From contig CACWLG010000017.1 of the NCBI GenBank assembly GCA_902761635.1, positions 1-60,328 of the forward strand: a stretch of DNA of 60,328 nt, in the 5' to 3' direction. The notes under the pieces were generated by a model. The model saw only the letters and a program-made list of their open reading frames with translations. It made no database searches and was not told the origin of the DNA. The position numbers and the translations under genes are program-made. How positions within the stretch are numbered: position 1 is the first letter of the stretch; each line of letters opens with the position of its first letter. This document shows positions 1-60,328 of this stretch, in pieces. The stretch comes from Oscillospiraceae bacterium (GTDB lineage Bacteria > Bacillota > Clostridia > Oscillospirales > Oscillospiraceae).

Positions 1-382
1 CATGGACGAGAAGTATGACGAGATCATCGCCTTCGCCGAGCTCAAGGACTTTGAGGACCGCCCCTTCAAGCAGCTCTCCTCCGGCATGAAGTCCCGCCTC
101 GCCTTCTCCATCGCCTGCCTCGTAAAGCCCGATATCCTCATCCTGGACGAGGTGCTGTCAGTCGGCGACGGGGCCTTCCGCAAAAAGAGCGAGGCCAAAA
201 TGCGCGAGGTCATCTCCGGCGGCGCGACCACGATCCTCGTCTCCCATTCGCTGGACCAGGTGCGGCAGATGTGCACCAAAGTCCTGTGGCTCCACAAGGG
301 CCGTCAGATCGACTTCGGCACCGACGTTTCGGGCATCTGCGACCGCTATCAGGATTTCCTGGACGGGAAGCTGAAGCTGTGA
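1..382 (+). CDS. ABC transporter ATP-binding protein (polysaccharide/teichoic acid export type), 3' part
   Basis: C-terminal 126 or so residues of an ABC ATPase whose start lies before the window; the ATG at position 2 is probably internal. The signature-like LSSGMKSRLAF, Walker B ILILDEVLSVGD and the switch His in ILVSHSLDQVRQMC are visible. The VLSVGD wording after Walker B and the short tail are typical of TagH/Wzt/RfbE-like ATPases, which energise export of undecaprenyl-linked glycans across the membrane together with a TagG/Wzm permease. No C-terminal carbohydrate-binding domain is present, as the protein stops soon after the D-loop region. It is followed directly by an acyltransferase remnant, so this is the edge of a surface-glycan locus lying outside the window. 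Confidence 0.85.
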   Translation, partial: MDEKYDEIIAFAELKDFEDRPFKQLSSGMKSRLAFSIACLVKPDILILDEVLSVGDGAFRKKSEAKMREVISGGATTILVSHSLDQVRQMCTKVLWLHKGRQIDFGTDVSGICDRYQDFLDGKLKL

Positions 383-780
383 GAGAGAAGCATGTCGGTT
401 TTCTGCTGTGTGAAGCCTTTTTGGTTTGGATATTTGCAGTCGGCACGAACAAATTGTCCAACATGTTTATCGTGTTAATTGCATTTATCCCGCTGTTTGT
501 TTCCTTTATAAATGGCGCCGGTTTGCTGGGACGATTGCTCAATCGAAAGATATTCGCTGCCTTAGGTAAATATGCCTATTCCACGTACGTGATGCAGCAG
601 ATATCCTTTAACATACTAAAAGTTACATTGTGGAAACGTACCCATTTTTTAACCACACATGTTTTCCTGACACTTTTAATATCCGTAGCCTTCGCGGCGC
701 TGGTAGGTGCGGCTGCCTATCATTTAGTGGAAAGGCCGTGCCTTATTCTATATCAGCGTAAAAAAACGATGAATAAATAA
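379..780 (+). pseudogene. Acyltransferase-3 (OafA/YrhL-like) C-terminal remnant
   Basis: An open frame from a possible GTG at 379 encodes about 133 residues with three or four hydrophobic segments and ends with HLVERPCLILYQRKK, the typical last helix and VERP box of acyltransferase-3 membrane O-acetyltransferases. Family members are normally 330-400 residues with catalytic residues near the N-terminus, so the active half is missing. The DNA is clearly more AT-rich than its surroundings and begins exactly at the stop codon of the upstream ATPase, as if a deletion or recombination joined the two. I call it a truncated, probably non-functional relic. It is possible, but less likely, that it is still translated as a small membrane protein. 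Confidence 0.6.
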
Positions 781-885
781 GAGGCTTCTGGCACAATCGC
801 GGCAATGGATCGCCCGAAAGCTGCTCTTAGATTCTAATGTAACTTTCGGTCCCGGAGCCTTAATTTGAACCGAAGCGCCCAAAGA

Positions 886-920
886 AGAGAGACTTCCCCG
901 ATCCGGGAAAGCCTCTCTTT
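886..920. terminator. Hairpin terminator downstream of the phosphodiester glycosidase
   Basis: AGAGAG..CTTCCCC and GGGAAAGCCTCTCT form an imperfect stem with a GATC-centred loop, followed on the + strand by a T run. It separates the acyltransferase remnant (+) from the convergent lipoprotein gene (-), so it may work in both directions. Confidence 0.6.
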
Positions 921-929
921 TTCCTATCC

Positions 930-2354
930 TCAATACGTCGACAGTGCCAGGAAGCCGAGGGGGACGCTGGGGTCCTCGACCACGGTGATGCGCAGAGTGG
1001 TGCCGGGGGCTTCGTAGTTCCAGTAGTTGGAGAACTCTGCGATGTCCGAGGTGACCACGATGTCATAGGTACCGTCGCCGTTGTCAAAGCAGCCGTCGAC
1101 GGTGATGTTGTCGGCGTTCGTGCGCCAGGTGTTGACCCACATGCGGTCCATGAGGGCAAGCTCGATGCGGTAGCGCAGCTCGCTCTCCGGCAGGACATAC
1201 TGCAGGAGCGTGGGGTAGTAATAGTCCGCGTTCGAGGTGCCGAAGTAGCCGTAATAGGCCTCCAGGAAGGTGCGGGCAAACTGTTCCATACGGGCGCTTG
1301 CCTCCGGCGAGCAGACACCGGCATACTCCTTCACCTCCCCGAGGGGGTTTTCCGGCAGGACGATCCTGTCCGCCACGCCCGCAGGCTTCACATAGCCCTC
1401 GGGCAGGGGGTTTACCAGCCAGGCGTCCGGCAGATTGCGGGTGCCGCCGGCCTGGTTTGCCGAGCGGTTCACCGCCGCGCCGTGGAGGTACATGCACGTG
1501 GAGTTGCCGCCGTCCATATTGGCGGCGTTGACGCAGCCGAACTTGTCCGCCATGATCCTGATGCAGTCGTCAAAGGTGACGCCGATGCTGTAGCCCTGGC
1601 GGCCGTCGATGGCGACCATGACGACAGCGCCGTCCGCGCGCTGGCCGATGGCGGTGCGGGCACCGATGCCGGTCTCGAGCGTGGCCGGGTCCGCCTTCTC
1701 CCCATCCAGGATCAGCGCGGGACCGAAGCAGACCGTGTCGCGGATGCCGATCTCATCGCACTCGTCGTAGCTGAGATAGCCGACCCACATGTGGTCGTTT
1801 CTGTCGAGGGCCGCAACCGGGCCGTTCTGCTCGGTGCTGAAGGTGATGCCCCGGCTGATGGTGATGCCGCTGGGGGGCCAGCCGTTTCCGCCGCCGCCCT
1901 CATCCAGGAAGCCGCCGGCGTTGATGCCGGCGATGGCGCCGTACTGCTCGGCCATGGCGTCAAGCGTCAGGCCGTAGCCGCCCCATTCGCTGGGCTCCGG
2001 CAGGGCGGTGCCGATATAGACCCGGCCCGGGTCCAGGACGATCAGGGCATAGACCGTGGCGCCCTTGTAGTGGAACTTGTAGGGGATGATGCCGTCCCCG
2101 TCGTCATCGGTGAGCACTTCGCCGACGATGGGCTCGGGCGTCGGTTCCGGTGTGGGTTCCGGAGTCGGCGCGGGTGTCGGTTCGGCTGTGGGTGCGGGGG
2201 CAGGAGCCTGATAGGCGGCGGTCTGCACGGGCGCCTGCTCCGGTGCCGGGGCCGGAGCCGCCGCCCGGCTCAGCAGCCCGCAGGCACAAAGGCCCGGCAG
2301 CAGGACCAGGGTCAGCAGCAGGACCGTGATTTTCTTTTTCTCGTTTCTTTTCAT
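930..2354 (-). CDS. Phosphodiester glycosidase family lipoprotein (NAGPA/PF09992-like)
   Basis: 474 residues. A charged start and hydrophobic segment end in a lipobox-like LCAC (Cys25), so it is probably a lipoprotein. Residues about 40-75 are a Pro/Thr/Glu spacer with PTPEP repeats, typical of surface-exposed stalks. The core, about 80-320, has the family's hallmarks: GINAGGF, the Gly-rich stretch before GWPPSG, VCFGPALILDG, RTAIGQ and NMDGGNST. The family includes the human enzyme that uncovers mannose-6-phosphate and bacterial exopolysaccharide-associated proteins, and cleaves sugar-phosphodiester bonds. About 130 residues at the C-terminus form an extra domain I do not recognise, possibly NTF2-like. 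A second family member lies at 54424-55539. ATG 2354 follows GAAAGG. Confidence 0.85.
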   Translation of the reverse strand: MKRNEKKKITVLLLTLVLLPGLCACGLLSRAAAPAPAPEQAPVQTAAYQAPAPAPTAEPTPAPTPEPTPEPTPEPIVGEVLTDDDGDGIIPYKFHYKGATVYALIVLDPGRVYIGTALPEPSEWGGYGLTLDAMAEQYGAIAGINAGGFLDEGGGGNGWPPSGITISRGITFSTEQNGPVAALDRNDHMWVGYLSYDECDEIGIRDTVCFGPALILDGEKADPATLETGIGARTAIGQRADGAVVMVAIDGRQGYSIGVTFDDCIRIMADKFGCVNAANMDGGNSTCMYLHGAAVNRSANQAGGTRNLPDAWLVNPLPEGYVKPAGVADRIVLPENPLGEVKEYAGVCSPEASARMEQFARTFLEAYYGYFGTSNADYYYPTLLQYVLPESELRYRIELALMDRMWVNTWRTNADNITVDGCFDNGDGTYDIVVTSDIAEFSNYWNYEAPGTTLRITVVEDPSVPLGFLALSTY

Positions 2355-2446
2355 CCGAAAAAAACCTTTCTCTTTTCATATTGAACAAGGGGAATGTACT
2401 ATATTTCATAAAAGAAGTCAAGCAGCAGAATGTGAACCTGCCCGCC

Positions 2447-3277
2447 TCAGCCGGGCGTCCGGCTCTTCGGGATGGAGATGGTGAGGATCAGGGAATCCTC
2501 GGTCTCCTGGCGGCGCACCCCCGCGTCGATGCCGCCCTGCTTCATCAGATCCAGGGAGCGGTTGAGGCTGTTGAGGAAGACCCGCACGTCCTTGAGGATC
2601 AGGGTACGGCGCGGCTCCTGCTTCTCCGGCGCATCCCCGGCGGCGGGGGCAGAGAGCAGGCCCTCGATGTAGTCCTCCGTCATAGCGACGGTGAGGCCGT
2701 TTGCCGCGATGTACTCCAGAGCCATACGCTGGGCGTTCGGCTCCGTCAGGCGCAGCAGGGCACGGCCGTGGCGCTCGCTCAGGCCATAGCTGCGCAGGTT
2801 TTCCAGCACGTCCCGGGGCAGCTTCAGAAGGCGCAGCTTGTTGGCCACTGCCGACTGGGACTTGCCGATGCGCTTTGCCGCCTCTTCCTGGCTCATGCCG
2901 AACATGTGGATCAGGCGGCTGAGCCCCACCGCCTCCTCGATGAAGTCCAGATCCCGCCGCTGCAGATTTTCGATGAGGGCGATGAGGCTTGCATCCTCCA
3001 TGTTCACATCCAGCAGGATGCAGGGCACCTCCTCCAGGCCCGCCATCTTCGCCGCCCGCAGGCGCCTCTCCCCGGCCACAAGCTCGATCCTGCCGCCGCG
3101 GCAGCGCACGGTGAGCGGGTTCAGGATGCCGTAGCTCCTGATGCTCTCGCTCAGCTCCTCCAGCGCCTTCTCATCAAAAAGTCTGCGCGGCTGCACGGGG
3201 TTCGGCGCGATGTCCTCCGCCGGCAGCCACACGATGTTTCCCCGCCGGACACCCGGACGGGTACGCAGTGTCTGCAT
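2447..3277 (-). CDS. ParB/Spo0J/Noc-like partition protein
   Basis: About 276 residues. The N-terminal ParB domain carries the Arg-rich nucleotide-binding box GERRLRAAKMAG and the ENLQRRDLDFIEEA motif, followed by a helix-turn-helix (MSQEEAAKRIGKSQSAVANKL is split across it) and a C-terminal dimerisation part. Members bind parS or NBS sites, hydrolyse CTP as sliding clamps, and act in chromosome segregation (Spo0J) or nucleoid occlusion (Noc). The frame opens at TTG 3283, but ATG 3277 is better placed, 7 bases after AAGGAGG. There is no parA next to it, which fits a Noc-like or second ParB rather than the main parAB locus. The gene is monocistronic here. Confidence 0.85.
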   Translation of the reverse strand: MQTLRTRPGVRRGNIVWLPAEDIAPNPVQPRRLFDEKALEELSESIRSYGILNPLTVRCRGGRIELVAGERRLRAAKMAGLEEVPCILLDVNMEDASLIALIENLQRRDLDFIEEAVGLSRLIHMFGMSQEEAAKRIGKSQSAVANKLRLLKLPRDVLENLRSYGLSERHGRALLRLTEPNAQRMALEYIAANGLTVAMTEDYIEGLLSAPAAGDAPEKQEPRRTLILKDVRVFLNSLNRSLDLMKQGGIDAGVRRQETEDSLILTISIPKSRTPG

Positions 3278-3401
3278 ATGCAAACCTCCTTATCTTGTGG
3301 TCGTATGAGGCAAGCATATACCGGATATTGTGAAAAAGCGGGCGAAAGCGCTTGACGGGCGCAATTCTTTTTGCTGCGGCAGGTCTGGAGAAAAGAAAGC
3401 C

Positions 3402-3430
3402 TTGCATGTGGATGAAAAATCCGGTATAGT
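3402..3430 (+). promoter_or_regulatory. Sigma-A-type promoter of the symporter gene
   Basis: TTGCAT, a 17-base spacer, then TATAGT. It lies about 140 bases upstream of the symporter ATG. Confidence 0.6.
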
Positions 3431-3568
3431 ATGCCTGTGCCGTTTGCTGCCTGAAGCCGAAAAGGCGGGCGCATCCATTCGGTATGGCTGCCGTTTCACC
3501 CGCCCCGGAAGGGGCAGGCGCGAAAAGCGGCAAAAAAGCAATTACTTTTCAAGACAGGAGAAAGAAAC
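3431..3568 (+). promoter_or_regulatory. Structured 5' leader of the symporter gene, class unknown
   Basis: A leader of roughly 130 bases between the promoter and the ATG. It is G+C-rich with a GCCCC-GGAA-GGGGC hairpin (3502-3515) nested in longer GCCG/CGGC pairings, and it ends in an A-rich stretch before the ribosome binding site GGAGAAAG. I looked for glycine, lysine, SAM and T-box hallmarks and found none. It may be regulatory or simply an untranslated leader. Confidence 0.25.
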
Positions 3569-4981
3569 ATGCTCACATCCATCGACAATGCAGTCAACGC
3601 TGTCAGCGGCATTCTATACAAGCCCTATGTAGTACCGCTGCTGCTGATCCTGGCTGGGGTCTATTTTACCTTCCGGCTTCGCTTTGTGCAGATCCGCCTG
3701 TTTGCGGAATCCCTCCGTGTTGTCCGGGAGAAGCCCGTGAATCTCGGCGCAACCTCCTCCTTCGGCGCGCTGATGGTCTCAACCGCGTCGCGCGTCGGCA
3801 CAGGCAATATCATGGGCGTCTCGACGGCCCTCTGCCTCGGCGGCCCCGGCGCCATTTTCTGGATGTGGCTCACGGCGATCCTCGGCGGCGCCTCCGCCTT
3901 TGTCGAGTCCACCCTCGCCCAGATCTACAAGAAACGCGACAGCGAGGGCGGCAGCTACGGCGGCCCCTCCTACTATATGGAGCAGGCCCTGGGTCAGCGC
4001 TGGCTCGGCGTGATCTTCGCCATTGTGCTGATCCTGACCTATGTGGTGGGCTACAACATGCTTGCGGCCTACAACACGCAGGACGTTTTCTCCACCTTCT
4101 CCTTCTATACCAAGTCCACCCCCGTCGTCGTGGGCGCGGTGCTCGCGGCGCTGTTCGGCTTCTGCGTCCTGGGCGGCGGCAAGCGCCTGACCAAGGTCAC
4201 GGAGGTGCTGGTGCCCGTCATGGGCGTCCTGTACGTGCTGATCTCCCTCTACGTCGTGATCCGCAACTTTGGTCAGCTTCCCGCCGTGTTCAGCCGGATC
4301 TTCCGCTCCGCCTTTGATTTTCAGGCCATCCTCGGCGGCTTCACCGGCTCCTGCGTCATGTGGGGCATCAAGCGCGGCCTTTACTCCAACGAGGCCGGCA
4401 TGGGCTCTGCCCCCAATGCCGCCGCCGCGGCGGATGTGAGCCACCCGGCGAAGCAGGGCCTTGTGCAGATGCTGAGCGTGTTCATCGACACGCTGCTCAT
4501 CTGCTCGGCCACGGCCTTCCTCTGCCTCTTCTCCGGGGTCGAGCCTGTTGCCGAGGCCGCCGGCGCCACCTATGTCCAGGCCTGCACCCGCATGGCCCTC
4601 GGCAGCTTCGGCGCGATCTTCATTGCGGTCGCGGTGTGCCTGTTCGCCTTCACGACCCTGCTCGGCAACTACTATTATAGTGAGAGCTGCCTGCGCTTCA
4701 TCATGAAGAAGGAGCCGGGCAAGGGCTTCCTGTTTGTCTATCGCGTGTGCGCAACGGCCCTGATCTTCGCCGGCGCCTGCATCTCGGCCGGTCTTGCGTG
4801 GGATTCGGCGGATATGATGCAGGGACTGATGGTCATCATCAACGTGCCGGTGATCGTGATCCTGGCAAAGCCCGCCATTGCCGCCCTGCGCGATTACGAG
4901 TGGCAGCGGCGCAAGGGCAAGCTCCCCGTCTACCGCGGCGCCGCCAACGGCGTCAAGGACACCGACTTCTGGCAGGACTGA
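3569..4981 (+). CDS. Sodium:alanine/glycine symporter (AGCS family)
   Basis: 470 residues with about 10-11 membrane helices. Family signatures are visible: GATSSFGALMVSTASRVGTGN near the first helices, GGPGAIFWMW, the GGPSYYME stretch, and RGLYSNEAGMGSAPNAAAAA in the second half. AGCS proteins (AlsT/DagA-like) import alanine or glycine with Na+. Length matches the family norm (450-500). It is transcribed alone from the promoter at 3402-3430 and ends at a strong bidirectional hairpin. Substrate cannot be fixed from sequence. Confidence 0.93.
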   Translation: MLTSIDNAVNAVSGILYKPYVVPLLLILAGVYFTFRLRFVQIRLFAESLRVVREKPVNLGATSSFGALMVSTASRVGTGNIMGVSTALCLGGPGAIFWMWLTAILGGASAFVESTLAQIYKKRDSEGGSYGGPSYYMEQALGQRWLGVIFAIVLILTYVVGYNMLAAYNTQDVFSTFSFYTKSTPVVVGAVLAALFGFCVLGGGKRLTKVTEVLVPVMGVLYVLISLYVVIRNFGQLPAVFSRIFRSAFDFQAILGGFTGSCVMWGIKRGLYSNEAGMGSAPNAAAAADVSHPAKQGLVQMLSVFIDTLLICSATAFLCLFSGVEPVAEAAGATYVQACTRMALGSFGAIFIAVAVCLFAFTTLLGNYYYSESCLRFIMKKEPGKGFLFVYRVCATALIFAGACISAGLAWDSADMMQGLMVIINVPVIVILAKPAIAALRDYEWQRRKGKLPVYRGAANGVKDTDFWQD

Positions 4982-4999
4982 TCCCATAGATATTCAAAA

Positions 5000-5034
5000 C
5001 CCGGCGATCCGAAATGGATCGCCGGGGCTTTTTC
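5000..5034. terminator. Bidirectional terminator between the symporter and VanZ genes
   Basis: A perfect stem CCCGGCGATCC / GGATCGCCGGG with loop GAAAT, then GCTTTTT on the + strand. Convergent genes flank it. Confidence 0.8.
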
Positions 5035-5067
5035 TGCCTTCTGTGTGTTGTCGCTCTGCCTCGTCAC

Positions 5068-6150
5068 TCATTCCTCCAGGATCGTGATGACCACGCCGTC
5101 CGGACCGCTGAAGCTCACGCGGCGCTGGCCGGTGTAGGGGTCCTGCTCGAAGGGGCCGGGTTCGATATCATGCTCCTGCAGGCGCTTTTTGATCTGCAGC
5201 AGGTCTCGGGCCGAGATCGTCAGATACTGTGTCTGGAGCTTGTCCGGCCGGTTGGAGCAATGGATCTCCACCTGGGAAGAGCCGAGCTCAAAGAGAAAAT
5301 CCGTCCCGAAGGAGTATTCCGGCACGATCTGTTTGCGGGGCCGAAAGCCGAGCTTGGTCACATAGAAGAAGAAAACCTCCCCCTCGTCGGTGCCCAGGAG
5401 GGTCGTGCGGGAGATGCCGACGCGGCGGGCGTAGGGATAGAGCGCGCCGTTTTTTGCGGCCGTGCGCCAGGAGCGCAGGGTGAAAAGCTCCCGCCGCCAG
5501 TTGGGATGCGTCACCACATAGGCGACCGAAATGAAGAGCAGCGTCCCGATGAGCCCGCCGAGGGTGTTGGCCAGCAGATCATCCATGTCATAGAAGCCGC
5601 GGCGGAAGATCAGCTGCAGGTTTTCCGTGATGAAGGAGATGACGAAGCAGGCCAGCACCGGCCGGGCCCAGGAGCCGCTGCGGAAAAATTCAAACACGTA
5701 CGGCAGCAGATAGCCCATGGGGACAAAGAGCATGATGTTCATATAGACCTGGGTGATGTCCTCGATCTTCACCACCCGGACATGGGAGAAGGCGCTCTGC
5801 ACCCCCTCCTTGAAGATGGCGACGATGAAATCAAAGGGGCCGTAGTCCGTGTTGATGGCGTGCTGCAGGTCGGCAAAGGGGGCGATGTGCACAAGGTACT
5901 GCTCGGAGGCGCTGCGGGAGAAGAAGACCAGGTAAGCAAAGACCATGATATACACAAAAAACACCGCAAACAGGATAAGCTGCCGGATCTTCAGCAGGGC
6001 GTCCGCCTTCGGGTTGGTGCTCAGCCCGTGGTGGAGGTTCACGCCGAGGCGCGCGCAGATGCGCCTGTCCAGCAGGGGCAGCAGAAACACCATCACCAGT
6101 ACCAGCACGGTGACGATGATATTGGTGGACAATCGGTTGGCATTCAGCAT
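5068..6150 (-). CDS. VanZ-family membrane protein with C-terminal glyoxalase/VOC-like domain
   Basis: 360 residues. Residues about 1-215 contain six hydrophobic segments and the VanZ pattern (NIMLFVPMGYLLPY, then ITENLQLIFRRGFYDMDD LLANTLGG split over two helices). Residues about 230-360 are soluble and read like a vicinal-oxygen-chelate fold: TTLLGTDEGEVFFFYVTKLGF early and VSFSGPDGVVITILEE at the end. VanZ proteins are linked to low-level teicoplanin resistance and envelope functions, though their biochemical role is unclear. The fusion to a VOC-like domain suggests a small-molecule or metal-binding sensor function, which is my inference. Start ATG 6150 follows GGGAAG. An extended -10 promoter lies just upstream. 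Confidence 0.8.
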   Translation of the reverse strand: MLNANRLSTNIIVTVLVLVMVFLLPLLDRRICARLGVNLHHGLSTNPKADALLKIRQLILFAVFFVYIMVFAYLVFFSRSASEQYLVHIAPFADLQHAINTDYGPFDFIVAIFKEGVQSAFSHVRVVKIEDITQVYMNIMLFVPMGYLLPYVFEFFRSGSWARPVLACFVISFITENLQLIFRRGFYDMDDLLANTLGGLIGTLLFISVAYVVTHPNWRRELFTLRSWRTAAKNGALYPYARRVGISRTTLLGTDEGEVFFFYVTKLGFRPRKQIVPEYSFGTDFLFELGSSQVEIHCSNRPDKLQTQYLTISARDLLQIKKRLQEHDIEPGPFEQDPYTGQRRVSFSGPDGVVITILEE

Positions 6151-6188
6151 GGCTTTTCTTCCCGTCGTTGATAGATACAGATACTATA

Positions 6189-6197
6189 ATTATAACA
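6189..6197 (-). promoter_or_regulatory. Extended -10 promoter of the VanZ gene
   Basis: On the minus strand, TG-T-TATAAT lies about 40 bases upstream of ATG 6150. No good -35 box is visible, consistent with an extended -10 promoter. Confidence 0.5.
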
Positions 6198-6236
6198 CAT
6201 TTTAACGCAGAAAACACGAAATGAACAGTGTATGGG

Positions 6237-7667
6237 TCAGAAGCCGCGGAGCGCGGCGCGGATGAGCTCCTCGGCGTCGACGGGGACGGTGGCTCCGGCG
6301 CCTGAAGCCGACTGCTCGCGCAGCATCTGCATACCGTAGCGCAGCATCTCCTCCGAGAGGGTGGTGCGCACGGTGCTGTCCTCGGCGCCGAACTCGATGG
6401 AGACCAGCATATGGGTTTCGCCGCTGGCATCCTGCGCCTCCATGGCGGTGACAAGGCAGGCGCCGGACATGTTGGTGGTGCCGGTCTTGAGGCCTACGAC
6501 GCCCGGGAGGTTATACAGCAGGGTGTTGGTGTTGGCGATCGTGACGCCGAAGCTCTCGAGCGTCACGGTCCTGAGGGAGGTGATGCGCGTCACCTCCGGG
6601 TAGGTGTCGAGAAGATAGCGCACCAGCTCGAACATGTCATAGGCGCTCATGCGGTTTTGCACCTTGGTCGCGGCCAGATTGTCCGTATAGACGGGCAGGC
6701 CGTTGCAGTTATAGAAGACTGTCCCCTCCGAGAGGCCGAGGGCCTGCGCCTTGCGGTTCATGCGCTCGACAAAGGCCGCCTCGCTCCCGCAGGTGTGCAC
6801 CGCGAGGGCTGTGGCGCTCTCGTTGCTGGAGAGGACCAGCATGGCGCACAGAAGCTCCGTCACATTCGAGACCTGGCCCGCCTCCATATAGATCACCCCG
6901 TCCGCCGTGCGGGAGAGCCTCGCTGCCTCCTCGGGGATGGTCACGCTGTCGGAGAGTTTGATCTCCCCGTCGGCAGCGGCGTCCATGATAATGATAAAGC
7001 TCATGAGCTTCGTGGTGCTCGCAATGGGCACGGAGAGCATCGGCTCCCAGGCGGTATAGATGGCGCCGGTCGTGGCGTCCCCGACAAGGCCGGAGTGGAT
7101 CTCATAATAAAACCCGCCCTCCCGCAGGGTGTCCAGGTCGATGGTGAAGCCCTCGCGGCTGTTGAGGCGCATGCTGCCGGCGGAGACCTCCAGGCTCAGA
7201 TCGAGCTGCATGGCAAGGTCCGTGAGGCTCATGAAGCAGTCCCGGTCGGAAGCGCCGGGGCTTAGAAAGCTCTGATAGTGAAGCTCCCGCCCGTCGAGCC
7301 AGATAAGATACAGAGCCAGGGGGCGCGTCGCGTATACGCCGCTGTCGGGAAAGGGCTCCCCCTCCCCGCCGATGGGCGTGTAGTCCTTGCCGGTCGTGAT
7401 ATAAACCTGGTCGTTTGTGATGCTCAGGTCAAAATGCCTGGCCGTTCCGCTGAGGGCCGCCGCCATATCCCGCAGGGAGACATAGCGGTTGTAGTCATAG
7501 CTGTAGTGGATGGTCCGGACGGTTTTGGGATCATTCCCGTCCACGGAGAGAAGCAGGTTTTCAAGCTGCTGATGGGTCACGGTCGCCTCGGCGCAGGCAG
7601 GGCGCGCAAGCGGGAGCACCAGGCACAGGACCAGCAGCAGCGCGGCAAGTTCCTTACGCACGTTCAT
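6237..7667 (-). CDS. D-alanyl-D-alanine carboxypeptidase (PBP5/DacF-like) with N-terminal copper-amine-oxidase-like repeats
   Basis: 476 residues with a Sec signal peptide (cleavage near ACAEA). All three penicillin-binding motifs are present: S217-T-T-K220 in IASTTKLMSF, S280-S-N282 in LSSNESA, and K394-T-G in LKTGTTN. It should trim the terminal D-Ala of peptidoglycan stem peptides outside the cell. Residues about 30-180 form an added region with two repeats resembling copper amine oxidase N-terminal wall-binding domains (YVSLRDMAAAL and CFMSLTDLAMQL), which many Clostridia use for cell-wall attachment. The C-terminal beta domain typical of DacA is short or absent. ATG 7667 follows GGAGGTGT inside the end of the upstream gene, a 14-base overlap that implies coupling. 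Confidence 0.92.
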   Translation of the reverse strand: MNVRKELAALLLVLCLVLPLARPACAEATVTHQQLENLLLSVDGNDPKTVRTIHYSYDYNRYVSLRDMAAALSGTARHFDLSITNDQVYITTGKDYTPIGGEGEPFPDSGVYATRPLALYLIWLDGRELHYQSFLSPGASDRDCFMSLTDLAMQLDLSLEVSAGSMRLNSREGFTIDLDTLREGGFYYEIHSGLVGDATTGAIYTAWEPMLSVPIASTTKLMSFIIIMDAAADGEIKLSDSVTIPEEAARLSRTADGVIYMEAGQVSNVTELLCAMLVLSSNESATALAVHTCGSEAAFVERMNRKAQALGLSEGTVFYNCNGLPVYTDNLAATKVQNRMSAYDMFELVRYLLDTYPEVTRITSLRTVTLESFGVTIANTNTLLYNLPGVVGLKTGTTNMSGACLVTAMEAQDASGETHMLVSIEFGAEDSTVRTTLSEEMLRYGMQMLREQSASGAGATVPVDAEELIRAALRGF

Positions 7668-8310
7668 ACACCTCCGCTCCCTCGGGTCTCAGCAGGACAA
7701 GAAACTGCCCGTCCATCAGATAGCGCACAGCCTCGCCGTCAAAGGAGATCGTCTCCCCATCGGCAAGATAGGTGCCGCTGCCGTCATACACCGCGCGCAT
7801 TTGCGAAAGCGGCGGCAGAAGGGCAGGGCCGTACTCGCGCATATAGTCCTCGGTGGACATACCGAGCACACGCCGGATACGTTCCTCGGCCTCCGCCGCC
7901 GTCTCGGGCGGGCGGCCCGAATCGGCGATGCGCAGGCGCAGAAGCTCCCGCAGGGCTTTGGCAAGACCGCGCTCGGCCGCGGTGCGGGCGCTCTCATAAT
8001 CTCCGTCCCGGATCTCGCGGCTCCAGCTCCCGTCCGGGGAGAGAGTGAGGCGCACCGTGACCGAAAGCGTCGGCAGGTACTGCGCGGCGGGGACCTGTTC
8101 GCCGAGAGCGGCGCGCTGCAGCCAGGTGTCGGCCCGGGTGCGGGCCGTGTCCGTCAGCTCCGCGCGCATCTGCCAGGCGCCCGCGAGGCGGGGATCCTCA
8201 CGCCGGCTCAGCTTCAGGGCCAGCAGCCCCGCGATCACGGCGAGCGCCAGGATCACGAGCAGCAGCAGGATCACGATGATCCGGCGGCCGCGGCTTTGTT
8301 TTTTTGTCAC
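7654..8310 (-). CDS. Membrane-anchored protein of unknown function
   Basis: 218 residues from a GTG start preceded by GGAAGGGGTG. A basic N-terminus and one transmembrane helix (about 10-31) anchor a mostly helical extracytoplasmic domain. The C-terminal part (YDGSGTYLADGETISFDGE and what follows) looks like short beta strands of a lipocalin-like or DUF-type barrel. No known family recognised. It lies between a MacB-like permease and dacF-like gene and overlaps the latter by 14 bases, so a role in envelope biogenesis is likely but unproven. Confidence 0.65.
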   Translation of the reverse strand: MTKKQSRGRRIIVILLLLVILALAVIAGLLALKLSRREDPRLAGAWQMRAELTDTARTRADTWLQRAALGEQVPAAQYLPTLSVTVRLTLSPDGSWSREIRDGDYESARTAAERGLAKALRELLRLRIADSGRPPETAAEAEERIRRVLGMSTEDYMREYGPALLPPLSQMRAVYDGSGTYLADGETISFDGEAVRYLMDGQFLVLLRPEGAEVYERA

Positions 8311-8336
8311 GGGCTTTCACCCCTTCCAGTCGGAAC

Positions 8337-8370
8337 GGGGACGGCCACGCTCTGCCGTCCCCGTCTTTTT
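8337..8370 (+). terminator. Perfect hairpin with T run between permease and small-protein genes
   Basis: GGGGACGGC / GCCGTCCCC with an 8-base loop, followed by GTCTTTTT on the + strand. The genes here run on the minus strand, where the hairpin has no T run. It may reduce read-through from antisense transcription or act as an mRNA processing/stability element. Confidence 0.45.
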
Positions 8371-8373
8371 CAA

Positions 8374-9453
8374 TCAATATTCCCCCGGATGCCTGCGCTC
8401 CCAACGACGGCGCTTGAGCTCCCGGATATACTCCCGGCCTCTGGCCTGCGCCTCGGGCAGGACGTCCGTTTCCATCTTCCTGCGGCCGCGCACAAAGCCG
8501 CGGATCAGCTCCGCCAGTGCCAGCGCCGCGGGGAAAGCCCCGGACACAAGGCCGACAGCAAGCCACAGGGCGGCCCGGTCCTCTGCCGCGCGGGCGGCGT
8601 TTTCCCAGTAGGGGTAGATCGTGCTGCCCTTGTGCATGGATCTGGCGCTCCCGGCCTTGAGGATCTTCAAGAGCCGGTCGACGGAATAGCGGTAGCTGTT
8701 GTCCGTGAGCTCCGCCTTCTTGACAGGGAATTTCTCCTCCGCGGCGCCGTGGGCAAAGCCCTTGACCGGCTCCGCCATCACGAGCTCATAGCAGCTGATG
8801 CCCGTGTTCTCGGGGAAGAGGCGGATAAAGGCGTCATAGCTCATATAGATGCACATACCGTCGGTGAGGGCAGCCTTGGAAAAGCCGTCCTTTTCATGCT
8901 CGTATACGCCGGCCACCACAAAGGGCGTGCCGCCGATCGAAAAGCTCATTCCGGCAAGATCCACCGCGCCGAACAGGAGCCATGCCGTCTCCCGATCCAG
9001 GAGGACCCGGTCCTCCATCAGGTCCCCGGGCCGCAGGTAGTTGCCGCTTAAAAGCCGCAGGGGGTGAAAATCGAAGAAATTGCCGCCCACGGCAAAGGCC
9101 TGCACTTCCCCGCTGCGCCGCCCGGCGCTGACCTTGACGGGGGCGCTCAGGCTCCAGGCGTCGGTGAAGAGGCCCTTTTCGTTCTCGATGTCATAGGAAG
9201 CCCCCTTGAGCTTCTGGAGCATGTCGTTTCGGAAGCTGTATACCTGGTCGCGGGTGAGCTTCTCCTCGGCCGGGAGGAAGAAGGAGTGCTGGGCAAAATC
9301 CCGCTCGCCGTCCCCCTTCCAGCGCTCGGCCGCCTGCTGGCTCGGCAGCAGGCGCGGCACCGCGCGCATCCGCCAGAAGCTGAAGGCGCTCAGGAGCGCG
9401 AGCAGCAGCGCCAGCACGATGGGCCAGCGTCTCAGGAGTCTTTTCATGCTCAT
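8374..9453 (-). CDS. MacB-like ABC transporter permease, reduced form
   Basis: 359 residues. A transmembrane helix at about 10-27 is followed by a large extracytoplasmic region that reads like the MacB periplasmic core (LRLLSGNYLRPGDLMEDRVLLDRETAWLLFG is split across its centre, with SIGGTPFVVAGVYEHEKDGFSK). One more hydrophobic segment occurs near residues 290-315. The usual FtsX-type permease domain with three further helices is missing and replaced by a short basic tail. It overlaps the HlyD-like gene by 4 bases (ATGA). With no ATPase gene in the operon, it either uses a distant ATPase or has become a non-transport envelope factor. Confidence 0.7.
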   Translation of the reverse strand: MSMKRLLRRWPIVLALLLALLSAFSFWRMRAVPRLLPSQQAAERWKGDGERDFAQHSFFLPAEEKLTRDQVYSFRNDMLQKLKGASYDIENEKGLFTDAWSLSAPVKVSAGRRSGEVQAFAVGGNFFDFHPLRLLSGNYLRPGDLMEDRVLLDRETAWLLFGAVDLAGMSFSIGGTPFVVAGVYEHEKDGFSKAALTDGMCIYMSYDAFIRLFPENTGISCYELVMAEPVKGFAHGAAEEKFPVKKAELTDNSYRYSVDRLLKILKAGSARSMHKGSTIYPYWENAARAAEDRAALWLAVGLVSGAFPAALALAELIRGFVRGRRKMETDVLPEAQARGREYIRELKRRRWERRHPGEY

Positions 9454-11132
9454 GCGCTGTCCGCCATGCGCACCATGTCGCCGCTGGCAACGGGGGCAGA
9501 GCTTGTCGTGATGACATAGTCGCCGTTGGAGAGATCGGCCACCACGGCGGAGTTGTTGTCATCGTTTGCCAGGACCTCGACGCTCACACGCTTGGCGGTG
9601 TAGCGGTTGCCGAGGGGCGAGCTCTTGACCGTTACAAGCAGGACAAAGCTGCCGTTGGAGTCACTCTTGATGGCGGAATTGGGGACAATGATGTCATAAT
9701 TGGCGCTCTTCTGTCCGACGGAGATGCTCATCTCCGCGCCGCTCGTCACGTCGCCCACGAGATCAAAGGTCAGGATCTTGTTGGTCTGGGGGTTCTTCGG
9801 GTCCGTGCGGATGGTGGTGAGGGTGGCGGTGACGCTGTTGCCCCAGTAGTAATTGGAGACCGTGGCCGTGTCGCCGACGCGAAGGCGCTGGGCCTGGTCA
9901 TTGGTGACGGAGAAGGACAGGGTGTGGCCCATGTCCGGCACCTCGATGGTGCACAGGAGCGCGTCCTTGAGCACCGTGTCGCCCGCCGTGCAGTCGATGG
10001 TGCTGATGGTGCCGGAGACTGCGGCGCTGACCACGTTCTCCTCCTCACCTGCGAGGGACTTGATCTTCTCCTGCTGGATGCGGATATTCTCCGCCGTCTC
10101 GGCGAGGTTGACCTGCTCGACGGCGACCTTCTGTTCAAAATTCTGATAGGCGTACTCGCGGGCGGCGACTGCCTCATCGTAATACAGCCGGGCGTCGGTG
10201 AGATCCGCTTCCGCAGAATCCAGTGCGTCCCGGTAAGGGATCACGCTCTCGGGCGTATAATTGTCGCGGTGCTGCAGCAGGGTGTTGTAGCGCTCAAGGA
10301 GGCTGTCATACTGCGAACGCAGGGAGCTGAGATGAACATCGCTCTGTACCTCGGCAAGATGCTGTCTTGCCTCCTCTACCTTTTTCCACAGCTCGTCTCT
10401 GTCCCCGCTCGCCGCCTCGCTGCTTCCTTCATCCATGAGGCTCTCCTCATCCACATAGATATCGCCCGACGTATCGGCGTTGTCGTATTCCCATTCGGCC
10501 TGTGAGAGCTCTTCCCAGGCTCTGTTTACGCGCTCGTCATAGGCAGCCTGCGCGATGTCGAGCTGATCGGATACATCCTTCAGCTGCGCTTCGACCCGGG
10601 CGATTTCCGCGCTGGTGGCCTGCACATCCGCGGCGGAGTCGCGCGAGAGGGCGAGCTCATAGGCTTCGGCCGCCTTGTCGCGGGCCTGCTCAGCCCGGAT
10701 CATCCTCTCATACGAGGCATCCACGGAGTGGTCGTAGCTGCTGCCGTCGTAGGTGGGCACGTTCATGGCCTGGCGCCGGTAGTCGTACTGCAGGGAGCGC
10801 AGGGTGTTCATTGCCTGCTCGAGGGCGGTCTCGTCCCCCTCGCCGAGGACGAAAAGTACGTCCCCCGTGTTGACCTCCTGCCCCACCTTGACCATGACGG
10901 AACGAATGGTGCGGGTCTCCTTGGCCTTGACCTGCTGCTTGCCGGTGGCGGTGACGATGCCGCTGCCCCTGACCCGCGCGACGATGGACCCACTGCTGAC
11001 GGCTGCGGTGGCAACCTCCGGCAGACTGCGGTTCATGATCGTGTTGGAGAAAAAGGTCAGCACCAGCAGCACCGCCAGAAAGACAATGGCGGCGTCCTTG
11101 ACCCATTCACGTTTTTTAACAGTGGTTTCCAT
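9450..11132 (-). CDS. HlyD/MacA-family membrane fusion (adaptor) protein
   Basis: 560 residues. One N-terminal transmembrane helix (about 14-31); a split biotinyl-lipoyl-like domain (SSGSIVARVRGSGIVTATGKQ with VMVKVGQEVNTGDVLFVLGEG); a long helical hairpin from about 105 to 355; then beta-barrel regions (VVSAAVSGTISTIDCTAGDTV, RLRVGDTATVSNYYWG). Such adaptors link inner-membrane ABC or RND pumps to the envelope and help export peptides or lipids. It is the first gene of an operon continuing with the reduced MacB-like permease. RBS GAGGTG precedes ATG 11132. Confidence 0.88.
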   Translation of the reverse strand: METTVKKREWVKDAAIVFLAVLLVLTFFSNTIMNRSLPEVATAAVSSGSIVARVRGSGIVTATGKQQVKAKETRTIRSVMVKVGQEVNTGDVLFVLGEGDETALEQAMNTLRSLQYDYRRQAMNVPTYDGSSYDHSVDASYERMIRAEQARDKAAEAYELALSRDSAADVQATSAEIARVEAQLKDVSDQLDIAQAAYDERVNRAWEELSQAEWEYDNADTSGDIYVDEESLMDEGSSEAASGDRDELWKKVEEARQHLAEVQSDVHLSSLRSQYDSLLERYNTLLQHRDNYTPESVIPYRDALDSAEADLTDARLYYDEAVAAREYAYQNFEQKVAVEQVNLAETAENIRIQQEKIKSLAGEEENVVSAAVSGTISTIDCTAGDTVLKDALLCTIEVPDMGHTLSFSVTNDQAQRLRVGDTATVSNYYWGNSVTATLTTIRTDPKNPQTNKILTFDLVGDVTSGAEMSISVGQKSANYDIIVPNSAIKSDSNGSFVLLVTVKSSPLGNRYTAKRVSVEVLANDDNNSAVVADLSNGDYVITTSSAPVASGDMVRMADSA

Positions 11133-11251
11133 GTTTCACCTCAGAGTACAGGAGGAGATTTTGAGTAGGCGGCAGTCTTCACTCCCCGCCTTGCCGCTTT
11201 GCCATTCCCGGGCCGGGCTTCGGCGCCTCGGCCCGCCAATGGCGCGGCTGC

Positions 11252-11304
11252 GGATAAGCAAGCCTGCCTTCTTCCGCCCCCGGCGGCGGCAGTCTTGCTT
11301 ATCC
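11252..11304. terminator. Long inverted repeat at the end of the sugar-permease operon
   Basis: GGATAAGCAAG (11252-11262) pairs with CTTGCTTATCC (11294-11304), with CTGCC/GGCAG pairing inside. It overlaps the stop codon of the MalG-like gene. No T run follows on the minus strand, so it may stabilise the 3' end or slow transcription rather than terminate it fully. Confidence 0.4.
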
Positions 11305-12198
11305 CTTCACGCTTCCCGAGTTTGCGATGCCCTCGACGAGGTATTCCTCGCCGTGGAGGAACAGCAGCAGGGACGGGATCATATAGACCGTGGCCATGGC
11401 AAAGGCAAGGCCGATCTCGCCGGTGTTGACCTGGGAGAGGAAAACGCTCAGGGGCTGTGCGTCGGCATCCTGCAGGAGGATGAGCGGCTGCTCGACCATG
11501 TTCCAGTAGTCGATAAAAACCAGGATCGCAATCGAATAGAGGGCCGAGCGGCACTGCGGCAGGCACACGCGGGTGAAGATCTCCCACTCCCCTGCCCCGT
11601 CCACCTTCGCCGCCTCAATGAGCGAATAGGGGATGCGGCGCATGAACTTTGTCAGCAGGAAGACCGAGAAGGGGGCGAAGATGCCCGGCAGGATGATGGC
11701 CCAGGGCTTGTTGAGGATGCCGAGCCATTCACTGATCAGATAGTTCGGCACCAGCGTCACCTGATAGGGCATGAGCATCAGAATGACATAGAAGAAAAAG
11801 ATGCCGCTGCGGATCTTGCCGCGCCAGCGGGTGAAGCTGTAGGCCGCGACGGAGGCGACGGCTACCTGGAAGACCACGATGGGCACCACCAGCAGAATGC
11901 TGTTCCAGAGCTTCAGCAGATATTCCGGCGACTTGATGAGACCCGCCGTGTACTGCGAGAGGGTCACCCTGTCGGGGATAAACTTGAGATTCACGGTTTT
12001 GGAGACGAAGCCGCCCGAGGTCGTGGAGAAGACCATGCCGTAATTGGATTTGATCTCCGCCTCCGACATGAAGGAGTTCGTGATGGTCAGCACCGTCGGC
12101 AGCAGGAAGAGCACCGAGAAGACCAGGCAGAGCACGAACATCGCAAAGCGGCCGAAATAGTGCTGCTTTCTGCCCTTGCGCCTCAGTTCGTTATTCAT
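11299..12198 (-). CDS. Carbohydrate ABC transporter permease (MalG/UgpE-like)
   Basis: 299 residues with six transmembrane helices. The EAA loop that docks on the ATPase is clear: EAAKVDGAGEWEIFTRVCLP. It pairs with the MalF-like permease encoded just upstream, with which it overlaps by 4 bases (ATGA). A helix-rich periplasmic insertion follows the first helix, as is usual in CUT1 permeases. No ATPase gene is nearby; Firmicute CUT1 systems often share an MsmK-type ATPase encoded elsewhere. Confidence 0.92.
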   Translation of the reverse strand: MNNELRRKGRKQHYFGRFAMFVLCLVFSVLFLLPTVLTITNSFMSEAEIKSNYGMVFSTTSGGFVSKTVNLKFIPDRVTLSQYTAGLIKSPEYLLKLWNSILLVVPIVVFQVAVASVAAYSFTRWRGKIRSGIFFFYVILMLMPYQVTLVPNYLISEWLGILNKPWAIILPGIFAPFSVFLLTKFMRRIPYSLIEAAKVDGAGEWEIFTRVCLPQCRSALYSIAILVFIDYWNMVEQPLILLQDADAQPLSVFLSQVNTGEIGLAFAMATVYMIPSLLLFLHGEEYLVEGIANSGSVKG

Positions 12199-13082
12199 CC
12201 CTCCACGTCCTTTCCGAAGGCATCCTCGATCCAGAACAGCAGCGCAATGATCACGACCATCACAAGCGCCATCACCACCGCCGCCGCCGAGAGCTTCTGG
12301 TAGTCCAGGGCGCGGAAGGTGTTGTTCATAAAGTGCTGTAGCATGTACAGGCTCTCATACGGGTAGTCCCCGGTCAGCAGATACACCTCCCGGAAGACCT
12401 TGAAGGAGTTGATGAGCGAGAGGATCGTCACGAACAGGACTGTCGGCGAGAGATAGCGCAGCTTGATGTTGAAGAACTTGTAAAAGGGGCTGGCTCCCTC
12501 GACGCTTGCGACCTCCAGCAGCTCCTTCGGAATATTGGCAAGGCCCGCCATGAAAAGGATCATGTTGTAGCCCAGGTTTTTCCACAGAAACAGCAGCAGC
12601 ACCACGATCATGCTGTACTCGGACTGCAGCCAGTCGATGCGTCTGGCCCCGAAGAGCATCAGAAATTCATTGACCGTGCCGTTATAGTTAAAGAGTACCT
12701 GCCAGATCAGCACGACCGAGGCCACCGGCACCATCATGGGGCTCAGGAAAAAGGTGCGGAAATGGCTCTTCATTGGGATGCGGCACTCCAGCATCAAAGC
12801 CAGCACGATGGAGAGCACCACCGCCAGCGGCACCGCCATGACGGAAAACTTGAGCGTGTTGATCGAGGCCATCTTGAAGGCGGAGTTCTGGAAGAGGCGC
12901 GTAAAGTTTTCCAGGAACACGAAGTTTTGCGAGGCCACCCCGTCGATCATCGAGTAGTAGACCACCACGCCGAAGGGCAGGATGAAAAACACGCCCACTC
13001 CCAGCAGACTCGGCAGCAGAAAGCACAGGCTGCGCAGGAAGTCGGCCCGCCTCTTTTTTCTGATTTCTCTGCTCTTGTCCAT
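12195..13082 (-). CDS. Sugar ABC transporter permease (MalF/UgpA-like)
   Basis: 295 residues with six helices and an EAA-type loop (LEVASVEGASPFYKFFNIKL) characteristic of CUT1 importers for oligosaccharides or glycerol-phosphodiesters. It is the first of the two permease genes and has its own well-formed promoter at 13126-13154, so permeases can be transcribed separately from the binding-protein gene 180 bases upstream. RBS AGGAAGG precedes ATG 13082. Confidence 0.92.
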   Translation of the reverse strand: MDKSREIRKKRRADFLRSLCFLLPSLLGVGVFFILPFGVVVYYSMIDGVASQNFVFLENFTRLFQNSAFKMASINTLKFSVMAVPLAVVLSIVLALMLECRIPMKSHFRTFFLSPMMVPVASVVLIWQVLFNYNGTVNEFLMLFGARRIDWLQSEYSMIVVLLLFLWKNLGYNMILFMAGLANIPKELLEVASVEGASPFYKFFNIKLRYLSPTVLFVTILSLINSFKVFREVYLLTGDYPYESLYMLQHFMNNTFRALDYQKLSAAAVVMALVMVVIIALLFWIEDAFGKDVEG

Positions 13083-13125
13083 GCCAGCGCCCTTCCTGTA
13101 GCGGTCAACATAAAATATCTAATGA

Positions 13126-13154
13126 ATTATAGCACATGCTCGGCCCGATTGCAA
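13126..13154 (-). promoter_or_regulatory. Promoter of the sugar permease operon
   Basis: Minus strand TTGCAA, 17-base spacer ending in TGC, then TATAAT; about 45 bases upstream of ATG 13082. Confidence 0.7.
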
Positions 13155-13262
13155 GGCAACAGACCCGGCAAAATTGTCGGGGCTGCTGCCTGACTCCGCC
13201 GGCCGCGCGCGGCGGGGGGAGCCTGTTCGTTTTCGGGGGAAGCGCCTCGGAGGGCGCCGGTA

Positions 13263-15686
13263 TTATCGCTGTTCGTTGACGTAGATATTGGCCTTGCTCT
13301 GCACGAGCTTGGCGACCTCCTCGGCGGTCTTCTGGCCGGCGAAGAAGGGCGCTGCCTGCTCCTTGACGATGTCCAGGATCTCCTGGTTGTAGTCGGCGAC
13401 CTTGGTGGTGGTCAGGATCAGCTCGCGGATCTGCTGGACCTGTTCCTCGGTCAGGGCGTAGATCTCCTCGGTCTGCTGGGTCTCCTTGTTCCAGACTGTG
13501 GTGCGCACGACCGGGATCTTCTCGCCGTTGTCGTCCAGGAGGAACTGGCCCTCGCTGTTCTGCTGGTACTGGACGGTGGAGGCCTCCGCGGCCTTTTCGT
13601 CAAACACGTCCAGGCGGCTCGGCAGGGAGTAAACGTTCTCGCTCTGGTAATCCTTGGTGAAGAAGGTACGCAGGAACTGCCAGGCGGCGTCCTTGCAGGC
13701 GCTCTTGCTGCTCAGGGCATAGCCGGAGTCGCCAGAGAAGCTGATCATGTTGCCAGTGCCGTGGGATGTCGGATAGCCGATATAGGTGACCTTGCCGCCC
13801 ATGAACTGGGTGTAGTTGTTGTAGAAGATATCCTCGATGCTGTAGGCGCTGGTCTGCACGAGCATCTGCTTGCCCTGGGCCAGGCGCTCCTCCACGCTCT
13901 CCTCGCGGGCCCAGTCGTAGTTCTCCCAGTCGAACTCGGAGGGGAAGGAGTTGGCGAAGTTCAGAAGGCGGATGAAGTCGGGGCTGTCAAAGCGCACGGT
14001 GCCGCTGCCCCAGTCCACATAGTCGGTCATGTCGAGAGCCAGGCAGGTGGAGAGGATGCTGTCGCGGGTGACATACTGGTCGAAGGCGGTGCAGCCCTCC
14101 GGCATGGAGGCCAGGGCTTCGTTGAATTCATCATAGGTCCAGCCGGGCTCATCCCCCACCACGGAGGCGGCGCCCAGGGCAGAGCTGATGAAGAAGCTGG
14201 AAACCGTGGAGCAGAGCTTGCCGTCCGCCTCCATGGCCTGCAGGACATTCGGGAAGAAGTCGCTGCGCTGGAGCTCGGGATCGGCGTCGATGAAGGGGTA
14301 CAGATCCTCCAGAATGCCCTTGTTGGCAAGCTGGCGGTAGTTCAGCCCGTTCAGGCAGAGGATGTCGGGGACGTTGCCGGAGAGGATCTCGGTGTTGAGC
14401 TTGGTGGCGCCGATGCTGTTGCCGTTGGCGTCCGTGCCGTACTCGGAGTAGTCGGCGACCTCGATGCGGTACTTGTCGCTGCGGCGGTTGAAGTCGATGA
14501 TCATATCCTGCACGCCGAAGTCAAGGTACATGACCGCGAGCTTGATCGGCTCCTTCTGAGGCACGGTGTCGGAGGGCACCTGGCGGATGCTGACGAGCTC
14601 GGTGCTGTAGAGGCGGGTCTTGTTGTTGTAGTCTGTCAGGACGCCGGTCACCACGCCCTCGTCGGACACGTCCAGCACGGTGACGCGGCTGCCGTTGACA
14701 TCGCAGCCGATCCAGTTGAAGAGTTTGGTCGGCTCCTCGTCGCCGAGCCTGCAGCCGTAGAAATAGGCGCCGCTCGTGTAGTAGAAATCATAGTCCTTGT
14801 TGCCGGTGACGGTGTTGTAGGTCTCCACGTTCATCTTCACGCCGTCAACAAGCTTGCCGGTCTCGCTGTCCAGGATGCTCACCAGATTCTCCTCACCGCT
14901 GGTGGCGACGGCGATGCGCCCGTCGGGCAGGCTGATGAGGCCGTTGATGTAGCCGTTGACATTGATCTCATAGGCGTCGCGCCCGTCCAGGCCGATGGCG
15001 CGCAGGCCCTGGCCGGCGGAGACGATCACATTGCCCTTGTCGTCAAGCTGCATGGTGTAGGCGTCAAGCCAGCCGTCCTCCGGCACGTCGATCTTCGCCG
15101 AGGTGCGCTCGCTGCCCTCGCGGTCAAAGGAGCGGATGTAATACTCCTGCTGGAAGCGCTGGTGCTGGAAATACTCCTCGCTGTACTGGGTGTAGTTGCC
15201 GTCGCCGTCATTCCAGGAGGCATAGGCCAGCTCCAGCGTCACAAAGCCGTCGGGCGTAAAGCAGATGCCGCTCATGTCGCTGCCGGAATAAAATTCCTTG
15301 TAGCCCTTGTCGTTCACAGGGGCGTCAACGGTCTTGTAGTTTTCAAGCTTCGTGATCTTCCCGTCCTTGTCCATGTGGTAAAGGAAGGTCTCATACACGT
15401 CGTACTGTCCCTCATACTGGGGCTTGACCCCCTCGGGGATGTTCTCACCGACCTTTTCCCAGCTGCTGTAGTAAATACCGTCGTCGCTGTAGCTGCGGAT
15501 GCTGACAAAGTTTTCGCTGTCGTCGAGAAGCTTTTTAAATTCGGACACATATACAAGCTCGGGCGCCGCGCTCTCCGTGGGTGCGGGCGCCGCGGTGTTC
15601 GCCGACCCGCCGGAGCTGCCGCAGGCAGCCAGGGACAGGCACATGGCAAGCGCCAGGAGCAGGCATACGATGTTTTTCATCTTCAT
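13263..15686 (-). CDS. Extracellular solute-binding lipoprotein with N-terminal propeller-like domain
   Basis: 807 residues from ATG 15686, which follows AGGAGGATTC; the longer open frame to 15746 would start inside the promoter. Signal peptide with lipobox LAAC (Cys22). Residues about 35-370 contain repeated beta-rich units (AIGLDGRDAYEINVNGYIN, ISLPDGRIAVATSGEENLV) that read like a beta-propeller. Residues about 380-805 are an ABC sugar-binding protein fold (LNTEILSGNVPDILCLNG, AWQFLRTFFTKDYQSENVYSLPSR). CUT1 binding proteins are normally 400-550 residues, so the extra half is unusual. It should deliver a sugar ligand to the permeases encoded downstream. Confidence 0.85.
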   Translation of the reverse strand: MKMKNIVCLLLALAMCLSLAACGSSGGSANTAAPAPTESAAPELVYVSEFKKLLDDSENFVSIRSYSDDGIYYSSWEKVGENIPEGVKPQYEGQYDVYETFLYHMDKDGKITKLENYKTVDAPVNDKGYKEFYSGSDMSGICFTPDGFVTLELAYASWNDGDGNYTQYSEEYFQHQRFQQEYYIRSFDREGSERTSAKIDVPEDGWLDAYTMQLDDKGNVIVSAGQGLRAIGLDGRDAYEINVNGYINGLISLPDGRIAVATSGEENLVSILDSETGKLVDGVKMNVETYNTVTGNKDYDFYYTSGAYFYGCRLGDEEPTKLFNWIGCDVNGSRVTVLDVSDEGVVTGVLTDYNNKTRLYSTELVSIRQVPSDTVPQKEPIKLAVMYLDFGVQDMIIDFNRRSDKYRIEVADYSEYGTDANGNSIGATKLNTEILSGNVPDILCLNGLNYRQLANKGILEDLYPFIDADPELQRSDFFPNVLQAMEADGKLCSTVSSFFISSALGAASVVGDEPGWTYDEFNEALASMPEGCTAFDQYVTRDSILSTCLALDMTDYVDWGSGTVRFDSPDFIRLLNFANSFPSEFDWENYDWAREESVEERLAQGKQMLVQTSAYSIEDIFYNNYTQFMGGKVTYIGYPTSHGTGNMISFSGDSGYALSSKSACKDAAWQFLRTFFTKDYQSENVYSLPSRLDVFDEKAAEASTVQYQQNSEGQFLLDDNGEKIPVVRTTVWNKETQQTEEIYALTEEQVQQIRELILTTTKVADYNQEILDIVKEQAAPFFAGQKTAEEVAKLVQSKANIYVNEQR

Positions 15687-15744
15687 ATCGGAATCCTCCT
15701 GTGTTATGCGATGCCCCACAGGGCATGTCTCGTTCACGCGGGTC

Positions 15745-15753
15745 ATTATATCA
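15745..15753 (-). promoter_or_regulatory. Extended -10 promoter of the solute-binding protein gene
   Basis: Minus strand TG-A-TATAAT lies about 60 bases upstream of ATG 15686. It supports the shorter start for that gene. Confidence 0.55.
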
Positions 15754-15803
15754 TGTCTTTCTTCAAAAATGTCTTAAGCTTTCTTAAACTGTGCAATTTG
15801 CGT

Positions 15804-15832
15804 TTGTCAGTTCCTGTAATCAATGGTATACT
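15804..15832 (+). promoter_or_regulatory. Promoter of the response regulator/kinase operon
   Basis: TTGTCA, 17-base spacer, TATACT; about 70 bases upstream of ATG 15902 and back-to-back with the binding-protein promoter. Confidence 0.7.
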
Positions 15833-15901
15833 GTGGACAAATGCCTCCGCCCCGGGCAGCTCTCCCCGCAGGGGCGGCAATCCAATTTTGAGGTGATGAG
15901 C

Positions 15902-16591
15902 ATGGAAGAACGCTCCCTGATCCTGATTGTGGACGACGACCCCGATATCCGCAAGGTGCTGTACATGCTTCTGCGTGACGAGTACGCCGTGGCTGAGGCG
16001 GCCGACGGGACTGAGGCCGTGCGCTATATCGAGCAGTACCCCGAGACCGATCTTGTGGTGCTGGACGTGATGATGCCCGTCATGGACGGCTTTGAGGCCT
16101 GCGACCGCATCCGTGCCCTGTCCAATGTGCCGATCCTGTTTCTCACGGCCAAGTCCGCCGAGGCTGACCGGATCTCCGCCTACGGCAGCGGGGGCGACGA
16201 TTTTCTGTCCAAGCCCTTCTCCCAGGGGGAGTTTCTGGCAAAGGTGTCCTCGCTTCTGCGCCGCTACAAGCAGTACCGCGGCAAGCCCGACTCGGCCCTG
16301 ACGCTGGAGGGGCTGGAGGTGGACCTCAACGGGCGCAGCGTGAAATCGAACGGCCGGGAGATCACCCTTACCGACACGGAGTTTGCCATTCTCGAGCACC
16401 TGCTCAAGAACCGCGGCAAGACCGTCACCGCCGCCGACATGTACGAGGCCGTGTGGAAGGAGCGCTTTCTGCCGGGCTCCGGCAATACCGTGATGGTGCA
16501 TGTGCTGAACCTGCGGCGGAAGATCGAGGAGAATCCCTCCAATCCGCGCATCATCCGCACCGTCTGGGGAAAGGGCTATCAAATTGACTGA
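15902..16591 (+). CDS. OmpR/PhoB-family response regulator
   Basis: 229 residues from ATG 15902, chosen because GAGGTG ends 6 bases upstream; ATG 15896 touches the ribosome binding site. Receiver domain: acidic pair in IVDDD, phospho-acceptor Asp55 in VVLDVMMP, T/K switch residues in FLTAKSAE and LSKPFS. C-terminal winged helix (about 130-228) ends in IIRTVWGKGYQID. It is divergent from the sugar-binding protein gene and overlaps its kinase gene by 8 bases. Regulation of the neighbouring importer is possible but not shown. The kinase resembles those that sense envelope stress or peptides. Confidence 0.95.
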   Translation: MEERSLILIVDDDPDIRKVLYMLLRDEYAVAEAADGTEAVRYIEQYPETDLVVLDVMMPVMDGFEACDRIRALSNVPILFLTAKSAEADRISAYGSGGDDFLSKPFSQGEFLAKVSSLLRRYKQYRGKPDSALTLEGLEVDLNGRSVKSNGREITLTDTEFAILEHLLKNRGKTVTAADMYEAVWKERFLPGSGNTVMVHVLNLRRKIEENPSNPRIIRTVWGKGYQID

Positions 16592-17894
16592 AAAAAATAT
16601 GCGCACCCGCTCCCTGCGGGGGCAGGTGCTGCGGGTGGCGCTGGTCGGCCTGCTCGTCGGGGCGCTCATCTTCCTGGCCCTGTCGGAGCTGGGCGCGGTC
16701 CTGATCCGGGAAAACTACATGAGTCCCGAGAGTGTGAACCGCCGCAAGTCGAAGATCTATGCCGAGTTCAGCAGCTATGTCTCCTCCCAGGGCGTCAGCG
16801 GCCGGGACACCGCCGCCCTGGCCCGCTGGACCGAATCCCACGAATATGTGTCCATCTATCTCTTCAGCACCGGGCGTGAGCAGCAGCTGTTCACCGGCGG
16901 CAGGCTCGAATCCGGTCTCGGCGGCTATGACCCGCAGGTGCACGGCAGGCTCTACCCCATCCGCTTTGCCGACGGGCTCTACCAGGTCGCCATCGGGGAC
17001 AGCTCCCAGATCCGCCGGCGGCAGATCGTGAACATCGTGTCCTTCGCGGTGGCAGGGGTGTGCTACCTGCTGCTGTTCATGTGGTACACAGGCCGGCTCA
17101 CAAGGCGCATCATCAGCCTGTCGCGTGAGGCCGCCGCCGTGAGTGCCGGGGATCTCGAGCGTGTGATCGAGGCTCCGGGCGATGACGAGCTCAGCCGTCT
17201 TGCCGACTCCGTGGACGAGATGCGCCGCTCCGTCATCGAGCGCATGGGCAACGAGAAGCGCGCCTGGGAGGCCAACACCGAGCTCATCACCGCCATCTCC
17301 CACGACATCCGCACCCCCATGACCGCCATGATCGGCTATCTGGGGCTCCTTTGCGGCGGCACGGAGGATGAGAAGACCCGGGCACAGCTCGCCTCCTCGG
17401 CCTATGTGAAGGCGATGGAGCTCAAGGATCTGACCGACCAGCTCTTCCGCTATTTCCTCGTCTACGGCAAGGCGGAGCTCGACATGGCCACCGAGCGCTT
17501 TGACGCGCGGCTTCTGCTTGAGCAGCTTTTGGGCGAGATGGAATTTGACCTCAGCGACGCGGGCTATACCATGCAGCGGCGCGACTTTGAGGGCGAGTGC
17601 TTTATCACGGTCGATCCCCTCTTTCTCAAGCGGGTGCTGGATAACCTTGTCTCCAACATCAAAAAGTACGCCGACCCCGCGGAGAGCGTCGCGGTGGTCT
17701 CCGCGCTTGAGTCAGGCGCGCTGCGCGTCACGGTGTCGAACGCCGTGGCGGCCCTCCGCTCCCGCAAGGACAGCACCAAGATCGGTCTGCGCACCTGCGA
17801 GAAGATCATGACCGCCCTCGGCGGCAGCTTCGAGACGCAAAACGACGGGGCGCACTTCACCGCCGCGCTGACTCTCCCGGCAGAAAAAGCGTAA
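16584..17894 (+). CDS. Sensor histidine kinase with reduced ATP-lid
   Basis: 436 residues from TTG 16584, about 8 bases after GGGGAAAGGG; ATG 16599 is an alternative. Two transmembrane helices (about 14-40 and 148-168) enclose an extracellular sensor domain of roughly 105 residues, followed by HAMP and the phospho-acceptor His240 in ISHDIRTPM. The N-box is present (NLVSNIKKYA), but the G1 box normally written DxGxG is missing: the chain runs from VTVSNAVAAL to STKIGLRTCEKIM. This short lid is known in a subfamily of clostridial kinases, so the protein is probably active. It forms an operon with the upstream regulator. Confidence 0.92.
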   Translation: MTEKNMRTRSLRGQVLRVALVGLLVGALIFLALSELGAVLIRENYMSPESVNRRKSKIYAEFSSYVSSQGVSGRDTAALARWTESHEYVSIYLFSTGREQQLFTGGRLESGLGGYDPQVHGRLYPIRFADGLYQVAIGDSSQIRRRQIVNIVSFAVAGVCYLLLFMWYTGRLTRRIISLSREAAAVSAGDLERVIEAPGDDELSRLADSVDEMRRSVIERMGNEKRAWEANTELITAISHDIRTPMTAMIGYLGLLCGGTEDEKTRAQLASSAYVKAMELKDLTDQLFRYFLVYGKAELDMATERFDARLLLEQLLGEMEFDLSDAGYTMQRRDFEGECFITVDPLFLKRVLDNLVSNIKKYADPAESVAVVSALESGALRVTVSNAVAALRSRKDSTKIGLRTCEKIMTALGGSFETQNDGAHFTAALTLPAEKA

Positions 17895-18066
17895 ACCGGA
17901 ACCGAAGCGGGAGAGGAAAAAGGGCGCATTTCAAAATGCATACAGATGCAAAATCGTAGACCCGCCGAAAATCACATAATACCGAAAAAGCGGCGGGCCG
18001 ATGAGGGCAGAAGGTGAATTGCCAACAGGCCGGCCTGGGCCGTCAGCCTCGACGGTATTCATTCCA

Positions 18067-18110
18067 ATGCAGGGCATGTCTCAAAGCGAGACATGCCCTG
18101 CATTTTCTTT
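18067..18110 (+). terminator. Perfect 16-bp hairpin with T-rich tail
   Basis: ATGCAGGGCATGTCTC pairs with its exact complement across a 5-base loop, followed by TTTCTTT. It lies about 170 bases after the kinase stop and just before the convergent peptidase T stop, so it should end the + operon. The space from 17895 to 18066 shows no gene; it holds GGGCCGATGAG (17995-18005), also found at 30737. Confidence 0.75.
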
Positions 18111-18115
18111 CACCT

Positions 18116-19345
18116 TTATTTTATTAAATCCTTCGTCGGGGTGCAGACGATGTTCGTCAGGATCTCGACCGCCTTGTCCATGTCCTCGGCGGTAATGTGC
18201 TCGTAAGGGCCGTGGAAGGCGGCGCCGCCTGTGCCGAGGTTCGGGCACGGCAGGCCGGCAAAGCTCAGGCGCGAGCCGTCCGTACCGCCGCGCACCGGTC
18301 TTGTCACAGGCTCAAGCCCTGCCTCCCGGATGGCCTTCTCCGCGCGGCGGATGATCTCCATGTGCCGGTGCAGGATTTCCGACATGTTGCGGTACTGCTC
18401 GCGCAGGGTAAGCTCCACGGTCCCCTCGCCGTACTCCGCGTTCAGCGCCCGCTCGATCTCGCGCAGCCTCTCGCAGCGCGCCTCAAAGCGCTCGCCGTCG
18501 TGGTCGCGGATGATGTATTTGAGCTCCGCCCGGCTCACATCGCCGGACATATCGGTCAGGTGGTAAAAGCCCTCATAGCCCTCCGTGCGGGCGGGGATCT
18601 CCTCGGGCGGGAGCATGGCGTTGAAGTGCATGGCCAGCAGCGACGCATTCACCATCACGTCCTTGGCAGAGCCGGGATGGACGCTTCTGCCCTGGATTTT
18701 GACGGTCGCCGCGGCGGCGTTGAAGGTCTCGTAATTGATCTCCTCCACCGGCCCGCCGTCCACCGTATAGGCAAAGCTTGCCCCGAAGCGGATGAAGTCG
18801 AGCTTTGCCGCTCCGTGGCCGATCTCCTCGTCCGGCGTGAAGCAGACGCCCACGGCGCAGTGGGGCCTGTCCCCCTTTATAAGCTCCTCGCAGACGGTCA
18901 TGATCTCCGCCACGCCCGCCTTGTCGTCCGCGCCGAGGAGCGTGGTGCCGTCGGTGGTGATGAGCGTCTTGCCCGCGTGCGCCCGGACATCGGGAAATTC
19001 CTCCGGCCGGAGAACAAGGCCGCTCTTGCCGAGAGCCAGCTCTCCCCCGTCATAGTTTTTATGGAGCTGCGGCCTGACCCCGGCGCCGGAAAAGGCCGGT
19101 GCCGTGTCGATGTGCGCAATGAGGCCGATCATCGGCTCGGCCTTCATCTCCGGGCTCGGCGGCAGAAAGCCGTAGGTATAGGCGCTGGGGTCGGTATAGA
19201 CCCGCAGCATGCCCATGTCCCGCATCTCATTGCGCAGAAGCCAGGCAAAGGCGTACTGCTTTTCCGTGCTGGGCGTGCCGACACCGTTCTCATCGCTCTG
19301 TGTATCCACCGCCGCATAGCGCAGCAGCCGTTCGTATGCTCTCAT
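18116..19345 (-). CDS. pepT: Peptidase T (tripeptide aminopeptidase)
   Basis: 409 residues, the normal length for M20B peptidases. Metal-binding and catalytic stretches are intact: LIAHIDTAPAFSG (His and Asp), LGADDKAG (bridging Asp), TPDEEIGHGA (catalytic Glu plus ligand), YTVDGGPVEEINYE and, near the end, GGTDGSRLSFAG. It removes the N-terminal residue from tripeptides in the cytoplasm with two zinc ions. It lies about 100 bases downstream of ylmH and may be cotranscribed. No upstream promoter was obvious in that short gap. Confidence 0.96.
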   Translation of the reverse strand: MRAYERLLRYAAVDTQSDENGVGTPSTEKQYAFAWLLRNEMRDMGMLRVYTDPSAYTYGFLPPSPEMKAEPMIGLIAHIDTAPAFSGAGVRPQLHKNYDGGELALGKSGLVLRPEEFPDVRAHAGKTLITTDGTTLLGADDKAGVAEIMTVCEELIKGDRPHCAVGVCFTPDEEIGHGAAKLDFIRFGASFAYTVDGGPVEEINYETFNAAAATVKIQGRSVHPGSAKDVMVNASLLAMHFNAMLPPEEIPARTEGYEGFYHLTDMSGDVSRAELKYIIRDHDGERFEARCERLREIERALNAEYGEGTVELTLREQYRNMSEILHRHMEIIRRAEKAIREAGLEPVTRPVRGGTDGSRLSFAGLPCPNLGTGGAAFHGPYEHITAEDMDKAVEILTNIVCTPTKDLIK

Positions 19346-19444
19346 ACAAACCCCTCTTTTACCGATAAATGCAGTCCGATTTTTTGGACAGATTCTGTGC
19401 TATCATACAGTCAAAGGAAGCAAAACCCGCTCCCTGACTCCACA

Positions 19445-20188
19445 CTATTTGCAGAGCTCCGCCGTGACGAACAGCCGCCCCTTGCGGGAGCTGCCGCCGA
19501 TCTCCGTGACGCGGCCTTTGCCCGTGCCGCGCAGGGACAGCACGTCCCCTTCCCTGACGGGCGCGTCGGGCTTGAGGCACTCGGCATAGTTGAGGCTCAG
19601 GGCTCCGAGGGCGATTTGCCGCGCCGTCTCCGTGCGCGAGAGGTGGAAAAGCCCCGCCGCCACCGCGTCCAGCCGCGGACTCATGACGGTGAAGCGCCGC
19701 TCCTCGCTGTGCTTTTCCCGACGCGGGACAGCTTCCAGCGGGATCTGCCCGGTCTTGACGCCGAAGCGGCCCACCTTGTCGATGCTCAGCAGATGGCGCA
19801 GAACGCTGGGTTGACATAACGCAATTGCCTCCGACCCGTCCACCAGGATATCCCCGACCCACTCGCGCCCGACGCCCATGCCGAGGATGGCGCCCATATA
19901 GTCCCGGTGGCCGGGGCTGCCGAAGGCGGCCGTCAGGTGCAGGGCACAGATATGCTCGCCGAGGTCCAGCCCGTCCTCCTCCATCCAGTCCGGCAGGAAG
20001 AAGGCCATGGTACGCTCGGCGTCGGGATAGCCGCCGGAGAAGACCATGGAGACGCCGCGCAGGGCGGGGTCATGCTCGAGGGCATAGCGCTCCGCCGGAG
20101 TGAGAAAGCCCGTGTTCGCGGGCACACCCCGCTGCTCTGTGCGGCGGGCGAGGTCCCGGGCGCGTTTAAGGATCGCTTCGTTTTCCAT
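19445..20188 (-). CDS. ylmH: YlmH-like S4-domain RNA-binding protein
   Basis: 247 residues. Residues about 1-160 match the YlmH N-terminal region (RYALEHDPALRGVSMVFSGGYPDAER is spread over its core, with ILGMGVGREWVGDI). Residues about 175-245 are an S4 RNA-binding domain (SPRLDAVAAGLFHLSRTET, then REGDVLSLRGTGKGRV). B. subtilis YlmH binds the 50S subunit and has been reported to act in ribosome-associated quality control like RqcP. It is usually in the ylm cluster near divIVA, whereas here it overlaps the 3' end of a translational GTPase-nuclease gene by 23 bases, which implies translational coupling and a shared ribosomal role. Confidence 0.9.
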   Translation of the reverse strand: MENEAILKRARDLARRTEQRGVPANTGFLTPAERYALEHDPALRGVSMVFSGGYPDAERTMAFFLPDWMEEDGLDLGEHICALHLTAAFGSPGHRDYMGAILGMGVGREWVGDILVDGSEAIALCQPSVLRHLLSIDKVGRFGVKTGQIPLEAVPRREKHSEERRFTVMSPRLDAVAAGLFHLSRTETARQIALGALSLNYAECLKPDAPVREGDVLSLRGTGKGRVTEIGGSSRKGRLFVTAELCK

Positions 20189-22766
20189 CTCTGAGCCTCG
20201 TTTTATGGGCGTTGAAGTTGGTGCGCTTGAGGACCTCCTCGATCTGCGAGAGGGCCCACTCCACCTCCCCCTTGAATTCGCCGGAGGAGCAGCGAAGCAC
20301 GCCGGAGCGCAGGGCTGACAGGCGTATGAGGTTATCGCTTGTGACCACGCGGACGGTATAGTTTCTGCCGATCTCGTTCACGATACGCTCGATGTACGCA
20401 TCGCCCGTCTCCCCGTCCTTTGTGAAGGCGACGGCGATGTTGTGGTAATCCGAACGGGAGCCGGGATTGCCCGGGGTGCGGAAGCCGTCGAAGACCAGCA
20501 CAAGTTTTGCGCCCGTGAAGCCCGCATAGTCCGAGAGGATGTCCATTAGCTTCTCCCGCGCCAGGTCCAGCCGCTCGGCCGCGAGAGCCTTGAGCTCGTC
20601 CCAGGCGAAGATGAGATTATAGCCGTCGACAATGATATGCTCCTTTCGGCCTGTGAGCTGCGAAACCTCGTTCACAGCGGCGTTCAGCTGCCGGGCCCGG
20701 TATTCCGGGCGGCGGATGGGGCCGAACTCCCGCTCCATGATGGCCTCGAGCTCCCGCTCGTCGATATCGAAGCTGCGAAGCCGGGGCGCGGCCTGCGCCG
20801 GCTGCTCCTCCCGCTTCGGCTTGAGCACGGCCTCCAGGTGCATGTACTGCGGCACCTGGCTCCAGTGTACGTTCATCCCCGCCCCGTGGGCGCAGAAGAC
20901 CGAGTCGGCGGGGTTATCCTGATCCCGCTCCGGGTCGTAGCCGCAGGATGAGACGATGCGGCTCTGCTCCGTGCAGGGGCGGTAGCCGCAGGGCGTCAGG
21001 CTCAGGCGGCCGCGGCCGTGGGAATAGGCCAGCAGCTCTTCCATATAATTGCCGAGCTTTGCCGCGGGAGCCGAGCCCTCCAGCCGCAGGAACTCGCCCC
21101 GCTCCTCCGGAGAGGAGAAGGCGCCGTCCATGGCGCGGATATCGCTGATGGCGCGGCCGATCTCGGCCGCAGGCACCTCCAGCGCAAAGCTGTACCACGG
21201 CTCGAGCAGGACGGATTCCGCCTGCATGAGGCCCTGCCGTACGGCGCGGTAGGTGGCCTCGCGGAAGTCGCCGCCCTCGGTGTGCTTGACGTGGGCACGC
21301 CCCGCGGCAAGGCTGATGCGCATATCGGTAATGGGTGCGCCCGTGAGCACGCCCCTGTGCTGCTTTTCCGCAAGGTGCGTGAGGATCAGGCGCTGCCAGT
21401 TGCGGTCCAGCGCGTCCTCGGGACAGATGCTGTCAAAGCTCAGGCCGCTGCCGGCGGGCAGGGGCTCGAGCAGCAGGTGCACCTCGGCATAGTGGCGCAG
21501 AGGCTCAAAGTGGCCCACGCCCTCAACGGTGTTTTTGATCGTCTCCCGGTACAGGATACGCCCGGTGTCAAGCTCCACCTCGGTGTCAAAGCGCTCCCGG
21601 ACGAGGCTTTTGAAGATTTCGGCCTGGACCCGGCCCATGAGCTGCACGCTGATCTCGCGCGCCTGCCCGTCCCAGAGGACGTGAAGCTGCGGGTCCTCCT
21701 GATCGAGCTGCATGAGCTTCGGCAGCAGGACCATGGGGTCCGTGCCCTTCTCAAGGCACAGGCGGTAGCTCATCACCGGCTCCAGAACCGCGGCCTCCGC
21801 ATCCGCCGCAGCGCCGAGGCCCTGGCCCGGCCTGGTCCCGCTGAGGCCCAGGGCGGCGCAGACCCAGCCCGCGCCGACCTCCTCCGCCGTTTCATACTTC
21901 ACGCCGGAGTAGACGCGGAGCTGGCTGATCTTTTCCTCCGCCGCCTCCCCGGCGGCGTCTTGATAGCGCAGGAGAGTGCGAACCTTCAGGCTCCCGCCCG
22001 TGACCTTGAGCCAAGTGAGGCGGTTGCTCTGGGTATCGCGGGAAATTTTATACACCCGGGCGGCAAAGTCCGGCCCGTACACGGGCTTTGGCGCATAGAG
22101 CCGGAGGGCCTCCAGAAATTCGGCCACGCCCTCGGTCCTGAGGCCTGAGCCGAAAAAGCAGGGGTAGAGCCTGCGCCCCTCGACCAGCGCCCGGATCGTT
22201 TCCGGGCCGACTTCGCCTGTGGCAAGGTATTCCTCCATGGCTCCCTCGTCGCAGAGGGCGAGGTTTTCATGCAGGGCGTCCCCCACGGCGCCGAAATCGA
22301 CGCAGTGATCCGAAAGGCGGGCGGTGAGCTCCGCCATCAGCGCGTCCCGCCCGGGAACGGGCAGGTCCATCTTCGTCACAAAGAGGAAGGTGGGCACGGC
22401 GTAGCGCTCCAGGAGCTTCCAGAGCGTCTCGGTATGGGCCTGGACCCCGTCCGTGCCGCTGATGACCAGCACCGCCGCATCCAATACGCGCAGGGTGCGC
22501 TCGGCCTCGGCGGAGAAATCCACATGGCCCGGAGTGTCCAGCAGGGTGAGGCTCCCCTCCCCCAGGGGCAGGATGGCCTGCTTTGAGAAAATGGTGATGC
22601 CCCGCTGCCGCTCCAGGCTGTGGGTATCCAGGAAGCTGTCGCGGTGATCGACCCTTCCCAGCGTCTTCAGTTTTCCGGAGAGGTAGAGCATGGCCTCGGA
22701 CAGGGTAGTCTTGCCCGCGTCCACATGGGCCAGGATGCCCAGGACTGTATTGTTCTCATTCATCAT
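20166..22766 (-). CDS. TetM/EF-G-like ribosomal GTPase fused to a C-terminal NYN (YacP/Rae1-type) nuclease domain
   Basis: 866 residues. GTPase motifs: G1 AHVDAGKTT (13-21), G2 RGIT (55-58), G3 DTPGH (77-81), G4 TKMD (131-134). Domains II-V follow to about residue 690 and read like Tet(M)/Tet(O) ribosomal protection proteins, including SYRLCLEKGTDPMVLLPKLM and the domain IV region near EPWYSFALEVPAAEIGRAIS. Residues about 709-866 are a complete NYN domain: IIVDGYNLIFAW (Asp714), VFDGFRTPG (Asp760), ETGDAYIER (Asp789), VVTSDNLIR (Asp811), matching YacP. B. subtilis Rae1 (YacP) cuts mRNA in the ribosomal A site, where EF-G-like factors also bind. It is unlikely to be a plain tetracycline-resistance gene. 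ATG 22766 or 22763. Confidence 0.88.
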   Translation of the reverse strand: MMNENNTVLGILAHVDAGKTTLSEAMLYLSGKLKTLGRVDHRDSFLDTHSLERQRGITIFSKQAILPLGEGSLTLLDTPGHVDFSAEAERTLRVLDAAVLVISGTDGVQAHTETLWKLLERYAVPTFLFVTKMDLPVPGRDALMAELTARLSDHCVDFGAVGDALHENLALCDEGAMEEYLATGEVGPETIRALVEGRRLYPCFFGSGLRTEGVAEFLEALRLYAPKPVYGPDFAARVYKISRDTQSNRLTWLKVTGGSLKVRTLLRYQDAAGEAAEEKISQLRVYSGVKYETAEEVGAGWVCAALGLSGTRPGQGLGAAADAEAAVLEPVMSYRLCLEKGTDPMVLLPKLMQLDQEDPQLHVLWDGQAREISVQLMGRVQAEIFKSLVRERFDTEVELDTGRILYRETIKNTVEGVGHFEPLRHYAEVHLLLEPLPAGSGLSFDSICPEDALDRNWQRLILTHLAEKQHRGVLTGAPITDMRISLAAGRAHVKHTEGGDFREATYRAVRQGLMQAESVLLEPWYSFALEVPAAEIGRAISDIRAMDGAFSSPEERGEFLRLEGSAPAAKLGNYMEELLAYSHGRGRLSLTPCGYRPCTEQSRIVSSCGYDPERDQDNPADSVFCAHGAGMNVHWSQVPQYMHLEAVLKPKREEQPAQAAPRLRSFDIDERELEAIMEREFGPIRRPEYRARQLNAAVNEVSQLTGRKEHIIVDGYNLIFAWDELKALAAERLDLAREKLMDILSDYAGFTGAKLVLVFDGFRTPGNPGSRSDYHNIAVAFTKDGETGDAYIERIVNEIGRNYTVRVVTSDNLIRLSALRSGVLRCSSGEFKGEVEWALSQIEEVLKRTNFNAHKTRLRDGKRSDP

Positions 22767-22906
22767 AAGCGCATTTTACCAGCTTTTTCCCAAAGAATCA
22801 ATCGTAAATCCGTCCGCGCGGTCCCATGTTATGTAACCTTTTGCACATTGCATGCAAAAAGAAATACAATTTTCTGAAACTTTGTCTATTATTTTTGTAA
22901 AGATCA

Positions 22907-22915
22907 TGTTATAAT
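22907..22915 (+). promoter_or_regulatory. Extended -10 promoter of the second response regulator
   Basis: TG-T-TATAAT, about 65 bases upstream of ATG 22981, in an AT-rich divergent spacer shared with the GTPase-NYN gene. Confidence 0.5.
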
Positions 22916-22980
22916 TGAAGTGTATATTGCAATCACATTCATGATGCTGTTTCTTATTAACTATAAGGGGTACACGCCAG

Positions 22981-23670
22981 ATGAAAAAAATTTTGGTTTT
23001 GGAGGATGAATCCAATATTCGCAGCTTTGTGGTCATCAATCTGCGCCGCAGCGGTTTTGAACCCATTGAGGCCGCCAGCGGTGAGGAAGCCCTGGAAAAG
23101 CTGAAGGTCAATCCCGACATCTGCCTTGCGCTGCTGGACGTGATGCTGCCGGATATCGACGGGTTCGAGGTCTGCCGCCGTATCCGCGCCTCCGGCTCGA
23201 AGATGGGCATCATCATGCTCACGGCCAAGAACCAGGAGATCGACAAGGTCACGGGCCTCATGACCGGGGCGGACGACTATGTTACCAAGCCCTTCTCCCC
23301 TGCCGAGCTCACCGCGCGCGTGGACGCGCTGATCCGGCGCCTCGGCATCGACGAGGATGAGAAGTCTTCCACCGAGATCGTGAGCGGGCCCTTCCTCCTG
23401 AACACCCGCAACCGCACCCTGGAGAAGGACGGGCAGCGGCTCAAGCTCACGCAGATCGAATACATGCTCATCAAGCTCTTTATGGAAAACCCCGGCAAAG
23501 CCATGAGCCGGGAGGATATCCTCTCCGCCGTCTGGGGCAGCGACTTTTCGGGCGAGCTCAAGACCGTGGACGTGAATATCCGGAGGCTTCGCATCAAGAT
23601 CGAGGACGACCCCACCGAGCCGGAATATCTCACCACCGTGTGGGGCTACGGGTACAAGTGGGGATACTGA
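22981..23670 (+). CDS. OmpR/PhoB-family response regulator
   Basis: 229 residues. Receiver: acidic residues in VLEDESN, phospho-acceptor Asp53 in LLDVMLPDIDG, MLTAKNQE and VTKPFSPAE switch residues. Winged-helix domain from about 135 ends in LTTVWGYGYKWGY. It forms a PhoB/PhoR- or Wal-like pair with the kinase at 23874. Unlike most such pairs the two genes are separated by about 200 bases of inverted-repeat-rich DNA. RBS AAGGGG lies 11 bases before the ATG. Confidence 0.95.
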   Translation: MKKILVLEDESNIRSFVVINLRRSGFEPIEAASGEEALEKLKVNPDICLALLDVMLPDIDGFEVCRRIRASGSKMGIIMLTAKNQEIDKVTGLMTGADDYVTKPFSPAELTARVDALIRRLGIDEDEKSSTEIVSGPFLLNTRNRTLEKDGQRLKLTQIEYMLIKLFMENPGKAMSREDILSAVWGSDFSGELKTVDVNIRRLRIKIEDDPTEPEYLTTVWGYGYKWGY

Positions 23671-23873
23671 AATCATATGAGCGACAGGACCGTTCATTTG
23701 AGATTGCAGCCCTCTGCGCGCACTCGCTTGTGGGGAACGCTCGCACACTTGAGGGCTGAGGGGCATTTTTCGCGAGGTGCACGCCCCCGCGAAAAATGAT
23801 TTGATTTCTTTTTCGCATACGCGAAAAACGCTGCGAGGCTTTGCCGCGCAATCATCATTAGGAAGTACATTAC
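23671..23873 (+). repeat. Inverted-repeat-rich spacer inside the regulator-kinase operon
   Basis: No gene. Three nested or consecutive inverted repeats: CAGCCCTC (23707-23714) with GAGGGCTG (23751-23758); CATTTTTCGCG (23764-23774) with CGCGAAAAATG (23788-23798), a perfect 11-bp stem; TTTTTCGC (23809-23816) with GCGAAAAA (23821-23828), loop ATAC. The structure looks like an inserted repeat element or a transcript-level control point between the two genes. RBS AGGAAG lies at its end. Confidence 0.6.
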
Positions 23874-24872
23874 ATGTTTGGCAATTTACGGACACAACTG
23901 CTGCTGTCGAGCATTGCGGCGCTGGCGCTGCTGCTGATGGGCACCTGGGCCTCCAGCCATGGGCTGATGGGCTGGGCCACGGCGATCTTCATCGCCGTGT
24001 GCGCCTATGTCATCGCCGTGAATATCTGGTTCTGGTACTGCGTGGCGGGCCCGCTGGGGAAACTGCGCAGCTTCGCAAAGCGCATCTCCTCCGGCAGCTA
24101 CGGCATCAAGACGGAAGAGTTTGAGGAGGACGAGATCGGTTACCTCGCCGAGGAGATCAACGCCATCTCCGAGAAAACCGCTCTCGCCGAGAAGACCAGG
24201 ACGGAGTTTATCTCCCAGGTCTCCCATGAGCTGCGCACCCCGCTGACCGCCATCACCGGCTGGGCCGAGACCATCGCCTACGATCCGGCGGTGCAGGGCG
24301 ACTCGCTCAAGGGCATCCAAATCATCTCCAAGGAGGCCGAGCGCCTGACCAATATGGTCAAGGAGCTGCTGGAGTTTACACGCATTCAGGACGGGCGCTT
24401 CAACCTGCGCATCGAGCTCATCGACATCGCCGCCGAGCTGGAGGACGCGCTCTTTACATACGGGGAGCTGATGAAGCAGGCCGGGATGAAGGTCCGCTAC
24501 ACCGGGCCTCAGAGCGAGATCCCGCTCATCCCCGGGGATTCCGAGCGGCTCAAGCAGGTATTCCTGAACCTTTTGGACAACGCCATGAAGCACGGCGGCG
24601 ACGGCGGGCGCATCGACGTCTCCCTCCGGCAGGAGGAGGGCTGCGTGCGCATCAATGTGCGCGACTACGGCCACGGCATCCCGGAGGCGGAGCTGCCGCA
24701 CGTGAAGGAGAAGTTCTACAAGGGCAGCTCCAAAAACCGCGGCACTGGCATCGGCCTTGCCGTATGTGACGAGATCGTGGCGCGCCATGGCGGCACCCTC
24801 GCCATCTCCAACGCTCCGGGCAAGGAGGGCGGATGTCTTGTGTCCGTGACGCTGCCGCTGAGCGCAAAGTGA
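23874..24872 (+). CDS. Sensor histidine kinase (PhoR/WalK-like, no large sensor domain)
   Basis: 332 residues. Two transmembrane helices (about 8-24 and 35-57) leave only a loop of about ten residues outside. HAMP-like linker about 58-105; phospho-acceptor His118 in VSHELRTPL; N-box NLLDNAMKHGG; G1 DYGHGI; G2 GTGIGLAVCDEI. The enzyme is complete. Lack of an extracellular domain suggests sensing within the membrane or through partners. It follows the response regulator at 22981 after a structured spacer. Confidence 0.94.
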   Translation: MFGNLRTQLLLSSIAALALLLMGTWASSHGLMGWATAIFIAVCAYVIAVNIWFWYCVAGPLGKLRSFAKRISSGSYGIKTEEFEEDEIGYLAEEINAISEKTALAEKTRTEFISQVSHELRTPLTAITGWAETIAYDPAVQGDSLKGIQIISKEAERLTNMVKELLEFTRIQDGRFNLRIELIDIAAELEDALFTYGELMKQAGMKVRYTGPQSEIPLIPGDSERLKQVFLNLLDNAMKHGGDGGRIDVSLRQEEGCVRINVRDYGHGIPEAELPHVKEKFYKGSSKNRGTGIGLAVCDEIVARHGGTLAISNAPGKEGGCLVSVTLPLSAK

Positions 24873-24888
24873 CGATGCAAGCTTTTAT

Positions 24889-25017
24889 GGCAACACCACA
24901 CAATCCGCCTTCGGCATCTCCTGGAAAATTTGTGCCCTGATTTCGTCACTTTTTCTTGAGGTACACAAAGTACATCTGCGAAAAAGTGCCTTTATCACCG
25001 AATTATGCGGTATTGCC
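24889..25017. mobile_element. MITE-like element, 129 bp, with terminal inverted repeats and TTAT target duplication
   Basis: The left end GGCAACACCACACAATCCG matches the reverse complement of the right end at 15 of 19 positions. TTAT flanks the element directly on both sides (24885-24888 and 25018-25021), as expected for a target-site duplication. Inside, CACTTTTTC (24947-24955) pairs with GAAAAAGTG (24980-24988), with GTAC/GTAC nested within. No coding capacity. I think related copies occur in other Clostridia, but that is from memory and unverified. Confidence 0.65.
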
Positions 25018-25046
25018 TTATTGTATGATATAGAGGAGAATGTACA

Positions 25047-25997
25047 TTGAAACAACCAAATTCCTGCAATTTCAAAACCTCCATCGGCGGTCAGGCCCTG
25101 ATTGAAGGGATCCTGATGCGCGGGCCGAAGAAGCAGGCCATTGTCTGCCGCACCAAGGACGGTCTGGTGGAGAAAACCGAAGAGCTCAAGTTCATCAAGG
25201 ACCGCTACCCCATCCTGGGCTGGCCCCTCATCCGAGGCTGCGCCATCTTTCTCAGCTCCATGATCAACGGCATGCAGGCCCTGACCTACTCGGCGAGCCT
25301 TGTGCCCATTGAGGAGCAGGGCGAGCCGGACAAGGTGGATCAGTGGATCGAGAAGCACTTCTCCGAGGAGAAGGCCAAGAACATCATCATCGGCGTGGCC
25401 GTGGTGCTCGGCATCCTGCTGAGTCTGTTCCTGTTCATCTTCCTGCCCGCGCTGATCGTGAGTCTCATCAAGCCCCTGACCGAGAGCCTCTTCATCCGCA
25501 ACATCGCCGAGGGCCTGACCCGCGTGGTGATCCTGCTTGTCTACATGAAGCTCGTCACCTTCACCCCGGATGTCAAGCGCCTGTTCTCCTACCACGGGGC
25601 CGAGCACAAGACCATCTTCTGCTATGAGCACGGCAAGGAGCTGACGGTCGAAAACGTGCGGCCCGAGTCGCGCTTCCACCCCCGCTGCGGCACCAGCTTT
25701 CTGCTGGTCGTGGTGGTGGTGAGCATCCTTGTAAACTCCGTCGTGCGCGTGCAGAACACCTTCGCCCGTATGGGCTTTCACCTGCTGCTGCTGCCGCTCG
25801 TGGTCGGCATCAGCTATGAGATCAACCGCTGGTGCGGTCTGCACGACAACTGGCTGAGCAGCGTTCTGTCCGCTCCGGGCAAATGGCTGCAGCGCATCAC
25901 CACCAACGAGCCCGACGACAGCATGATCGAGTGCGCCATCCGGGCCATGGAGCTGGTCATCCCGGAAAAACAGGGCAGCGATGCCTGGGGGAGCTGA
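25047..25997 (+). CDS. DUF1385 (YqhQ-like) membrane protein
   Basis: 316 residues from TTG 25047, 8 bases after GAGGAG. Family hallmarks: IGGQALIEGILMRGP at the start, YHGAEHKTIFCYEHG and RFHPRCGTSFLL in the middle, separated by about four membrane helices. The conserved His/Glu/Cys residues suggest metal binding on the cytoplasmic face, but no function is established. It is next to prmC, a common arrangement in Clostridia where it often sits in the rpmE-prfA region. Confidence 0.9.
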   Translation: MKQPNSCNFKTSIGGQALIEGILMRGPKKQAIVCRTKDGLVEKTEELKFIKDRYPILGWPLIRGCAIFLSSMINGMQALTYSASLVPIEEQGEPDKVDQWIEKHFSEEKAKNIIIGVAVVLGILLSLFLFIFLPALIVSLIKPLTESLFIRNIAEGLTRVVILLVYMKLVTFTPDVKRLFSYHGAEHKTIFCYEHGKELTVENVRPESRFHPRCGTSFLLVVVVVSILVNSVVRVQNTFARMGFHLLLLPLVVGISYEINRWCGLHDNWLSSVLSAPGKWLQRITTNEPDDSMIECAIRAMELVIPEKQGSDAWGS

Positions 25998-26002
25998 GGA
26001 TT

Positions 26003-26857
26003 TTGAAAACCTATAACGAGCTTTACATCAACACCCGCAACACCCTCAAGCGCAGCGGGATCGAGGCCTATGCCCTCGAGGCCCGCGTGCTGGTGGCGAG
26101 CGCTGCCGGCAAGAGCGTGCAGCAGCTTCTGCGGGATCTGAATCTCTATACCACCGCCCAGGTGGAGGAGCAGGTGGCCGCGTACACCGCCCGGCGCCTG
26201 GACGGGGAACCCGTGGCCTATATCACGGGCGACTGGGAGTTTTACGGCCTGCCCATCAAGGTGACAAAGGACGTGCTTATCCCAAGGGCCGACACGGAGC
26301 TGCTGGTGGATCTGGTGAAGGCGGCGCTCACCGGCTACAAGATGGACGCGCGCATCCTGGATCTCTGCTGCGGCAGCGGCTGCATCACCTGCGCGGTGGG
26401 GCATGAGCTGCCCGCCACCAAGCTTGTGGCGGTGGATCTGAGCGCGAGCGCTCTGGAGGTCTGCCGGGCGAATGTCAACCTCAACCGTCTCACCACGCGC
26501 GTGATCTGCATGCAGGCGGACGCCACGGCCTCTCCCCCGCTGGGGATCGGGAGCTTTGACGTTATCGTGTCCAATCCCCCCTATATTGCCACCGACGAGA
26601 TCCAGACCCTTGACCGCTCGGTCCGGGACTACGAGCCCGTGTGGGCTCTTGACGGCGGGGCGGACGGCCTGCGTTTTTACAAGGCCATTATCAAGTACTG
26701 GAAGACGCTGCTGCGGCCGGAGGGCCTGCTGATCTTTGAGGTCGGCGAGGGCCAGGCCGAGGCTGTTTCCAACATGCTCGCCGCGGCGGGCTTCAGCTCC
26801 ACCTCGATCCACGAGGACGCAAGAGGTGTCGAGCGGGCCGTCGTGGGGAGAATGTAA
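26003..26857 (+). CDS. prmC: Release factor glutamine methyltransferase
   Basis: 284 residues from TTG 26003; the open frame runs further upstream but overlaps DUF1385. Helical N-terminal substrate domain (about 1-85); SAM-binding LDLCCGSGCIT (about 119-129); catalytic NPPY (191-194) that holds the glutamine amide. It methylates the GGQ glutamine of RF1 and RF2 in the cytoplasm, raising termination efficiency. It starts 5 bases after DUF1385 stops, so the two are cotranscribed. Confidence 0.95.
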   Translation: MKTYNELYINTRNTLKRSGIEAYALEARVLVASAAGKSVQQLLRDLNLYTTAQVEEQVAAYTARRLDGEPVAYITGDWEFYGLPIKVTKDVLIPRADTELLVDLVKAALTGYKMDARILDLCCGSGCITCAVGHELPATKLVAVDLSASALEVCRANVNLNRLTTRVICMQADATASPPLGIGSFDVIVSNPPYIATDEIQTLDRSVRDYEPVWALDGGADGLRFYKAIIKYWKTLLRPEGLLIFEVGEGQAEAVSNMLAAAGFSSTSIHEDARGVERAVVGRM

Positions 26858-26864
26858 AGCCTTT

Positions 26865-27048
26865 GGCTCCCTCTGTGATGGAGCCGCACGGTGCGTGTAC
26901 ACCCGCGCCGTGCCCGAGGGAGTTGTCCGCTGACAGGCCAGCCCCCTTCCACCGCCGAAGCGCTCAGACAAGCTTTGTATGTCGCACGCTTCCCGCGCGT
27001 CAGAATCCTCCCCCATATCGCCGCAAGCGGCTGGTGGAGGCAAGAATG
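26865..27048 (+). repeat. Cluster of short inverted repeats upstream of recA
   Basis: No gene in 26858-27085. GGCTCC/GGAGCC (26865-26885), GCACGG/CCGTGC (26886-26913) and outer CTCCCTC/GAGGGAG (26867-26922) build a compact cruciform-like unit, followed by a CTTCCACC ... GGTGGAGG pair. The style resembles dispersed intergenic repeats common in Oscillospiraceae-like genomes; that comparison is from memory. I saw no LexA-type operator (GAAC-N4-GTTC) before recA. Confidence 0.5.
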
Positions 27049-27085
27049 ATTACCCGCCGCTTCTGCGGCAGATTGGAGAAAGACA

Positions 27086-28207
27086 ATGGCTGAAAAGAAA
27101 AAGGCCCCCGCGGTTGCCGTGCCGGCCAATTCCGATAAGAAAAAAGCCCTGGAGACCGCGATCGCCAAGATCGAGAAGGACTACGGCAAGGGCACCATCA
27201 TGCGCCTGGGCGACGATATTTCCGTGAATGTGGAGGCGCTGTCCACAGGTTCGCTGGCGCTGGATCTAGCCCTCGGCATCGGCGGCATCCCCAAGGGGAG
27301 AATCGTGGAGATCTACGGTCCCGAGGCCAGCGGCAAGACCACCCTGGCCCTGCACGCGGTGGCCTCGGCTCAGAAGGCCGGGGGCGACGCGGCCTACATC
27401 GACGTGGAGCATGCCCTGGAGCCGGCCTATGCCCGCGCCCTCGGCGTGGACATCGACAGTCTCCTGATCTCCCAGCCGGACACCGGCGAGCAGGCCCTGG
27501 ACATTGCCGAATCCCTGGTGCGCTCCGGCGCTGTGGACGTGGTGGTGGTGGACTCCGTCGCCGCGCTCATCCCCCGCGTGGAGCTGGAGGGTGAGGTCGG
27601 CGACACCGTGGTCGGCGCCCTGGCACGGCTCATGAGCCAGGCCATGCGCCGCCTTGCCGGCGCCATTTCCAAGAATAACTGCACCGTCATCTTCATCAAC
27701 CAGCTGCGTCAGAAGATCGGCGTCATGTACGGAAACCCCGAGACCACGCCCGGCGGCCTCGCTCTCAAGTATTACGCGAGCGTGCGCATCGACGTGCGGC
27801 GCATCGAGACCCTCAAGGTCAACGGCGAGATGGTGGGCAACCGCACCCGCGCCAAGGTCGTCAAGAACAAGGTCGCGCCCCCCTTCCGTGAAGCGGAGTT
27901 CGACATCATGTACGGCGAAGGCATCTCCAAGATCGGCGAGATCGTGGACCTCGGCGTAAAGCTGGAGATCATCGACAAGGCCGGCGCCTGGTTCACCGTG
28001 GACGGCAACCGCATCCAGGGCCGCGACGGTGTGAAGCAGTACCTCGCGGAGAACCCCGAGGTCTGCGACCGGATCGAGCAGGAGATCCGCGACAACGCCC
28101 ATAAGCTCATGAGCCCCCAGGCCATGAAGGCTGCCCAGGCGGCAGGCCGTGCCGCCGCTCCCGCCCCGGCGGTGGATGTGAGCGCGGCGGACTTTGACGA
28201 GGACTAA
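27086..28207 (+). CDS. recA: Recombinase A
   Basis: 373 residues. Walker [10 protein letters not shown] (78-86), Walker [14 protein letters not shown]1/L2 region with [13 protein letters not shown] and [20 protein letters not shown]. The acidic C-terminus (AADFDED) is typical. It forms filaments on single-stranded DNA for strand exchange and stimulates LexA self-cleavage. ATG 27086 follows GGAGAAAG. It is followed by recX 8 bases downstream. Confidence 0.99.
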
Positions 28208-28215
28208 GCCCCTCG

Positions 28216-28827
28216 ATGCTGATCACTTCCCTGAAACAGACCTCGCCCGAGCATGTCACCGTCTGCCTTGACGACGGCGGGGAAATCCGCGCCACCCTCG
28301 GCGTGGTGACGGAGCTGCGGCTTTTTCGCGGGCGGGAGCTGGACAGCGATGCTCTGGAAACGCTGCAAACCCTGGCGGGGCGCGCCCTTGCCCGGGAAAA
28401 GGCCCTGCAGCTTGTATCCCGGCGGCAGATGTCGGCAAGGGAGCTTGGAAAAAAGCTCAGAGAAAAGGGCTTTGACGAGCAGACTGCGGACTACTGCGTC
28501 TCGTGGATCATGGAGCGCGGGCTGATAAACGAGGAAAACTATGCCGCCGCCATCGTCCGGCACTATGCCGCAAAGGGCTACGGCGAGGGGCACATCCGGC
28601 AGGAGCTTTTGCACCGCGGCATCCCGCGGGAGCTGCAGGACGAAGCGCTCTCCGCCATGCCGGAGAGCACGGAGAAGCTTGACCGCTTCATCGCCCAGCG
28701 CCTGAAGGACCCCGGAAACCGGGACGCGGTCAGGAAGCTCAGCGCCGCGCTCTTTCGCCGGGGCTACGGCGGGGAGGAGATCCGCGCCGCGCTGGCACGC
28801 TTTCAAACCTCTTTGGAGGATGAATAA
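28216..28827 (+). CDS. recX: RecA regulator RecX
   Basis: 203 residues with three-helix RecX repeats: RALAREKALQLVSRRQMSAR, LREKGFDEQTADYCVSWIME and the HIRQELLHRGIPRE part are recognisable. RecX binds RecA filaments and limits their growth. An N-terminal beta-rich segment (about 1-45) is the usual clostridial extension. Located directly after recA, its usual partner, and overlapping the region of the rimO ribosome binding site. Confidence 0.93.
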   Translation: MLITSLKQTSPEHVTVCLDDGGEIRATLGVVTELRLFRGRELDSDALETLQTLAGRALAREKALQLVSRRQMSARELGKKLREKGFDEQTADYCVSWIMERGLINEENYAAAIVRHYAAKGYGEGHIRQELLHRGIPRELQDEALSAMPESTEKLDRFIAQRLKDPGNRDAVRKLSAALFRRGYGGEEIRAALARFQTSLEDE

Positions 28828-28828
28828 C

Positions 28829-30154
28829 ATGGAAAAAAGCTTTGCAATGATCTCGCTGGGCTGCGCCAAAAATCTGGTCAACAGCGAGCAGATGCTTTAC
28901 CTGATGAGTGAGGCGGGCTTCACCCTGGTCCCGGACCCGGAGGGGGCCGACCTCGTCATCGTCAATACCTGCGGCTTCATCGACGCCGCCAAGAGTGAGG
29001 CCATCGACAGCATCCTCGAAATGGCGGAGCTGAAAAAAGCCGGGAAGCTCGGCGGCCTCATCGTGACGGGCTGTCTTGCCGAGCGCTATCGGGACTCCAT
29101 TTTGCAGGAGCTGCCCGAGATCGACGCCGTGCTCGGTGTGGGCAGCTTCAAGGACATCGTGGCCGCGGCAAACGCCGTGATGGAAAAGCGCTCCCTCAGC
29201 CTCTTCGGCGATCAGAGCGCGCCGGTGGATGAGATCCCCCGCGTGGTCACCACCGGACCGGGCTGGGCCTACCTCCGCATTGCGGAGGGCTGCAACAACT
29301 TCTGCGCCTTCTGCGCCATCCCCTTCATCCGGGGCCGCTACCGCTCACGGAGCATGGAAAACATCCTCGAGGAGGCGCGGGATCTCGCGGCGCACGGGGC
29401 CAGGGAGCTCATCGTCATCGCCCAGGACATCACCCGCTACGGCACCGATCTCTACGGCAGGCGTTCCCTGGCGGAGCTCTGCCGAAGGCTCTCGGAGATC
29501 GAGGGCGTCGAATGGCTGCGCTTACATTATTTATATGTAGACCAGTTTGACGACGAGCTGATCGAGGAGATCGCCTCGAACCCCAAGATCGTCAAGTATC
29601 TGGATATCCCCATCCAGCACATCAACGACAATATCCTGAAGCGCATGAACCGCCGCGGCACCGGCGCGGATATTCGCAGGCTCTTCAAGACCCTGCGCTC
29701 GCGTATCCCCGGTCTTGTGCTGCGCACGAGCCTCATCGCCGGTCTCCCCGGCGAGGGGGAGGCAGAATTTGAGGAGCTGTGCGACTTTCTGCGTGAGGCG
29801 CGCATTGAGCGCGTCGGCGTCTTCCCCTTCTCCCCGGAGGAGGGCACGCCCGCAGCGCAGATGGAGCATGCAGACCCGGAAGAGGCCCAGCGCCGCGCCG
29901 ACCTGATCCTTGAGCTGCAGGCGCCCATCATGGAGGATTTCTGCCGGAGCTTTGTGGGGAAAACCCTCGATGTGCTGTGCGAAGGCTTTGATGAGGAGAG
30001 CGGCCTGTACATGGGCCGCAGCTATGCCGACTCGCCGGATATCGACGGGCAGGTGCTGTACACCGGTCCCGGCCGTGAGGGCGAGCTGCAGAAGGTTTTG
30101 ATCGAGAGCACGGAGGACGGGCTGCTCTACGGCCGGCTGAAGGGGGGAGCGTAA
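28829..30154 (+). CDS. rimO: Ribosomal protein S12 methylthiotransferase
   Basis: 441 residues from ATG 28829, 8 bases after GGAGGA; an ATG at 28820 touches the ribosome binding site. N-terminal UPF0004 domain (SLGCAKNLVNSE, Cys12) holds one iron-sulfur cluster; the radical-SAM motif is C155-x3-C159-x2-C162 in GCNNFCAFC; a TRAM-like tail ends the protein. It adds a methylthio group to the Asp of ribosomal protein S12. The stop overlaps the pgsA start (TAATG). Confidence 0.96.
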   Translation: MEKSFAMISLGCAKNLVNSEQMLYLMSEAGFTLVPDPEGADLVIVNTCGFIDAAKSEAIDSILEMAELKKAGKLGGLIVTGCLAERYRDSILQELPEIDAVLGVGSFKDIVAAANAVMEKRSLSLFGDQSAPVDEIPRVVTTGPGWAYLRIAEGCNNFCAFCAIPFIRGRYRSRSMENILEEARDLAAHGARELIVIAQDITRYGTDLYGRRSLAELCRRLSEIEGVEWLRLHYLYVDQFDDELIEEIASNPKIVKYLDIPIQHINDNILKRMNRRGTGADIRRLFKTLRSRIPGLVLRTSLIAGLPGEGEAEFEELCDFLREARIERVGVFPFSPEEGTPAAQMEHADPEEAQRRADLILELQAPIMEDFCRSFVGKTLDVLCEGFDEESGLYMGRSYADSPDIDGQVLYTGPGREGELQKVLIESTEDGLLYGRLKGGA

Positions 30155-30675
30155 TGAACACCACTGCCAACAAGATCACCATGCTGCGCGTTTTTCTGAT
30201 TCCCGTGTTTATGGTGCTGGCCTATCTGGATCTGCGCATCCCCGCCGTCATCGTCTTTATCCTTGCCAGTCTCAGCGACCTGCTGGACGGCTATATCGCC
30301 CGGCATTACAACCAGATCTCCAATTTCGGCAAGTTCATGGACCCGCTGGCAGACAAGATGCTGGTGCTCTCGTGCATGTGCTTTCTGGTGGAAAAGGGGC
30401 AGATGCCCGGCTGGGCTGTCGCCATCATCCTCTTCCGCGAGTTTGCCGTGTCGGGTCTGCGCCTTGTGGCGGCGGAGCGGCAGCATGTCATCGCCGCGGC
30501 CTGGTCCGGCAAGGTGAAGACCACCTGCACGATGATCGGCCTGTGCTTTCTGATCGTCTTCCGCGAGTACCCGGAGCTGAATCTCTTCGTCACCGCCGTC
30601 ATCCTCATCACCACCGTCTATTCCGGCGTGGAGTACTTTATTAAAAACTGGTCTGTATTTAAAGATGCCGATTGA
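30154..30675 (+). CDS. pgsA: CDP-diacylglycerol-glycerol-3-phosphate 3-phosphatidyltransferase
   Basis: 173 residues with about five membrane helices. The CDP-alcohol phosphotransferase motif DG-xx-AR-x8-G-xxx-D-xxx-D is intact (LDGYIARHYNQIS, then GKFMDPLADK). It makes phosphatidylglycerophosphate, the first step to phosphatidylglycerol. Translation is coupled to rimO. The rimO-pgsA order is common in Firmicutes (often with cinA and recA). Confidence 0.95.
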   Translation: MNTTANKITMLRVFLIPVFMVLAYLDLRIPAVIVFILASLSDLLDGYIARHYNQISNFGKFMDPLADKMLVLSCMCFLVEKGQMPGWAVAIILFREFAVSGLRLVAAERQHVIAAAWSGKVKTTCTMIGLCFLIVFREYPELNLFVTAVILITTVYSGVEYFIKNWSVFKDAD

Positions 30676-30785
30676 TCGGTGTTCACAGGGGTCGATCCCC
30701 GGATCGGCCCGAAGCCCTGACGATTTGCAAATTCACGGGCCGATGAGAGTGTCGGCCCTACGGCATATAAAAGGAGTAATGTCAC
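30676..30785 (+). repeat. Spacer before cysS with GGGCCGA hairpin
   Basis: GGGCCGA (30737-30743) and TCGGCCC (30752-30758) form a hairpin; GGGCCGATGAG also occurs at 17995-18005. A further GGATCGGCCCG-type sequence lies at about 30702. No T-box hallmark is visible although cysS is often T-box controlled. The cysS ribosome binding site AAGGAG is at its end. Confidence 0.45.
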
Positions 30786-32237
30786 ATGATCCTGTACAAT
30801 TCCGCCTCTCGCAAGCGGGAGGAGTTCGTTCCCTATGATCCGAGCCTTGTCAAGATGTACACCTGCGGGCCGACGGTCTATCACTTCGCGCACATCGGCA
30901 ATCTCCGTTCCTACATCATGGAGGATATTCTGGAGAAGTATCTGCGCTACACGGGCTATAACGTCAAGCGCGTCATGAACATCACCGACGTCGGCCATCT
31001 CACCTCCGACGCGGACGAGGGCGAGGACAAGATGCTCAAGGGCGCGAGGCGCGAGCACAAGAGCGTGCTGGAGATCGCGCAGTACTACACCGACGCCTTC
31101 TTTGACGACTGCGCAAAGCTCAACATCAAGACCCCCGACGTGGTGGAGCCCGCCACTCACTGCATCGACGATTACATCCGCATCATTCAGAAGCTCATGG
31201 ACACGGGCTACGCCTACTTTGCCGGCGGCAATGTGTACTTCGATACCTCAAAGCTTGAAAAGTATTATGTCTTCAACGACTTCAAGGAGGAGGATCTGAA
31301 CGTCGGCGTGCGCGAGGGCGTGGAGGAAGATACCAATAAGCGCAACCGGAACGATTTTGTGCTCTGGTTCACCAAGTCCAAGTTCGAGGATCAGGCCCTC
31401 AAGTGGGATTCTCCCTGGGGTGTGGGCTATCCCGGCTGGCACATCGAGTGCTCCGGCATTTCCATGAAGCACCTGGGTGAGAACATCGACATTCACTGCG
31501 GCGGCATTGACAACGCCTTCCCCCACCACACTAACGAAATTGCCCAGTCCGAGGCCTATCTCGGCCATCCCTGGGTCAAATACTGGATGCATGTCCTCCA
31601 CCTGAACACCACCTCCGGCAAAATGAGCAAGTCCAGCGGCGAGTTTCTGACCGTGTCTCTGCTCGAGCAGAAGGGCTACGATCCCCTGGCCTACCGCTTC
31701 TTCTGTCTCCAGAGCCACTACCGCAAGAGCCTGGTGTTCTCCTGGGAGAACCTCGACAACGCCCAGGGCGCATACAACAAGCTCATCGCCCGCGTCGCGG
31801 CCCTCAATCCCGGGGACGGGGAGTTCGACGAGGCGGCATTCCACGAGCTCGATCAGAAATTCCGCACCGCCATGGATAACGACCTCAACTCCTCCCTCGC
31901 GGTCACGGCGCTCTATGACGTGCTCAAGGCCAAAACCAACGACGCAACCAAGCTCAAGGCGATCGCGGCTTTTGATACCGTGCTTGGACTGAGCCTGATC
32001 GAAAAGGCCGCTGCCAGGCGTGAGGAGCTCAAGCGCCAGCAGGTTGTGGCCGGGGAGTTCACCATCATCTCCGAGTCCGGCGAGGCCGATGCCGATGTGG
32101 AGGCGAAGATCCGCGCCCGCCAGGACGCCAAGAAGGCCAAGAACTTTGCCGAGGCCGACCGCATCCGTGACGAGCTCAAGGCCGCAGGCATCGAGGTGAC
32201 CGACATTCCCCACGGAGCCAAGTGGAAGAGGATTTAA
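30786..32237 (+). CDS. cysS: Cysteine-tRNA ligase
   Basis: 483 residues, class I synthetase. The HIGH-like motif is H36-I-G-N39, KMSKS is at 279-283, and zinc-binding residues include Cys27 in YTCGPT and the C/H residues around HIECSGISMKHLG. It charges tRNA-Cys in the cytoplasm. The C-terminal region has the usual DALR helices. ATG 30786 follows AAGGAG by about 9 bases. Confidence 0.98.
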   Translation: MILYNSASRKREEFVPYDPSLVKMYTCGPTVYHFAHIGNLRSYIMEDILEKYLRYTGYNVKRVMNITDVGHLTSDADEGEDKMLKGARREHKSVLEIAQYYTDAFFDDCAKLNIKTPDVVEPATHCIDDYIRIIQKLMDTGYAYFAGGNVYFDTSKLEKYYVFNDFKEEDLNVGVREGVEEDTNKRNRNDFVLWFTKSKFEDQALKWDSPWGVGYPGWHIECSGISMKHLGENIDIHCGGIDNAFPHHTNEIAQSEAYLGHPWVKYWMHVLHLNTTSGKMSKSSGEFLTVSLLEQKGYDPLAYRFFCLQSHYRKSLVFSWENLDNAQGAYNKLIARVAALNPGDGEFDEAAFHELDQKFRTAMDNDLNSSLAVTALYDVLKAKTNDATKLKAIAAFDTVLGLSLIEKAAARREELKRQQVVAGEFTIISESGEADADVEAKIRARQDAKKAKNFAEADRIRDELKAAGIEVTDIPHGAKWKRI

Positions 32238-32253
32238 AAACTCCGCCCTTCAT

Positions 32254-32291
32254 GTGAAAAAACACAGCGCCGCACGGTTTCGTGCGGCGCT
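32254..32291 (-). terminator. Hairpin terminator between cysS and the convergent hydrolase operon
   Basis: AGCGCCGCACG / CGTGCGGCGCT, loop GTTT, with a T run (complement of GAAAAAAC) on the minus-strand side. It ends the minus operon and may also serve cysS. Confidence 0.7.
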
Positions 32292-32304
32292 GCTGCTGTC
32301 TGTC

Positions 32305-32492
32305 TTACGCTATGGATGTAAGCGGAATCTGCCTCAGGTCCCAGCTCGCGTCGGGGTGGATGGTGATGAGTTCCGCACCGCGCGTATCCTGTCGTTCGCC
32401 TCGGCAAAGGCCGGGCTGTAATCCAGATTGTTCAGGAACAGATCGGCAAATCCTTCGATCCGTTTCTGAACGCCGTTGTTTTTGCTCTCCAT
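32305..32492 (-). pseudogene. Short gene with apparent frameshift (unknown family)
   Basis: ATG 32492, 4 bases after the hydrolase stop, opens a frame beginning MESKNNGVQKRIEGF and reading DYSPAFAEANDRI, which stops at 32334. The other frame continues naturally as RGAELITIHPDASWDLRQ and ends at TAA 32305. The switch falls at a GCGC stretch near 32380, so two extra bases would explain it. The intact product would be about 61 residues. I do not recognise the family. It could also be a real gene with an assembly or sequencing error. Confidence 0.4.
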
Positions 32493-32495
32493 CTC

Positions 32496-33848
32496 TTATA
32501 CTCCGTAGGGATAGGTGGAATTCTTATCCAGGGGGTAATAGGTGTAATTGCTGTTGACAGGCCGTTCTCCCCTGCCGAGGGCCCAGTCGAGCATGCCGTA
32601 TTCCATGGCGTCGGTGATGATGCCGTAGTGTCCGCCCCCGGCGCACTCGACCACCGTGACATTGTTGCCGTGGGCCACCATGAGCTCGATGGCCCGCTTG
32701 TTCATGCCCACGCCGCCAAACTCAAACAGATAAAAACACGTTCCCGCCTTCGCCGTGCTGTCGCACTGGGTCGGCGTCAGGGTGTGCCCGTCCATCTCCC
32801 AGTGCATGCCCGCGTCAAAGGTCATGACCGTCTTCGTGCGCACGCCGTAATTTTCATAGAGGATCGCCGCGCCCTGACAGGCGGTGTAGGCGCCCATGCT
32901 GGCCCCGCAGAGGACCAGATCGTGCAGGAAGACGTTGTTCTCCAGCGCCGCCTGCTCGAGCGCGCGCCAGGAGTCCTCCACCTTGTCCGCCTCGTGGCCG
33001 AAGCCGTTGGCATAGCAAAGGAGCATGATGGCGTTGGGCGGGTCCGGGCTGTAAATGTATTCCGTGAGGTAGTTGTTGGCCAGGGCCTCATCGTAGCCGC
33101 CGGGGTAAAAGATCATGCACGTGGTCTCAGGCCCTGCGTCCTTCGGGACATAGATGAGCCCCAGGCGGTGATAATACAGGACGCCCTTGCCGAGGTCATA
33201 GCCTGCGTATTCCGAGTAGCGCACCGGCTCCTCCGGCGTCTCATTCATGGCGACGATGCGGTTCAGGCAGCGCTGCTCCAGGCTTTCGCTGTCCTTGTAG
33301 TCGCCAAGCTCTCTCCAGCGCTGCACCGCCTCATCCAGGCGGCAGGCGTAGGTGGCCTCCAGCGCCCGCTGATAGAGGGTCTCGCGGCAGCTCTCCAGCA
33401 GCGCCTTTGCCCCGGGATAGTCCGGGAGCGTGCCCAGCAGGGAGATCGCCTCGGCATGGCGGTCCTCTTCGGCATAGCGCCCGGCCCGCCGGAAGTCGCA
33501 TTCCTGCGCCCGCTGCGCCGCGTCCTCAAAATCGCTGAGGGCAAGAAAGCCCTCCTTCGCACCGAGAAAGTCCCCCGCCTGCAAAAGCCGCTCCGCCGCC
33601 CGGTATTCCGATTTCTTCTCCTCGATCACAAGCTGCTCGTCACAGTCCCTCACGCGCTCCTCGAGCCCGAGAGAGAGGAACACGTCCCGCGCGGCCGCAT
33701 AGTCTCCGGCGGTATAGAAAGCCTCCGCCCGACCGAGCGCTGCCTGCCGCTGCCGCGCGCGCAGAAAGCGCCATCCGACCAGCGCCCCCAGCAGCAGCAC
33801 CGTGATCAGGAGCACAAACGCCAGTATTCTTCTACCTGTCCTTGTCAC
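32496..33848 (-). CDS. Membrane-anchored protein with TPR-like repeats and alpha/beta-hydrolase domain
   Basis: 450 residues from GTG 33848 (GAGGG 8 bases upstream). Transmembrane anchor about 8-28; helical repeats about 35-205 with the pattern A-E-x-F/L-x-A-G-D-Y/F seen three times (AEAFYTAGDYAAARDVF, AERLLQAGDFLGAKEGF); then a hydrolase-like domain with a Gly-x-Ser-x-Gly elbow, GASMG (Ser317), an acid candidate near Asp345 or Asp353 and a His at 407 in GGGHYG. It probably faces outward and could be an esterase or peptidase. The triad is inferred from spacing only. Confidence 0.75.
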   Translation of the reverse strand: MTRTGRRILAFVLLITVLLLGALVGWRFLRARQRQAALGRAEAFYTAGDYAAARDVFLSLGLEERVRDCDEQLVIEEKKSEYRAAERLLQAGDFLGAKEGFLALSDFEDAAQRAQECDFRRAGRYAEEDRHAEAISLLGTLPDYPGAKALLESCRETLYQRALEATYACRLDEAVQRWRELGDYKDSESLEQRCLNRIVAMNETPEEPVRYSEYAGYDLGKGVLYYHRLGLIYVPKDAGPETTCMIFYPGGYDEALANNYLTEYIYSPDPPNAIMLLCYANGFGHEADKVEDSWRALEQAALENNVFLHDLVLCGASMGAYTACQGAAILYENYGVRTKTVMTFDAGMHWEMDGHTLTPTQCDSTAKAGTCFYLFEFGGVGMNKRAIELMVAHGNNVTVVECAGGGHYGIITDAMEYGMLDWALGRGERPVNSNYTYYPLDKNSTYPYGV

Positions 33849-34264
33849 AGCAAAACCCTCTGTACGCAGAATGAAGGGCTGCCGCCCTTCTGCCGAAGCG
33901 GCAGACAGCCGTTTTGTATTGTATCGCAGCGCCGGGCTTTGCGCAAGTTTTTTTCTTTTCGCGGGGGTGTCTTTCCCGGGCAGCTCTCGCCGTGCCCCGC
34001 CGCGGCGGGGATATGGGAGTGTCGTATAAAAAAGGGCGTTCTGGAGTTTTGCAGGATTGTCTATTTTTTTTAATGATTACAGTTGCCTTTTTTATTGAAT
34101 TATGTTAAACTGCTGTATATTGATAAGAATAGGCATTTTGTGTCTTTTCGGCACTTTTTTTATGGAATGATCCCGGTTTTTTCTGAAACGAAGTGCTTTA
34201 TCTTATTACTTCTATTTTCTTTACATATTTTATTTTATTTTCAGAACGTGGAGAGATACTTGCT
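33849..34264 (+). other. Intergenic region, 416 bases, with EPS operon promoter and AT-rich leader
   Basis: The first 170 bases are GC-rich with GGCAG- and CCCCGCCGCGGCGGGG-type palindromes; from about 34030 it is strongly AT-rich. It carries the promoter at 34083-34111 and a leader of about 150 bases rich in T. I saw no small gene with a convincing ribosome binding site. Confidence 0.5.
34083..34111 (+). promoter_or_regulatory. Promoter of the exopolysaccharide regulatory operon
   Basis: TTGCCT, 17-base spacer ending TG-T, then TAAACT (extended -10). About 155 bases upstream of ATG 34265. Confidence 0.6.
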
Positions 34265-35554
34265 ATGTGGGAAAACAACCGGAAAAAGTCTATCATTGTA
34301 AACATTCTTTTGGTTATTCTCATTATCGCGATCGCCGGCGGGCTTCTGACGGCCATGCTGCGTGTCCGCGAAAAGAATTTCGAGGAGGATGAGCAGCTCT
34401 CTGCCATTCACGTCCAGCAGCAGATGGAGCAAAGCGCCGCCCGTACCGAATCCCTCGCAGCCATTCAGGAGGAGTACGACAAGGATCTGAAGACGATCGC
34501 GGCCTACACCCCGGGCATTGTGTGCTGGGGGGATGACATCACCGCCGGAAGCTTTGCCTACCTCAACTATCCCTATGTGCTCCAGACTTATATCAACACT
34601 TACCTCTGCGACATCTATGATTTCCGCAGCACGATCGAAAATGCCGAGGAGTTCTCCCGTCTCAAGTGGGACGAATACACCGTCAGCATCCCGGTCGTGA
34701 ACATGGGCGCCGGCAAGGAGTCTTCCTATACGATCCTCGGCCGCTGCGGCGCAGTTCCTTATATTGTGTCGCAGGATTTCGTCGTGCCCGCGGGGATTGA
34801 GCCCGTGCCCATCCAGCTCAAGTCCATGTCGGGCAAGCCCGTCACGCCTCTCATCGGCGGCAGCGCCGGTATCAACAATGTCTTCATCAACGGCATTGAG
34901 GGCATACTGTCCATCGACTCCGAGGCATACAACTACAACGGCACCTACAATTACTTCTTCACCCGCGTCGCCCCCGGCGCGGAGACCCTGATCCCTGCAG
35001 AGAGCGTTATTGAGACGGCCGCCTTTGATCTTTACAAGGACTACATCCATGTGGTCTTCATCGGCACTTACGGCAACTATGACAATGCCGATGACCTTGT
35101 CCAGCAGGTCAAGACCCTTCTGGCGCGCCAGACGCAGAATACCGAGCGCTATATCGTCCTCGGCCCCTACTCCGTAGACGGCTGGACGGCCTCCTCCTAT
35201 CAGCTCGACGCTATCGACACTGCCATGCTCCAGGCCTTTGGAACCCGTTACATCAACATCCGCAAGTACCTTCTCGGCGACGGCTACACCGACGCCGGCA
35301 TCAAGCCGACCTCGGAGGACGACTACTCTATTTCCGCCAATGCCGTACCGCCCAGCTTCCTTGTCACCGCGCACAGCACGGAGCTCAACAGCACCGCGCA
35401 CAAGCTGGTGGGCAAGCTCATCTTCAGCCGCATGGAAAGCCTCGGCTACTTTGATGAGATCAAGGACGAGCTTCGTCTCAATGAGACGACCAAGCAGATC
35501 CTGAAGGATGATCCCTCCTACTTCGAGACGATCATCAAGAACACGCTCAAATGA
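34265..35554 (+). CDS. Membrane-anchored SGNH-hydrolase-like protein with altered nucleophile position
   Basis: 429 residues from ATG 34265 (GGAGAG about 10 bases before). One transmembrane helix (about 10-31), a short coiled-coil (37-75), then a domain starting IVCWGDDITAGS. SGNH hydrolases have GDS at this point; here the Ser is Asp91. A later block HSTELNSTAHKLVGKLIFS (His370, His379) resembles the C-terminal SGNH block but without a clear Asp-x-x-His. An unusual beta-rich insertion (about 165-250) sits between. It opens the cps-type operon, so a role in polysaccharide handling, possibly non-catalytic binding, is inferred. Confidence 0.7.
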   Translation: MWENNRKKSIIVNILLVILIIAIAGGLLTAMLRVREKNFEEDEQLSAIHVQQQMEQSAARTESLAAIQEEYDKDLKTIAAYTPGIVCWGDDITAGSFAYLNYPYVLQTYINTYLCDIYDFRSTIENAEEFSRLKWDEYTVSIPVVNMGAGKESSYTILGRCGAVPYIVSQDFVVPAGIEPVPIQLKSMSGKPVTPLIGGSAGINNVFINGIEGILSIDSEAYNYNGTYNYFFTRVAPGAETLIPAESVIETAAFDLYKDYIHVVFIGTYGNYDNADDLVQQVKTLLARQTQNTERYIVLGPYSVDGWTASSYQLDAIDTAMLQAFGTRYINIRKYLLGDGYTDAGIKPTSEDDYSISANAVPPSFLVTAHSTELNSTAHKLVGKLIFSRMESLGYFDEIKDELRLNETTKQILKDDPSYFETIIKNTLK

Positions 35555-35612
35555 GATCATCTATGAGTAAACATGTATTTGCTGCCGAGGTGCAGCAGGA
35601 GCGGGAGGACAT

Positions 35613-36389
35613 ATGAACAACAAAGAATCCGAAATTGATTTGCTGAGCCTCATACAGGCTGTTTGGAGAAAATCCCTGGTCATCATCCTGGTTGCGATCA
35701 TCATGGCGAGCCTGTTCTTTGCCGGCACGCTTCTTTTCATCACACCGACCTATGACGCCACGGTCTCCATGTATGTCAATAACAGCTCCTTCTCCTTCGG
35801 CCTGGAGCGCTTCTCCATTTCCGCCTCGGAAATGAGCGCCTCCAATTATCTGGTCAATTCCTACGTCTTTATTTTGAAGTCCCGCACCACGCTGGAAGAC
35901 GTTATCTCTTCCTCCGGTGTACCCTACAACGTCAAGGCTCTTTCGAGAATGATCTCGACTGAGGTCGTCCCCAACACCGCCGCTTTCAACGTGAAGGTCA
36001 CAAGCACAAGTCCCACCGAAGCCGAGCTGATCGCAAACACGATCGCAAAGATCCTGCCGGAGCGTATTTCCGAGATCATCGACGGCAGCAATGTGCGTAT
36101 TGTTGATTTCGCCATTGTCCCGGCCCAGCGCTCCGCCCCCAGCTTTACAAAGAACACCGTCTTGGGTTTTCTCGTGGGCGGCTTCCTGGCTGTCTTGTTT
36201 GTCATCGTCAAGTTCCTGCTTGACCAGCGCAATGACGTCGTCATCCACTCCGCCGATGAGCTGCGCAGCATGTATCCTGATATCACGGTTCTTGCGCTGA
36301 TCCCGGATATGCGCCTGTCGGAGAAGAAGGGCTATTACTACTCTTCGTACTACGGCGAGGACAAGAAAAAGAAGAAGGGAGCTGAGTAA
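35613..36389 (+). CDS. Polysaccharide co-polymerase / chain-length regulator (CpsC/Wzz-like)
   Basis: 258 residues. Two transmembrane helices (about 18-40 and 175-195) flank an extracytoplasmic domain (FITPTYDATVSMYVNNSS; PAQRSAPSFTKN before the second helix has the Pro-rich Wzz motif). The cytoplasmic tail activates the BY-kinase encoded next. It controls sugar-polymer length at the membrane. GGGAGGA precedes ATG 35613. Confidence 0.92.
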   Translation: MNNKESEIDLLSLIQAVWRKSLVIILVAIIMASLFFAGTLLFITPTYDATVSMYVNNSSFSFGLERFSISASEMSASNYLVNSYVFILKSRTTLEDVISSSGVPYNVKALSRMISTEVVPNTAAFNVKVTSTSPTEAELIANTIAKILPERISEIIDGSNVRIVDFAIVPAQRSAPSFTKNTVLGFLVGGFLAVLFVIVKFLLDQRNDVVIHSADELRSMYPDITVLALIPDMRLSEKKGYYYSSYYGEDKKKKKGAE

Positions 36390-36391
36390 CG

Positions 36392-37153
36392 ATGGACGAT
36401 AAGAGAAAGAGCAAATCCGCACCGATTGCCGGCGCAAACGACAGGGTGTGCGAGCATCTGAGCTTTGCGGCAAAGGAGGCCTTCAAGCGTCTTCGCACAA
36501 ACGTCATTCTGAAGTTTCCGGAGGGAGATACCGAATGCCGCATCATCGGTGTGACCAGCGCCCAGCCCTCCGAGGGCAAGAGCACGATTTCCCTGAACCT
36601 CTCCTATTCCCTTGCCGAGCTCGGCAAGAATGTTCTGCTGATCGACTCCGATATGCGCAGACCCTCCATCCACATCAAGGCGAGAGTGGAGAAGGAGCCG
36701 GGCCTTGCGGATCTGCTCGGCAGCTCCAACGCCATCGCCTCCTCGGTCCGTAAATATAAGAGCAGCAAGAACGAGACGGTTTTTGACATTATCCCCGGCG
36801 GCAATATTCCCCCGAACCCCTCTGAGCTTCTGACCTCCAAGCGGATGGAGACACTGCTGAAAACCCTCCGCTCCGCCTATGATTTTATTATTATGGACCT
36901 GCCCCCCGTCGGCGCGGTCATCGACGCCGTTTCCATCTCCAAGCAGACGGACGGCATGATCGTCGTGCTGCGCGAGAATAACTGCCCCGTCGGCATCTTC
37001 AGAGACTGCGTCGCGCAGATTCAGGAGGCCAATGTCCCGATCCTCGGCTTTGTCATCAACGGCGCGCTGGAAGGCGCCGGCAAGAAATACGGCTACGGCG
37101 GCAAATACGGGTACAGCAGCTACGGCAACTATTACGGTTCCTATTATAAATGA
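36392..37153 (+). CDS. CpsD/CapB-type bacterial tyrosine kinase
   Basis: 253 residues. Walker A SAQPSEGKST (56-65), Walker A' LIDSDMRRP (83-91), Walker B in FIIMDLPPVG. The C-terminal 20 residues form a Tyr cluster (about nine Tyr among Gly, Ser and Lys), the autophosphorylation site. It acts with CpsC to control capsule/exopolysaccharide synthesis. It begins 2 bases after cpsC and overlaps the phosphatase gene by 4 bases (ATGA). Confidence 0.95.
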   Translation: MDDKRKSKSAPIAGANDRVCEHLSFAAKEAFKRLRTNVILKFPEGDTECRIIGVTSAQPSEGKSTISLNLSYSLAELGKNVLLIDSDMRRPSIHIKARVEKEPGLADLLGSSNAIASSVRKYKSSKNETVFDIIPGGNIPPNPSELLTSKRMETLLKTLRSAYDFIIMDLPPVGAVIDAVSISKQTDGMIVVLRENNCPVGIFRDCVAQIQEANVPILGFVINGALEGAGKKYGYGGKYGYSSYGNYYGSYYK

Positions 37154-37863
37154 TTGATTTTCATTCCCACTTCCTGCCGGATATGGATGACGGCTCTGAC
37201 AGTATCGAGACCAGTCTCGCTATGCTGCATGAGAGCTGGCGGCAGGGCGTGCGCCTCATGTTCGCCACCCCGCATTTTTACGCGGAGGAGGACGACCCCG
37301 AGAGCTTTCTTGCAAGACGCAGCGAGGCCTATGCTCGGGTGCGTGAGGCCATCGAGGCCCGGCAGGACTCCGAGATCCCGGACATTCTTCTCGGGGCGGA
37401 GATCTACTACTTTCCCGGCATGAGTGTCGCCGAAGAGCTTCGAGCCCTCTCCATGGGCACTACCCCCTTCCTGCTCATTGAGCCTCCCATGATCCCCTGG
37501 GGCAACAGCATGCTCGACGAAATCGAGCTGACAGGTGAAAACCTGCACTGTATCCCCGTGATTGCCCATGTGGACCGCTATATGCGCATGCTGCGTGACG
37601 CAAGTCTTTTTGACCGCCTGCGTGATCGACGGATCCTGATCCAGGTCAATGCCAGCTTCTTTGTCCATGACAGCGAGCGCGCTCTTGAGCTTCTGCGGCA
37701 GAACCGGATCCACTTCATCGGCTCCGACTGTCACAACATGGACGAGCGTGCCCCCAACATGGGTTCGGCCGAAGAGATCATCCGCCTCGACGGAGCGACG
37801 GAGTATTTTCGGACGATCAATCAGCGTATCTTTTCTTTATTGGAGAGACAGCAGCAATTATGA
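37150..37863 (+). CDS. CpsB/CapC-type PHP-family protein-tyrosine phosphatase
   Basis: 237 residues. PHP metal ligands visible: IDFHSHFLPDMDDGS at the start, ATPHFYAEEDD, LLGAEIYYFPG, VIAHVDRY, and GSDCHNMDERAPNM near the end. It dephosphorylates the Tyr cluster of CpsD with a metal centre. ATGA overlaps join it to cpsD upstream and the LCP gene downstream. Confidence 0.95.
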   Translation: MIDFHSHFLPDMDDGSDSIETSLAMLHESWRQGVRLMFATPHFYAEEDDPESFLARRSEAYARVREAIEARQDSEIPDILLGAEIYYFPGMSVAEELRALSMGTTPFLLIEPPMIPWGNSMLDEIELTGENLHCIPVIAHVDRYMRMLRDASLFDRLRDRRILIQVNASFFVHDSERALELLRQNRIHFIGSDCHNMDERAPNMGSAEEIIRLDGATEYFRTINQRIFSLLERQQQL

Positions 37864-38858
37864 AGAGACGACAGAAACGGATTCTTTGGATCGTGCTGCT
37901 TGCGATCGTTCTGCTTGCAGCAGCCGTTGTGATCTTTCTCGGCATGAGAAAGGCCTTCACCTATGAAGCGCCCACAATTGAAAACGCGGGTCAAAGCATA
38001 CACGCCGAGCCAACGCCGGAACCAACGCCGCAGGCGTCGTACACCCTTGAAAAGCCCGTCAACATCCTGCTGATCGGCATTGACAACCATGTCGGCTCCT
38101 CCGAGACCGAGCGCGGCAACGCCGACGGCATCATGTTCGCCACGATCAACCCCGACACGAAGGAGCTGATCTTAACCTCCTTCATGCGTGATACCCGTGT
38201 GAGAATCGAAAACGGCTATGACAAGCTCACCTATGTCTATCACACCGGCGGTATCGAGCACATGCGAGAGATCATGGAGCAGAATTTTGAGGTCCCGATC
38301 GACTACTATGCCATCTTCGGTTACGCCGATGTTGCCGAGATCGTGGACGCCGTGGGCGGGATCGAGATGGATCTGACGGAGAACGAGATCTATTTCATGG
38401 AAGATAAGATCAAGGATATCTCCTATACGATGGGCCAGGATTACAGGGATAATATGCTTACGGTCGAGCAGGCCGGCAAGGTCAAGCTCAACGGTGTGCA
38501 GGCCGCAGCCTATACGCGTATCCGGCCGGCCGAGGGGCAGTATGACGCCGGCAGAACAGAGCGCGGACGCGAAGTGATTACCGCTGTCTTGTCAAAGGCC
38601 TTCCGCCTCGGCACCTCGGATCTGCTGAAATTTGCAAGTGTTTTCTATGATAAGCTGGAGACCGATGTCCCCGATTCCCTCTTTGTGCAGATCGGCATGG
38701 ACGCCTCTGAGATCCGCAGCTACAAACAGATATCGGACCGTATCCCGATCGACGGCTCTTATGAGAGCGGCAACACAGGCTCCGGCTACTATGTAGTCCC
38801 CGATATGGAGATCAACAAACAGCACCTGCAGGAGTCCCTTTTTGAAGGAAAGCACTGA
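37860..38858 (+). CDS. LytR-CpsA-Psr (LCP) family glycopolymer ligase
   Basis: 332 residues. N-terminal transmembrane helix (about 8-28), PTPEPTPQ spacer, LCP domain with NILLIGIDN, LILTSFMRDTRV (Arg), and the AGKVKLNGVQAAAYTRIR / GRTERGREVI signature. LCP enzymes attach wall teichoic acid or capsule to peptidoglycan. As the last gene of the operon it likely anchors the polymer made elsewhere; no glycosyltransferase genes follow here, so the synthetic genes lie at another locus. Confidence 0.94.
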   Translation: MKRRQKRILWIVLLAIVLLAAAVVIFLGMRKAFTYEAPTIENAGQSIHAEPTPEPTPQASYTLEKPVNILLIGIDNHVGSSETERGNADGIMFATINPDTKELILTSFMRDTRVRIENGYDKLTYVYHTGGIEHMREIMEQNFEVPIDYYAIFGYADVAEIVDAVGGIEMDLTENEIYFMEDKIKDISYTMGQDYRDNMLTVEQAGKVKLNGVQAAAYTRIRPAEGQYDAGRTERGREVITAVLSKAFRLGTSDLLKFASVFYDKLETDVPDSLFVQIGMDASEIRSYKQISDRIPIDGSYESGNTGSGYYVVPDMEINKQHLQESLFEGKH

Positions 38859-38879
38859 TCCTGTCCCTTTTCATTGAGC

Positions 38880-38926
38880 AAGAGGCTGTCTCACCATGAT
38901 GATGAGACAGCCTCTTGCTTTCTTCT
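38880..38926. terminator. Bidirectional terminator after the LCP gene
   Basis: AAGAGGCTGTCTCA / TGAGACAGCCTCTT, 14 perfect pairs, 9-base loop, then GCTTTCTTCTT. It lies between convergent genes. Confidence 0.85.
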
Positions 38927-39258
38927 TACGCCTCGTCCAGGCTCTCCTGCAGTCTTTCGTTCCGGCGCAGGAGCTCTTCGTTCTGCTCCTCCAGCGCCTC
39001 GAGCTTCTCATGGATCGGCTCGAGCTGCTTTTCCAGCTCCTTGCGGATCTCGGCGCGGAAGGCGTGCTTCTCGCTGAGATTGCGCAGCCAGGCCAGCAGG
39101 ATCGAACCGCCGATCAGAACGATGACAATGCGCTTGAGGTTTTCGGGCTTCAGCAGCGCTCTGGTCACAAGCAGGGTTTTCTCCCCGCCGGGGACCTGCT
39201 CAGCCAGAGCCTGCCAGACTCTGACCGCCACGGGGTTATTGGTTTTCAGCATACTCAT
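38926..39258 (-). CDS. Small membrane protein with C-terminal coiled coil
   Basis: About 110 residues from ATG 39258, 6 bases after AGGAGG. One transmembrane helix (about 42-60, RIVIVLIGGSILLAWL) and a charged coiled coil to the end (RKELEKQLEPIHEKLEALEE, LLRRNERLQESL). No family recognised. It follows the YdcF-like gene by 10 bases and is the last gene of the minus operon that includes the peptide exporter. Possibly a scaffold; no function claimed. Confidence 0.65.
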   Translation of the reverse strand: MSMLKTNNPVAVRVWQALAEQVPGGEKTLLVTRALLKPENLKRIVIVLIGGSILLAWLRNLSEKHAFRAEIRKELEKQLEPIHEKLEALEEQNEELLRRNERLQESLDEA

Positions 39259-39268
39259 TTTCTTCCTC

Positions 39269-40495
39269 CTATTTGATTTGTCCGTAGGCAAGGATGGTGA
39301 GACCTGCATAGACTGCCGCAAGGCCGAACAGCAGCAGCCCCTGCTTCAGGCGGTGCTCCGTCAGAAGGCCGACAAATTCACGCACCGCAGCGTTTGGCCA
39401 GAAATACCACTTTGTCGGCGCGCCCATACCGAGGGCGCGCATCTTCACACGGCGCGCCTTGAGGCCTGCTCGAAAGACATGATAGTTCGTGGTGAAGAAG
39501 GCGATCTTCCCTTCGCCGCCGGCTTCCTCGATTTTCTGCTTGGAAAAGCGCATGTTCTCCGCCGTATCGGTGGAGCGGTCCTCCATGATGATGTCCTCCG
39601 CCGGAATCTCCTGTCCGAGGAGATAATCGCGCATGCAGGCCGCCTCCGACCGGACCTCATCCGGTCCCTGCCCGCCGGAGACGATAAAGCGCGCTCTCCT
39701 TCCGGTCTCCTGAAGCTGCCGCCGATAGAAGTCCAGCGCGAGATCCAACCTCCCCTTCAGAAGCGGCGTGGGCGTCCCGTCCTGCCTGATCCCGCAGCCC
39801 AGAACGATCAGCCAGTCCTTGTCCGGGTCCGGCACATAGCTCGCCGCGAGCAGGTCCGCTATGATCGAGCCGATAATCATGCATTCAAAATACAGATAAA
39901 AGGCGGCGAGAATGTTCACGATCAGGTTTTCCGCGAGATTTCCCTGTCCGGTGAGGGCGCTGTGCACGTCCAGCACCGCAATCACGCCCGCGCCCGCCAT
40001 AATCATAAAGGCGAGCAGCATGCCCAGGATGTTCACAAAGCGCTTCCCCTCGTGCCGGATCAGGGAAATATTGGAGATCAGCAGCGCGAGTGAGAAGGCC
40101 AGCAGCAGCGGCATTGTCAGGAGGATATAGTTTTTCGCCGAGTGCACCAGGGTAAAGAGCATCTGCACCGAGCGGTACTCCTCCGGGTTCTGGAAGCAGC
40201 GCACCGTAACCGAGGCATGGGTGAGGAAAAGGAAGAGCGCAAAGAGCGCAAAGCCCGGGTACAGGATCGTGTTGTAGGAGTAGGGATTGTAGCGCAGCTG
40301 GCGGAAAAAGGCCCGCAGCAGGCAGGCGATCACCAGCGCGAAATACAGCGTCAGGGCGAGGTTACCCCACTGCAGGCGCCGCGTCTCGTCCATGCGCAGG
40401 AGGAAGGCGAGAAACGCCGCCAGAGCCGCCGTCAGCACGGCGATATTATAGACCTTCGGTTTTTTTCGAAGCGTGTCAAATTTCAGCATGTTCAA
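39269..40495 (-). CDS. YdcF/ElyC-like DUF218 membrane protein
   Basis: About 408 residues (TTG 40495 or ATG 40489; neither has a strong ribosome binding site). Seven or so membrane helices (1-225) precede a DUF218 domain: LIVLGCGIRQDGTPTPLLKG, FIVSGGQGPDE, SEAACMRDYL, EDRSTDTAENMRFS, FFTTNYHVFRAGL. ElyC/SanA relatives affect envelope integrity and may handle lipid-linked sugar intermediates. It lies 68 bases after the exporter's peptide gene, so cotranscription is likely but functional linkage uncertain. Confidence 0.85.
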   Translation of the reverse strand: MNMLKFDTLRKKPKVYNIAVLTAALAAFLAFLLRMDETRRLQWGNLALTLYFALVIACLLRAFFRQLRYNPYSYNTILYPGFALFALFLFLTHASVTVRCFQNPEEYRSVQMLFTLVHSAKNYILLTMPLLLAFSLALLISNISLIRHEGKRFVNILGMLLAFMIMAGAGVIAVLDVHSALTGQGNLAENLIVNILAAFYLYFECMIIGSIIADLLAASYVPDPDKDWLIVLGCGIRQDGTPTPLLKGRLDLALDFYRRQLQETGRRARFIVSGGQGPDEVRSEAACMRDYLLGQEIPAEDIIMEDRSTDTAENMRFSKQKIEEAGGEGKIAFFTTNYHVFRAGLKARRVKMRALGMGAPTKWYFWPNAAVREFVGLLTEHRLKQGLLLFGLAAVYAGLTILAYGQIK

Positions 40496-40563
40496 AGCAT
40501 ATTCGGCTCCGTGGACGGAGTGGGATGCCGGGCCTGCGCAGCGCTGCGCCGACCCGGCTTTTT

Positions 40564-40812
40564 TCAGGTTTTTCGGCTGCTGTAGTCGCCGACAAAGACG
40601 CTTGTGAGCGGGGTGGTATTGCTTTGGGCGGGGTGCTGCGTCTCGCCGCCGTCATTGCTGACCAGCTTCGACACCAGACTTGCCAGCCACGAATCCCGGT
40701 CTACGCCCTCTGCCTCTTCATACAGACTCGTCCCGCCGCTGATCCTGTTCAGAGCTTCGTCGTCCATACGGATCGCGTCCTTTCCGTTTGCTTCGTATTT
40801 CTTGATTTTCAT
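40564..40812 (-). CDS. Double-glycine leader peptide (putative secreted peptide precursor), cysteine-free
   Basis: 82 residues; ATG 40812 follows AAGGAGG. Leader residues 1-27 end in DDEALNRISGG, the classic recognition site for C39 peptidase-ABC exporters, which cut after GG. The 55-residue product (TSLYEEAEGVDRDSWLASLV at its start) is acidic, rich in Ser/Thr, has a short amphipathic helix (RDSWLASLVSKLV) and no Cys, so thioether or disulfide cross-links are impossible. It sits 24 bases after the two exporter genes. Bacteriocin, signal or biofilm peptide are all possible; activity unknown. Confidence 0.75.
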   Translation of the reverse strand: MKIKKYEANGKDAIRMDDEALNRISGGTSLYEEAEGVDRDSWLASLVSKLVSNDGGETQHPAQSNTTPLTSVFVGDYSSRKT

Positions 40813-40836
40813 CCTGCTTCCCTCCTTGAGAAGGAT

Positions 40837-43035
40837 TTACTGCGCCGTGGCCGCGGTGTCCAGGCGCTGGCGCGCCACAAGCTCGGCAAAGAAGCCGTTT
40901 TGCGCAATCAGTTCATCGTAGGTGCCGTCCTCCAGGATGTGTCCCTGGTCCAGGACCAGGATACGGTCGCAGTTTTTGATGGTGGACAGGCGATGCGCAA
41001 TCACGATGCGGGTGCACTTGAGCTTATCCAGAGCGTCCGACACCTGCTTTTGCGTGCGGTTGTCCAGGGCGGAGGTCGCCTCGTCAAAGATCAGGATCTT
41101 CGGCTTCGGCGCGACGGCCCTTGCGATCATGATGCGCTGCTTCTGCCCGCCGGAGATGCCGCCCGCGCCCTCGGAGATGATGGTCTGCATGCCCATCGGC
41201 ATGGCGCGGATATCGTCGGCGATGCCCGCCATCTCTGCCGCCGCCCAGGCGTCGTCGAGGGTGAGCTGCGGCGCGGAAATGACGATATTGGAATAGATAT
41301 CTCCCTGGAAAAGGCTGCCGTCCTGGGTCACAACGCCGATCCTGCGCCTGAGAGAGCGCAGATCCAGCTTGCTGAGGTCCTTGCCGTCAAAGTAAACGGC
41401 GCCCCTCTCCGGCGTCTCAAAGCCCAGCAGCAGACGCACCAGCGTGGATTTGCCGCAGCCGGTCTTGCCGACGATGGCCACATACTCGCCCGGGCGGACC
41501 TTGAAGCTCATGCCGTCCACCACGTAGGGCATGCTGTCGGTGTAACGGAAGTAGACATTGGATAACTCAATGCCGCCGCTGAGGGAGGTGACCATGGTCT
41601 TGTTCTCGGTGGATTCCGGCTCGGTCTTGAGGATAGGCTCCGCCATCTCGAGGATGGGCTTGATCTGCGCCACCGAGAGGGCCACGCTCGTGAGCGAGGT
41701 AAAGGCGGCGGATACCATGCCGTAGGCCGAGTTGAAGGCGATGTATTCCGAGCCGCTGACATGAGTCTTTACGGCCAGGTAGTAGAGGATTATGGTCCCG
41801 ACAAGGCCGATGGCGGTGTTGATGGCGCCGTTGACCTTCAGGAACAGAGGGGGATTGTAGCTGTACTCCGCCATCTGGGAGTAGGTATTGGCCCAGCGGG
41901 CAAAGGCGCGCTTTTCCGCACCGGCAAGCTTGACCTTCTGTACGCCGGTGATGAGGGCGTAGCTGATGCCGTTTTCCTTGGCGCCGAGCTCCATCATGCG
42001 CTTGCTCACGCGCATCTGCATGAACGAGGAAATGAGGCTGACCGCGAGGCTGATTACGATGATGGCGATCGCCGGTGTCACAAGGGCCGGGGCATAGCGG
42101 AAGATTTGCGTGACATAAAGCAGGCTCGCAAGCGAGGTGAGCATGCCGGAGAAGACGCTCCCCATCAGCAGGGAGCAGAGCTGGCTGACCGCGCCCGAGC
42201 GGCTGGAGAGCTCACCGGAGGAGTACTGCCGGAAGAAGCTTGCCGGCAGGTTCATGATGCGCATCATGATCGCCGCCTCCACAGACAGGGAGGTCTTGAT
42301 CTCAATGCGGTTCATCATAAGCTCGCGCACCGTGGTGATGAGCTGACTGGAAACGATGGTCGTGAGCAGGAAAACCGCCGTGCCGAGCAGGATCGTCATG
42401 TTGCCGCTGTCCAGCACGAAGCCGGTGAGCACACGGTTGATGGGCGTGATCACCATGCCGAAGAGCGTCACGAGCAGAGTCAGCGCAATCAGCGCCGCAT
42501 AGTCGCCGATGCCGAGGCAGCCGTCCAGATACTTGAGCAGATCGGGGATGCCCAGCTTTTTCAGCGGCAGCGGCCGGTAGAAGCAGATCGCCTCCTGGTC
42601 GAACTGGGCCGCCGTATTTTTATTGAGCTTTTTCTTTTCCCCGCTCAGGGGATCGTGGAACCAGTAGCCGATCACCGGGTTCGGCATCAGGGCCACCGGG
42701 ATATTGTCCTGCGTGCGGAAGGCGATCATGGGTCCGTAGGCGTCCCGGTACCAGCCCTCCTCCAGCTTCACGCTGCGCCGCATGATGCCGTGGGGGCGCA
42801 GGCAGTATTCCAGCGCCTCGTCCGCGTCCTGAATCGAGCCGGGGATCTCCACGGGCTTTGCGTGGTAGTATTTCAGGATGTCGTCGATGGCCTCCTTGGT
42901 GATGATGCGCTCATCATTCAGGTCGCCTGCCCGCTTTTTCCCCAGCACGACCGACGCCATGCGGAAAATGGATTCTTCAAAGACCTCCTGGTCATTTTGC
43001 TTGCGTTCGCGAATTTGTTCGTCAAACCATCCCAT
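40837..43035 (-). CDS. NHLP-type export ABC transporter, second subunit (permease-ATPase)
   Basis: 732 residues. An N-terminal domain of about 165 residues without peptidase residues, a six-helix ABC-exporter membrane domain (about 185-460), then an ATPase: Walker A GKTGCGKST, signature GGISGGQKQR, Walker B ILIFDEATSALD. In NHLM/NHLP systems this subunit pairs with the peptidase-containing transporter to move leader peptides out. 13-base gap to the upstream transporter gene; ATG 43035 after AGGAGGTG. Confidence 0.9.
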   Translation of the reverse strand: MGWFDEQIRERKQNDQEVFEESIFRMASVVLGKKRAGDLNDERIITKEAIDDILKYYHAKPVEIPGSIQDADEALEYCLRPHGIMRRSVKLEEGWYRDAYGPMIAFRTQDNIPVALMPNPVIGYWFHDPLSGEKKKLNKNTAAQFDQEAICFYRPLPLKKLGIPDLLKYLDGCLGIGDYAALIALTLLVTLFGMVITPINRVLTGFVLDSGNMTILLGTAVFLLTTIVSSQLITTVRELMMNRIEIKTSLSVEAAIMMRIMNLPASFFRQYSSGELSSRSGAVSQLCSLLMGSVFSGMLTSLASLLYVTQIFRYAPALVTPAIAIIVISLAVSLISSFMQMRVSKRMMELGAKENGISYALITGVQKVKLAGAEKRAFARWANTYSQMAEYSYNPPLFLKVNGAINTAIGLVGTIILYYLAVKTHVSGSEYIAFNSAYGMVSAAFTSLTSVALSVAQIKPILEMAEPILKTEPESTENKTMVTSLSGGIELSNVYFRYTDSMPYVVDGMSFKVRPGEYVAIVGKTGCGKSTLVRLLLGFETPERGAVYFDGKDLSKLDLRSLRRRIGVVTQDGSLFQGDIYSNIVISAPQLTLDDAWAAAEMAGIADDIRAMPMGMQTIISEGAGGISGGQKQRIMIARAVAPKPKILIFDEATSALDNRTQKQVSDALDKLKCTRIVIAHRLSTIKNCDRILVLDQGHILEDGTYDELIAQNGFFAELVARQRLDTAATAQ

Positions 43036-43048
43036 TTACCGCACCTCC

Positions 43049-45229
43049 TCAGTCGCTGGCGATGAGCTCGGTATAATAGCCGCCCTTGGCGTAGAGCTCA
43101 TCGTGGGTACCGCGCTCGACCACCTTGCCCTTATCGAGGACAATGATCTCATCGCAGTCGCGGATGGTAGACAGGCGGTGGGCGATCACGATGCAGGTGA
43201 TGCCGCGGTCCTTGACCGCCTTGACCAGTTCATACTCGGTCTTTGCGTCCAGAGCGGAGGTCGCCTCATCCATGATGATGACGGAGGGGTCCTGCGCCAG
43301 GACCCTTGCGATCTCGATGCGCTGGCGCTGGCCGCCGGAGAGATCCTTGCCGCCCTCGGTCAGCATGCCGTAGAAGCCGCCCTCACGCGCCATGATGTCG
43401 TTATAGATCTGGGCATCGCGCGCCGCGAGGATCATTTCAAAATCCTCGATGGATTCGTCCCACATCTTGATGTTGTTGGCGATGGTATCCTCGAAGAGGA
43501 CGATGTCCTGGTCCACAACGGCGACGGAGCCTGTGAATACGCCGCGGTCGATGCTCAGGATGGGCTTTCCGTCAAACAGGATCTCGCCGCTCCAGGGCTG
43601 GTAGAGCCCGGAGATCAGCTTTGCGAGGGTGGATTTGCCGCAGCCGGAGGTGCCGACAAAGGCGACGCGGCTGCCGGGCTTCATGTGCATGGAGAAATCC
43701 TCAATGAGGGGCCTGCCGAGCCGCGAGTAACCGAAGGTGACATGCTTGAGCTCCACCTCGCCGGAAAGCTTGGAGTAGTCCGCGTTCTCCTCCAGGGGCG
43801 TGTCGCTGAAGGACGGGTCGGCGGGATACTGCATCACGTCCTCGACGCGCTCCATATCGGTGCGCATTTCCTGGATGGTCTGCCCGGCGCTCACGAGTGT
43901 CATGGCCGGGGACATGAAGGAGCTCAGGAAGCCCTGGAAGGTCATGATCGCGCCCAGGGTGAATTTCCCGCTCATCGTCAGGCCCACGCCGATGACCATG
44001 ACGGCGGAGCTTGCGATCACGGAAAGCATGGACGGGATGACGCCCAGGTACTGGTTGAGGCGGGCATACTTGACCTTCTGGGTGTTGACGGAGGCCTGAT
44101 ACCCCGCCCATTTCTGGAAATAGCCGTTTTCGGCGCCGCTGGCCTTGATGGTCTCCACCATCTGGATGCCGGAGACCGTGGCCGAGGCGAGCTTGCCGGC
44201 ATCGCGCATCTGCACGCGCGTGATGTTCACGCGCTTTTTGGATATGATGCGGGAGACCAGCAGGTTCAGCACGATCGTCACGATGCCCACCAGGGTGAGC
44301 AGCGGGTTGAGCCTGATCATGACCACAAGGTAGAAGACCATCATGATCGTATTCAGCAGAAGCGGCGTGAAGGTGTTCACCAGCGTGCCGGCGATGGTGG
44401 CGTTGGTGTTCTGCCGCTGCAGGATATCGCCCGCCATGCGCTGGGAGAAAAACTCCATCGGCATGCGCAGGATCTTCCACATATATTCACTGCTGCCGAC
44501 GACGCTCATCTTGCCGTCGATTTTACGCGAGTAGATGGCCTGCACCCAGGCGACCGCCACCTGGGCGAAGCCCAGCACCGCCATCAGCCCGATGAAGGGC
44601 ATCAGCAGGTCCCGGTTTTCCCAGGTGAGCAGGCGGTCCATGAAGAAGCGGCCGAAGATGGGGTTGATGATGCCGAAGAGATAGCTGATGACCGTGCTCA
44701 AAAGTACGAAGGCCACCGCCGCGCCCGCGCCCTTGAGGCGCTTGCGCGCAAATTCCAGGGTGCTCTTGGGCTTGCCGCCGGGCTTAAAATCCGGGCCCGG
44801 CGTGATCTGCAGGCAGATGCCGGTGAAGGCGTTGTCAAACTCCTCCATGGGCACCTTGACCTCGCCCCGGGCGGGGTCGTTGATGTAGGCATACTTGCCC
44901 TTGATGCCGTCCAGCACCACAAAGTGGTTGAAGTTCCAGTGGATGATGCAGGGCAGGGCGACCTCCTCCCGGAGGGAATCCACCTCGCAGCGGTAGCCCT
45001 GGGCCTCAAAGCCGTAGCTGCGCGCGGCGATCAGGATGTTCTTGGCGCTCGACCCGTCGCGGGATACGCCGCAGTCCAGGCGCACCTGCTCCAGCGGCAC
45101 CCACTTGTCATAATACGCCATTACCATAGCCAGTGCTGCCGCACCGCACTCCAGCGCCTCCATCTGCATGACGACAGGCACCTTCGCCACGCCGTGCGTC
45201 ACCGGTTTTTTTATTATCGTTGCTGCCAT
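43049..45229 (-). CDS. NHLP-type peptidase C39-ABC transporter (PCAT)
   Basis: About 726 residues from ATG 45229 (GAGG 8 bases upstream); the open frame reaches TTG 45247. N-terminal C39 cysteine protease: Cys28 in ALECGAAA, His102 in NFNHFVVLDG, Asp118 in INDPARG. Six-helix exporter domain, then ATPase (GTSGCGKST, LSGGQRQR, VIIMDEATSALD). It cuts the double-glycine leader and exports the mature peptide. The substrate is presumably the peptide encoded at 40564-40812. Confidence 0.93.
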   Translation of the reverse strand: MAATIIKKPVTHGVAKVPVVMQMEALECGAAALAMVMAYYDKWVPLEQVRLDCGVSRDGSSAKNILIAARSYGFEAQGYRCEVDSLREEVALPCIIHWNFNHFVVLDGIKGKYAYINDPARGEVKVPMEEFDNAFTGICLQITPGPDFKPGGKPKSTLEFARKRLKGAGAAVAFVLLSTVISYLFGIINPIFGRFFMDRLLTWENRDLLMPFIGLMAVLGFAQVAVAWVQAIYSRKIDGKMSVVGSSEYMWKILRMPMEFFSQRMAGDILQRQNTNATIAGTLVNTFTPLLLNTIMMVFYLVVMIRLNPLLTLVGIVTIVLNLLVSRIISKKRVNITRVQMRDAGKLASATVSGIQMVETIKASGAENGYFQKWAGYQASVNTQKVKYARLNQYLGVIPSMLSVIASSAVMVIGVGLTMSGKFTLGAIMTFQGFLSSFMSPAMTLVSAGQTIQEMRTDMERVEDVMQYPADPSFSDTPLEENADYSKLSGEVELKHVTFGYSRLGRPLIEDFSMHMKPGSRVAFVGTSGCGKSTLAKLISGLYQPWSGEILFDGKPILSIDRGVFTGSVAVVDQDIVLFEDTIANNIKMWDESIEDFEMILAARDAQIYNDIMAREGGFYGMLTEGGKDLSGGQRQRIEIARVLAQDPSVIIMDEATSALDAKTEYELVKAVKDRGITCIVIAHRLSTIRDCDEIIVLDKGKVVERGTHDELYAKGGYYTELIASD

Positions 45230-45239
45230 TCGCGTCGCC

Positions 45240-45656
45240 TCAGTCAAACAGGAGCTGCAGGATCTGCGTCTGCTTATAGCTCACCCGCACAGGATAAAAG
45301 CCGTCGGAAAGCGCTGTGTGGGCAGTGGCGATGTAGAGGCCGTTTGCGTCCCGGCCGACACTTGACACCGTGGTCTCCGTGTTGCCGGCCGAGACCTTCA
45401 TCCCCGCCTCCACATTCTTGGCAAACTGCTGGTCGTCAAAGCGGATGGTCATGATCCCGCCCTTGACCTCGGCCGTGCCGCTTACATAGCTTTCGATCGT
45501 CGTGACCGAGCTCCAGATCAGCAGGCCTGCCAGCAGAATGATGACCGCAAGCAGGACGACCCACACAGAGGGATTTGTGACGCGCAGATAGTCGTTGAGC
45601 TGTTCGGGAGAGGAAATGCGGTCCAGGCTCTTTTTGCGAAACAACTGTTGGTCCAT
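45240..45656 (-). CDS. Short membrane-fusion (HlyD-like) protein of the NHLP export system
   Basis: 138 residues; GGAGAA precedes ATG 45656. It starts with LFRKKSLDRISSPEQLNDYL, the N-terminal wording I associate with NHLP secretion accessory proteins, followed by a transmembrane helix (about 32-52) and one small beta-rich domain. Canonical HlyD adaptors are 250-450 residues with a helical hairpin; that part is absent. In a monoderm cell a short adaptor may suffice to steer the peptide across the wall zone. Confidence 0.75.
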   Translation of the reverse strand: MDQQLFRKKSLDRISSPEQLNDYLRVTNPSVWVVLLAVIILLAGLLIWSSVTTIESYVSGTAEVKGGIMTIRFDDQQFAKNVEAGMKVSAGNTETTVSSVGRDANGLYIATAHTALSDGFYPVRVSYKQTQILQLLFD

Positions 45657-45685
45657 GGTATGTTCTCCTTGCCTTCTGCGTCAGA

Positions 45686-45988
45686 TTATTTCTCGATGTT
45701 CAGGATATCGACAAAGCCCGTGACCTCAAATATCTCCATGATGACATCGTTCACATGTCGGATCGTCATGCCGCCCTTGCCGCTCATGATCTTCTGGGCC
45801 GAGAGCAGCACACGCAGCCCGGCAGAGGAAATGTATTCAAGCTTGGAAAAATCCAGCACCAGCGTGTCCGTCTTGTCAAGCGTATCCTTCAGTTCTTTTT
45901 CGAGCTGTGGTGCGGTCGTGGTGTCGAGACGGCCCTCCAGCACCATCGTCAGCTTGCTGCCGTCCATGGTCTTTTCGATGTTCAGCAT
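45686..45988 (-). CDS. STAS-domain anti-sigma-factor antagonist-like protein
   Basis: 100 residues, single STAS domain: LEGRLDTTTAPQLEKELKD, LVLDFSKLEYISSAGLRVLL. The second Ser of SSAGL aligns with the phosphorylated Ser58 of SpoIIAA, so phospho-control is possible. No kinase, phosphatase or sigma factor gene is nearby. It is the first gene of the peptide-export operon (AGGAGG before ATG 45988), just downstream of a strong promoter. Confidence 0.9.
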   Translation of the reverse strand: MLNIEKTMDGSKLTMVLEGRLDTTTAPQLEKELKDTLDKTDTLVLDFSKLEYISSAGLRVLLSAQKIMSGKGGMTIRHVNDVIMEIFEVTGFVDILNIEK

Positions 45989-46061
45989 ATTGGGTTCCTC
46001 CTGTTCTGTTCAACATCCGCGGGTGATTTCTCCCCCACCGCGCGCATACAATATCAGGATA

Positions 46062-46090
46062 ATTATACTATCCCGGGCACTCAAAATCAA
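46062..46090 (-). promoter_or_regulatory. Promoter of the STAS/peptide-export operon
   Basis: Minus strand TTGATT, 17-base spacer, TATAAT; about 75 bases upstream of ATG 45988. It lies just after the terminator of the SDR gene. Confidence 0.75.
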
Positions 46091-46114
46091 CAGTTTACAT
46101 AAATTAATAATTCT

Positions 46115-46148
46115 AAAAATCTGAGGCCGACGCGCTCATCGGCCTCAG
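46115..46148 (-). terminator. Rho-independent terminator after the SDR gene
   Basis: CTGAGGCCGA / TCGGCCTCAG stem, 8-base loop, followed on the minus strand by ATTTTTAG. It separates the VUT-SDR operon from the peptide-export operon. Confidence 0.85.
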
Positions 46149-46151
46149 TGG

Positions 46152-46799
46152 TCACCATATAAAATGAGATTTGAGCATTTCGCCGTTGTCGATCAGGATA
46201 TCCTCCCCGGTGATGGAGCGGTTGACCGCCGTGAGATACCAGGCGAGATCCGCGATCTCCTCAGGCTCGCACCATTTGCCGAGCAGGGTCTCCGCCTTCA
46301 CCGCGGCGTAGAGCCGTTCATCCTCCAGGATGTGGCGGTTCATGGGGGTGATGACGCCGCCGGGCGAGATGCTGTTGCAGGTGATGCCGCGCTCGGCAAG
46401 CTTCAGGGCAAGGTTCTTCATATAGCCCACAAGGCCCGCCTTGCTCGCCACATAGAAGGGAAACTCCGCGCCGTTGCGGGCGGAGGCCGAGGCGATGAAC
46501 AGCACCGAGCGCAGGGCGGGACTGTCCAGAAAGCCCTCCGTAAAGGCGATGGTGCCGCGCAGGTTCACGTCGATGGCCTCGCTCTCCTCGATGGTCCCGG
46601 CGGCATTGACGAGGATCTCGGGCGCACAGCCCTCCAGGCGGCAGTCCTGCCGGATGTCCCGCCGGACATGGCGATAGCGGGGATGGTCGATGGTGCTGTC
46701 TTGCGTGTCAAAGCCGCAGACCTCCAGCCCCTCCTCCAGAAAGCGCCGGGTGATGGCACGGCCGATGCCGCTGGCGCTGCCGCTGACGACGGTCCTCAT
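46152..46799 (-). CDS. Short-chain dehydrogenase/reductase
   Basis: 215 residues. Cofactor motif SGSASGIGRA (TGxxxGIG type) near the N-terminus, NAAG, catalytic Ser in IASASARNG and YVASKAG (Tyr and Lys), then NSISPGGV. Length is on the short side of classical SDRs (about 250), since the region around the first beta-alpha-beta unit is compact. Substrate unknown. The start overlaps the VUT gene by 4 bases (ATGA), so it shares the riboswitch-controlled transcript. Confidence 0.9.
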   Translation of the reverse strand: MRTVVSGSASGIGRAITRRFLEEGLEVCGFDTQDSTIDHPRYRHVRRDIRQDCRLEGCAPEILVNAAGTIEESEAIDVNLRGTIAFTEGFLDSPALRSVLFIASASARNGAEFPFYVASKAGLVGYMKNLALKLAERGITCNSISPGGVITPMNRHILEDERLYAAVKAETLLGKWCEPEEIADLAWYLTAVNRSITGEDILIDNGEMLKSHFIW

Positions 46800-47509
46800 G
46801 CCGCCTGGGGCACCGCGTGCCGCCCGGTAAAGAGGCTGCGGGAGAGGCGGTAGCCCACGGGGGAGAAGAACACCTCAAACAAAAGCTCCAGCAGGGCGCC
46901 GGTGAGCGCGCAGGTGAAGCACTGCAGCAGGCTCCAGCCAAAGAAGACCTTGCTGACCAGCAGGGCGAAGACGAGGTTGTCGGCAAACTGGGCGATGAAG
47001 GTGGACACGTAGGCCCGCACGGCGAAACCGCCGAAGCCGCGGTCCTTTCCGATGCGCCGGCCGATGCCGTCGTTTAAGAAGTTGTTGATCACCGCCGACA
47101 CCAGAAAGGCGATGGAGCTGCCGAGAATGATGAACCAGGTGCCGCCGAAGGTGTTGTTCAGGGCGGTGTTCAGGATCTCCTCGCTGCCCTCCACAAAGCT
47201 CTCGCCCCAGACGCCGGGGATGCGGCTGGCGATAAAGAACATGAACGCCATCAGCAGATTCATGCCGAGGGCGGCGACAGACATCATCGTGGCCGCCCGG
47301 GGGCCGTAGCCCTGGGTCAGGATGTCCATGCACAGGAAGGTCAGCCAGGAAAACAAAATTCCGCAATCCAGCGCAAGCCAGTCCACGCCGGTGTTGATGC
47401 TCTTGTTGGCCAGCAGGTTCATCCCCACGATGGAGAGAAACAGCAGCGACACCACAAGCGGCGGGACAGAGCGCATAAGATCGCGAAATTCAGACATTGC
47501 TTTTTTCAT
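46796..47509 (-). CDS. VUT-family transporter, probable queuosine-precursor importer (YhhQ-like)
   Basis: 237 residues with about six membrane helices. VUT-type wording: LDCGILFSWLTFLCMDILTQGYGPRAA and FGGFAVRAYVSTFIAQFADNLVF occur in helices 2-3 and 5. YhhQ relatives import preQ0, preQ1 or queuine. A preQ1-I-like aptamer overlaps its ribosome binding site, which supports this substrate class. ATG 47509 follows AAGGAG with 9 bases of spacing. Confidence 0.85.
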   Translation of the reverse strand: MKKAMSEFRDLMRSVPPLVVSLLFLSIVGMNLLANKSINTGVDWLALDCGILFSWLTFLCMDILTQGYGPRAATMMSVAALGMNLLMAFMFFIASRIPGVWGESFVEGSEEILNTALNNTFGGTWFIILGSSIAFLVSAVINNFLNDGIGRRIGKDRGFGGFAVRAYVSTFIAQFADNLVFALLVSKVFFGWSLLQCFTCALTGALLELLFEVFFSPVGYRLSRSLFTGRHAVPQAA

Positions 47510-47518
47510 GATTCAATT

Positions 47519-47559
47519 CTCCTTGTTTTTTTACGGTGGTTTTCAAGAGACACCTTTTT
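47519..47559 (-). promoter_or_regulatory. Candidate preQ1-I riboswitch (translational)
   Basis: Minus-strand leader of the VUT gene. P1: GGTG (47554-47551) with CACC (47538-47535). Loop of 12 bases contains TTG (47546-47544), which can pair with CAA (47525-47523) in the A-rich tail to make the P2 pseudoknot. The tail ends AAAAACAAGGAG, almost the same as the 3' end of the known T. tengcongensis aptamer, and includes the Shine-Dalgarno sequence. Ligand binding would hide the SD and lower import when preQ1 is plentiful. P1 is only 4 bp, so call remains provisional. Confidence 0.55.
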
Positions 47560-47597
47560 GTATGGCTGCCGCAGACGCGGACAGCGTCGCGTATTTT

Positions 47598-47643
47598 AAC
47601 ACAGCCCGCCGATAATTGCAAGCGGTTTCGGCGGGCCTGTGTT
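47598..47643. terminator. Stable hairpin between the STAS-ligase gene and the VUT gene
   Basis: AACACAG-CCCGCCGA and TCGGCGGG-CCTGTGTT pair with a 16-base loop. No clear T run on the minus strand. The -10-like TG-T-TAAAAT for the VUT gene overlaps its low-coordinate arm. Confidence 0.5.
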
Positions 47644-47650
47644 GTCTCGT

Positions 47651-49534
47651 TCATTTCTTCAGGGCGTTGACGCGGATGATGGCGTCCTGCTTGAGCGTCA
47701 CGATGTCGATCTTGCCGCTGCCGAGAAGCGGGAGCTCGTCATACAGCAGGAAGAAGGAGGGCACCTTGTAGCGGGCAAGGCGCTCGGAGAGTTCGGCGCG
47801 GGCCGCGGCCTCGTCAAAGCTCTCCCCTTCTCCGCAGACGAGGCAGGCGCAGACCTCCTCGCCGAAGAAGTCGCTCGGCACACCGATGACCTTGGCATTC
47901 CTGACGCCGGAGAGCTCTGTGAGCGCCGTCTCGATCTCGCCGGGCATGACGTTCTCGCCGCCGCGGATGATAAGCTCCTTGTAGCGCCCATCCAGATGGA
48001 GATACCCCTCCCCGTCCAGGCAGCCGCGGTCGCCGGTGTGGAGCCAGCCGTCCGCGTCGATGGCCTGCTCCTCGGTTGCGATGCGGTAGTAGCCGCCCAT
48101 CAGGCTGTAGCCCTGCACCAGGATCTCCCCCGGCTCCCCGGCGGGGCAGTCCTCCCCCGTCGCGGGATCGGCAATGCGAAAGTCAACATGCTCCAGCAGC
48201 CGCCCGACGGTGCGCATGACATGCTCGTCCGTGTCCTCATAGTCCGTGATGCTCACGGGGGCCATCTCGCTCAGGCCATAGGAGGACAGGAAGTGGTTTT
48301 CCGGCATGGCGTTCTGAAAACGTTCCATCTGCGCGCGCGTGGCGGCAGCGGCGGAAATGATGGTGCAGCGGAGAGACGAGAGCTTTTCGGGGCTGAAGTC
48401 CCTGTTGTTCACAAGGGCAACGAGCATGGACGGCACCGAGTGGAAGACCGTGCAGCGCTCGGCGTGGATCAGGTTCAGGATGGTGCCGGTGCGGATATCC
48501 TTCGGCAGGTAAATCAGCGCATCGGCACAGGAGCCTGCGATCAGGCCCGCCACCAGGCCGAAGATGTGGAACATCGGCAGAATGAGGCAGATGCGGTCCT
48601 GCTCCATCAGGTGCTGGGTCCCGGCGCTGGCGCGGGAGGCGCGCAGCACGCTGTACGACGACAGGAGCACGCCCTTCGGGGTCCCGGTGTAGCCGGAGGT
48701 GAAGATCATCAGCGCGGGGTCGTCCGCCTCCACCGACTGCATGGGGTATACAGCGCGCTCCCCGATCCGCCCGCGAAAGTCGCGGCTGCTGCGGATATCG
48801 TAAAAACCCCTGAGCTTTTCGCCCGCGCTCTGACGGATCTCGCCGAGGAACGCGGCCTCCTCCTTCAGCTCCAGGATCTCGCCATAGCACAGCAGCTCTG
48901 CGTCCCCGCCGCGCAGGATCTTGGCGATTTCCGCCGCCTTGAGGCCGGGGTTGATGAGCGCCGCCACGGCGCCGAGCTTCTGGATGGCAAAGAAGGTATA
49001 GACCCAGTTGATGGAATTTCTGCCGCAGATGGCCACATGGCTGCCCCGGCGGACGCCGAGGGCGGCGAGGTCCGCGGCGATAAGCTCCGCGCAGGCGTCG
49101 ATTTCCCGCCAGCGGTGCTCTCCCGCCTCACTCATGACGGCGACGCGGTCAGCGGCGTTTTGGTGCTTTTCGGCAAGGAAGTCCCGGAAGGAGCCGGAGA
49201 GGGCTTCTCCGTGAGCGGGCAGATCCTCCGGAAGGGTTTCCCCGAGCTCAAAGAAATCCGAAAAGCCGCTGCTCTCCAGGGCCTCGAGCACCCGGGGGCG
49301 GAGCCTCTCCAGCCGTATCGTTCCCGCAGAAAAGCGGCGGCGGGCGATCAGCAGCTCCCGCAGTCCGGCGAGGGAGACATAGGAAAGCCCCTCCAGATCC
49401 AGGGTCAGCGCCGCGGTATCCGCAGGGATCGCGGCGAAGGCCAGTCGGGCCTGCCCGGCGCTCTCCGGGTCCAGCCGCCCGGCAAGCTGCAGGCGGCAGG
49501 CTTTGGGTGCGCATTGTTCCGTTTTTATCTGCAT
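47651..49534 (-). CDS. STAS domain fused to an AMP-forming acyl-CoA synthetase-like enzyme
   Basis: 627 residues from ATG 49534 (AAGGAG 9 bases upstream). Residues about 1-98 are a STAS domain (LQLAGRLDPESAGQARL, LEGLSYVSLAGLRELL); the phospho-Ser position of the SSAGL motif is Leu here. Residues about 113-625 are an ANL adenylating enzyme with all core motifs: FTSGYTGTPKG, SSYGLSEMAP, WLHTGDRG, YKELIIRGGENVMPGE and the catalytic Lys in GSGKIDIV. It should activate a carboxylic acid as the adenylate and pass it to CoA or a carrier; substrate unknown. No carrier protein gene nearby. It follows the phosphoesterase gene by 13 bases. Confidence 0.9.
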   Translation of the reverse strand: MQIKTEQCAPKACRLQLAGRLDPESAGQARLAFAAIPADTAALTLDLEGLSYVSLAGLRELLIARRRFSAGTIRLERLRPRVLEALESSGFSDFFELGETLPEDLPAHGEALSGSFRDFLAEKHQNAADRVAVMSEAGEHRWREIDACAELIAADLAALGVRRGSHVAICGRNSINWVYTFFAIQKLGAVAALINPGLKAAEIAKILRGGDAELLCYGEILELKEEAAFLGEIRQSAGEKLRGFYDIRSSRDFRGRIGERAVYPMQSVEADDPALMIFTSGYTGTPKGVLLSSYSVLRASRASAGTQHLMEQDRICLILPMFHIFGLVAGLIAGSCADALIYLPKDIRTGTILNLIHAERCTVFHSVPSMLVALVNNRDFSPEKLSSLRCTIISAAAATRAQMERFQNAMPENHFLSSYGLSEMAPVSITDYEDTDEHVMRTVGRLLEHVDFRIADPATGEDCPAGEPGEILVQGYSLMGGYYRIATEEQAIDADGWLHTGDRGCLDGEGYLHLDGRYKELIIRGGENVMPGEIETALTELSGVRNAKVIGVPSDFFGEEVCACLVCGEGESFDEAAARAELSERLARYKVPSFFLLYDELPLLGSGKIDIVTLKQDAIIRVNALKK

Positions 49535-49547
49535 GGCGTAAGCTCCT

Positions 49548-50648
49548 TTATTCTTGTGGGGGGACAAGATCAATCACGGTGATCTCGGAAAAGGTGCCGG
49601 TCTTGAAGGGGATGGCCCAGCCGGAGATGCCGGAGGTCACGATGAAGTCGGTATCCCTGCGCGTCTCCAGCCCATATATGGCGTCGTTTGCGCCCATGAG
49701 CAGGCCGATCTGCCCGGCCGGGAAAATATGGCCCCCGTGGGTATGGCCGGAGAGGACCAGATCCGCCCCCGCCGCAGCCTCGGCGGCATAATCGTTGGGC
49801 TGGTGATCCAGCACGAGGGTGAAGCGCTCGCGGTCAAGCGGCGCCATGAGTGTTTTCATGTCCGCCCGGGTCGGGTTTGAGCGGTCCTTGCGCCCGACAA
49901 GCTGCAGGCAGCCGTCCAGCAGCACGCTCTCGTCGCTGAGGATGGTGACGCCGTTTTTCTCAAGCGCCTCCCGCAGCTCCATGGCGCTGAAATTCCGGTA
50001 GCGGTAATAGCCCTCGTCATGGTTGCCGTAGACGAAGCAGACACCGAGGGGGGCTTTGAGCCCGCCGAGGGCCCTGCAGGCTTCCAGCATATCCGCCCTG
50101 TCGCTGTCATCATCCACAAAGTCGCCGACGATGACAACCAGGTCGGGGTCCAGGGCCTGCACTCGCTCCATCTCCCGGGCGAAGGTCTCCCCGTTCTGGG
50201 TGATGCCGAGGTGGGCGTCTGCGATCTCGACGATGCGGTAGTCCCGCGTGAGGCTCTTGCGGCTTTCGATGCGGTAGTCGGTCTGTCTGACCTGGTGGGC
50301 GTTGAACCAGCCGACAGTAAGGTAGACCACCGTCAGCAGGAGGGCCGCCCCGCCCTGGATGTCATAGGCGATCTCCCGCCCCGTGAGCCGCCGGAGGAGC
50401 AGGAAAGCAAGGCCGCAGAGCAGGAAAGCCGCCATCAGGTGCAGGAGTACGACGATCCCGGTCGTGATGTTGAAGCGCAGGGTAAACACGCCCGGCAGCG
50501 CCAGCGGCAGGCAGGCGGCAAGCCAGGAGAGCACGCGGCTCTTTTCCCCGAGCTTCTCCACAAAGGAAAAGCGGTGAAAGCGTGTAATCAGGTAAAACAG
50601 CGCCAGCCCCGCCAGCACGGCGAGTGACAGCATAATGGCATACCACAT
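49548..50648 (-). CDS. Membrane-anchored calcineurin-like metallophosphoesterase
   Basis: 366 residues from ATG 50648 (GAGAGAG upstream); a GTG at 50675 would extend it by 9. Four helices (about 1-125) precede a phosphoesterase domain with all metal motifs: IADAHLG, VGDFVDDD, YGNHDEG, LDHQPN and SGHTHGGH. YkuE/YaeI relatives act on UDP-sugar lipids or other phosphoesters near the membrane. It is likely cotranscribed with the STAS-ligase gene. Confidence 0.9.
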   Translation of the reverse strand: MWYAIMLSLAVLAGLALFYLITRFHRFSFVEKLGEKSRVLSWLAACLPLALPGVFTLRFNITTGIVVLLHLMAAFLLCGLAFLLLRRLTGREIAYDIQGGAALLLTVVYLTVGWFNAHQVRQTDYRIESRKSLTRDYRIVEIADAHLGITQNGETFAREMERVQALDPDLVVIVGDFVDDDSDRADMLEACRALGGLKAPLGVCFVYGNHDEGYYRYRNFSAMELREALEKNGVTILSDESVLLDGCLQLVGRKDRSNPTRADMKTLMAPLDRERFTLVLDHQPNDYAAEAAAGADLVLSGHTHGGHIFPAGQIGLLMGANDAIYGLETRRDTDFIVTSGISGWAIPFKTGTFSEITVIDLVPPQE

Positions 50649-50828
50649 CTGAAACTCTCTCTCTTTGAAAAGCACGCAGAACCGGGACAGCAGTTCCTCT
50701 GCGCCCCGGGTTTTGGGTTGAAGTTTGGTTATTATACCACAGCGCCGGTGTCAGTTCAAGCGTTTTCCTATCTGCGGGGCAGGCAAACAGTATGCCCGCC
50801 GCGAATTGACGGCGGGCATCTGACGGGC

Positions 50829-51998
50829 TCACTTTTTCCGGAACACCCATTTTTTCTGGATGAAATAGCTGATGAAAAACAGGATCGTCTCCACCGCGAT
50901 CTTGACAAAGGTGGCAAGCCAGGGCGCAGTGATCTGCAGGGAGGAGACCAGCGCCGTCAGGCATACTGTGGAGATCAGCGTCTGCGGGATGCAGAGGCAG
51001 TAGTATTTGAGGAAGGCCTTGCCGTGTTCACCCTTGTTTTCAAAGACCCAGCGGTCATTGAGCGTGAAGTTGAACAGCGAGGAAACCGCACGCGCCGCGA
51101 CCTGGGCAAGCGGAGAGACCAGATGGGCGGCAACGCTCCCCTGCAGGGCGGAGAAGAGGATACGGTAAAGTCCGTTATCCAAAAGGAAGGACAGGATCGC
51201 GCTCACGAGATAGCGAAAGCCGGAGCCCGTGATCAGAAAGCGCAGCATCACCTTTGTGATGCGCCAGGAGTCCTTCACCGCGTTATAGTGGGAGCTGTAG
51301 TCGTCCGGGTCATAGACCGTCTCGATGGGCTGCTCCAGGAAGGGGATGCCGAGGCGCTTCATGTACAGGAGCATGTTGGTCTCATACTCAAAGCGCTCGC
51401 CCTCAATGCCGCAGAAGGTGCCGAGAAACCTCGCCGGGATGGCGCGCAGGCCCGTCTGCGTATCGGAGAGTCGGATGCCGAAGAGGATGCGGAAAAAGCG
51501 CGAGGTCGTCCTGTTGCCCGCCACCGAGCGCGGCGGGATGCCCGGGCGGCTGAAGTCCCGGCAGCCGAGAACCACGCTGTCCGGATTTTCCAGCATCCTG
51601 TTCCCGCAGGTGATGATGTCCCCGGTCAGGTGCTGCCCGTCGCCGTCGATGGTGATGACGCCGGATAAATCCGTCAGGTGCTCCCGCACGTAGGCAAAGG
51701 CGGTTTTGAGGGCGCGGCCCTTGCCCTTGTTGACCTCATGAGTCAGGACAACGCAGCCGGGCTTCTCTGCGGCCTCGTCAAAAAAGTGCTTTCGCTCGGC
51801 CCTGCTGCCGTCGTCCACGATGACGATATGCCGAAAGCCTGCCTCAAGCAGGCCTTCGACTACCTTTTGAAATTTGCTGTCCGGGTCCAGCGACGGCAGC
51901 ACAATGGCCGTCTGTTCCCGGCAGTCCGGTGTTTTCTCTGTATGCAAGGATGAACCTTCCCCTTCTGTTGCTATTAAATCAGGGCAATACCGCGTCAT
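50829..51998 (-). CDS. GT2 glycosyltransferase with C-terminal GtrA domain
   Basis: 389 residues from ATG 51998, which has no good ribosome binding site; TTG 51947, 7 bases after GGGGAAGG, is an attractive alternative. GT2 domain (about 28-245): IVIVDDGS, GVITIDGDGQH, EYETNMLLYMK. GtrA domain (about 255-388) with four helices. The layout fits DPM1-like enzymes that put a sugar on undecaprenyl phosphate and flip it for surface glycosylation. The short spacer downstream (50676-50828) shows no gene. Confidence 0.92.
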   Translation of the reverse strand: MTRYCPDLIATEGEGSSLHTEKTPDCREQTAIVLPSLDPDSKFQKVVEGLLEAGFRHIVIVDDGSRAERKHFFDEAAEKPGCVVLTHEVNKGKGRALKTAFAYVREHLTDLSGVITIDGDGQHLTGDIITCGNRMLENPDSVVLGCRDFSRPGIPPRSVAGNRTTSRFFRILFGIRLSDTQTGLRAIPARFLGTFCGIEGERFEYETNMLLYMKRLGIPFLEQPIETVYDPDDYSSHYNAVKDSWRITKVMLRFLITGSGFRYLVSAILSFLLDNGLYRILFSALQGSVAAHLVSPLAQVAARAVSSLFNFTLNDRWVFENKGEHGKAFLKYYCLCIPQTLISTVCLTALVSSLQITAPWLATFVKIAVETILFFISYFIQKKWVFRKK

Positions 51999-52025
51999 GC
52001 GGCAGCCGTATTGTGCGCTGCTGCC

Positions 52026-53186
52026 TTAGTTGACCTGGAAGGCAAGCGTCGTCTGGCCGTCGTCGTAGCAGATCACGCTCAGCTCCAGGACATCCGTGAC
52101 CTCGCCCTTGCCGTAGGTGTAGGTGTCGGTCGTGGCGGTCACGCTGCAGACATAGCAGCTGTTGGCCAGGGGCAGGATGCCGTTGAAGCGATAATCCGAC
52201 AGCTTGAAGGAGGAGGTGTGGGCCCAGCTCAGCCCGTCCAGCGCGTTCTGGGCGCGCTTGTCGATATCGGAGCCGGGGATGATGTAGGGCTTGAGGTTAT
52301 TGAGTGCGGTCATGCTGTCGGTGGCGCCGGAGCGGAAGAGCAGATAGCGCTCGGTAAAGGGCCGCATGAGCTCCATCAGGCGCTGCTGGGTCTCCTCGTC
52401 CACGGGCTTGATAAACTGCACGTCGCCCTTGTCGGGGTCGATGGTGAAGGGATTGCCGTCCTCATCCAGGACCTGGATCTGCACATCGCCGATGGCGTTG
52501 TTGTAACGGTAAGTCACCTTGGTCGGCAGCATCGGCAGATCGTAATAGTAATCCTCATACACATCGTAGTGGATTCCCTCCTCCACGATGTAGGACTGAT
52601 CGAGGGGAGTGCCGTTGATCATGACGCTGTAGCTGCCCGGGACCGTGACCTCCACGGAATTGTAGAGATTGGTGAAATCAAATTCATCGCTCTCCAGGAC
52701 CCAGGGCTTGAGGCCCCACTCGAGGATGCCGGGCAGGAAGCGGCTCACAAGAGGCCAGGGCATCTCGTCGAGCTTCACCTTGCCGCGGTAGCTCTGATCC
52801 TCCGCAATGCTCATGCTGCCGATCTCCCGGTTGCTGCAGCGCAGGCTGTAGGTCTGGGAGCCGGATTCGGAGACGCCGCTCTTGCGCACGGCGGTGACGC
52901 CGGCCGAGAGCTTATCCTGCACAAAGGCGCGGATCTCCTCATCGCTCTGCGCCTCATGGGGCATCGCCTGTATGGCGCGGGCAACGCCGTCGTTCCAGCG
53001 GTCGCGGTTGAGCGTTTCAAGATAGGCGTCCACCGCCTTGGAGGGCCTGGAGAGCTCATACTGCTCGGCATAGTCATTGACCCGCACGAGCCAGGTATAG
53101 CCAACATAGGTGATGGCGGCCATATACGCCAGCAGCAGCAGCGCATAGATAAATTTTCCGAAAAGAAGCTTTCTTCGTGTACTCAT
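52026..53186 (-). CDS. Membrane-anchored protein of unknown function, paralog A
   Basis: 386 residues. One helix (about 10-32), then a long extracellular region with no family I know. It is a clear paralog of the next gene: shared features include SRP-x5-DAY at the start, AMPH-x3-QSDEE, the VPGSYSVMINGTPL / VPRTYSVSLNGVPL pair, and GL-x-WAHTSS near the end. Regular length and conserved spacing suggest both are functional. Location between a surface glycosidase and a glycosyltransferase suggests a cell-surface role. Confidence 0.7.
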   Translation of the reverse strand: MSTRRKLLFGKFIYALLLLAYMAAITYVGYTWLVRVNDYAEQYELSRPSKAVDAYLETLNRDRWNDGVARAIQAMPHEAQSDEEIRAFVQDKLSAGVTAVRKSGVSESGSQTYSLRCSNREIGSMSIAEDQSYRGKVKLDEMPWPLVSRFLPGILEWGLKPWVLESDEFDFTNLYNSVEVTVPGSYSVMINGTPLDQSYIVEEGIHYDVYEDYYYDLPMLPTKVTYRYNNAIGDVQIQVLDEDGNPFTIDPDKGDVQFIKPVDEETQQRLMELMRPFTERYLLFRSGATDSMTALNNLKPYIIPGSDIDKRAQNALDGLSWAHTSSFKLSDYRFNGILPLANSCYVCSVTATTDTYTYGKGEVTDVLELSVICYDDGQTTLAFQVN

Positions 53187-53269
53187 TCCGGCTGTCCCTC
53201 TATTCTCTCTTTTGCCTCATCGGGGCCTGGCCCCTCCCCCTCCGGGGCGGCTTTTGCTTATTTGCGCGG

Positions 53270-54406
53270 TCAATACAGCTCCAGCGTGATGGCCCGGATG
53301 TCGTCGTTTCTCTCGCGGACGATCACGCGCATGTTGCTGACGTTTTCCACAGAGCCCTTGCCGTTTGCGAAGGTCGTGGCGGCGGCGGTGATATCCAGGA
53401 TATAAAAGTTGTCCCCCAGGTCGAGCGCGCCGTTGAGGCGGGCATCGTCCACCGTGACGGAGGAGGTATGCGCCCAGGTCAGCCCGTCAATGGCGTCGTG
53501 CATGCGCCCGTCCAGATCCGAGCCCTTCAGAAGGTACGGACTGAGGCGCTTATAGCCCGCGGTCGGGTCTACCGCGCCGGAGGTAAACTTCAGGTAGCGG
53601 TCCACAAAGCCCGCCGTGAACTGGGCAAGGCGCTCCAGCTTCTCCGGGGTGCAGGGGCGGATGAACTGGGAATCGTCCCGCGTGCGGTCGATCTGAAAGA
53701 CCTCGCCCTGCTCGTCGCGGATCTCGGGCTCGATACTGCCGATGATGTTGTCCGCATGGTAGCGCAGCTTGGTCGGCAGCCCGTCATAGCGCTCATACAG
53801 GCTCTTGAGCACGTCATAGGGGATGTTGATCTCCACGACATGATCCGGCCCGAGGGGCACGCCGTTGAGGCTCACGCTGTAGGTTCTGGGGACGACCACC
53901 TCGAGCGAGCTGTAGAGCCCGGAAAAATCAAAGCTCTCACTCTCCACCTGCCAGGGCCGGATGCTCCAGGGCAGGAGCGTCCAGGGAAACGCGGCGGTGT
54001 CGATGGGGCTCACATAATCCTGCTGCTCGGCAAGGGTCACGGTGCCGAACTCGCGGCCCTGGCAGCGCAGGGCATAGACGGCATGGCCTTCCCCGCCGCC
54101 GCCGCGGCGCACATAGCTGATGCCGCCCGAGAGCATTTCGCGCACATGCTGCGCCACCTCTTCATCGGATTGGAAGGGATGGGGCATGGCCTTGACGGTA
54201 TCCGCGATCCCCTCGCCCCAGAGGTCGCTGCTGAGCGCGGCCACATAGGCGTCCATGGTGTGGTTCGGGCGCGAGGCTTCATACTCCCCGGCATAGACCC
54301 AGACCTTGCCGAGGGCGTACCAGGCGCCGTAACAGAGCAGCACAGCCCATAAGCCAAGAAAGAGCGTATACAGCACGCTTCCAAGACGCCTTTTCTTTTT
54401 TGCCAT
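53270..54406 (-). CDS. Membrane-anchored protein of unknown function, paralog B
   Basis: 378 residues with a transmembrane helix at about 10-30. It shares the layout of the gene at 52026-53186 along its whole length (DAYVAALSSDLWGEG vs DAYLETLNRDRWNDG; GLTWAHTSSV vs GLSWAHTSSF) but many positions differ, so the duplication is old. The region between the two genes (53187-53269) shows no gene. It starts 17 bases after the glycosidase gene ends, in the same operon. Confidence 0.7.
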   Translation of the reverse strand: MAKKKRRLGSVLYTLFLGLWAVLLCYGAWYALGKVWVYAGEYEASRPNHTMDAYVAALSSDLWGEGIADTVKAMPHPFQSDEEVAQHVREMLSGGISYVRRGGGGEGHAVYALRCQGREFGTVTLAEQQDYVSPIDTAAFPWTLLPWSIRPWQVESESFDFSGLYSSLEVVVPRTYSVSLNGVPLGPDHVVEINIPYDVLKSLYERYDGLPTKLRYHADNIIGSIEPEIRDEQGEVFQIDRTRDDSQFIRPCTPEKLERLAQFTAGFVDRYLKFTSGAVDPTAGYKRLSPYLLKGSDLDGRMHDAIDGLTWAHTSSVTVDDARLNGALDLGDNFYILDITAAATTFANGKGSVENVSNMRVIVRERNDDIRAITLELY

Positions 54407-54423
54407 AGATATTGGTTCCTACC

Positions 54424-55539
54424 TTATTTATACAGAAATGCATTGGGCAGCGGGCGCGGATTGCCGCCCTCGGCCGAGCAGCTGTTGACATAGCGCCCCT
54501 CATAGTACATGACCGTGGAGGAGCCGCCGTCCATGTTGCAGGCGTTGACCGCGCCGTAGCTGAGCAGGAGATCCACCATGTCCTGATAGGTCGCGCCGAT
54601 GGAGTGCACCTGCCGCCCGTCGATGACGAGCATGATGATCGCCCCGTCCGCGCGCTGCGCGATGGCGGTGCGGGGGTTGACGCTGCTGGTGAGGTATTCG
54701 GGGTCCGTGGGGACACCGTTGGAAATGAGGATCGGGCCGAAGGAGACCGCGTGCACGATGTTGTTGGCCAGGCAGTCCTCATAGCTGTAGAAGCCCACGT
54801 GCAGGATACCGTCCTTATCGAGGCCGGCAAAGCCCTCCGTCACGTCCGCGTTCTGGTTGTAGCAGACCCCGTCGATAATGGTCAGGCCCTCGGGCATGCC
54901 GCCGAGACCGCCGCCGCCGTCGTCCTTGAAGCCGCCGGCGTTGATGCCGCCGATGGCGTCATACTTCTGCACCATCTGCTCAAGCGTGAGGCCCACGCCG
55001 CCGTACCCGTCCGGCATGCCGACAAAGACCCGCTTGGGGTCAAGGATCACCGTCATGTAGCCGAGGTAGCCGTTGCCCTTGACCTCGGTAAAGATGATGC
55101 CGTCCCCGTCCTCATCCACAAGGCCGTAGGCGTCTGCCTTGGGGCCCTCGTCCTCCATGGGCTTGGCCTCAATGGTCTCAGTCTGGTTGGCCGCGACCGT
55201 AATGAGATCCTTGTTGGTGGCGATGTCCTGCTCCATTTTCTTCTTGGTGCGCAGGGCGTCCAGCTCCTCGGCGGTCAGGAAGATCTGCGGCACGAAACGG
55301 AAGCGCCGCGTCTCGTCCATGGTGCTGATGAAAAGATCACGCAGCGCCGGCGAGGGCCCCTTCAGGATCACATACTCCAGCCCCAGGAGACTGCAGCCCA
55401 CGACAAGCACCGTCACGATGATGAAGCCGGCCAGCCTGTCCCAGAAGCGCCGTGCCTTCAGGTGCCGCACCAGGCGCCTCGACGCCTTCTGGCTGAGCAC
55501 CTGTTCGGTTTCCGGATCAACAATCTTGTTTTTCTTCAC
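54424..55539 (-). CDS. Phosphodiester glycosidase family protein, membrane-anchored
   Basis: 371 residues from GTG 55539 (AAGGTG 6 bases before). One helix (about 36-58) as anchor; catalytic domain about 150-370 with GINAGGF, SFGPILISNG, RTAIAQR and NMDGGSST. It resembles the lipoprotein at 930-2354 (DDGDGII / DEDGDGII start, same motif order) but has a different anchor and no C-terminal domain. First gene of an operon running to 50829 or beyond, with a clear promoter at 55599-55627. Confidence 0.88.
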   Translation of the reverse strand: MKKNKIVDPETEQVLSQKASRRLVRHLKARRFWDRLAGFIIVTVLVVGCSLLGLEYVILKGPSPALRDLFISTMDETRRFRFVPQIFLTAEELDALRTKKKMEQDIATNKDLITVAANQTETIEAKPMEDEGPKADAYGLVDEDGDGIIFTEVKGNGYLGYMTVILDPKRVFVGMPDGYGGVGLTLEQMVQKYDAIGGINAGGFKDDGGGGLGGMPEGLTIIDGVCYNQNADVTEGFAGLDKDGILHVGFYSYEDCLANNIVHAVSFGPILISNGVPTDPEYLTSSVNPRTAIAQRADGAIIMLVIDGRQVHSIGATYQDMVDLLLSYGAVNACNMDGGSSTVMYYEGRYVNSCSAEGGNPRPLPNAFLYK

Positions 55540-55598
55540 GATTACACCTTCGCAATGAGAATTTGGTATATTTACATAATATCCTACAGTACCAAGCT

Positions 55599-55627
55599 AT
55601 TGTACCATAAGCCGTATCTTCTGACAA
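55599..55627 (-). promoter_or_regulatory. Promoter of the glycosidase-paralog-GT operon
   Basis: Minus strand TTGTCA, 17-base spacer ending in TGG, TACAAT; about 60 bases upstream of GTG 55539. Confidence 0.7.
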
Positions 55628-55669
55628 GCGGATTTTGCTGGATTCTGTAAATATGTTTTCAGGATAGAA

Positions 55670-55711
55670 GAAAAAGGCAGGGGGGCTGCCTCAAAATGAG
55701 ACAACCCCCCT
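55670..55711 (-). terminator. Terminator after the EIIC-like gene
   Basis: AGGGGGG-CTG-CCTCA / TGAG-ACAA-CCCCCCT stem with a 3-base loop; the minus strand then reads into CCTTTTTCTTC. Confidence 0.75.
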
Positions 55712-55735
55712 GAAGCTTTCTGTGCGGGCGCCGTA

Positions 55736-56815
55736 TCACGCAATGGTCAGATCCCCGTCCTTCACCCAGCCGAGCCTGCGGCAGAGGATGTTGAGCAGCG
55801 GGCAGATGACCGCAGGCAGCACGAAGCTGATCAGCAGGAGCCCTGCCCAATCGAAGGCCGTGGGCGTGATGGCCTGGGCTCCCTTGGCGACGGCCTCCGC
55901 ACTCGGGGAGACCCAGCCGGTCCAGACGCCGATCTGCCCGCAGAGGCCGCAGGTGCCCATGCCGGAGTTGATGGGCGCGCCGTTCATCTCCAGGCGGAAA
56001 AGGCAGGTTGCGATCGGCCCCGTGATGGCGGAGCAGACGATGGGCGGGATCCAGATGCGGGGATTGCGGATGATGTTCGGCATCTGCAGCATGGAGGTGC
56101 CGAGACCCTGGGACACAAGGCCGCCCCAGTGGTTTTCCCGGAAGCTCATGACCGCAAAGCCCACCATCTGCGCGCAGCAGCCCGCGACGGCGGCGCCGCC
56201 GGCAAGGCCGGTGAGCTGCAGGACCGAGCAGATCGCCGCCGAGGAGATGGGCAGCGTGAGCGCAATGCCGACCAGCACCGACACCGCAATGCCCATCCAG
56301 AAGGGCTGGAGCTTCGTGGCCCGGTCGATCATGATGCCGAAGGCCGAAGCCGCAGTCCCGATGGGGGGCGCAATGAGCTTTGCAAGCGCCACGCCCACGA
56401 CGATGGTCACGGCGGGGGTGACGAGCAGGTCGATCTTCGTCTCCTTGCTGACGGCTTTTCCGCACTCGGCGGCAATGATGGCAATGATCAGCACCGCAAG
56501 GGGGCCGCCCGCGCCGCCCTCGGCATTCGCGGCCCAGCCTACCGCCGCCATCGAGAAGAGTACCATCGGCGGAGCCTGCAGGGCATAGCCGATGGCAACA
56601 GCCATCGCGGGCCCGGAGACGGACATGGCATAGGCGCCGATATCCGTCAGCATCTGCACGCCGAGCTGGGTGCCGAGGGTCCTGATGATCGTGCCGATCA
56701 GCAGTGAGCAGAAAAGGCCCTGGGCCATGGCGCTCAGCGCGACAATACCGTAGCGCCTGCCGGAGAATATAATGTTTTTATGTCTGAGAAAGGCGCGGAC
56801 TTTATCCATTTTCAT
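55736..56815 (-). CDS. PTS EIIC-like membrane protein (EIIC_2 family), orphan
   Basis: About 359 residues (ATG 56818, 56815 or 56809; GGGAG sits just upstream), nine or so membrane helices. Recognised by SFRENHWGGLVSQGLGTSMLQ, NPRIWIPPIVCSAITGPIA and MNGAPINSGMGTCGLCGQIG, wording typical of the PTS_EIIC_2 / YvfI-like proteins. No EIIA, EIIB, HPr or catabolic genes nearby, and no soluble PTS domain fused. It may transport a solute without phosphorylation or work with a distant enzyme. The start is uncertain by a few codons. Confidence 0.85.
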   Translation of the reverse strand: MKMDKVRAFLRHKNIIFSGRRYGIVALSAMAQGLFCSLLIGTIIRTLGTQLGVQMLTDIGAYAMSVSGPAMAVAIGYALQAPPMVLFSMAAVGWAANAEGGAGGPLAVLIIAIIAAECGKAVSKETKIDLLVTPAVTIVVGVALAKLIAPPIGTAASAFGIMIDRATKLQPFWMGIAVSVLVGIALTLPISSAAICSVLQLTGLAGGAAVAGCCAQMVGFAVMSFRENHWGGLVSQGLGTSMLQMPNIIRNPRIWIPPIVCSAITGPIATCLFRLEMNGAPINSGMGTCGLCGQIGVWTGWVSPSAEAVAKGAQAITPTAFDWAGLLLISFVLPAVICPLLNILCRRLGWVKDGDLTIA

Positions 56816-56887
56816 CATACTCCCGAAAAGAGGATGCGTCCATGATACCCGCCGTTGGCGCGATTGTCAAGGATGAAAGGCGGGCGC

Positions 56888-58537
56888 TCAGGCAATCTGG
56901 GTGAGCTGGGGGAAGGTGATACTGCTCTCCCAGCCGGTGATGAGCTGGGTGAACTGCTGTTCGCTGAGATACTCATCGAAGCTGCGCGGCTCATAGTGGT
57001 AGCCGTCGGTCTGGTGGTAGCAGCCGTCGGTCGGCTCGCCGGTATACCAGGTGAAAGCGGACTCGACAGGGCTGAGCTCGCTGCCGGTGAGGCGGTTGAC
57101 GACAAAGATGCTGTTGCCGGCGCCGTTCGAGCCCTCGTTGAGGACCGAGCCGTCGGTGCGCAGGAAGTAGCGGCTGCGCGCGCGGCTGGTCGCAAGCTGC
57201 ACGGGCTGACCGTTATCCAGGGTGTAGAGATCGAAGAGCACGAGCTCGGTATAGCTGTCGTCCAGGATGCCGGCGATCATGAGCTCCTGCACCCCGTCTC
57301 CGTTCAGATCCTGGAGGGCATAGCCCACATGGCGGGCGGAGGAGATATACTCGGACAGATTGTTGCCGAAGGCGTACTCGGCGGTGTTGCTGCCGGTGCT
57401 GTAGGCCCGGTAGTAGGCGGAAATCACGCCGCCGTAGGCCGAGAGGCTGTCATCCACGCCGATGGTGGCGGGGGCGGTGACGGCGGAGCCGCCGGGCCCG
57501 TCAAAGCGGGCCTGCACGCTCCACCCGTCCACGGAGGCGGGCACATTGCTCACCGCCAGGGTATCCTCCGGCAGAGCCTCGAGCATGAGGCCGGGGTTTG
57601 CGGCCATGGCCTGCTGGAGCGTATAGGTCTGGCCCTGGGGGCTCGTGAGGATCCAGGTGAGGGAGGAGGCGTTATCCGCGTGGGCGATGAACCAGGTCTT
57701 GCCGCCGACAAGCAGCGACTCGCTCGTGGGATTCTTGGTGATGGTGACGGGGCCGTTTGCCTGGGGCTGCGCGGTGAACTGGGGCTGGGCCGTCACGGCC
57801 GGTGTGGGCGCGCTCACGGGCTGGAGCTGCGTCCAGGCAAGGGAGAGGGTCCCCTTCTCCTGACCTGCGAAAACGCGCTGCTCGGCGCCGAGATAGGCCG
57901 ACTCGGTGGTCTCGGCATTGTGCTCGTCGTAATAGTGCTTGACGGAATTGTTCTGATCGCTGTACACCTCGTCCATGGAGGCGATCTGGCGGACCTCGAT
58001 GTGGCCGTCGGTGAGGCAGAAGCTCATGAGGCCGGTCCAGTAGTGGGCCGCGCCGTCGCGCATGTAGTCCTCACACACGTAGGTATAGCGCCCGGTGGCG
58101 GGGTCATGGTAGGAGCTGAGGCTCTCCTTGAGGATGTCCGGCCAGGCCTGGCCCTCCTGCGTATCGTCCGGGCAGTGATTGAGGTTTGTGAAGCTGTCGT
58201 TGACCTCATAGCAGTTGACCCAGGTATAGAGGCCGGAGCCCTGCAGGGAAGCCGTCAGCACCTCGAGCCGGCCGTTGTGGTCGAGATCCGTGATGGCGCT
58301 GAACCAGGTCTCATAGCTCAGATCCGGCTCCCACAGGCCGCGGAAGCGCTCGATGAGCACACGCTGGTCGGCCTCCGACATGGGGGCGGGCGTGGGGAGC
58401 GGCATCGTCGGCACGGGCGTCGGCGTGACGGTCGGAGATGCTTCGGGCAGGTGCACGGTCTCAGCCTGCCTGCCGGCGCAGGCGGTGAGGCACAGGCAGC
58501 ACAGCAGCGCGGCGAGGATCGTCAGTTTCTTTTTCAT
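56888..58537 (-). CDS. Large lipoprotein with EF-hand-like Asp-rich loops, unknown function
   Basis: 549 residues from ATG 58537 (AGGAG 8 bases before). Lipobox LTAC (Cys20) then a Pro/Thr linker. Two loops read like calcium-binding FG-GAP/EF-hand-type turns: DLDHNGRLEVL (about residue 85) and DLNGDGVQELMIAG (about residue 415). A central Ala/Pro/Gln linker (about 235-260) divides two halves, the second starting with an Ig-like stretch. I do not recognise the whole. It probably sits on the outer face of the membrane. Confidence 0.65.
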   Translation of the reverse strand: MKKKLTILAALLCCLCLTACAGRQAETVHLPEASPTVTPTPVPTMPLPTPAPMSEADQRVLIERFRGLWEPDLSYETWFSAITDLDHNGRLEVLTASLQGSGLYTWVNCYEVNDSFTNLNHCPDDTQEGQAWPDILKESLSSYHDPATGRYTYVCEDYMRDGAAHYWTGLMSFCLTDGHIEVRQIASMDEVYSDQNNSVKHYYDEHNAETTESAYLGAEQRVFAGQEKGTLSLAWTQLQPVSAPTPAVTAQPQFTAQPQANGPVTITKNPTSESLLVGGKTWFIAHADNASSLTWILTSPQGQTYTLQQAMAANPGLMLEALPEDTLAVSNVPASVDGWSVQARFDGPGGSAVTAPATIGVDDSLSAYGGVISAYYRAYSTGSNTAEYAFGNNLSEYISSARHVGYALQDLNGDGVQELMIAGILDDSYTELVLFDLYTLDNGQPVQLATSRARSRYFLRTDGSVLNEGSNGAGNSIFVVNRLTGSELSPVESAFTWYTGEPTDGCYHQTDGYHYEPRSFDEYLSEQQFTQLITGWESSITFPQLTQIA

Positions 58538-58660
58538 GGTAATTACTCCTGTTTTACAATAATGATGGATAGCCGCCCCTGCGGAACAAAGCATATGGTT
58601 TTCAGGGAAGCGCGGTTCTGTGCCGGCAAAGCCTGACAGCTCTACAGACGTCCCCGCGTT

Positions 58661-58694
58661 GAAAATGTTCCGGGAGGCAGCTGCATCCCGGAAC
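58661..58694 (-). terminator. Terminator after the diguanylate cyclase gene
   Basis: GTTCCGGGA / TCCCGGAAC around a 10-base loop, then ATTTTC on the minus strand. It lies 12 bases after the stop codon. The remaining spacer to 58538 shows no gene. Confidence 0.7.
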
Positions 58695-58705
58695 TGGGTT
58701 TTTCC

Positions 58706-60106
58706 CTATACTCTGTTCTTCTTGGAGGCGGTCTTGTTGCTGTACATGTCCTGGTCGGCCTGATTGAAGAGCTTCTGGAGCTTCTCGTCCTTCAGGCTCT
58801 TGGCATAGGCATAGCCGACGGAGATGCTGATGGAGTAGTGCGCCTGCTCCTCTCGGAAGCTTTCGAGCATCCGGGCGATGTCCGCCTCGCTCTGGCCGAG
58901 GCAGATGGCCGCAAACTCGTCCCCGCCGATGCGGAAAACGTTCTTGCCCGTCTTATCGCCGAAGATCTTCAGGATGCAGGCGGCAGAGTCGCGCAGGAGG
59001 ATGTCCCCGCAGAGGTGGCCGCGGCTGTCGTTGGTGCCCTTGAGGCCGTTGACATCCATGGAGTAGACCGTGACAGCGGAGTCCTCCGGCCGTTCCTCGA
59101 GCCCCTTGAGATACTCCTGATAGGCCAGGCGGTTGGGAAGCCCGGTGAGCGCGTCGGTAAGGCCCATCTCCCGCAGGTTCTGCTCGAGCTTGTTGCGGTG
59201 GATCAGCAGATCATCATAGGAATTGGCAAGGCGCCGCAGCTCGGAGAAGCCATGCTTCGTCGAGAGGGGGACCCCGTGCTGTACAAGCTCCACACTCCTC
59301 TCCAGGGGGTTGATCAGCCATGCGAAGAGCAGCGCGATCATCACAAGCATCGTGATGATAATGGCGCCCATCAGGATCCACTGGATCAGCCGGTAGTCGG
59401 CAAGCTGATTGGTGTACTGCCGGAGCTTTGCGGCGGTGGCATCGTTGACCGCGCTGATGGCAATGCTCAGATTCCGCTGCACGTCGCCCCGCTTGGACTG
59501 ATAGGCCGAGTCCTGCAGCAGGCCGCGCGCCTCGGCGAGCTTTGCCTCCTGCGGCAGCTTGTCCCAGCCGGCCGGAAGCTCTTCCACTTCAAACTGCGGA
59601 TAGCTTTCTGGCTTCACGCCGCGCGGCTCGACCGCCATGGTCAGGGCCGTCATCTCCGTCTCCCTGCGCTCCATCACCGCCTCATAGGAATCCTCCAGAA
59701 AGCTGCGGGCAGACTTCTGCTCCCCCGCCTGAGCATGGGGCAGCAAGGTGCCGAGCCTGTTCTCGTCGGCCTTCTCCTGCTCCGCAATCAGCTCCAGCAT
59801 GGCGCCGTAGCTGCCCTGCATCTGACCCGCGGCGTCAAAATAGGCGCCAAGCTGCGCCTCTTCCCCGCCGTTGACATAGGCCATCGCCGTATTGGTCAGC
59901 GCATCGGTCGCCTGCGAAAAGCCGTTGGCCATGTTGCCGAAGCGGAAGTTGCGCTGCGTCGCCTCGGCGATCATGTTGCCCATCTCGTTGATGCGGAAGG
60001 TGTTGAACACGATCAACAGGTGCATGATCACAATTGCAAGCACCGACGGGATAATCATTCGCTTGGCAGAAATTACTTTGGTATGTACCGTTCTTGCATC
60101 GTCCAT
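58706..60106 (-). CDS. Membrane diguanylate cyclase (GGDEF)
   Basis: 466 residues. Two transmembrane helices (about 16-34 and 240-265) bracket an all-helical extracellular sensor of about 205 residues, resembling a four-helix bundle. HAMP-like linker, then GGDEF domain from about 310: LTDALTGLPNRLAYQEYL, RIGGDEFAAICLG (active site intact), SISVGYAYA. No RxxD inhibitory site precedes GGDEF. It should make c-di-GMP from GTP. Transcribed alone from the promoter at 60172-60200. Confidence 0.93.
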   Translation of the reverse strand: MDDARTVHTKVISAKRMIIPSVLAIVIMHLLIVFNTFRINEMGNMIAEATQRNFRFGNMANGFSQATDALTNTAMAYVNGGEEAQLGAYFDAAGQMQGSYGAMLELIAEQEKADENRLGTLLPHAQAGEQKSARSFLEDSYEAVMERRETEMTALTMAVEPRGVKPESYPQFEVEELPAGWDKLPQEAKLAEARGLLQDSAYQSKRGDVQRNLSIAISAVNDATAAKLRQYTNQLADYRLIQWILMGAIIITMLVMIALLFAWLINPLERSVELVQHGVPLSTKHGFSELRRLANSYDDLLIHRNKLEQNLREMGLTDALTGLPNRLAYQEYLKGLEERPEDSAVTVYSMDVNGLKGTNDSRGHLCGDILLRDSAACILKIFGDKTGKNVFRIGGDEFAAICLGQSEADIARMLESFREEQAHYSISISVGYAYAKSLKDEKLQKLFNQADQDMYSNKTASKKNRV

Positions 60107-60171
60107 ATGCAGATCTCACTCTTTTCTGTTCGTCTGCAGTTTTTTCTTAAACAATCATAATTGATTAACAC

Positions 60172-60200
60172 ATTTTACCACATCCCTTCCCGAAAAACAA
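60172..60200 (-). promoter_or_regulatory. Promoter of the diguanylate cyclase gene
   Basis: Minus strand TTGTTT, 17-base spacer ending in TGTGG, TAAAAT; about 65 bases upstream of ATG 60106. Confidence 0.65.
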
Positions 60201-60328
60201 GAGGCAGCCTTTGCGAATTCTTTTAGGCAATGTAGCGTTACAATAGATGTGAGACTAAGGGAATAGAAAAAAGCGGTTGAGTTTGTTAGAATGAAGCTAC
60301 CACACCACCAAACTAACAAAAGGAGCTC
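60201..60328 (+). other. AT-rich right edge with ribosome binding site of an unseen gene
   Basis: No coding sequence ends here. TTTGTTAG (about 60283) and CTAACAAA (about 60313) form an inverted repeat, and AAAGGAG occurs at the extreme end, as expected just before a + strand start codon outside the window. Composition is distinctly more AT-rich than neighbours, which suggests a mobile or foreign segment, but nothing is proven. Confidence 0.35.

Follow-up and report, generated by a model that had tools for sequence, protein, structure and literature searches.

In Clostridia, an EF-G-like GTPase fused to a Rae1-type nuclease probably clears ribosomes instead of conferring tetracycline resistance

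Organisation of the fusion locus

We analysed a 60,328-nucleotide stretch of DNA (the window) and focused on one of its genes, in which a single intact frame joins a complete translational GTPase to a complete NYN domain, as the first-pass annotation had proposed without giving the strand. The frame lies on the minus strand, and the plus strand across 20166-22766 contains stops. The features of the locus were as follows:

20166..22766, minus strand: whole gene of the GTPase-NYN fusion, 866 aa, one intact frame of 866 codons
22089..22745, minus strand: G domain, residues 8-226 (Pfam PF00009, GTP_EFTU, 2.6e-44)
21477..21515, minus strand: domain IV tip loop 1, residues 418-430, GHFEPLRHYAEVH, near-invariant in 50 fusions
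21264..21287, minus strand: domain IV tip loop 3, residues 494-501, KHTEGGDF, replacing YSPVST of Tet proteins
20964..21212, minus strand: domain V (EF-G C-terminus), residues 519-601 (Pfam PF00679, 1.5e-14)
20646..20816, minus strand: linker, residues 651-707, predicted to be largely disordered (from pLDDT)
20211..20636, minus strand: NYN_YacP (Rae1-type) nuclease domain, residues 711-852 (Pfam PF05991, 3.2e-39)
19445..20188, minus strand: ylmH-like gene downstream of the fusion (PF17774, YlmH_RBD)
18116..19345, minus strand: M20-family peptidase gene, next after the ylmH-like gene and kept in the window's clade
22773..22801, minus strand: promoter-like site TTGATT-17-TAAAAT with TG, a consensus match only

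Pfam placed EF-G domain IV at residues 402-516 and matched domains II and III more weakly, slightly below its cut-offs. All G motifs were intact (G1 AHVDAGKTT, the RGITI switch, DTPGH and TKMD), with G1 at 13-21, G3 at 77-81 and G4 at 131-134, the positions originally assigned to them, and the motifs were also seen across the 50 aligned fusions. The proposed comparison of the NYN region with YacP profiles gave a strong match (135 bits against a Pfam cut-off of 24.6), and this half also matched the solved B. subtilis YacP (PDB 5mq8/5mq9, 1.1e-19). The same one-frame architecture was present in 17/17 relatives from named assemblies, at 53-96% identity, so a chance or misassembled fusion was ruled out. 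Relatives of the window's bacterium inhabit animal guts. No Rfam family was detected within the window at gathering scores.

The promoter-like site ends 7 bases ahead of the fusion start codon, and at the other end of the gene the start of the ylmH-like gene, read directly, overlaps the fusion by 23 bases. The peptidase gene that follows is, we presume, pepT-like. The ylmH-like gene is the sole YlmH_RBD match in the window's genome, which also encodes an NFACT protein and tmRNA. The fusion-ylmH order was the same in L013-L028 (the window's clade) and, among fused loci, was confined to that clade; a ylmH-like gene, divergent, adjoins one unfused GTPase (L123) in another family. Across the class, no conserved neighbourhood of the fusion was found within four genes, ylmH and pepT being kept in the window's clade only. 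A role for B. subtilis YlmH in ribosome quality control (RQC) has been published (PMC11317155).

Classification of the GTPase half

The best NCBIfam model for the fusion was tet_protect, and its closest solved relative by sequence was TetO. The fusion scored 375 bits against the tet_protect cut-off of 775 and thus fell short of it. Two proteins with the Tet signature, drawn from our survey as positive controls, passed at 853 (L146) and 878 bits (L152). It likewise stayed below the cut-off of the EF-G model TIGR00484 (248 bits, cut-off 659). The YSPVST-type loop 3 of domain IV is absent from the fusion, where KHTEGGDF stands instead, and the fusion tip loops, near-invariant when loop variants were counted, were common to unfused relatives and absent from Tet-signature proteins. 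With the cut-off and tip-loop tests failed and the positive controls passing, membership of the Tet family was rejected; judged by the domain-IV tip and the family scores, the earlier description of this half as TetM-like holds for the fold and does not extend to the subfamily. Foldseek searches with the structure model of the fusion returned EF-G/EF-2-type chains in all 50 matches listed, as expected from the sequence.

In the GTPase tree, 42 fused rows formed one clade (SH-aLRT 99) nested among unfused GTPases; the tree was built by a quick method, carried a long-branch warning and omits 15 of 93 rows that were near-copies, duplicated or incomplete. The unfused G186 and the Tet-like G321 were assigned to their classes by score alone. 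These results indicate, at the sequence level, that the GTPase of the fusion is a separate subfamily distinct from Tet, and they suggest a single origin of the fusion.

The nuclease half and the linker

The acidic residues D714, D760, D789 and D811 named in the first-pass annotation, together with N717 and E793, were invariant in 50/50 aligned fusions, with no loss among these homologs. The positions of D714, D760, D789, D811 and E793 were also invariant in 26 separate YacP proteins (29 less 3 that group with the fused domains in the tree). Between the window and L014, dN/dS was about 0.08 for the NYN domain, 0.14 for the GTPase and 0.27 for the linker, and dN was highest of the three regions in the linker (computed on residues 646-707). 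These values indicate that both halves of the fusion are under purifying selection, and a decayed nuclease was ruled out by the invariant acids and the low dN/dS.

A single clade of fused NYN domains was not rejected (p-AU 0.33) in a tree from which 8 loci, duplicated or incomplete, had been removed. Within it, the NYN domains of the window's clade sit on a long branch and have several otherwise conserved residues altered, so the specificity of this nuclease may differ from that of Rae1. In the structure model (pTM 0.57), the NYN domain was not placed relative to the GTPase; pLDDT fell below 50 at residues 651-669 and 681-707, and the linker is predicted to be flexible.

Distribution of fused and separate YacP

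The survey covered sampled genomes whose class name (Clostridia) was inferred from named relatives. YacP matches were found in 250/393 class genomes; some match rows had a stop inside the matched stretch, and the frame lengths of weaker matches are known only among the matches listed. A fused or presumed fused protein was counted in 135/386 genomes, a number reached by subtraction, and the subfamily GTPase was present, usually once, in about 160/386. As for standalone yacP beside the fusion, which the first-pass annotation had suggested looking for, fused and separate YacP, both intact, occurred together in one genome only (G401; 1/393, among the matches listed), and no second YacP was found in the window's own genome, which is 85.8% complete.

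In about 95 sampled genomes, with frames known for part of them only, YacP lay outside the fused group and the subfamily GTPase gave no match; Rae1 chemistry therefore does not require a GTPase partner. An unfused GTPase co-occurred with YacP in 19/25 genomes (20/26 before the tree placed L137, of G493, on the Tet-like side). Since 13 of the 25 belong to one family (f38), the support from this co-occurrence is weak, and we rejected it as proof of a partnership. Among 23 plasmid records with an NYN match, the two on which a fused gene was inspected, of 252 and 518 kb, are typed non-mobilizable, and the idea of a mobile resistance gene was rejected on the strength of these two.

Separate yacP loci had a characteristic setting: a sigH-type gene adjoined in 28/29, and most were adjoined by an rlmB-type gene, which presumably encodes an rRNA methyltransferase (named as in PMC6613710). 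The names SigH, RlmB, RqcH, MrnC and pepT are likewise presumptive, in part by similarity. No sigH-type gene was found within four genes of any fused locus, and the fusion does not stand between rlmB and sigH; in G309, the fusion at locus L108 is some 3.5 kb away from sigH. In an unselected search, the old rlmB-sigH site was visible in 8/19 fused genomes and held an intact yacP in 0/8, seven sites being empty and that of G141 containing a partial yacP piece (tblastn). The other 11 could not be judged, seven because their sigH flank lacked rlmB and four, including the window's own genome, because no sigH was matched. Two further genomes, chosen for extra matches, carried decayed pieces (G487) or an intact yacP (G401) at the old site, and yacP was intact there in the control G361. 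A weak NYN-like match lay near sigH in G501 (E 0.002, 22% identity). Because fused and separate forms are nearly exclusive and the old sites visible in the unselected search lack an intact yacP, the fusion has probably replaced Rae1 in this lineage.

Proposed function and alternatives

On balance, we lean towards the fusion being this lineage's Rae1, borne on its own ribosome-binding GTPase and acting as a GTP-dependent factor that would cut mRNA in the A site. Since it seems to replace the separate mRNA cutter in many Clostridia, it is probably a ribosome-clearing factor and not a tetracycline-resistance protein. The first-pass suggestion of one chain acting at the ribosomal A site is partly supported, being consistent with both halves. 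Passages of PMC6613710 and PMC10100781 describe Rae1 as an A-site endonuclease, and it is from the B. subtilis protein that we infer A-site mRNA cutting by the fusion.

The GTPase would bind the factor site of a ribosome with an open or blocked A site, where its specialised domain-IV tip would read or clear the decoding centre. GTP hydrolysis would lead to the withdrawal of domain IV, and the nuclease, on its flexible tether of ~57 residues, would enter the A site and cut the mRNA there; the ribosome would subsequently be freed by the pathways of non-stop rescue and quality control. A sequential scheme would be needed, since the nuclease and domain IV would be in competition for one site. Delivery of the nuclease to the A site by the GTPase, this order of events, the hand-over to tmRNA and RQC, and the coupling of GTP hydrolysis to cutting are what we infer from the parts. 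The fullest version is a GTP-clocked machine of single origin, in which the domain-IV tip checks or clears the A site before the tethered nuclease cuts, and which replaced Rae1 across much of Clostridia and is co-encoded with YlmH in the window's clade; we offer it tentatively, as a possibility held at less than even confidence. In the open-access papers searched, we found no description of such a "check, then cut" mechanism in one protein and no characterisation of the fusion.

Rae1 may also have been replaced without any coupling, the NYN domain performing ordinary Rae1 cleavage, the GTPase doing its own job and the fusion merely co-localising two A-site factors. We regard this as rather unlikely. 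Both parts do exist on their own in other class genomes, as unfused GTPases (645-700 aa, with tip loops of this kind) and as separate YacP, and a linker that is predicted to be disordered and is the fastest evolving region is what a loose tether would look like. However, the single origin, its retention in much of the class and the loss of separate yacP suggest an advantage of one chain, and the two separate proteins co-occur inconsistently.

Tetracycline protection aided by an RNase (Atkinson 2015), with domain IV dislodging the drug from the A site, appears improbable. One fused protein, from Agathobacter rectalis, carries the annotation TetM/TetW/TetO/TetS family, in line with the kinship to TetO and tet_protect given above, but the score lies far below a cut-off that the controls pass, KHTEGGDF has taken the place of the YSPVST tip, and presence in about 160/386 genomes, usually in one copy, is unlike an acquired resistance gene; moreover, G316 encodes both a Tet-signature protein (L148) and a fusion (L133). 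Least probable of all, with hardly any weight in our assessment, is that the NYN domain matures rRNA or tRNA on ribosomal particles with the GTPase as an assembly or checkpoint factor, for which early NYN-family proposals (as cited in passages of PMC4342817) and the rlmB-type gene beside most separate yacP genes could speak, but an mRNA target of B. subtilis Rae1, S1025, has been mapped (PMC11780869), and the enzyme is described as translation dependent (PMC10100781).

If the fusion is indeed the lineage's Rae1 carried on a GTPase, a protein labelled as tetracycline-resistance in at least one record would be an A-site mRNA decay factor, and resistome annotation would change. The fusion would also make it possible to test directly how a GTPase of translation cooperates with an A-site nuclease, because nature provides both of them unfused as well.

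Comparison with known systems

The GTPase-NYN architecture is not new and has been in print since 2015: passages of Atkinson 2015 (PMC4342817) report it in ten Clostridiales species and suggest RNase-linked resistance. The first-pass annotation had allowed that related proteins may exist and placed the novelty in function; the first part is borne out, and the second is narrowed by this published guess at RNase action. The fusion is a member of the kind that those passages call "Tet proteins with NYN domain", whereas the present data point to a separate subfamily that probably replaced Rae1.

Rae1/YacP of B. subtilis (PF05991) shares with the fusion the NYN family and all catalytic acids. It is a separate protein of ~170 aa whose gene adjoins rlmB (yacO), and also sigH in the loci examined, whereas in the fusion the nuclease forms the C-terminal end of a GTPase of 866 aa encoded at another locus. 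The Tet ribosomal protection proteins (TetM, TetO; NF012153, NF033148) have the same EF-G-like domain order and intact G motifs, but the fusion differs from them in its domain-IV tip, in an additional conserved tail ahead of the linker and in scores far below the family cut-offs. EF-G (TIGR00484) also has a G domain and domains II-V, but differs in its tip loops. The unfused 645-700 aa GTPases with a KHTxGGDF-type tip (L109-L126, L130-L132, L134, L138) belong to the same subfamily and share its tip loops and tail, without the NYN domain.

Fusion gene and domain composition

Minus-strand translation of the interval 20166-22766 yielded a single intact frame of 866 aa, running from 22766 to 20166. 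An intact frame had been proposed in the first-pass annotation, whose motif positions were also correct; the plus strand across the same interval contained stops. The proposed YacP-type nuclease was borne out by a Pfam match to NYN_YacP.

Domains of the fusion protein (Pfam, minus strand)
Residues 8-226: G domain
Slightly below Pfam cut-offs: domains II and III
Residues 402-516: EF-G domain IV
Residues 519-601: domain V
Residues 711-852: NYN_YacP (E 3.2e-39)

Among solved structures, the GTPase half matched TetO first and EF-G next, and the NYN half significantly matched only B. subtilis YacP (5mq8, 5mq9; E 1.1e-19), its remaining three rows being non-significant (E about 0.5). An AlphaFold model (mean pLDDT 77.9, pTM 0.57) comprised GTPase and NYN parts, with the connecting stretch (651-707) mostly below pLDDT 50; the model left the nuclease position unfixed. 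The 50 Foldseek matches listed were EF-G/EF-2-type chains. At 22761-22801 (minus strand), a promoter-like sequence that includes an extended -10 ended 7 bases upstream of the ATG, and inspection of this stretch revealed no clear ribosome-binding site, so the fusion transcript may lack a leader. The fusion start also overlapped with a tiny ORF at 22774-22763.

The GTPase half is distinct from Tet proteins

The earlier label "TetM/EF-G-like GTPase" held for structure, TetO and EF-G being the best matches, but not for Tet affiliation: the protein scored 375 bits against the tet_protect cut-off of 775, and its domain-IV tip differed from that of Tet proteins. Two Tet-signature proteins of the same survey scored 853 and 878, two Tet-like proteins from a third group 503 and 518, and three unfused relatives 401-456. 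The tip was almost fixed in 50 aligned fusions (GHFEPLRHYAEVH, GVLTG and loop 3), with loop 3 reading KHTEGGDF in 37, KHTQGGDF in 8, KHTDGGDF in 4 and QHTQGGDF in 1. Loop 3 was of the same kind in 23 unfused relatives (KHTEGGDF in 10; S, C, N or T at position four in 12; KHTEGGDL in 1). All five Tet-signature proteins carried YSPVST, then PADF or PSDF, in its place. A GTPase tree of 78 rows, built by a quick method, grouped all 42 fused rows into a single clade (SH-aLRT 99) that was embedded among the 23 unfused rows and separate from Tet and Tet-like proteins. Membership among the Tet proteins was rejected on score, tip and tree. A fused GTPase-NYN protein of Agathobacter rectalis (L171, NZ_CP143948.1) is labelled TetM/TetW/TetO/TetS family tetracycline resistance protein, likely an over-annotation.

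Distribution of fused and separate forms

The fusion is real and widespread. It was the sole YacP match in its own genome (85.8% complete), where the normal separate yacP that the first-pass annotation had considered was not found. Within the same family, 73 of 120 genomes had YacP, with a single match in each; 69 of these frames were at least 814 aa, and the other four measured 125, 160, 266 and 602 aa, at least three of them at a contig end. Across the class, YacP occurred in 250 of 393 genomes, and the frames, among the matches listed, were mostly about 169-216 aa (separate) or about 820 aa upward (fused), with a few intermediates. Frames of fused length also occurred in other families of the phylum among the matches listed. 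More than one YacP match was found in 5/250 genomes: G401 had intact fused and separate forms, G487 a fusion with short yacP pieces, and G238, G292 and G326 second matches that all fell below the cut-off. About 160 of 386 class genomes encoded the subfamily GTPase, unfused in 25 and fused or presumed fused in the other 135, G493 having been taken out of the unfused count after the GTPase tree. A complete fused gene was also present on two human faecal scaffolds deposited as unverified "Bacteriophage sp." (L172, MT835514.1; L173, MT835563.1); these may be bacterial DNA entered as phage, or a prophage flank.

Probable loss of the separate gene from the rlmB-sigH site

At 29 separate YacP loci, the next gene was a sigH-type sigma factor in 28 (exception L080) and the preceding gene rlmB in 24. 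We searched 19 fused genomes for sigH, with G361 as a 20th, control genome, in which rlmB-yacP-sigH was intact. A sigH match was obtained in 15/19, with rlmB in the flank in 8 of the 15, making the old site visible in G234, G165, G137, G416, G266, G309, G203 and G141. In the first seven, the search of the rlmB-sigH interval turned up no yacP (gaps of 23-535 bases; a single 13-residue match, E 0.006, in G416), and G141 (L157) retained a piece matching residues 50-131 of separate YacP. G487 and G401, selected for their extra YacP matches, were added to the comparison: G487 (L044/L048) had two short yacP pieces, with the middle absent and a stop present, and G401 an intact yacP. In this survey of Clostridia, which the earlier annotation had suggested, an intact separate gene was thus missing from 8/8 unselected sites, and from 9/10 including the selected genomes, G401 having both forms. 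Near sigH, G501 gave an NYN-like match that was weak (E 0.002). In L108 (G309), about 3.5 kb separated the fusion from rlmB-sigH, all on the same strand; this was the sole fused locus near the old site among those looked at.

An NYN tree of 89 rows split fused from separate YacP (support 100/95), apart from three separate proteins that grouped with the fused ones. Two of these, L090 and L093, were adjoined by sigH as at the classical site; the third, L080, was not. A single clade of all fused NYN domains was not rejected (p-AU 0.33). The simplest account is loss of the separate gene after a single fusion event. Both forms occurred inside some family codes (e.g. f22, f23, f47), which suggests some transfer or differential loss. 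In G327, the separate NYN protein L080 was encoded away from the rlmB-sigH site and the unfused GTPase L126 at another locus, and the other GTPase frames listed for its family code, f28, were of fused length; this is possibly a secondary split.

Conservation of both halves and a diverged nuclease

G motifs, the DTPGH histidine among them, were conserved across the 50 aligned fusions, as were the NYN acids, whose loss in homologues had been raised earlier as a possibility. Outside this set, two fused proteins on a very long branch (L133, G316; L135, G453) had an altered P-loop, ASADxGKTT, and their GTPase may have changed in function. Between the fusion and its clade member L014, dN/dS was lowest in the NYN (about 0.08), higher in the GTPase (about 0.14) and highest in the linker (about 0.27); the order of dN, with the linker on top, was the same in six other pairs. 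Judged from these sequences, both halves have been kept functional.

In the NYN tree, the 17 domains from the fusion's own clade sat on a long branch (0.98); they retained all catalytic residues. Q815 was replaced by R in 17/17 and A788 by G in 13/17, with further changes within 814-820, at positions fixed in the other 43 fusions and 26 separate proteins; the target specificity of this nuclease may possibly have shifted.

20301-20336, minus strand: changed NYN stretch (residues 811-822)

Neighbouring genes and a possible link to ribosome rescue

19445-20188, minus strand: ylmH-like gene, its start overlapping the fusion end by 23 bases

In the fusion's clade (the present locus and L013-L028), the fusion was followed by this ylmH-like gene and a pepT-like gene on the same strand. 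The order was not found at other fused loci at the sensitivity used, the flanks of L030-L042 being short. In another family, a ylmH-like gene (7340-8110, plus strand; L123, G147) lay divergently beside an unfused subfamily GTPase, a possible second association. The ylmH-like gene was the only YlmH_RBD match in the fusion's genome, which also encoded tmRNA and an NFACT protein, presumably RqcH-type. B. subtilis YlmH is reported to have a role in ribosome-associated quality control (PMC11317155). Together, the neighbour, this role, the NFACT protein and tmRNA tie the fusion gene to ribosome rescue, though by association only.

Proposed mode of action

EF-G-fold proteins are established to bind the ribosomal factor site. 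On the best reading, the GTPase half would bind the factor site, with domain IV filling the decoding centre; upon GTP hydrolysis, domain IV would give way to the tethered NYN domain, which in its place would cut the mRNA. We infer this coupling of hydrolysis to cutting, and its chief rival is two independent activities within one chain.

The architecture itself is not new: as the first-pass annotation had anticipated of related proteins, it has been in print since 2015 (Atkinson 2015, PMC4342817). No characterisation of the fusion was found in the open-access library searched. As far as these searches reach, the evidence for Rae1 replacement and for a GTPase subfamily of its own is new.

Rae1 is described as a translation-dependent endonuclease of the ribosomal A site (PMC6613710, PMC10100781), and by likeness to Rae1 of B. 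subtilis, for which A-site action is reported, the fusion nuclease would act there. The 2015 resistance reading was probably a misreading; a Tet-type resistance role is unlikely, with tet_protect well under its cut-off and a loop 3 of the KHTEGGDF type where Tet-signature proteins have YSPVST.
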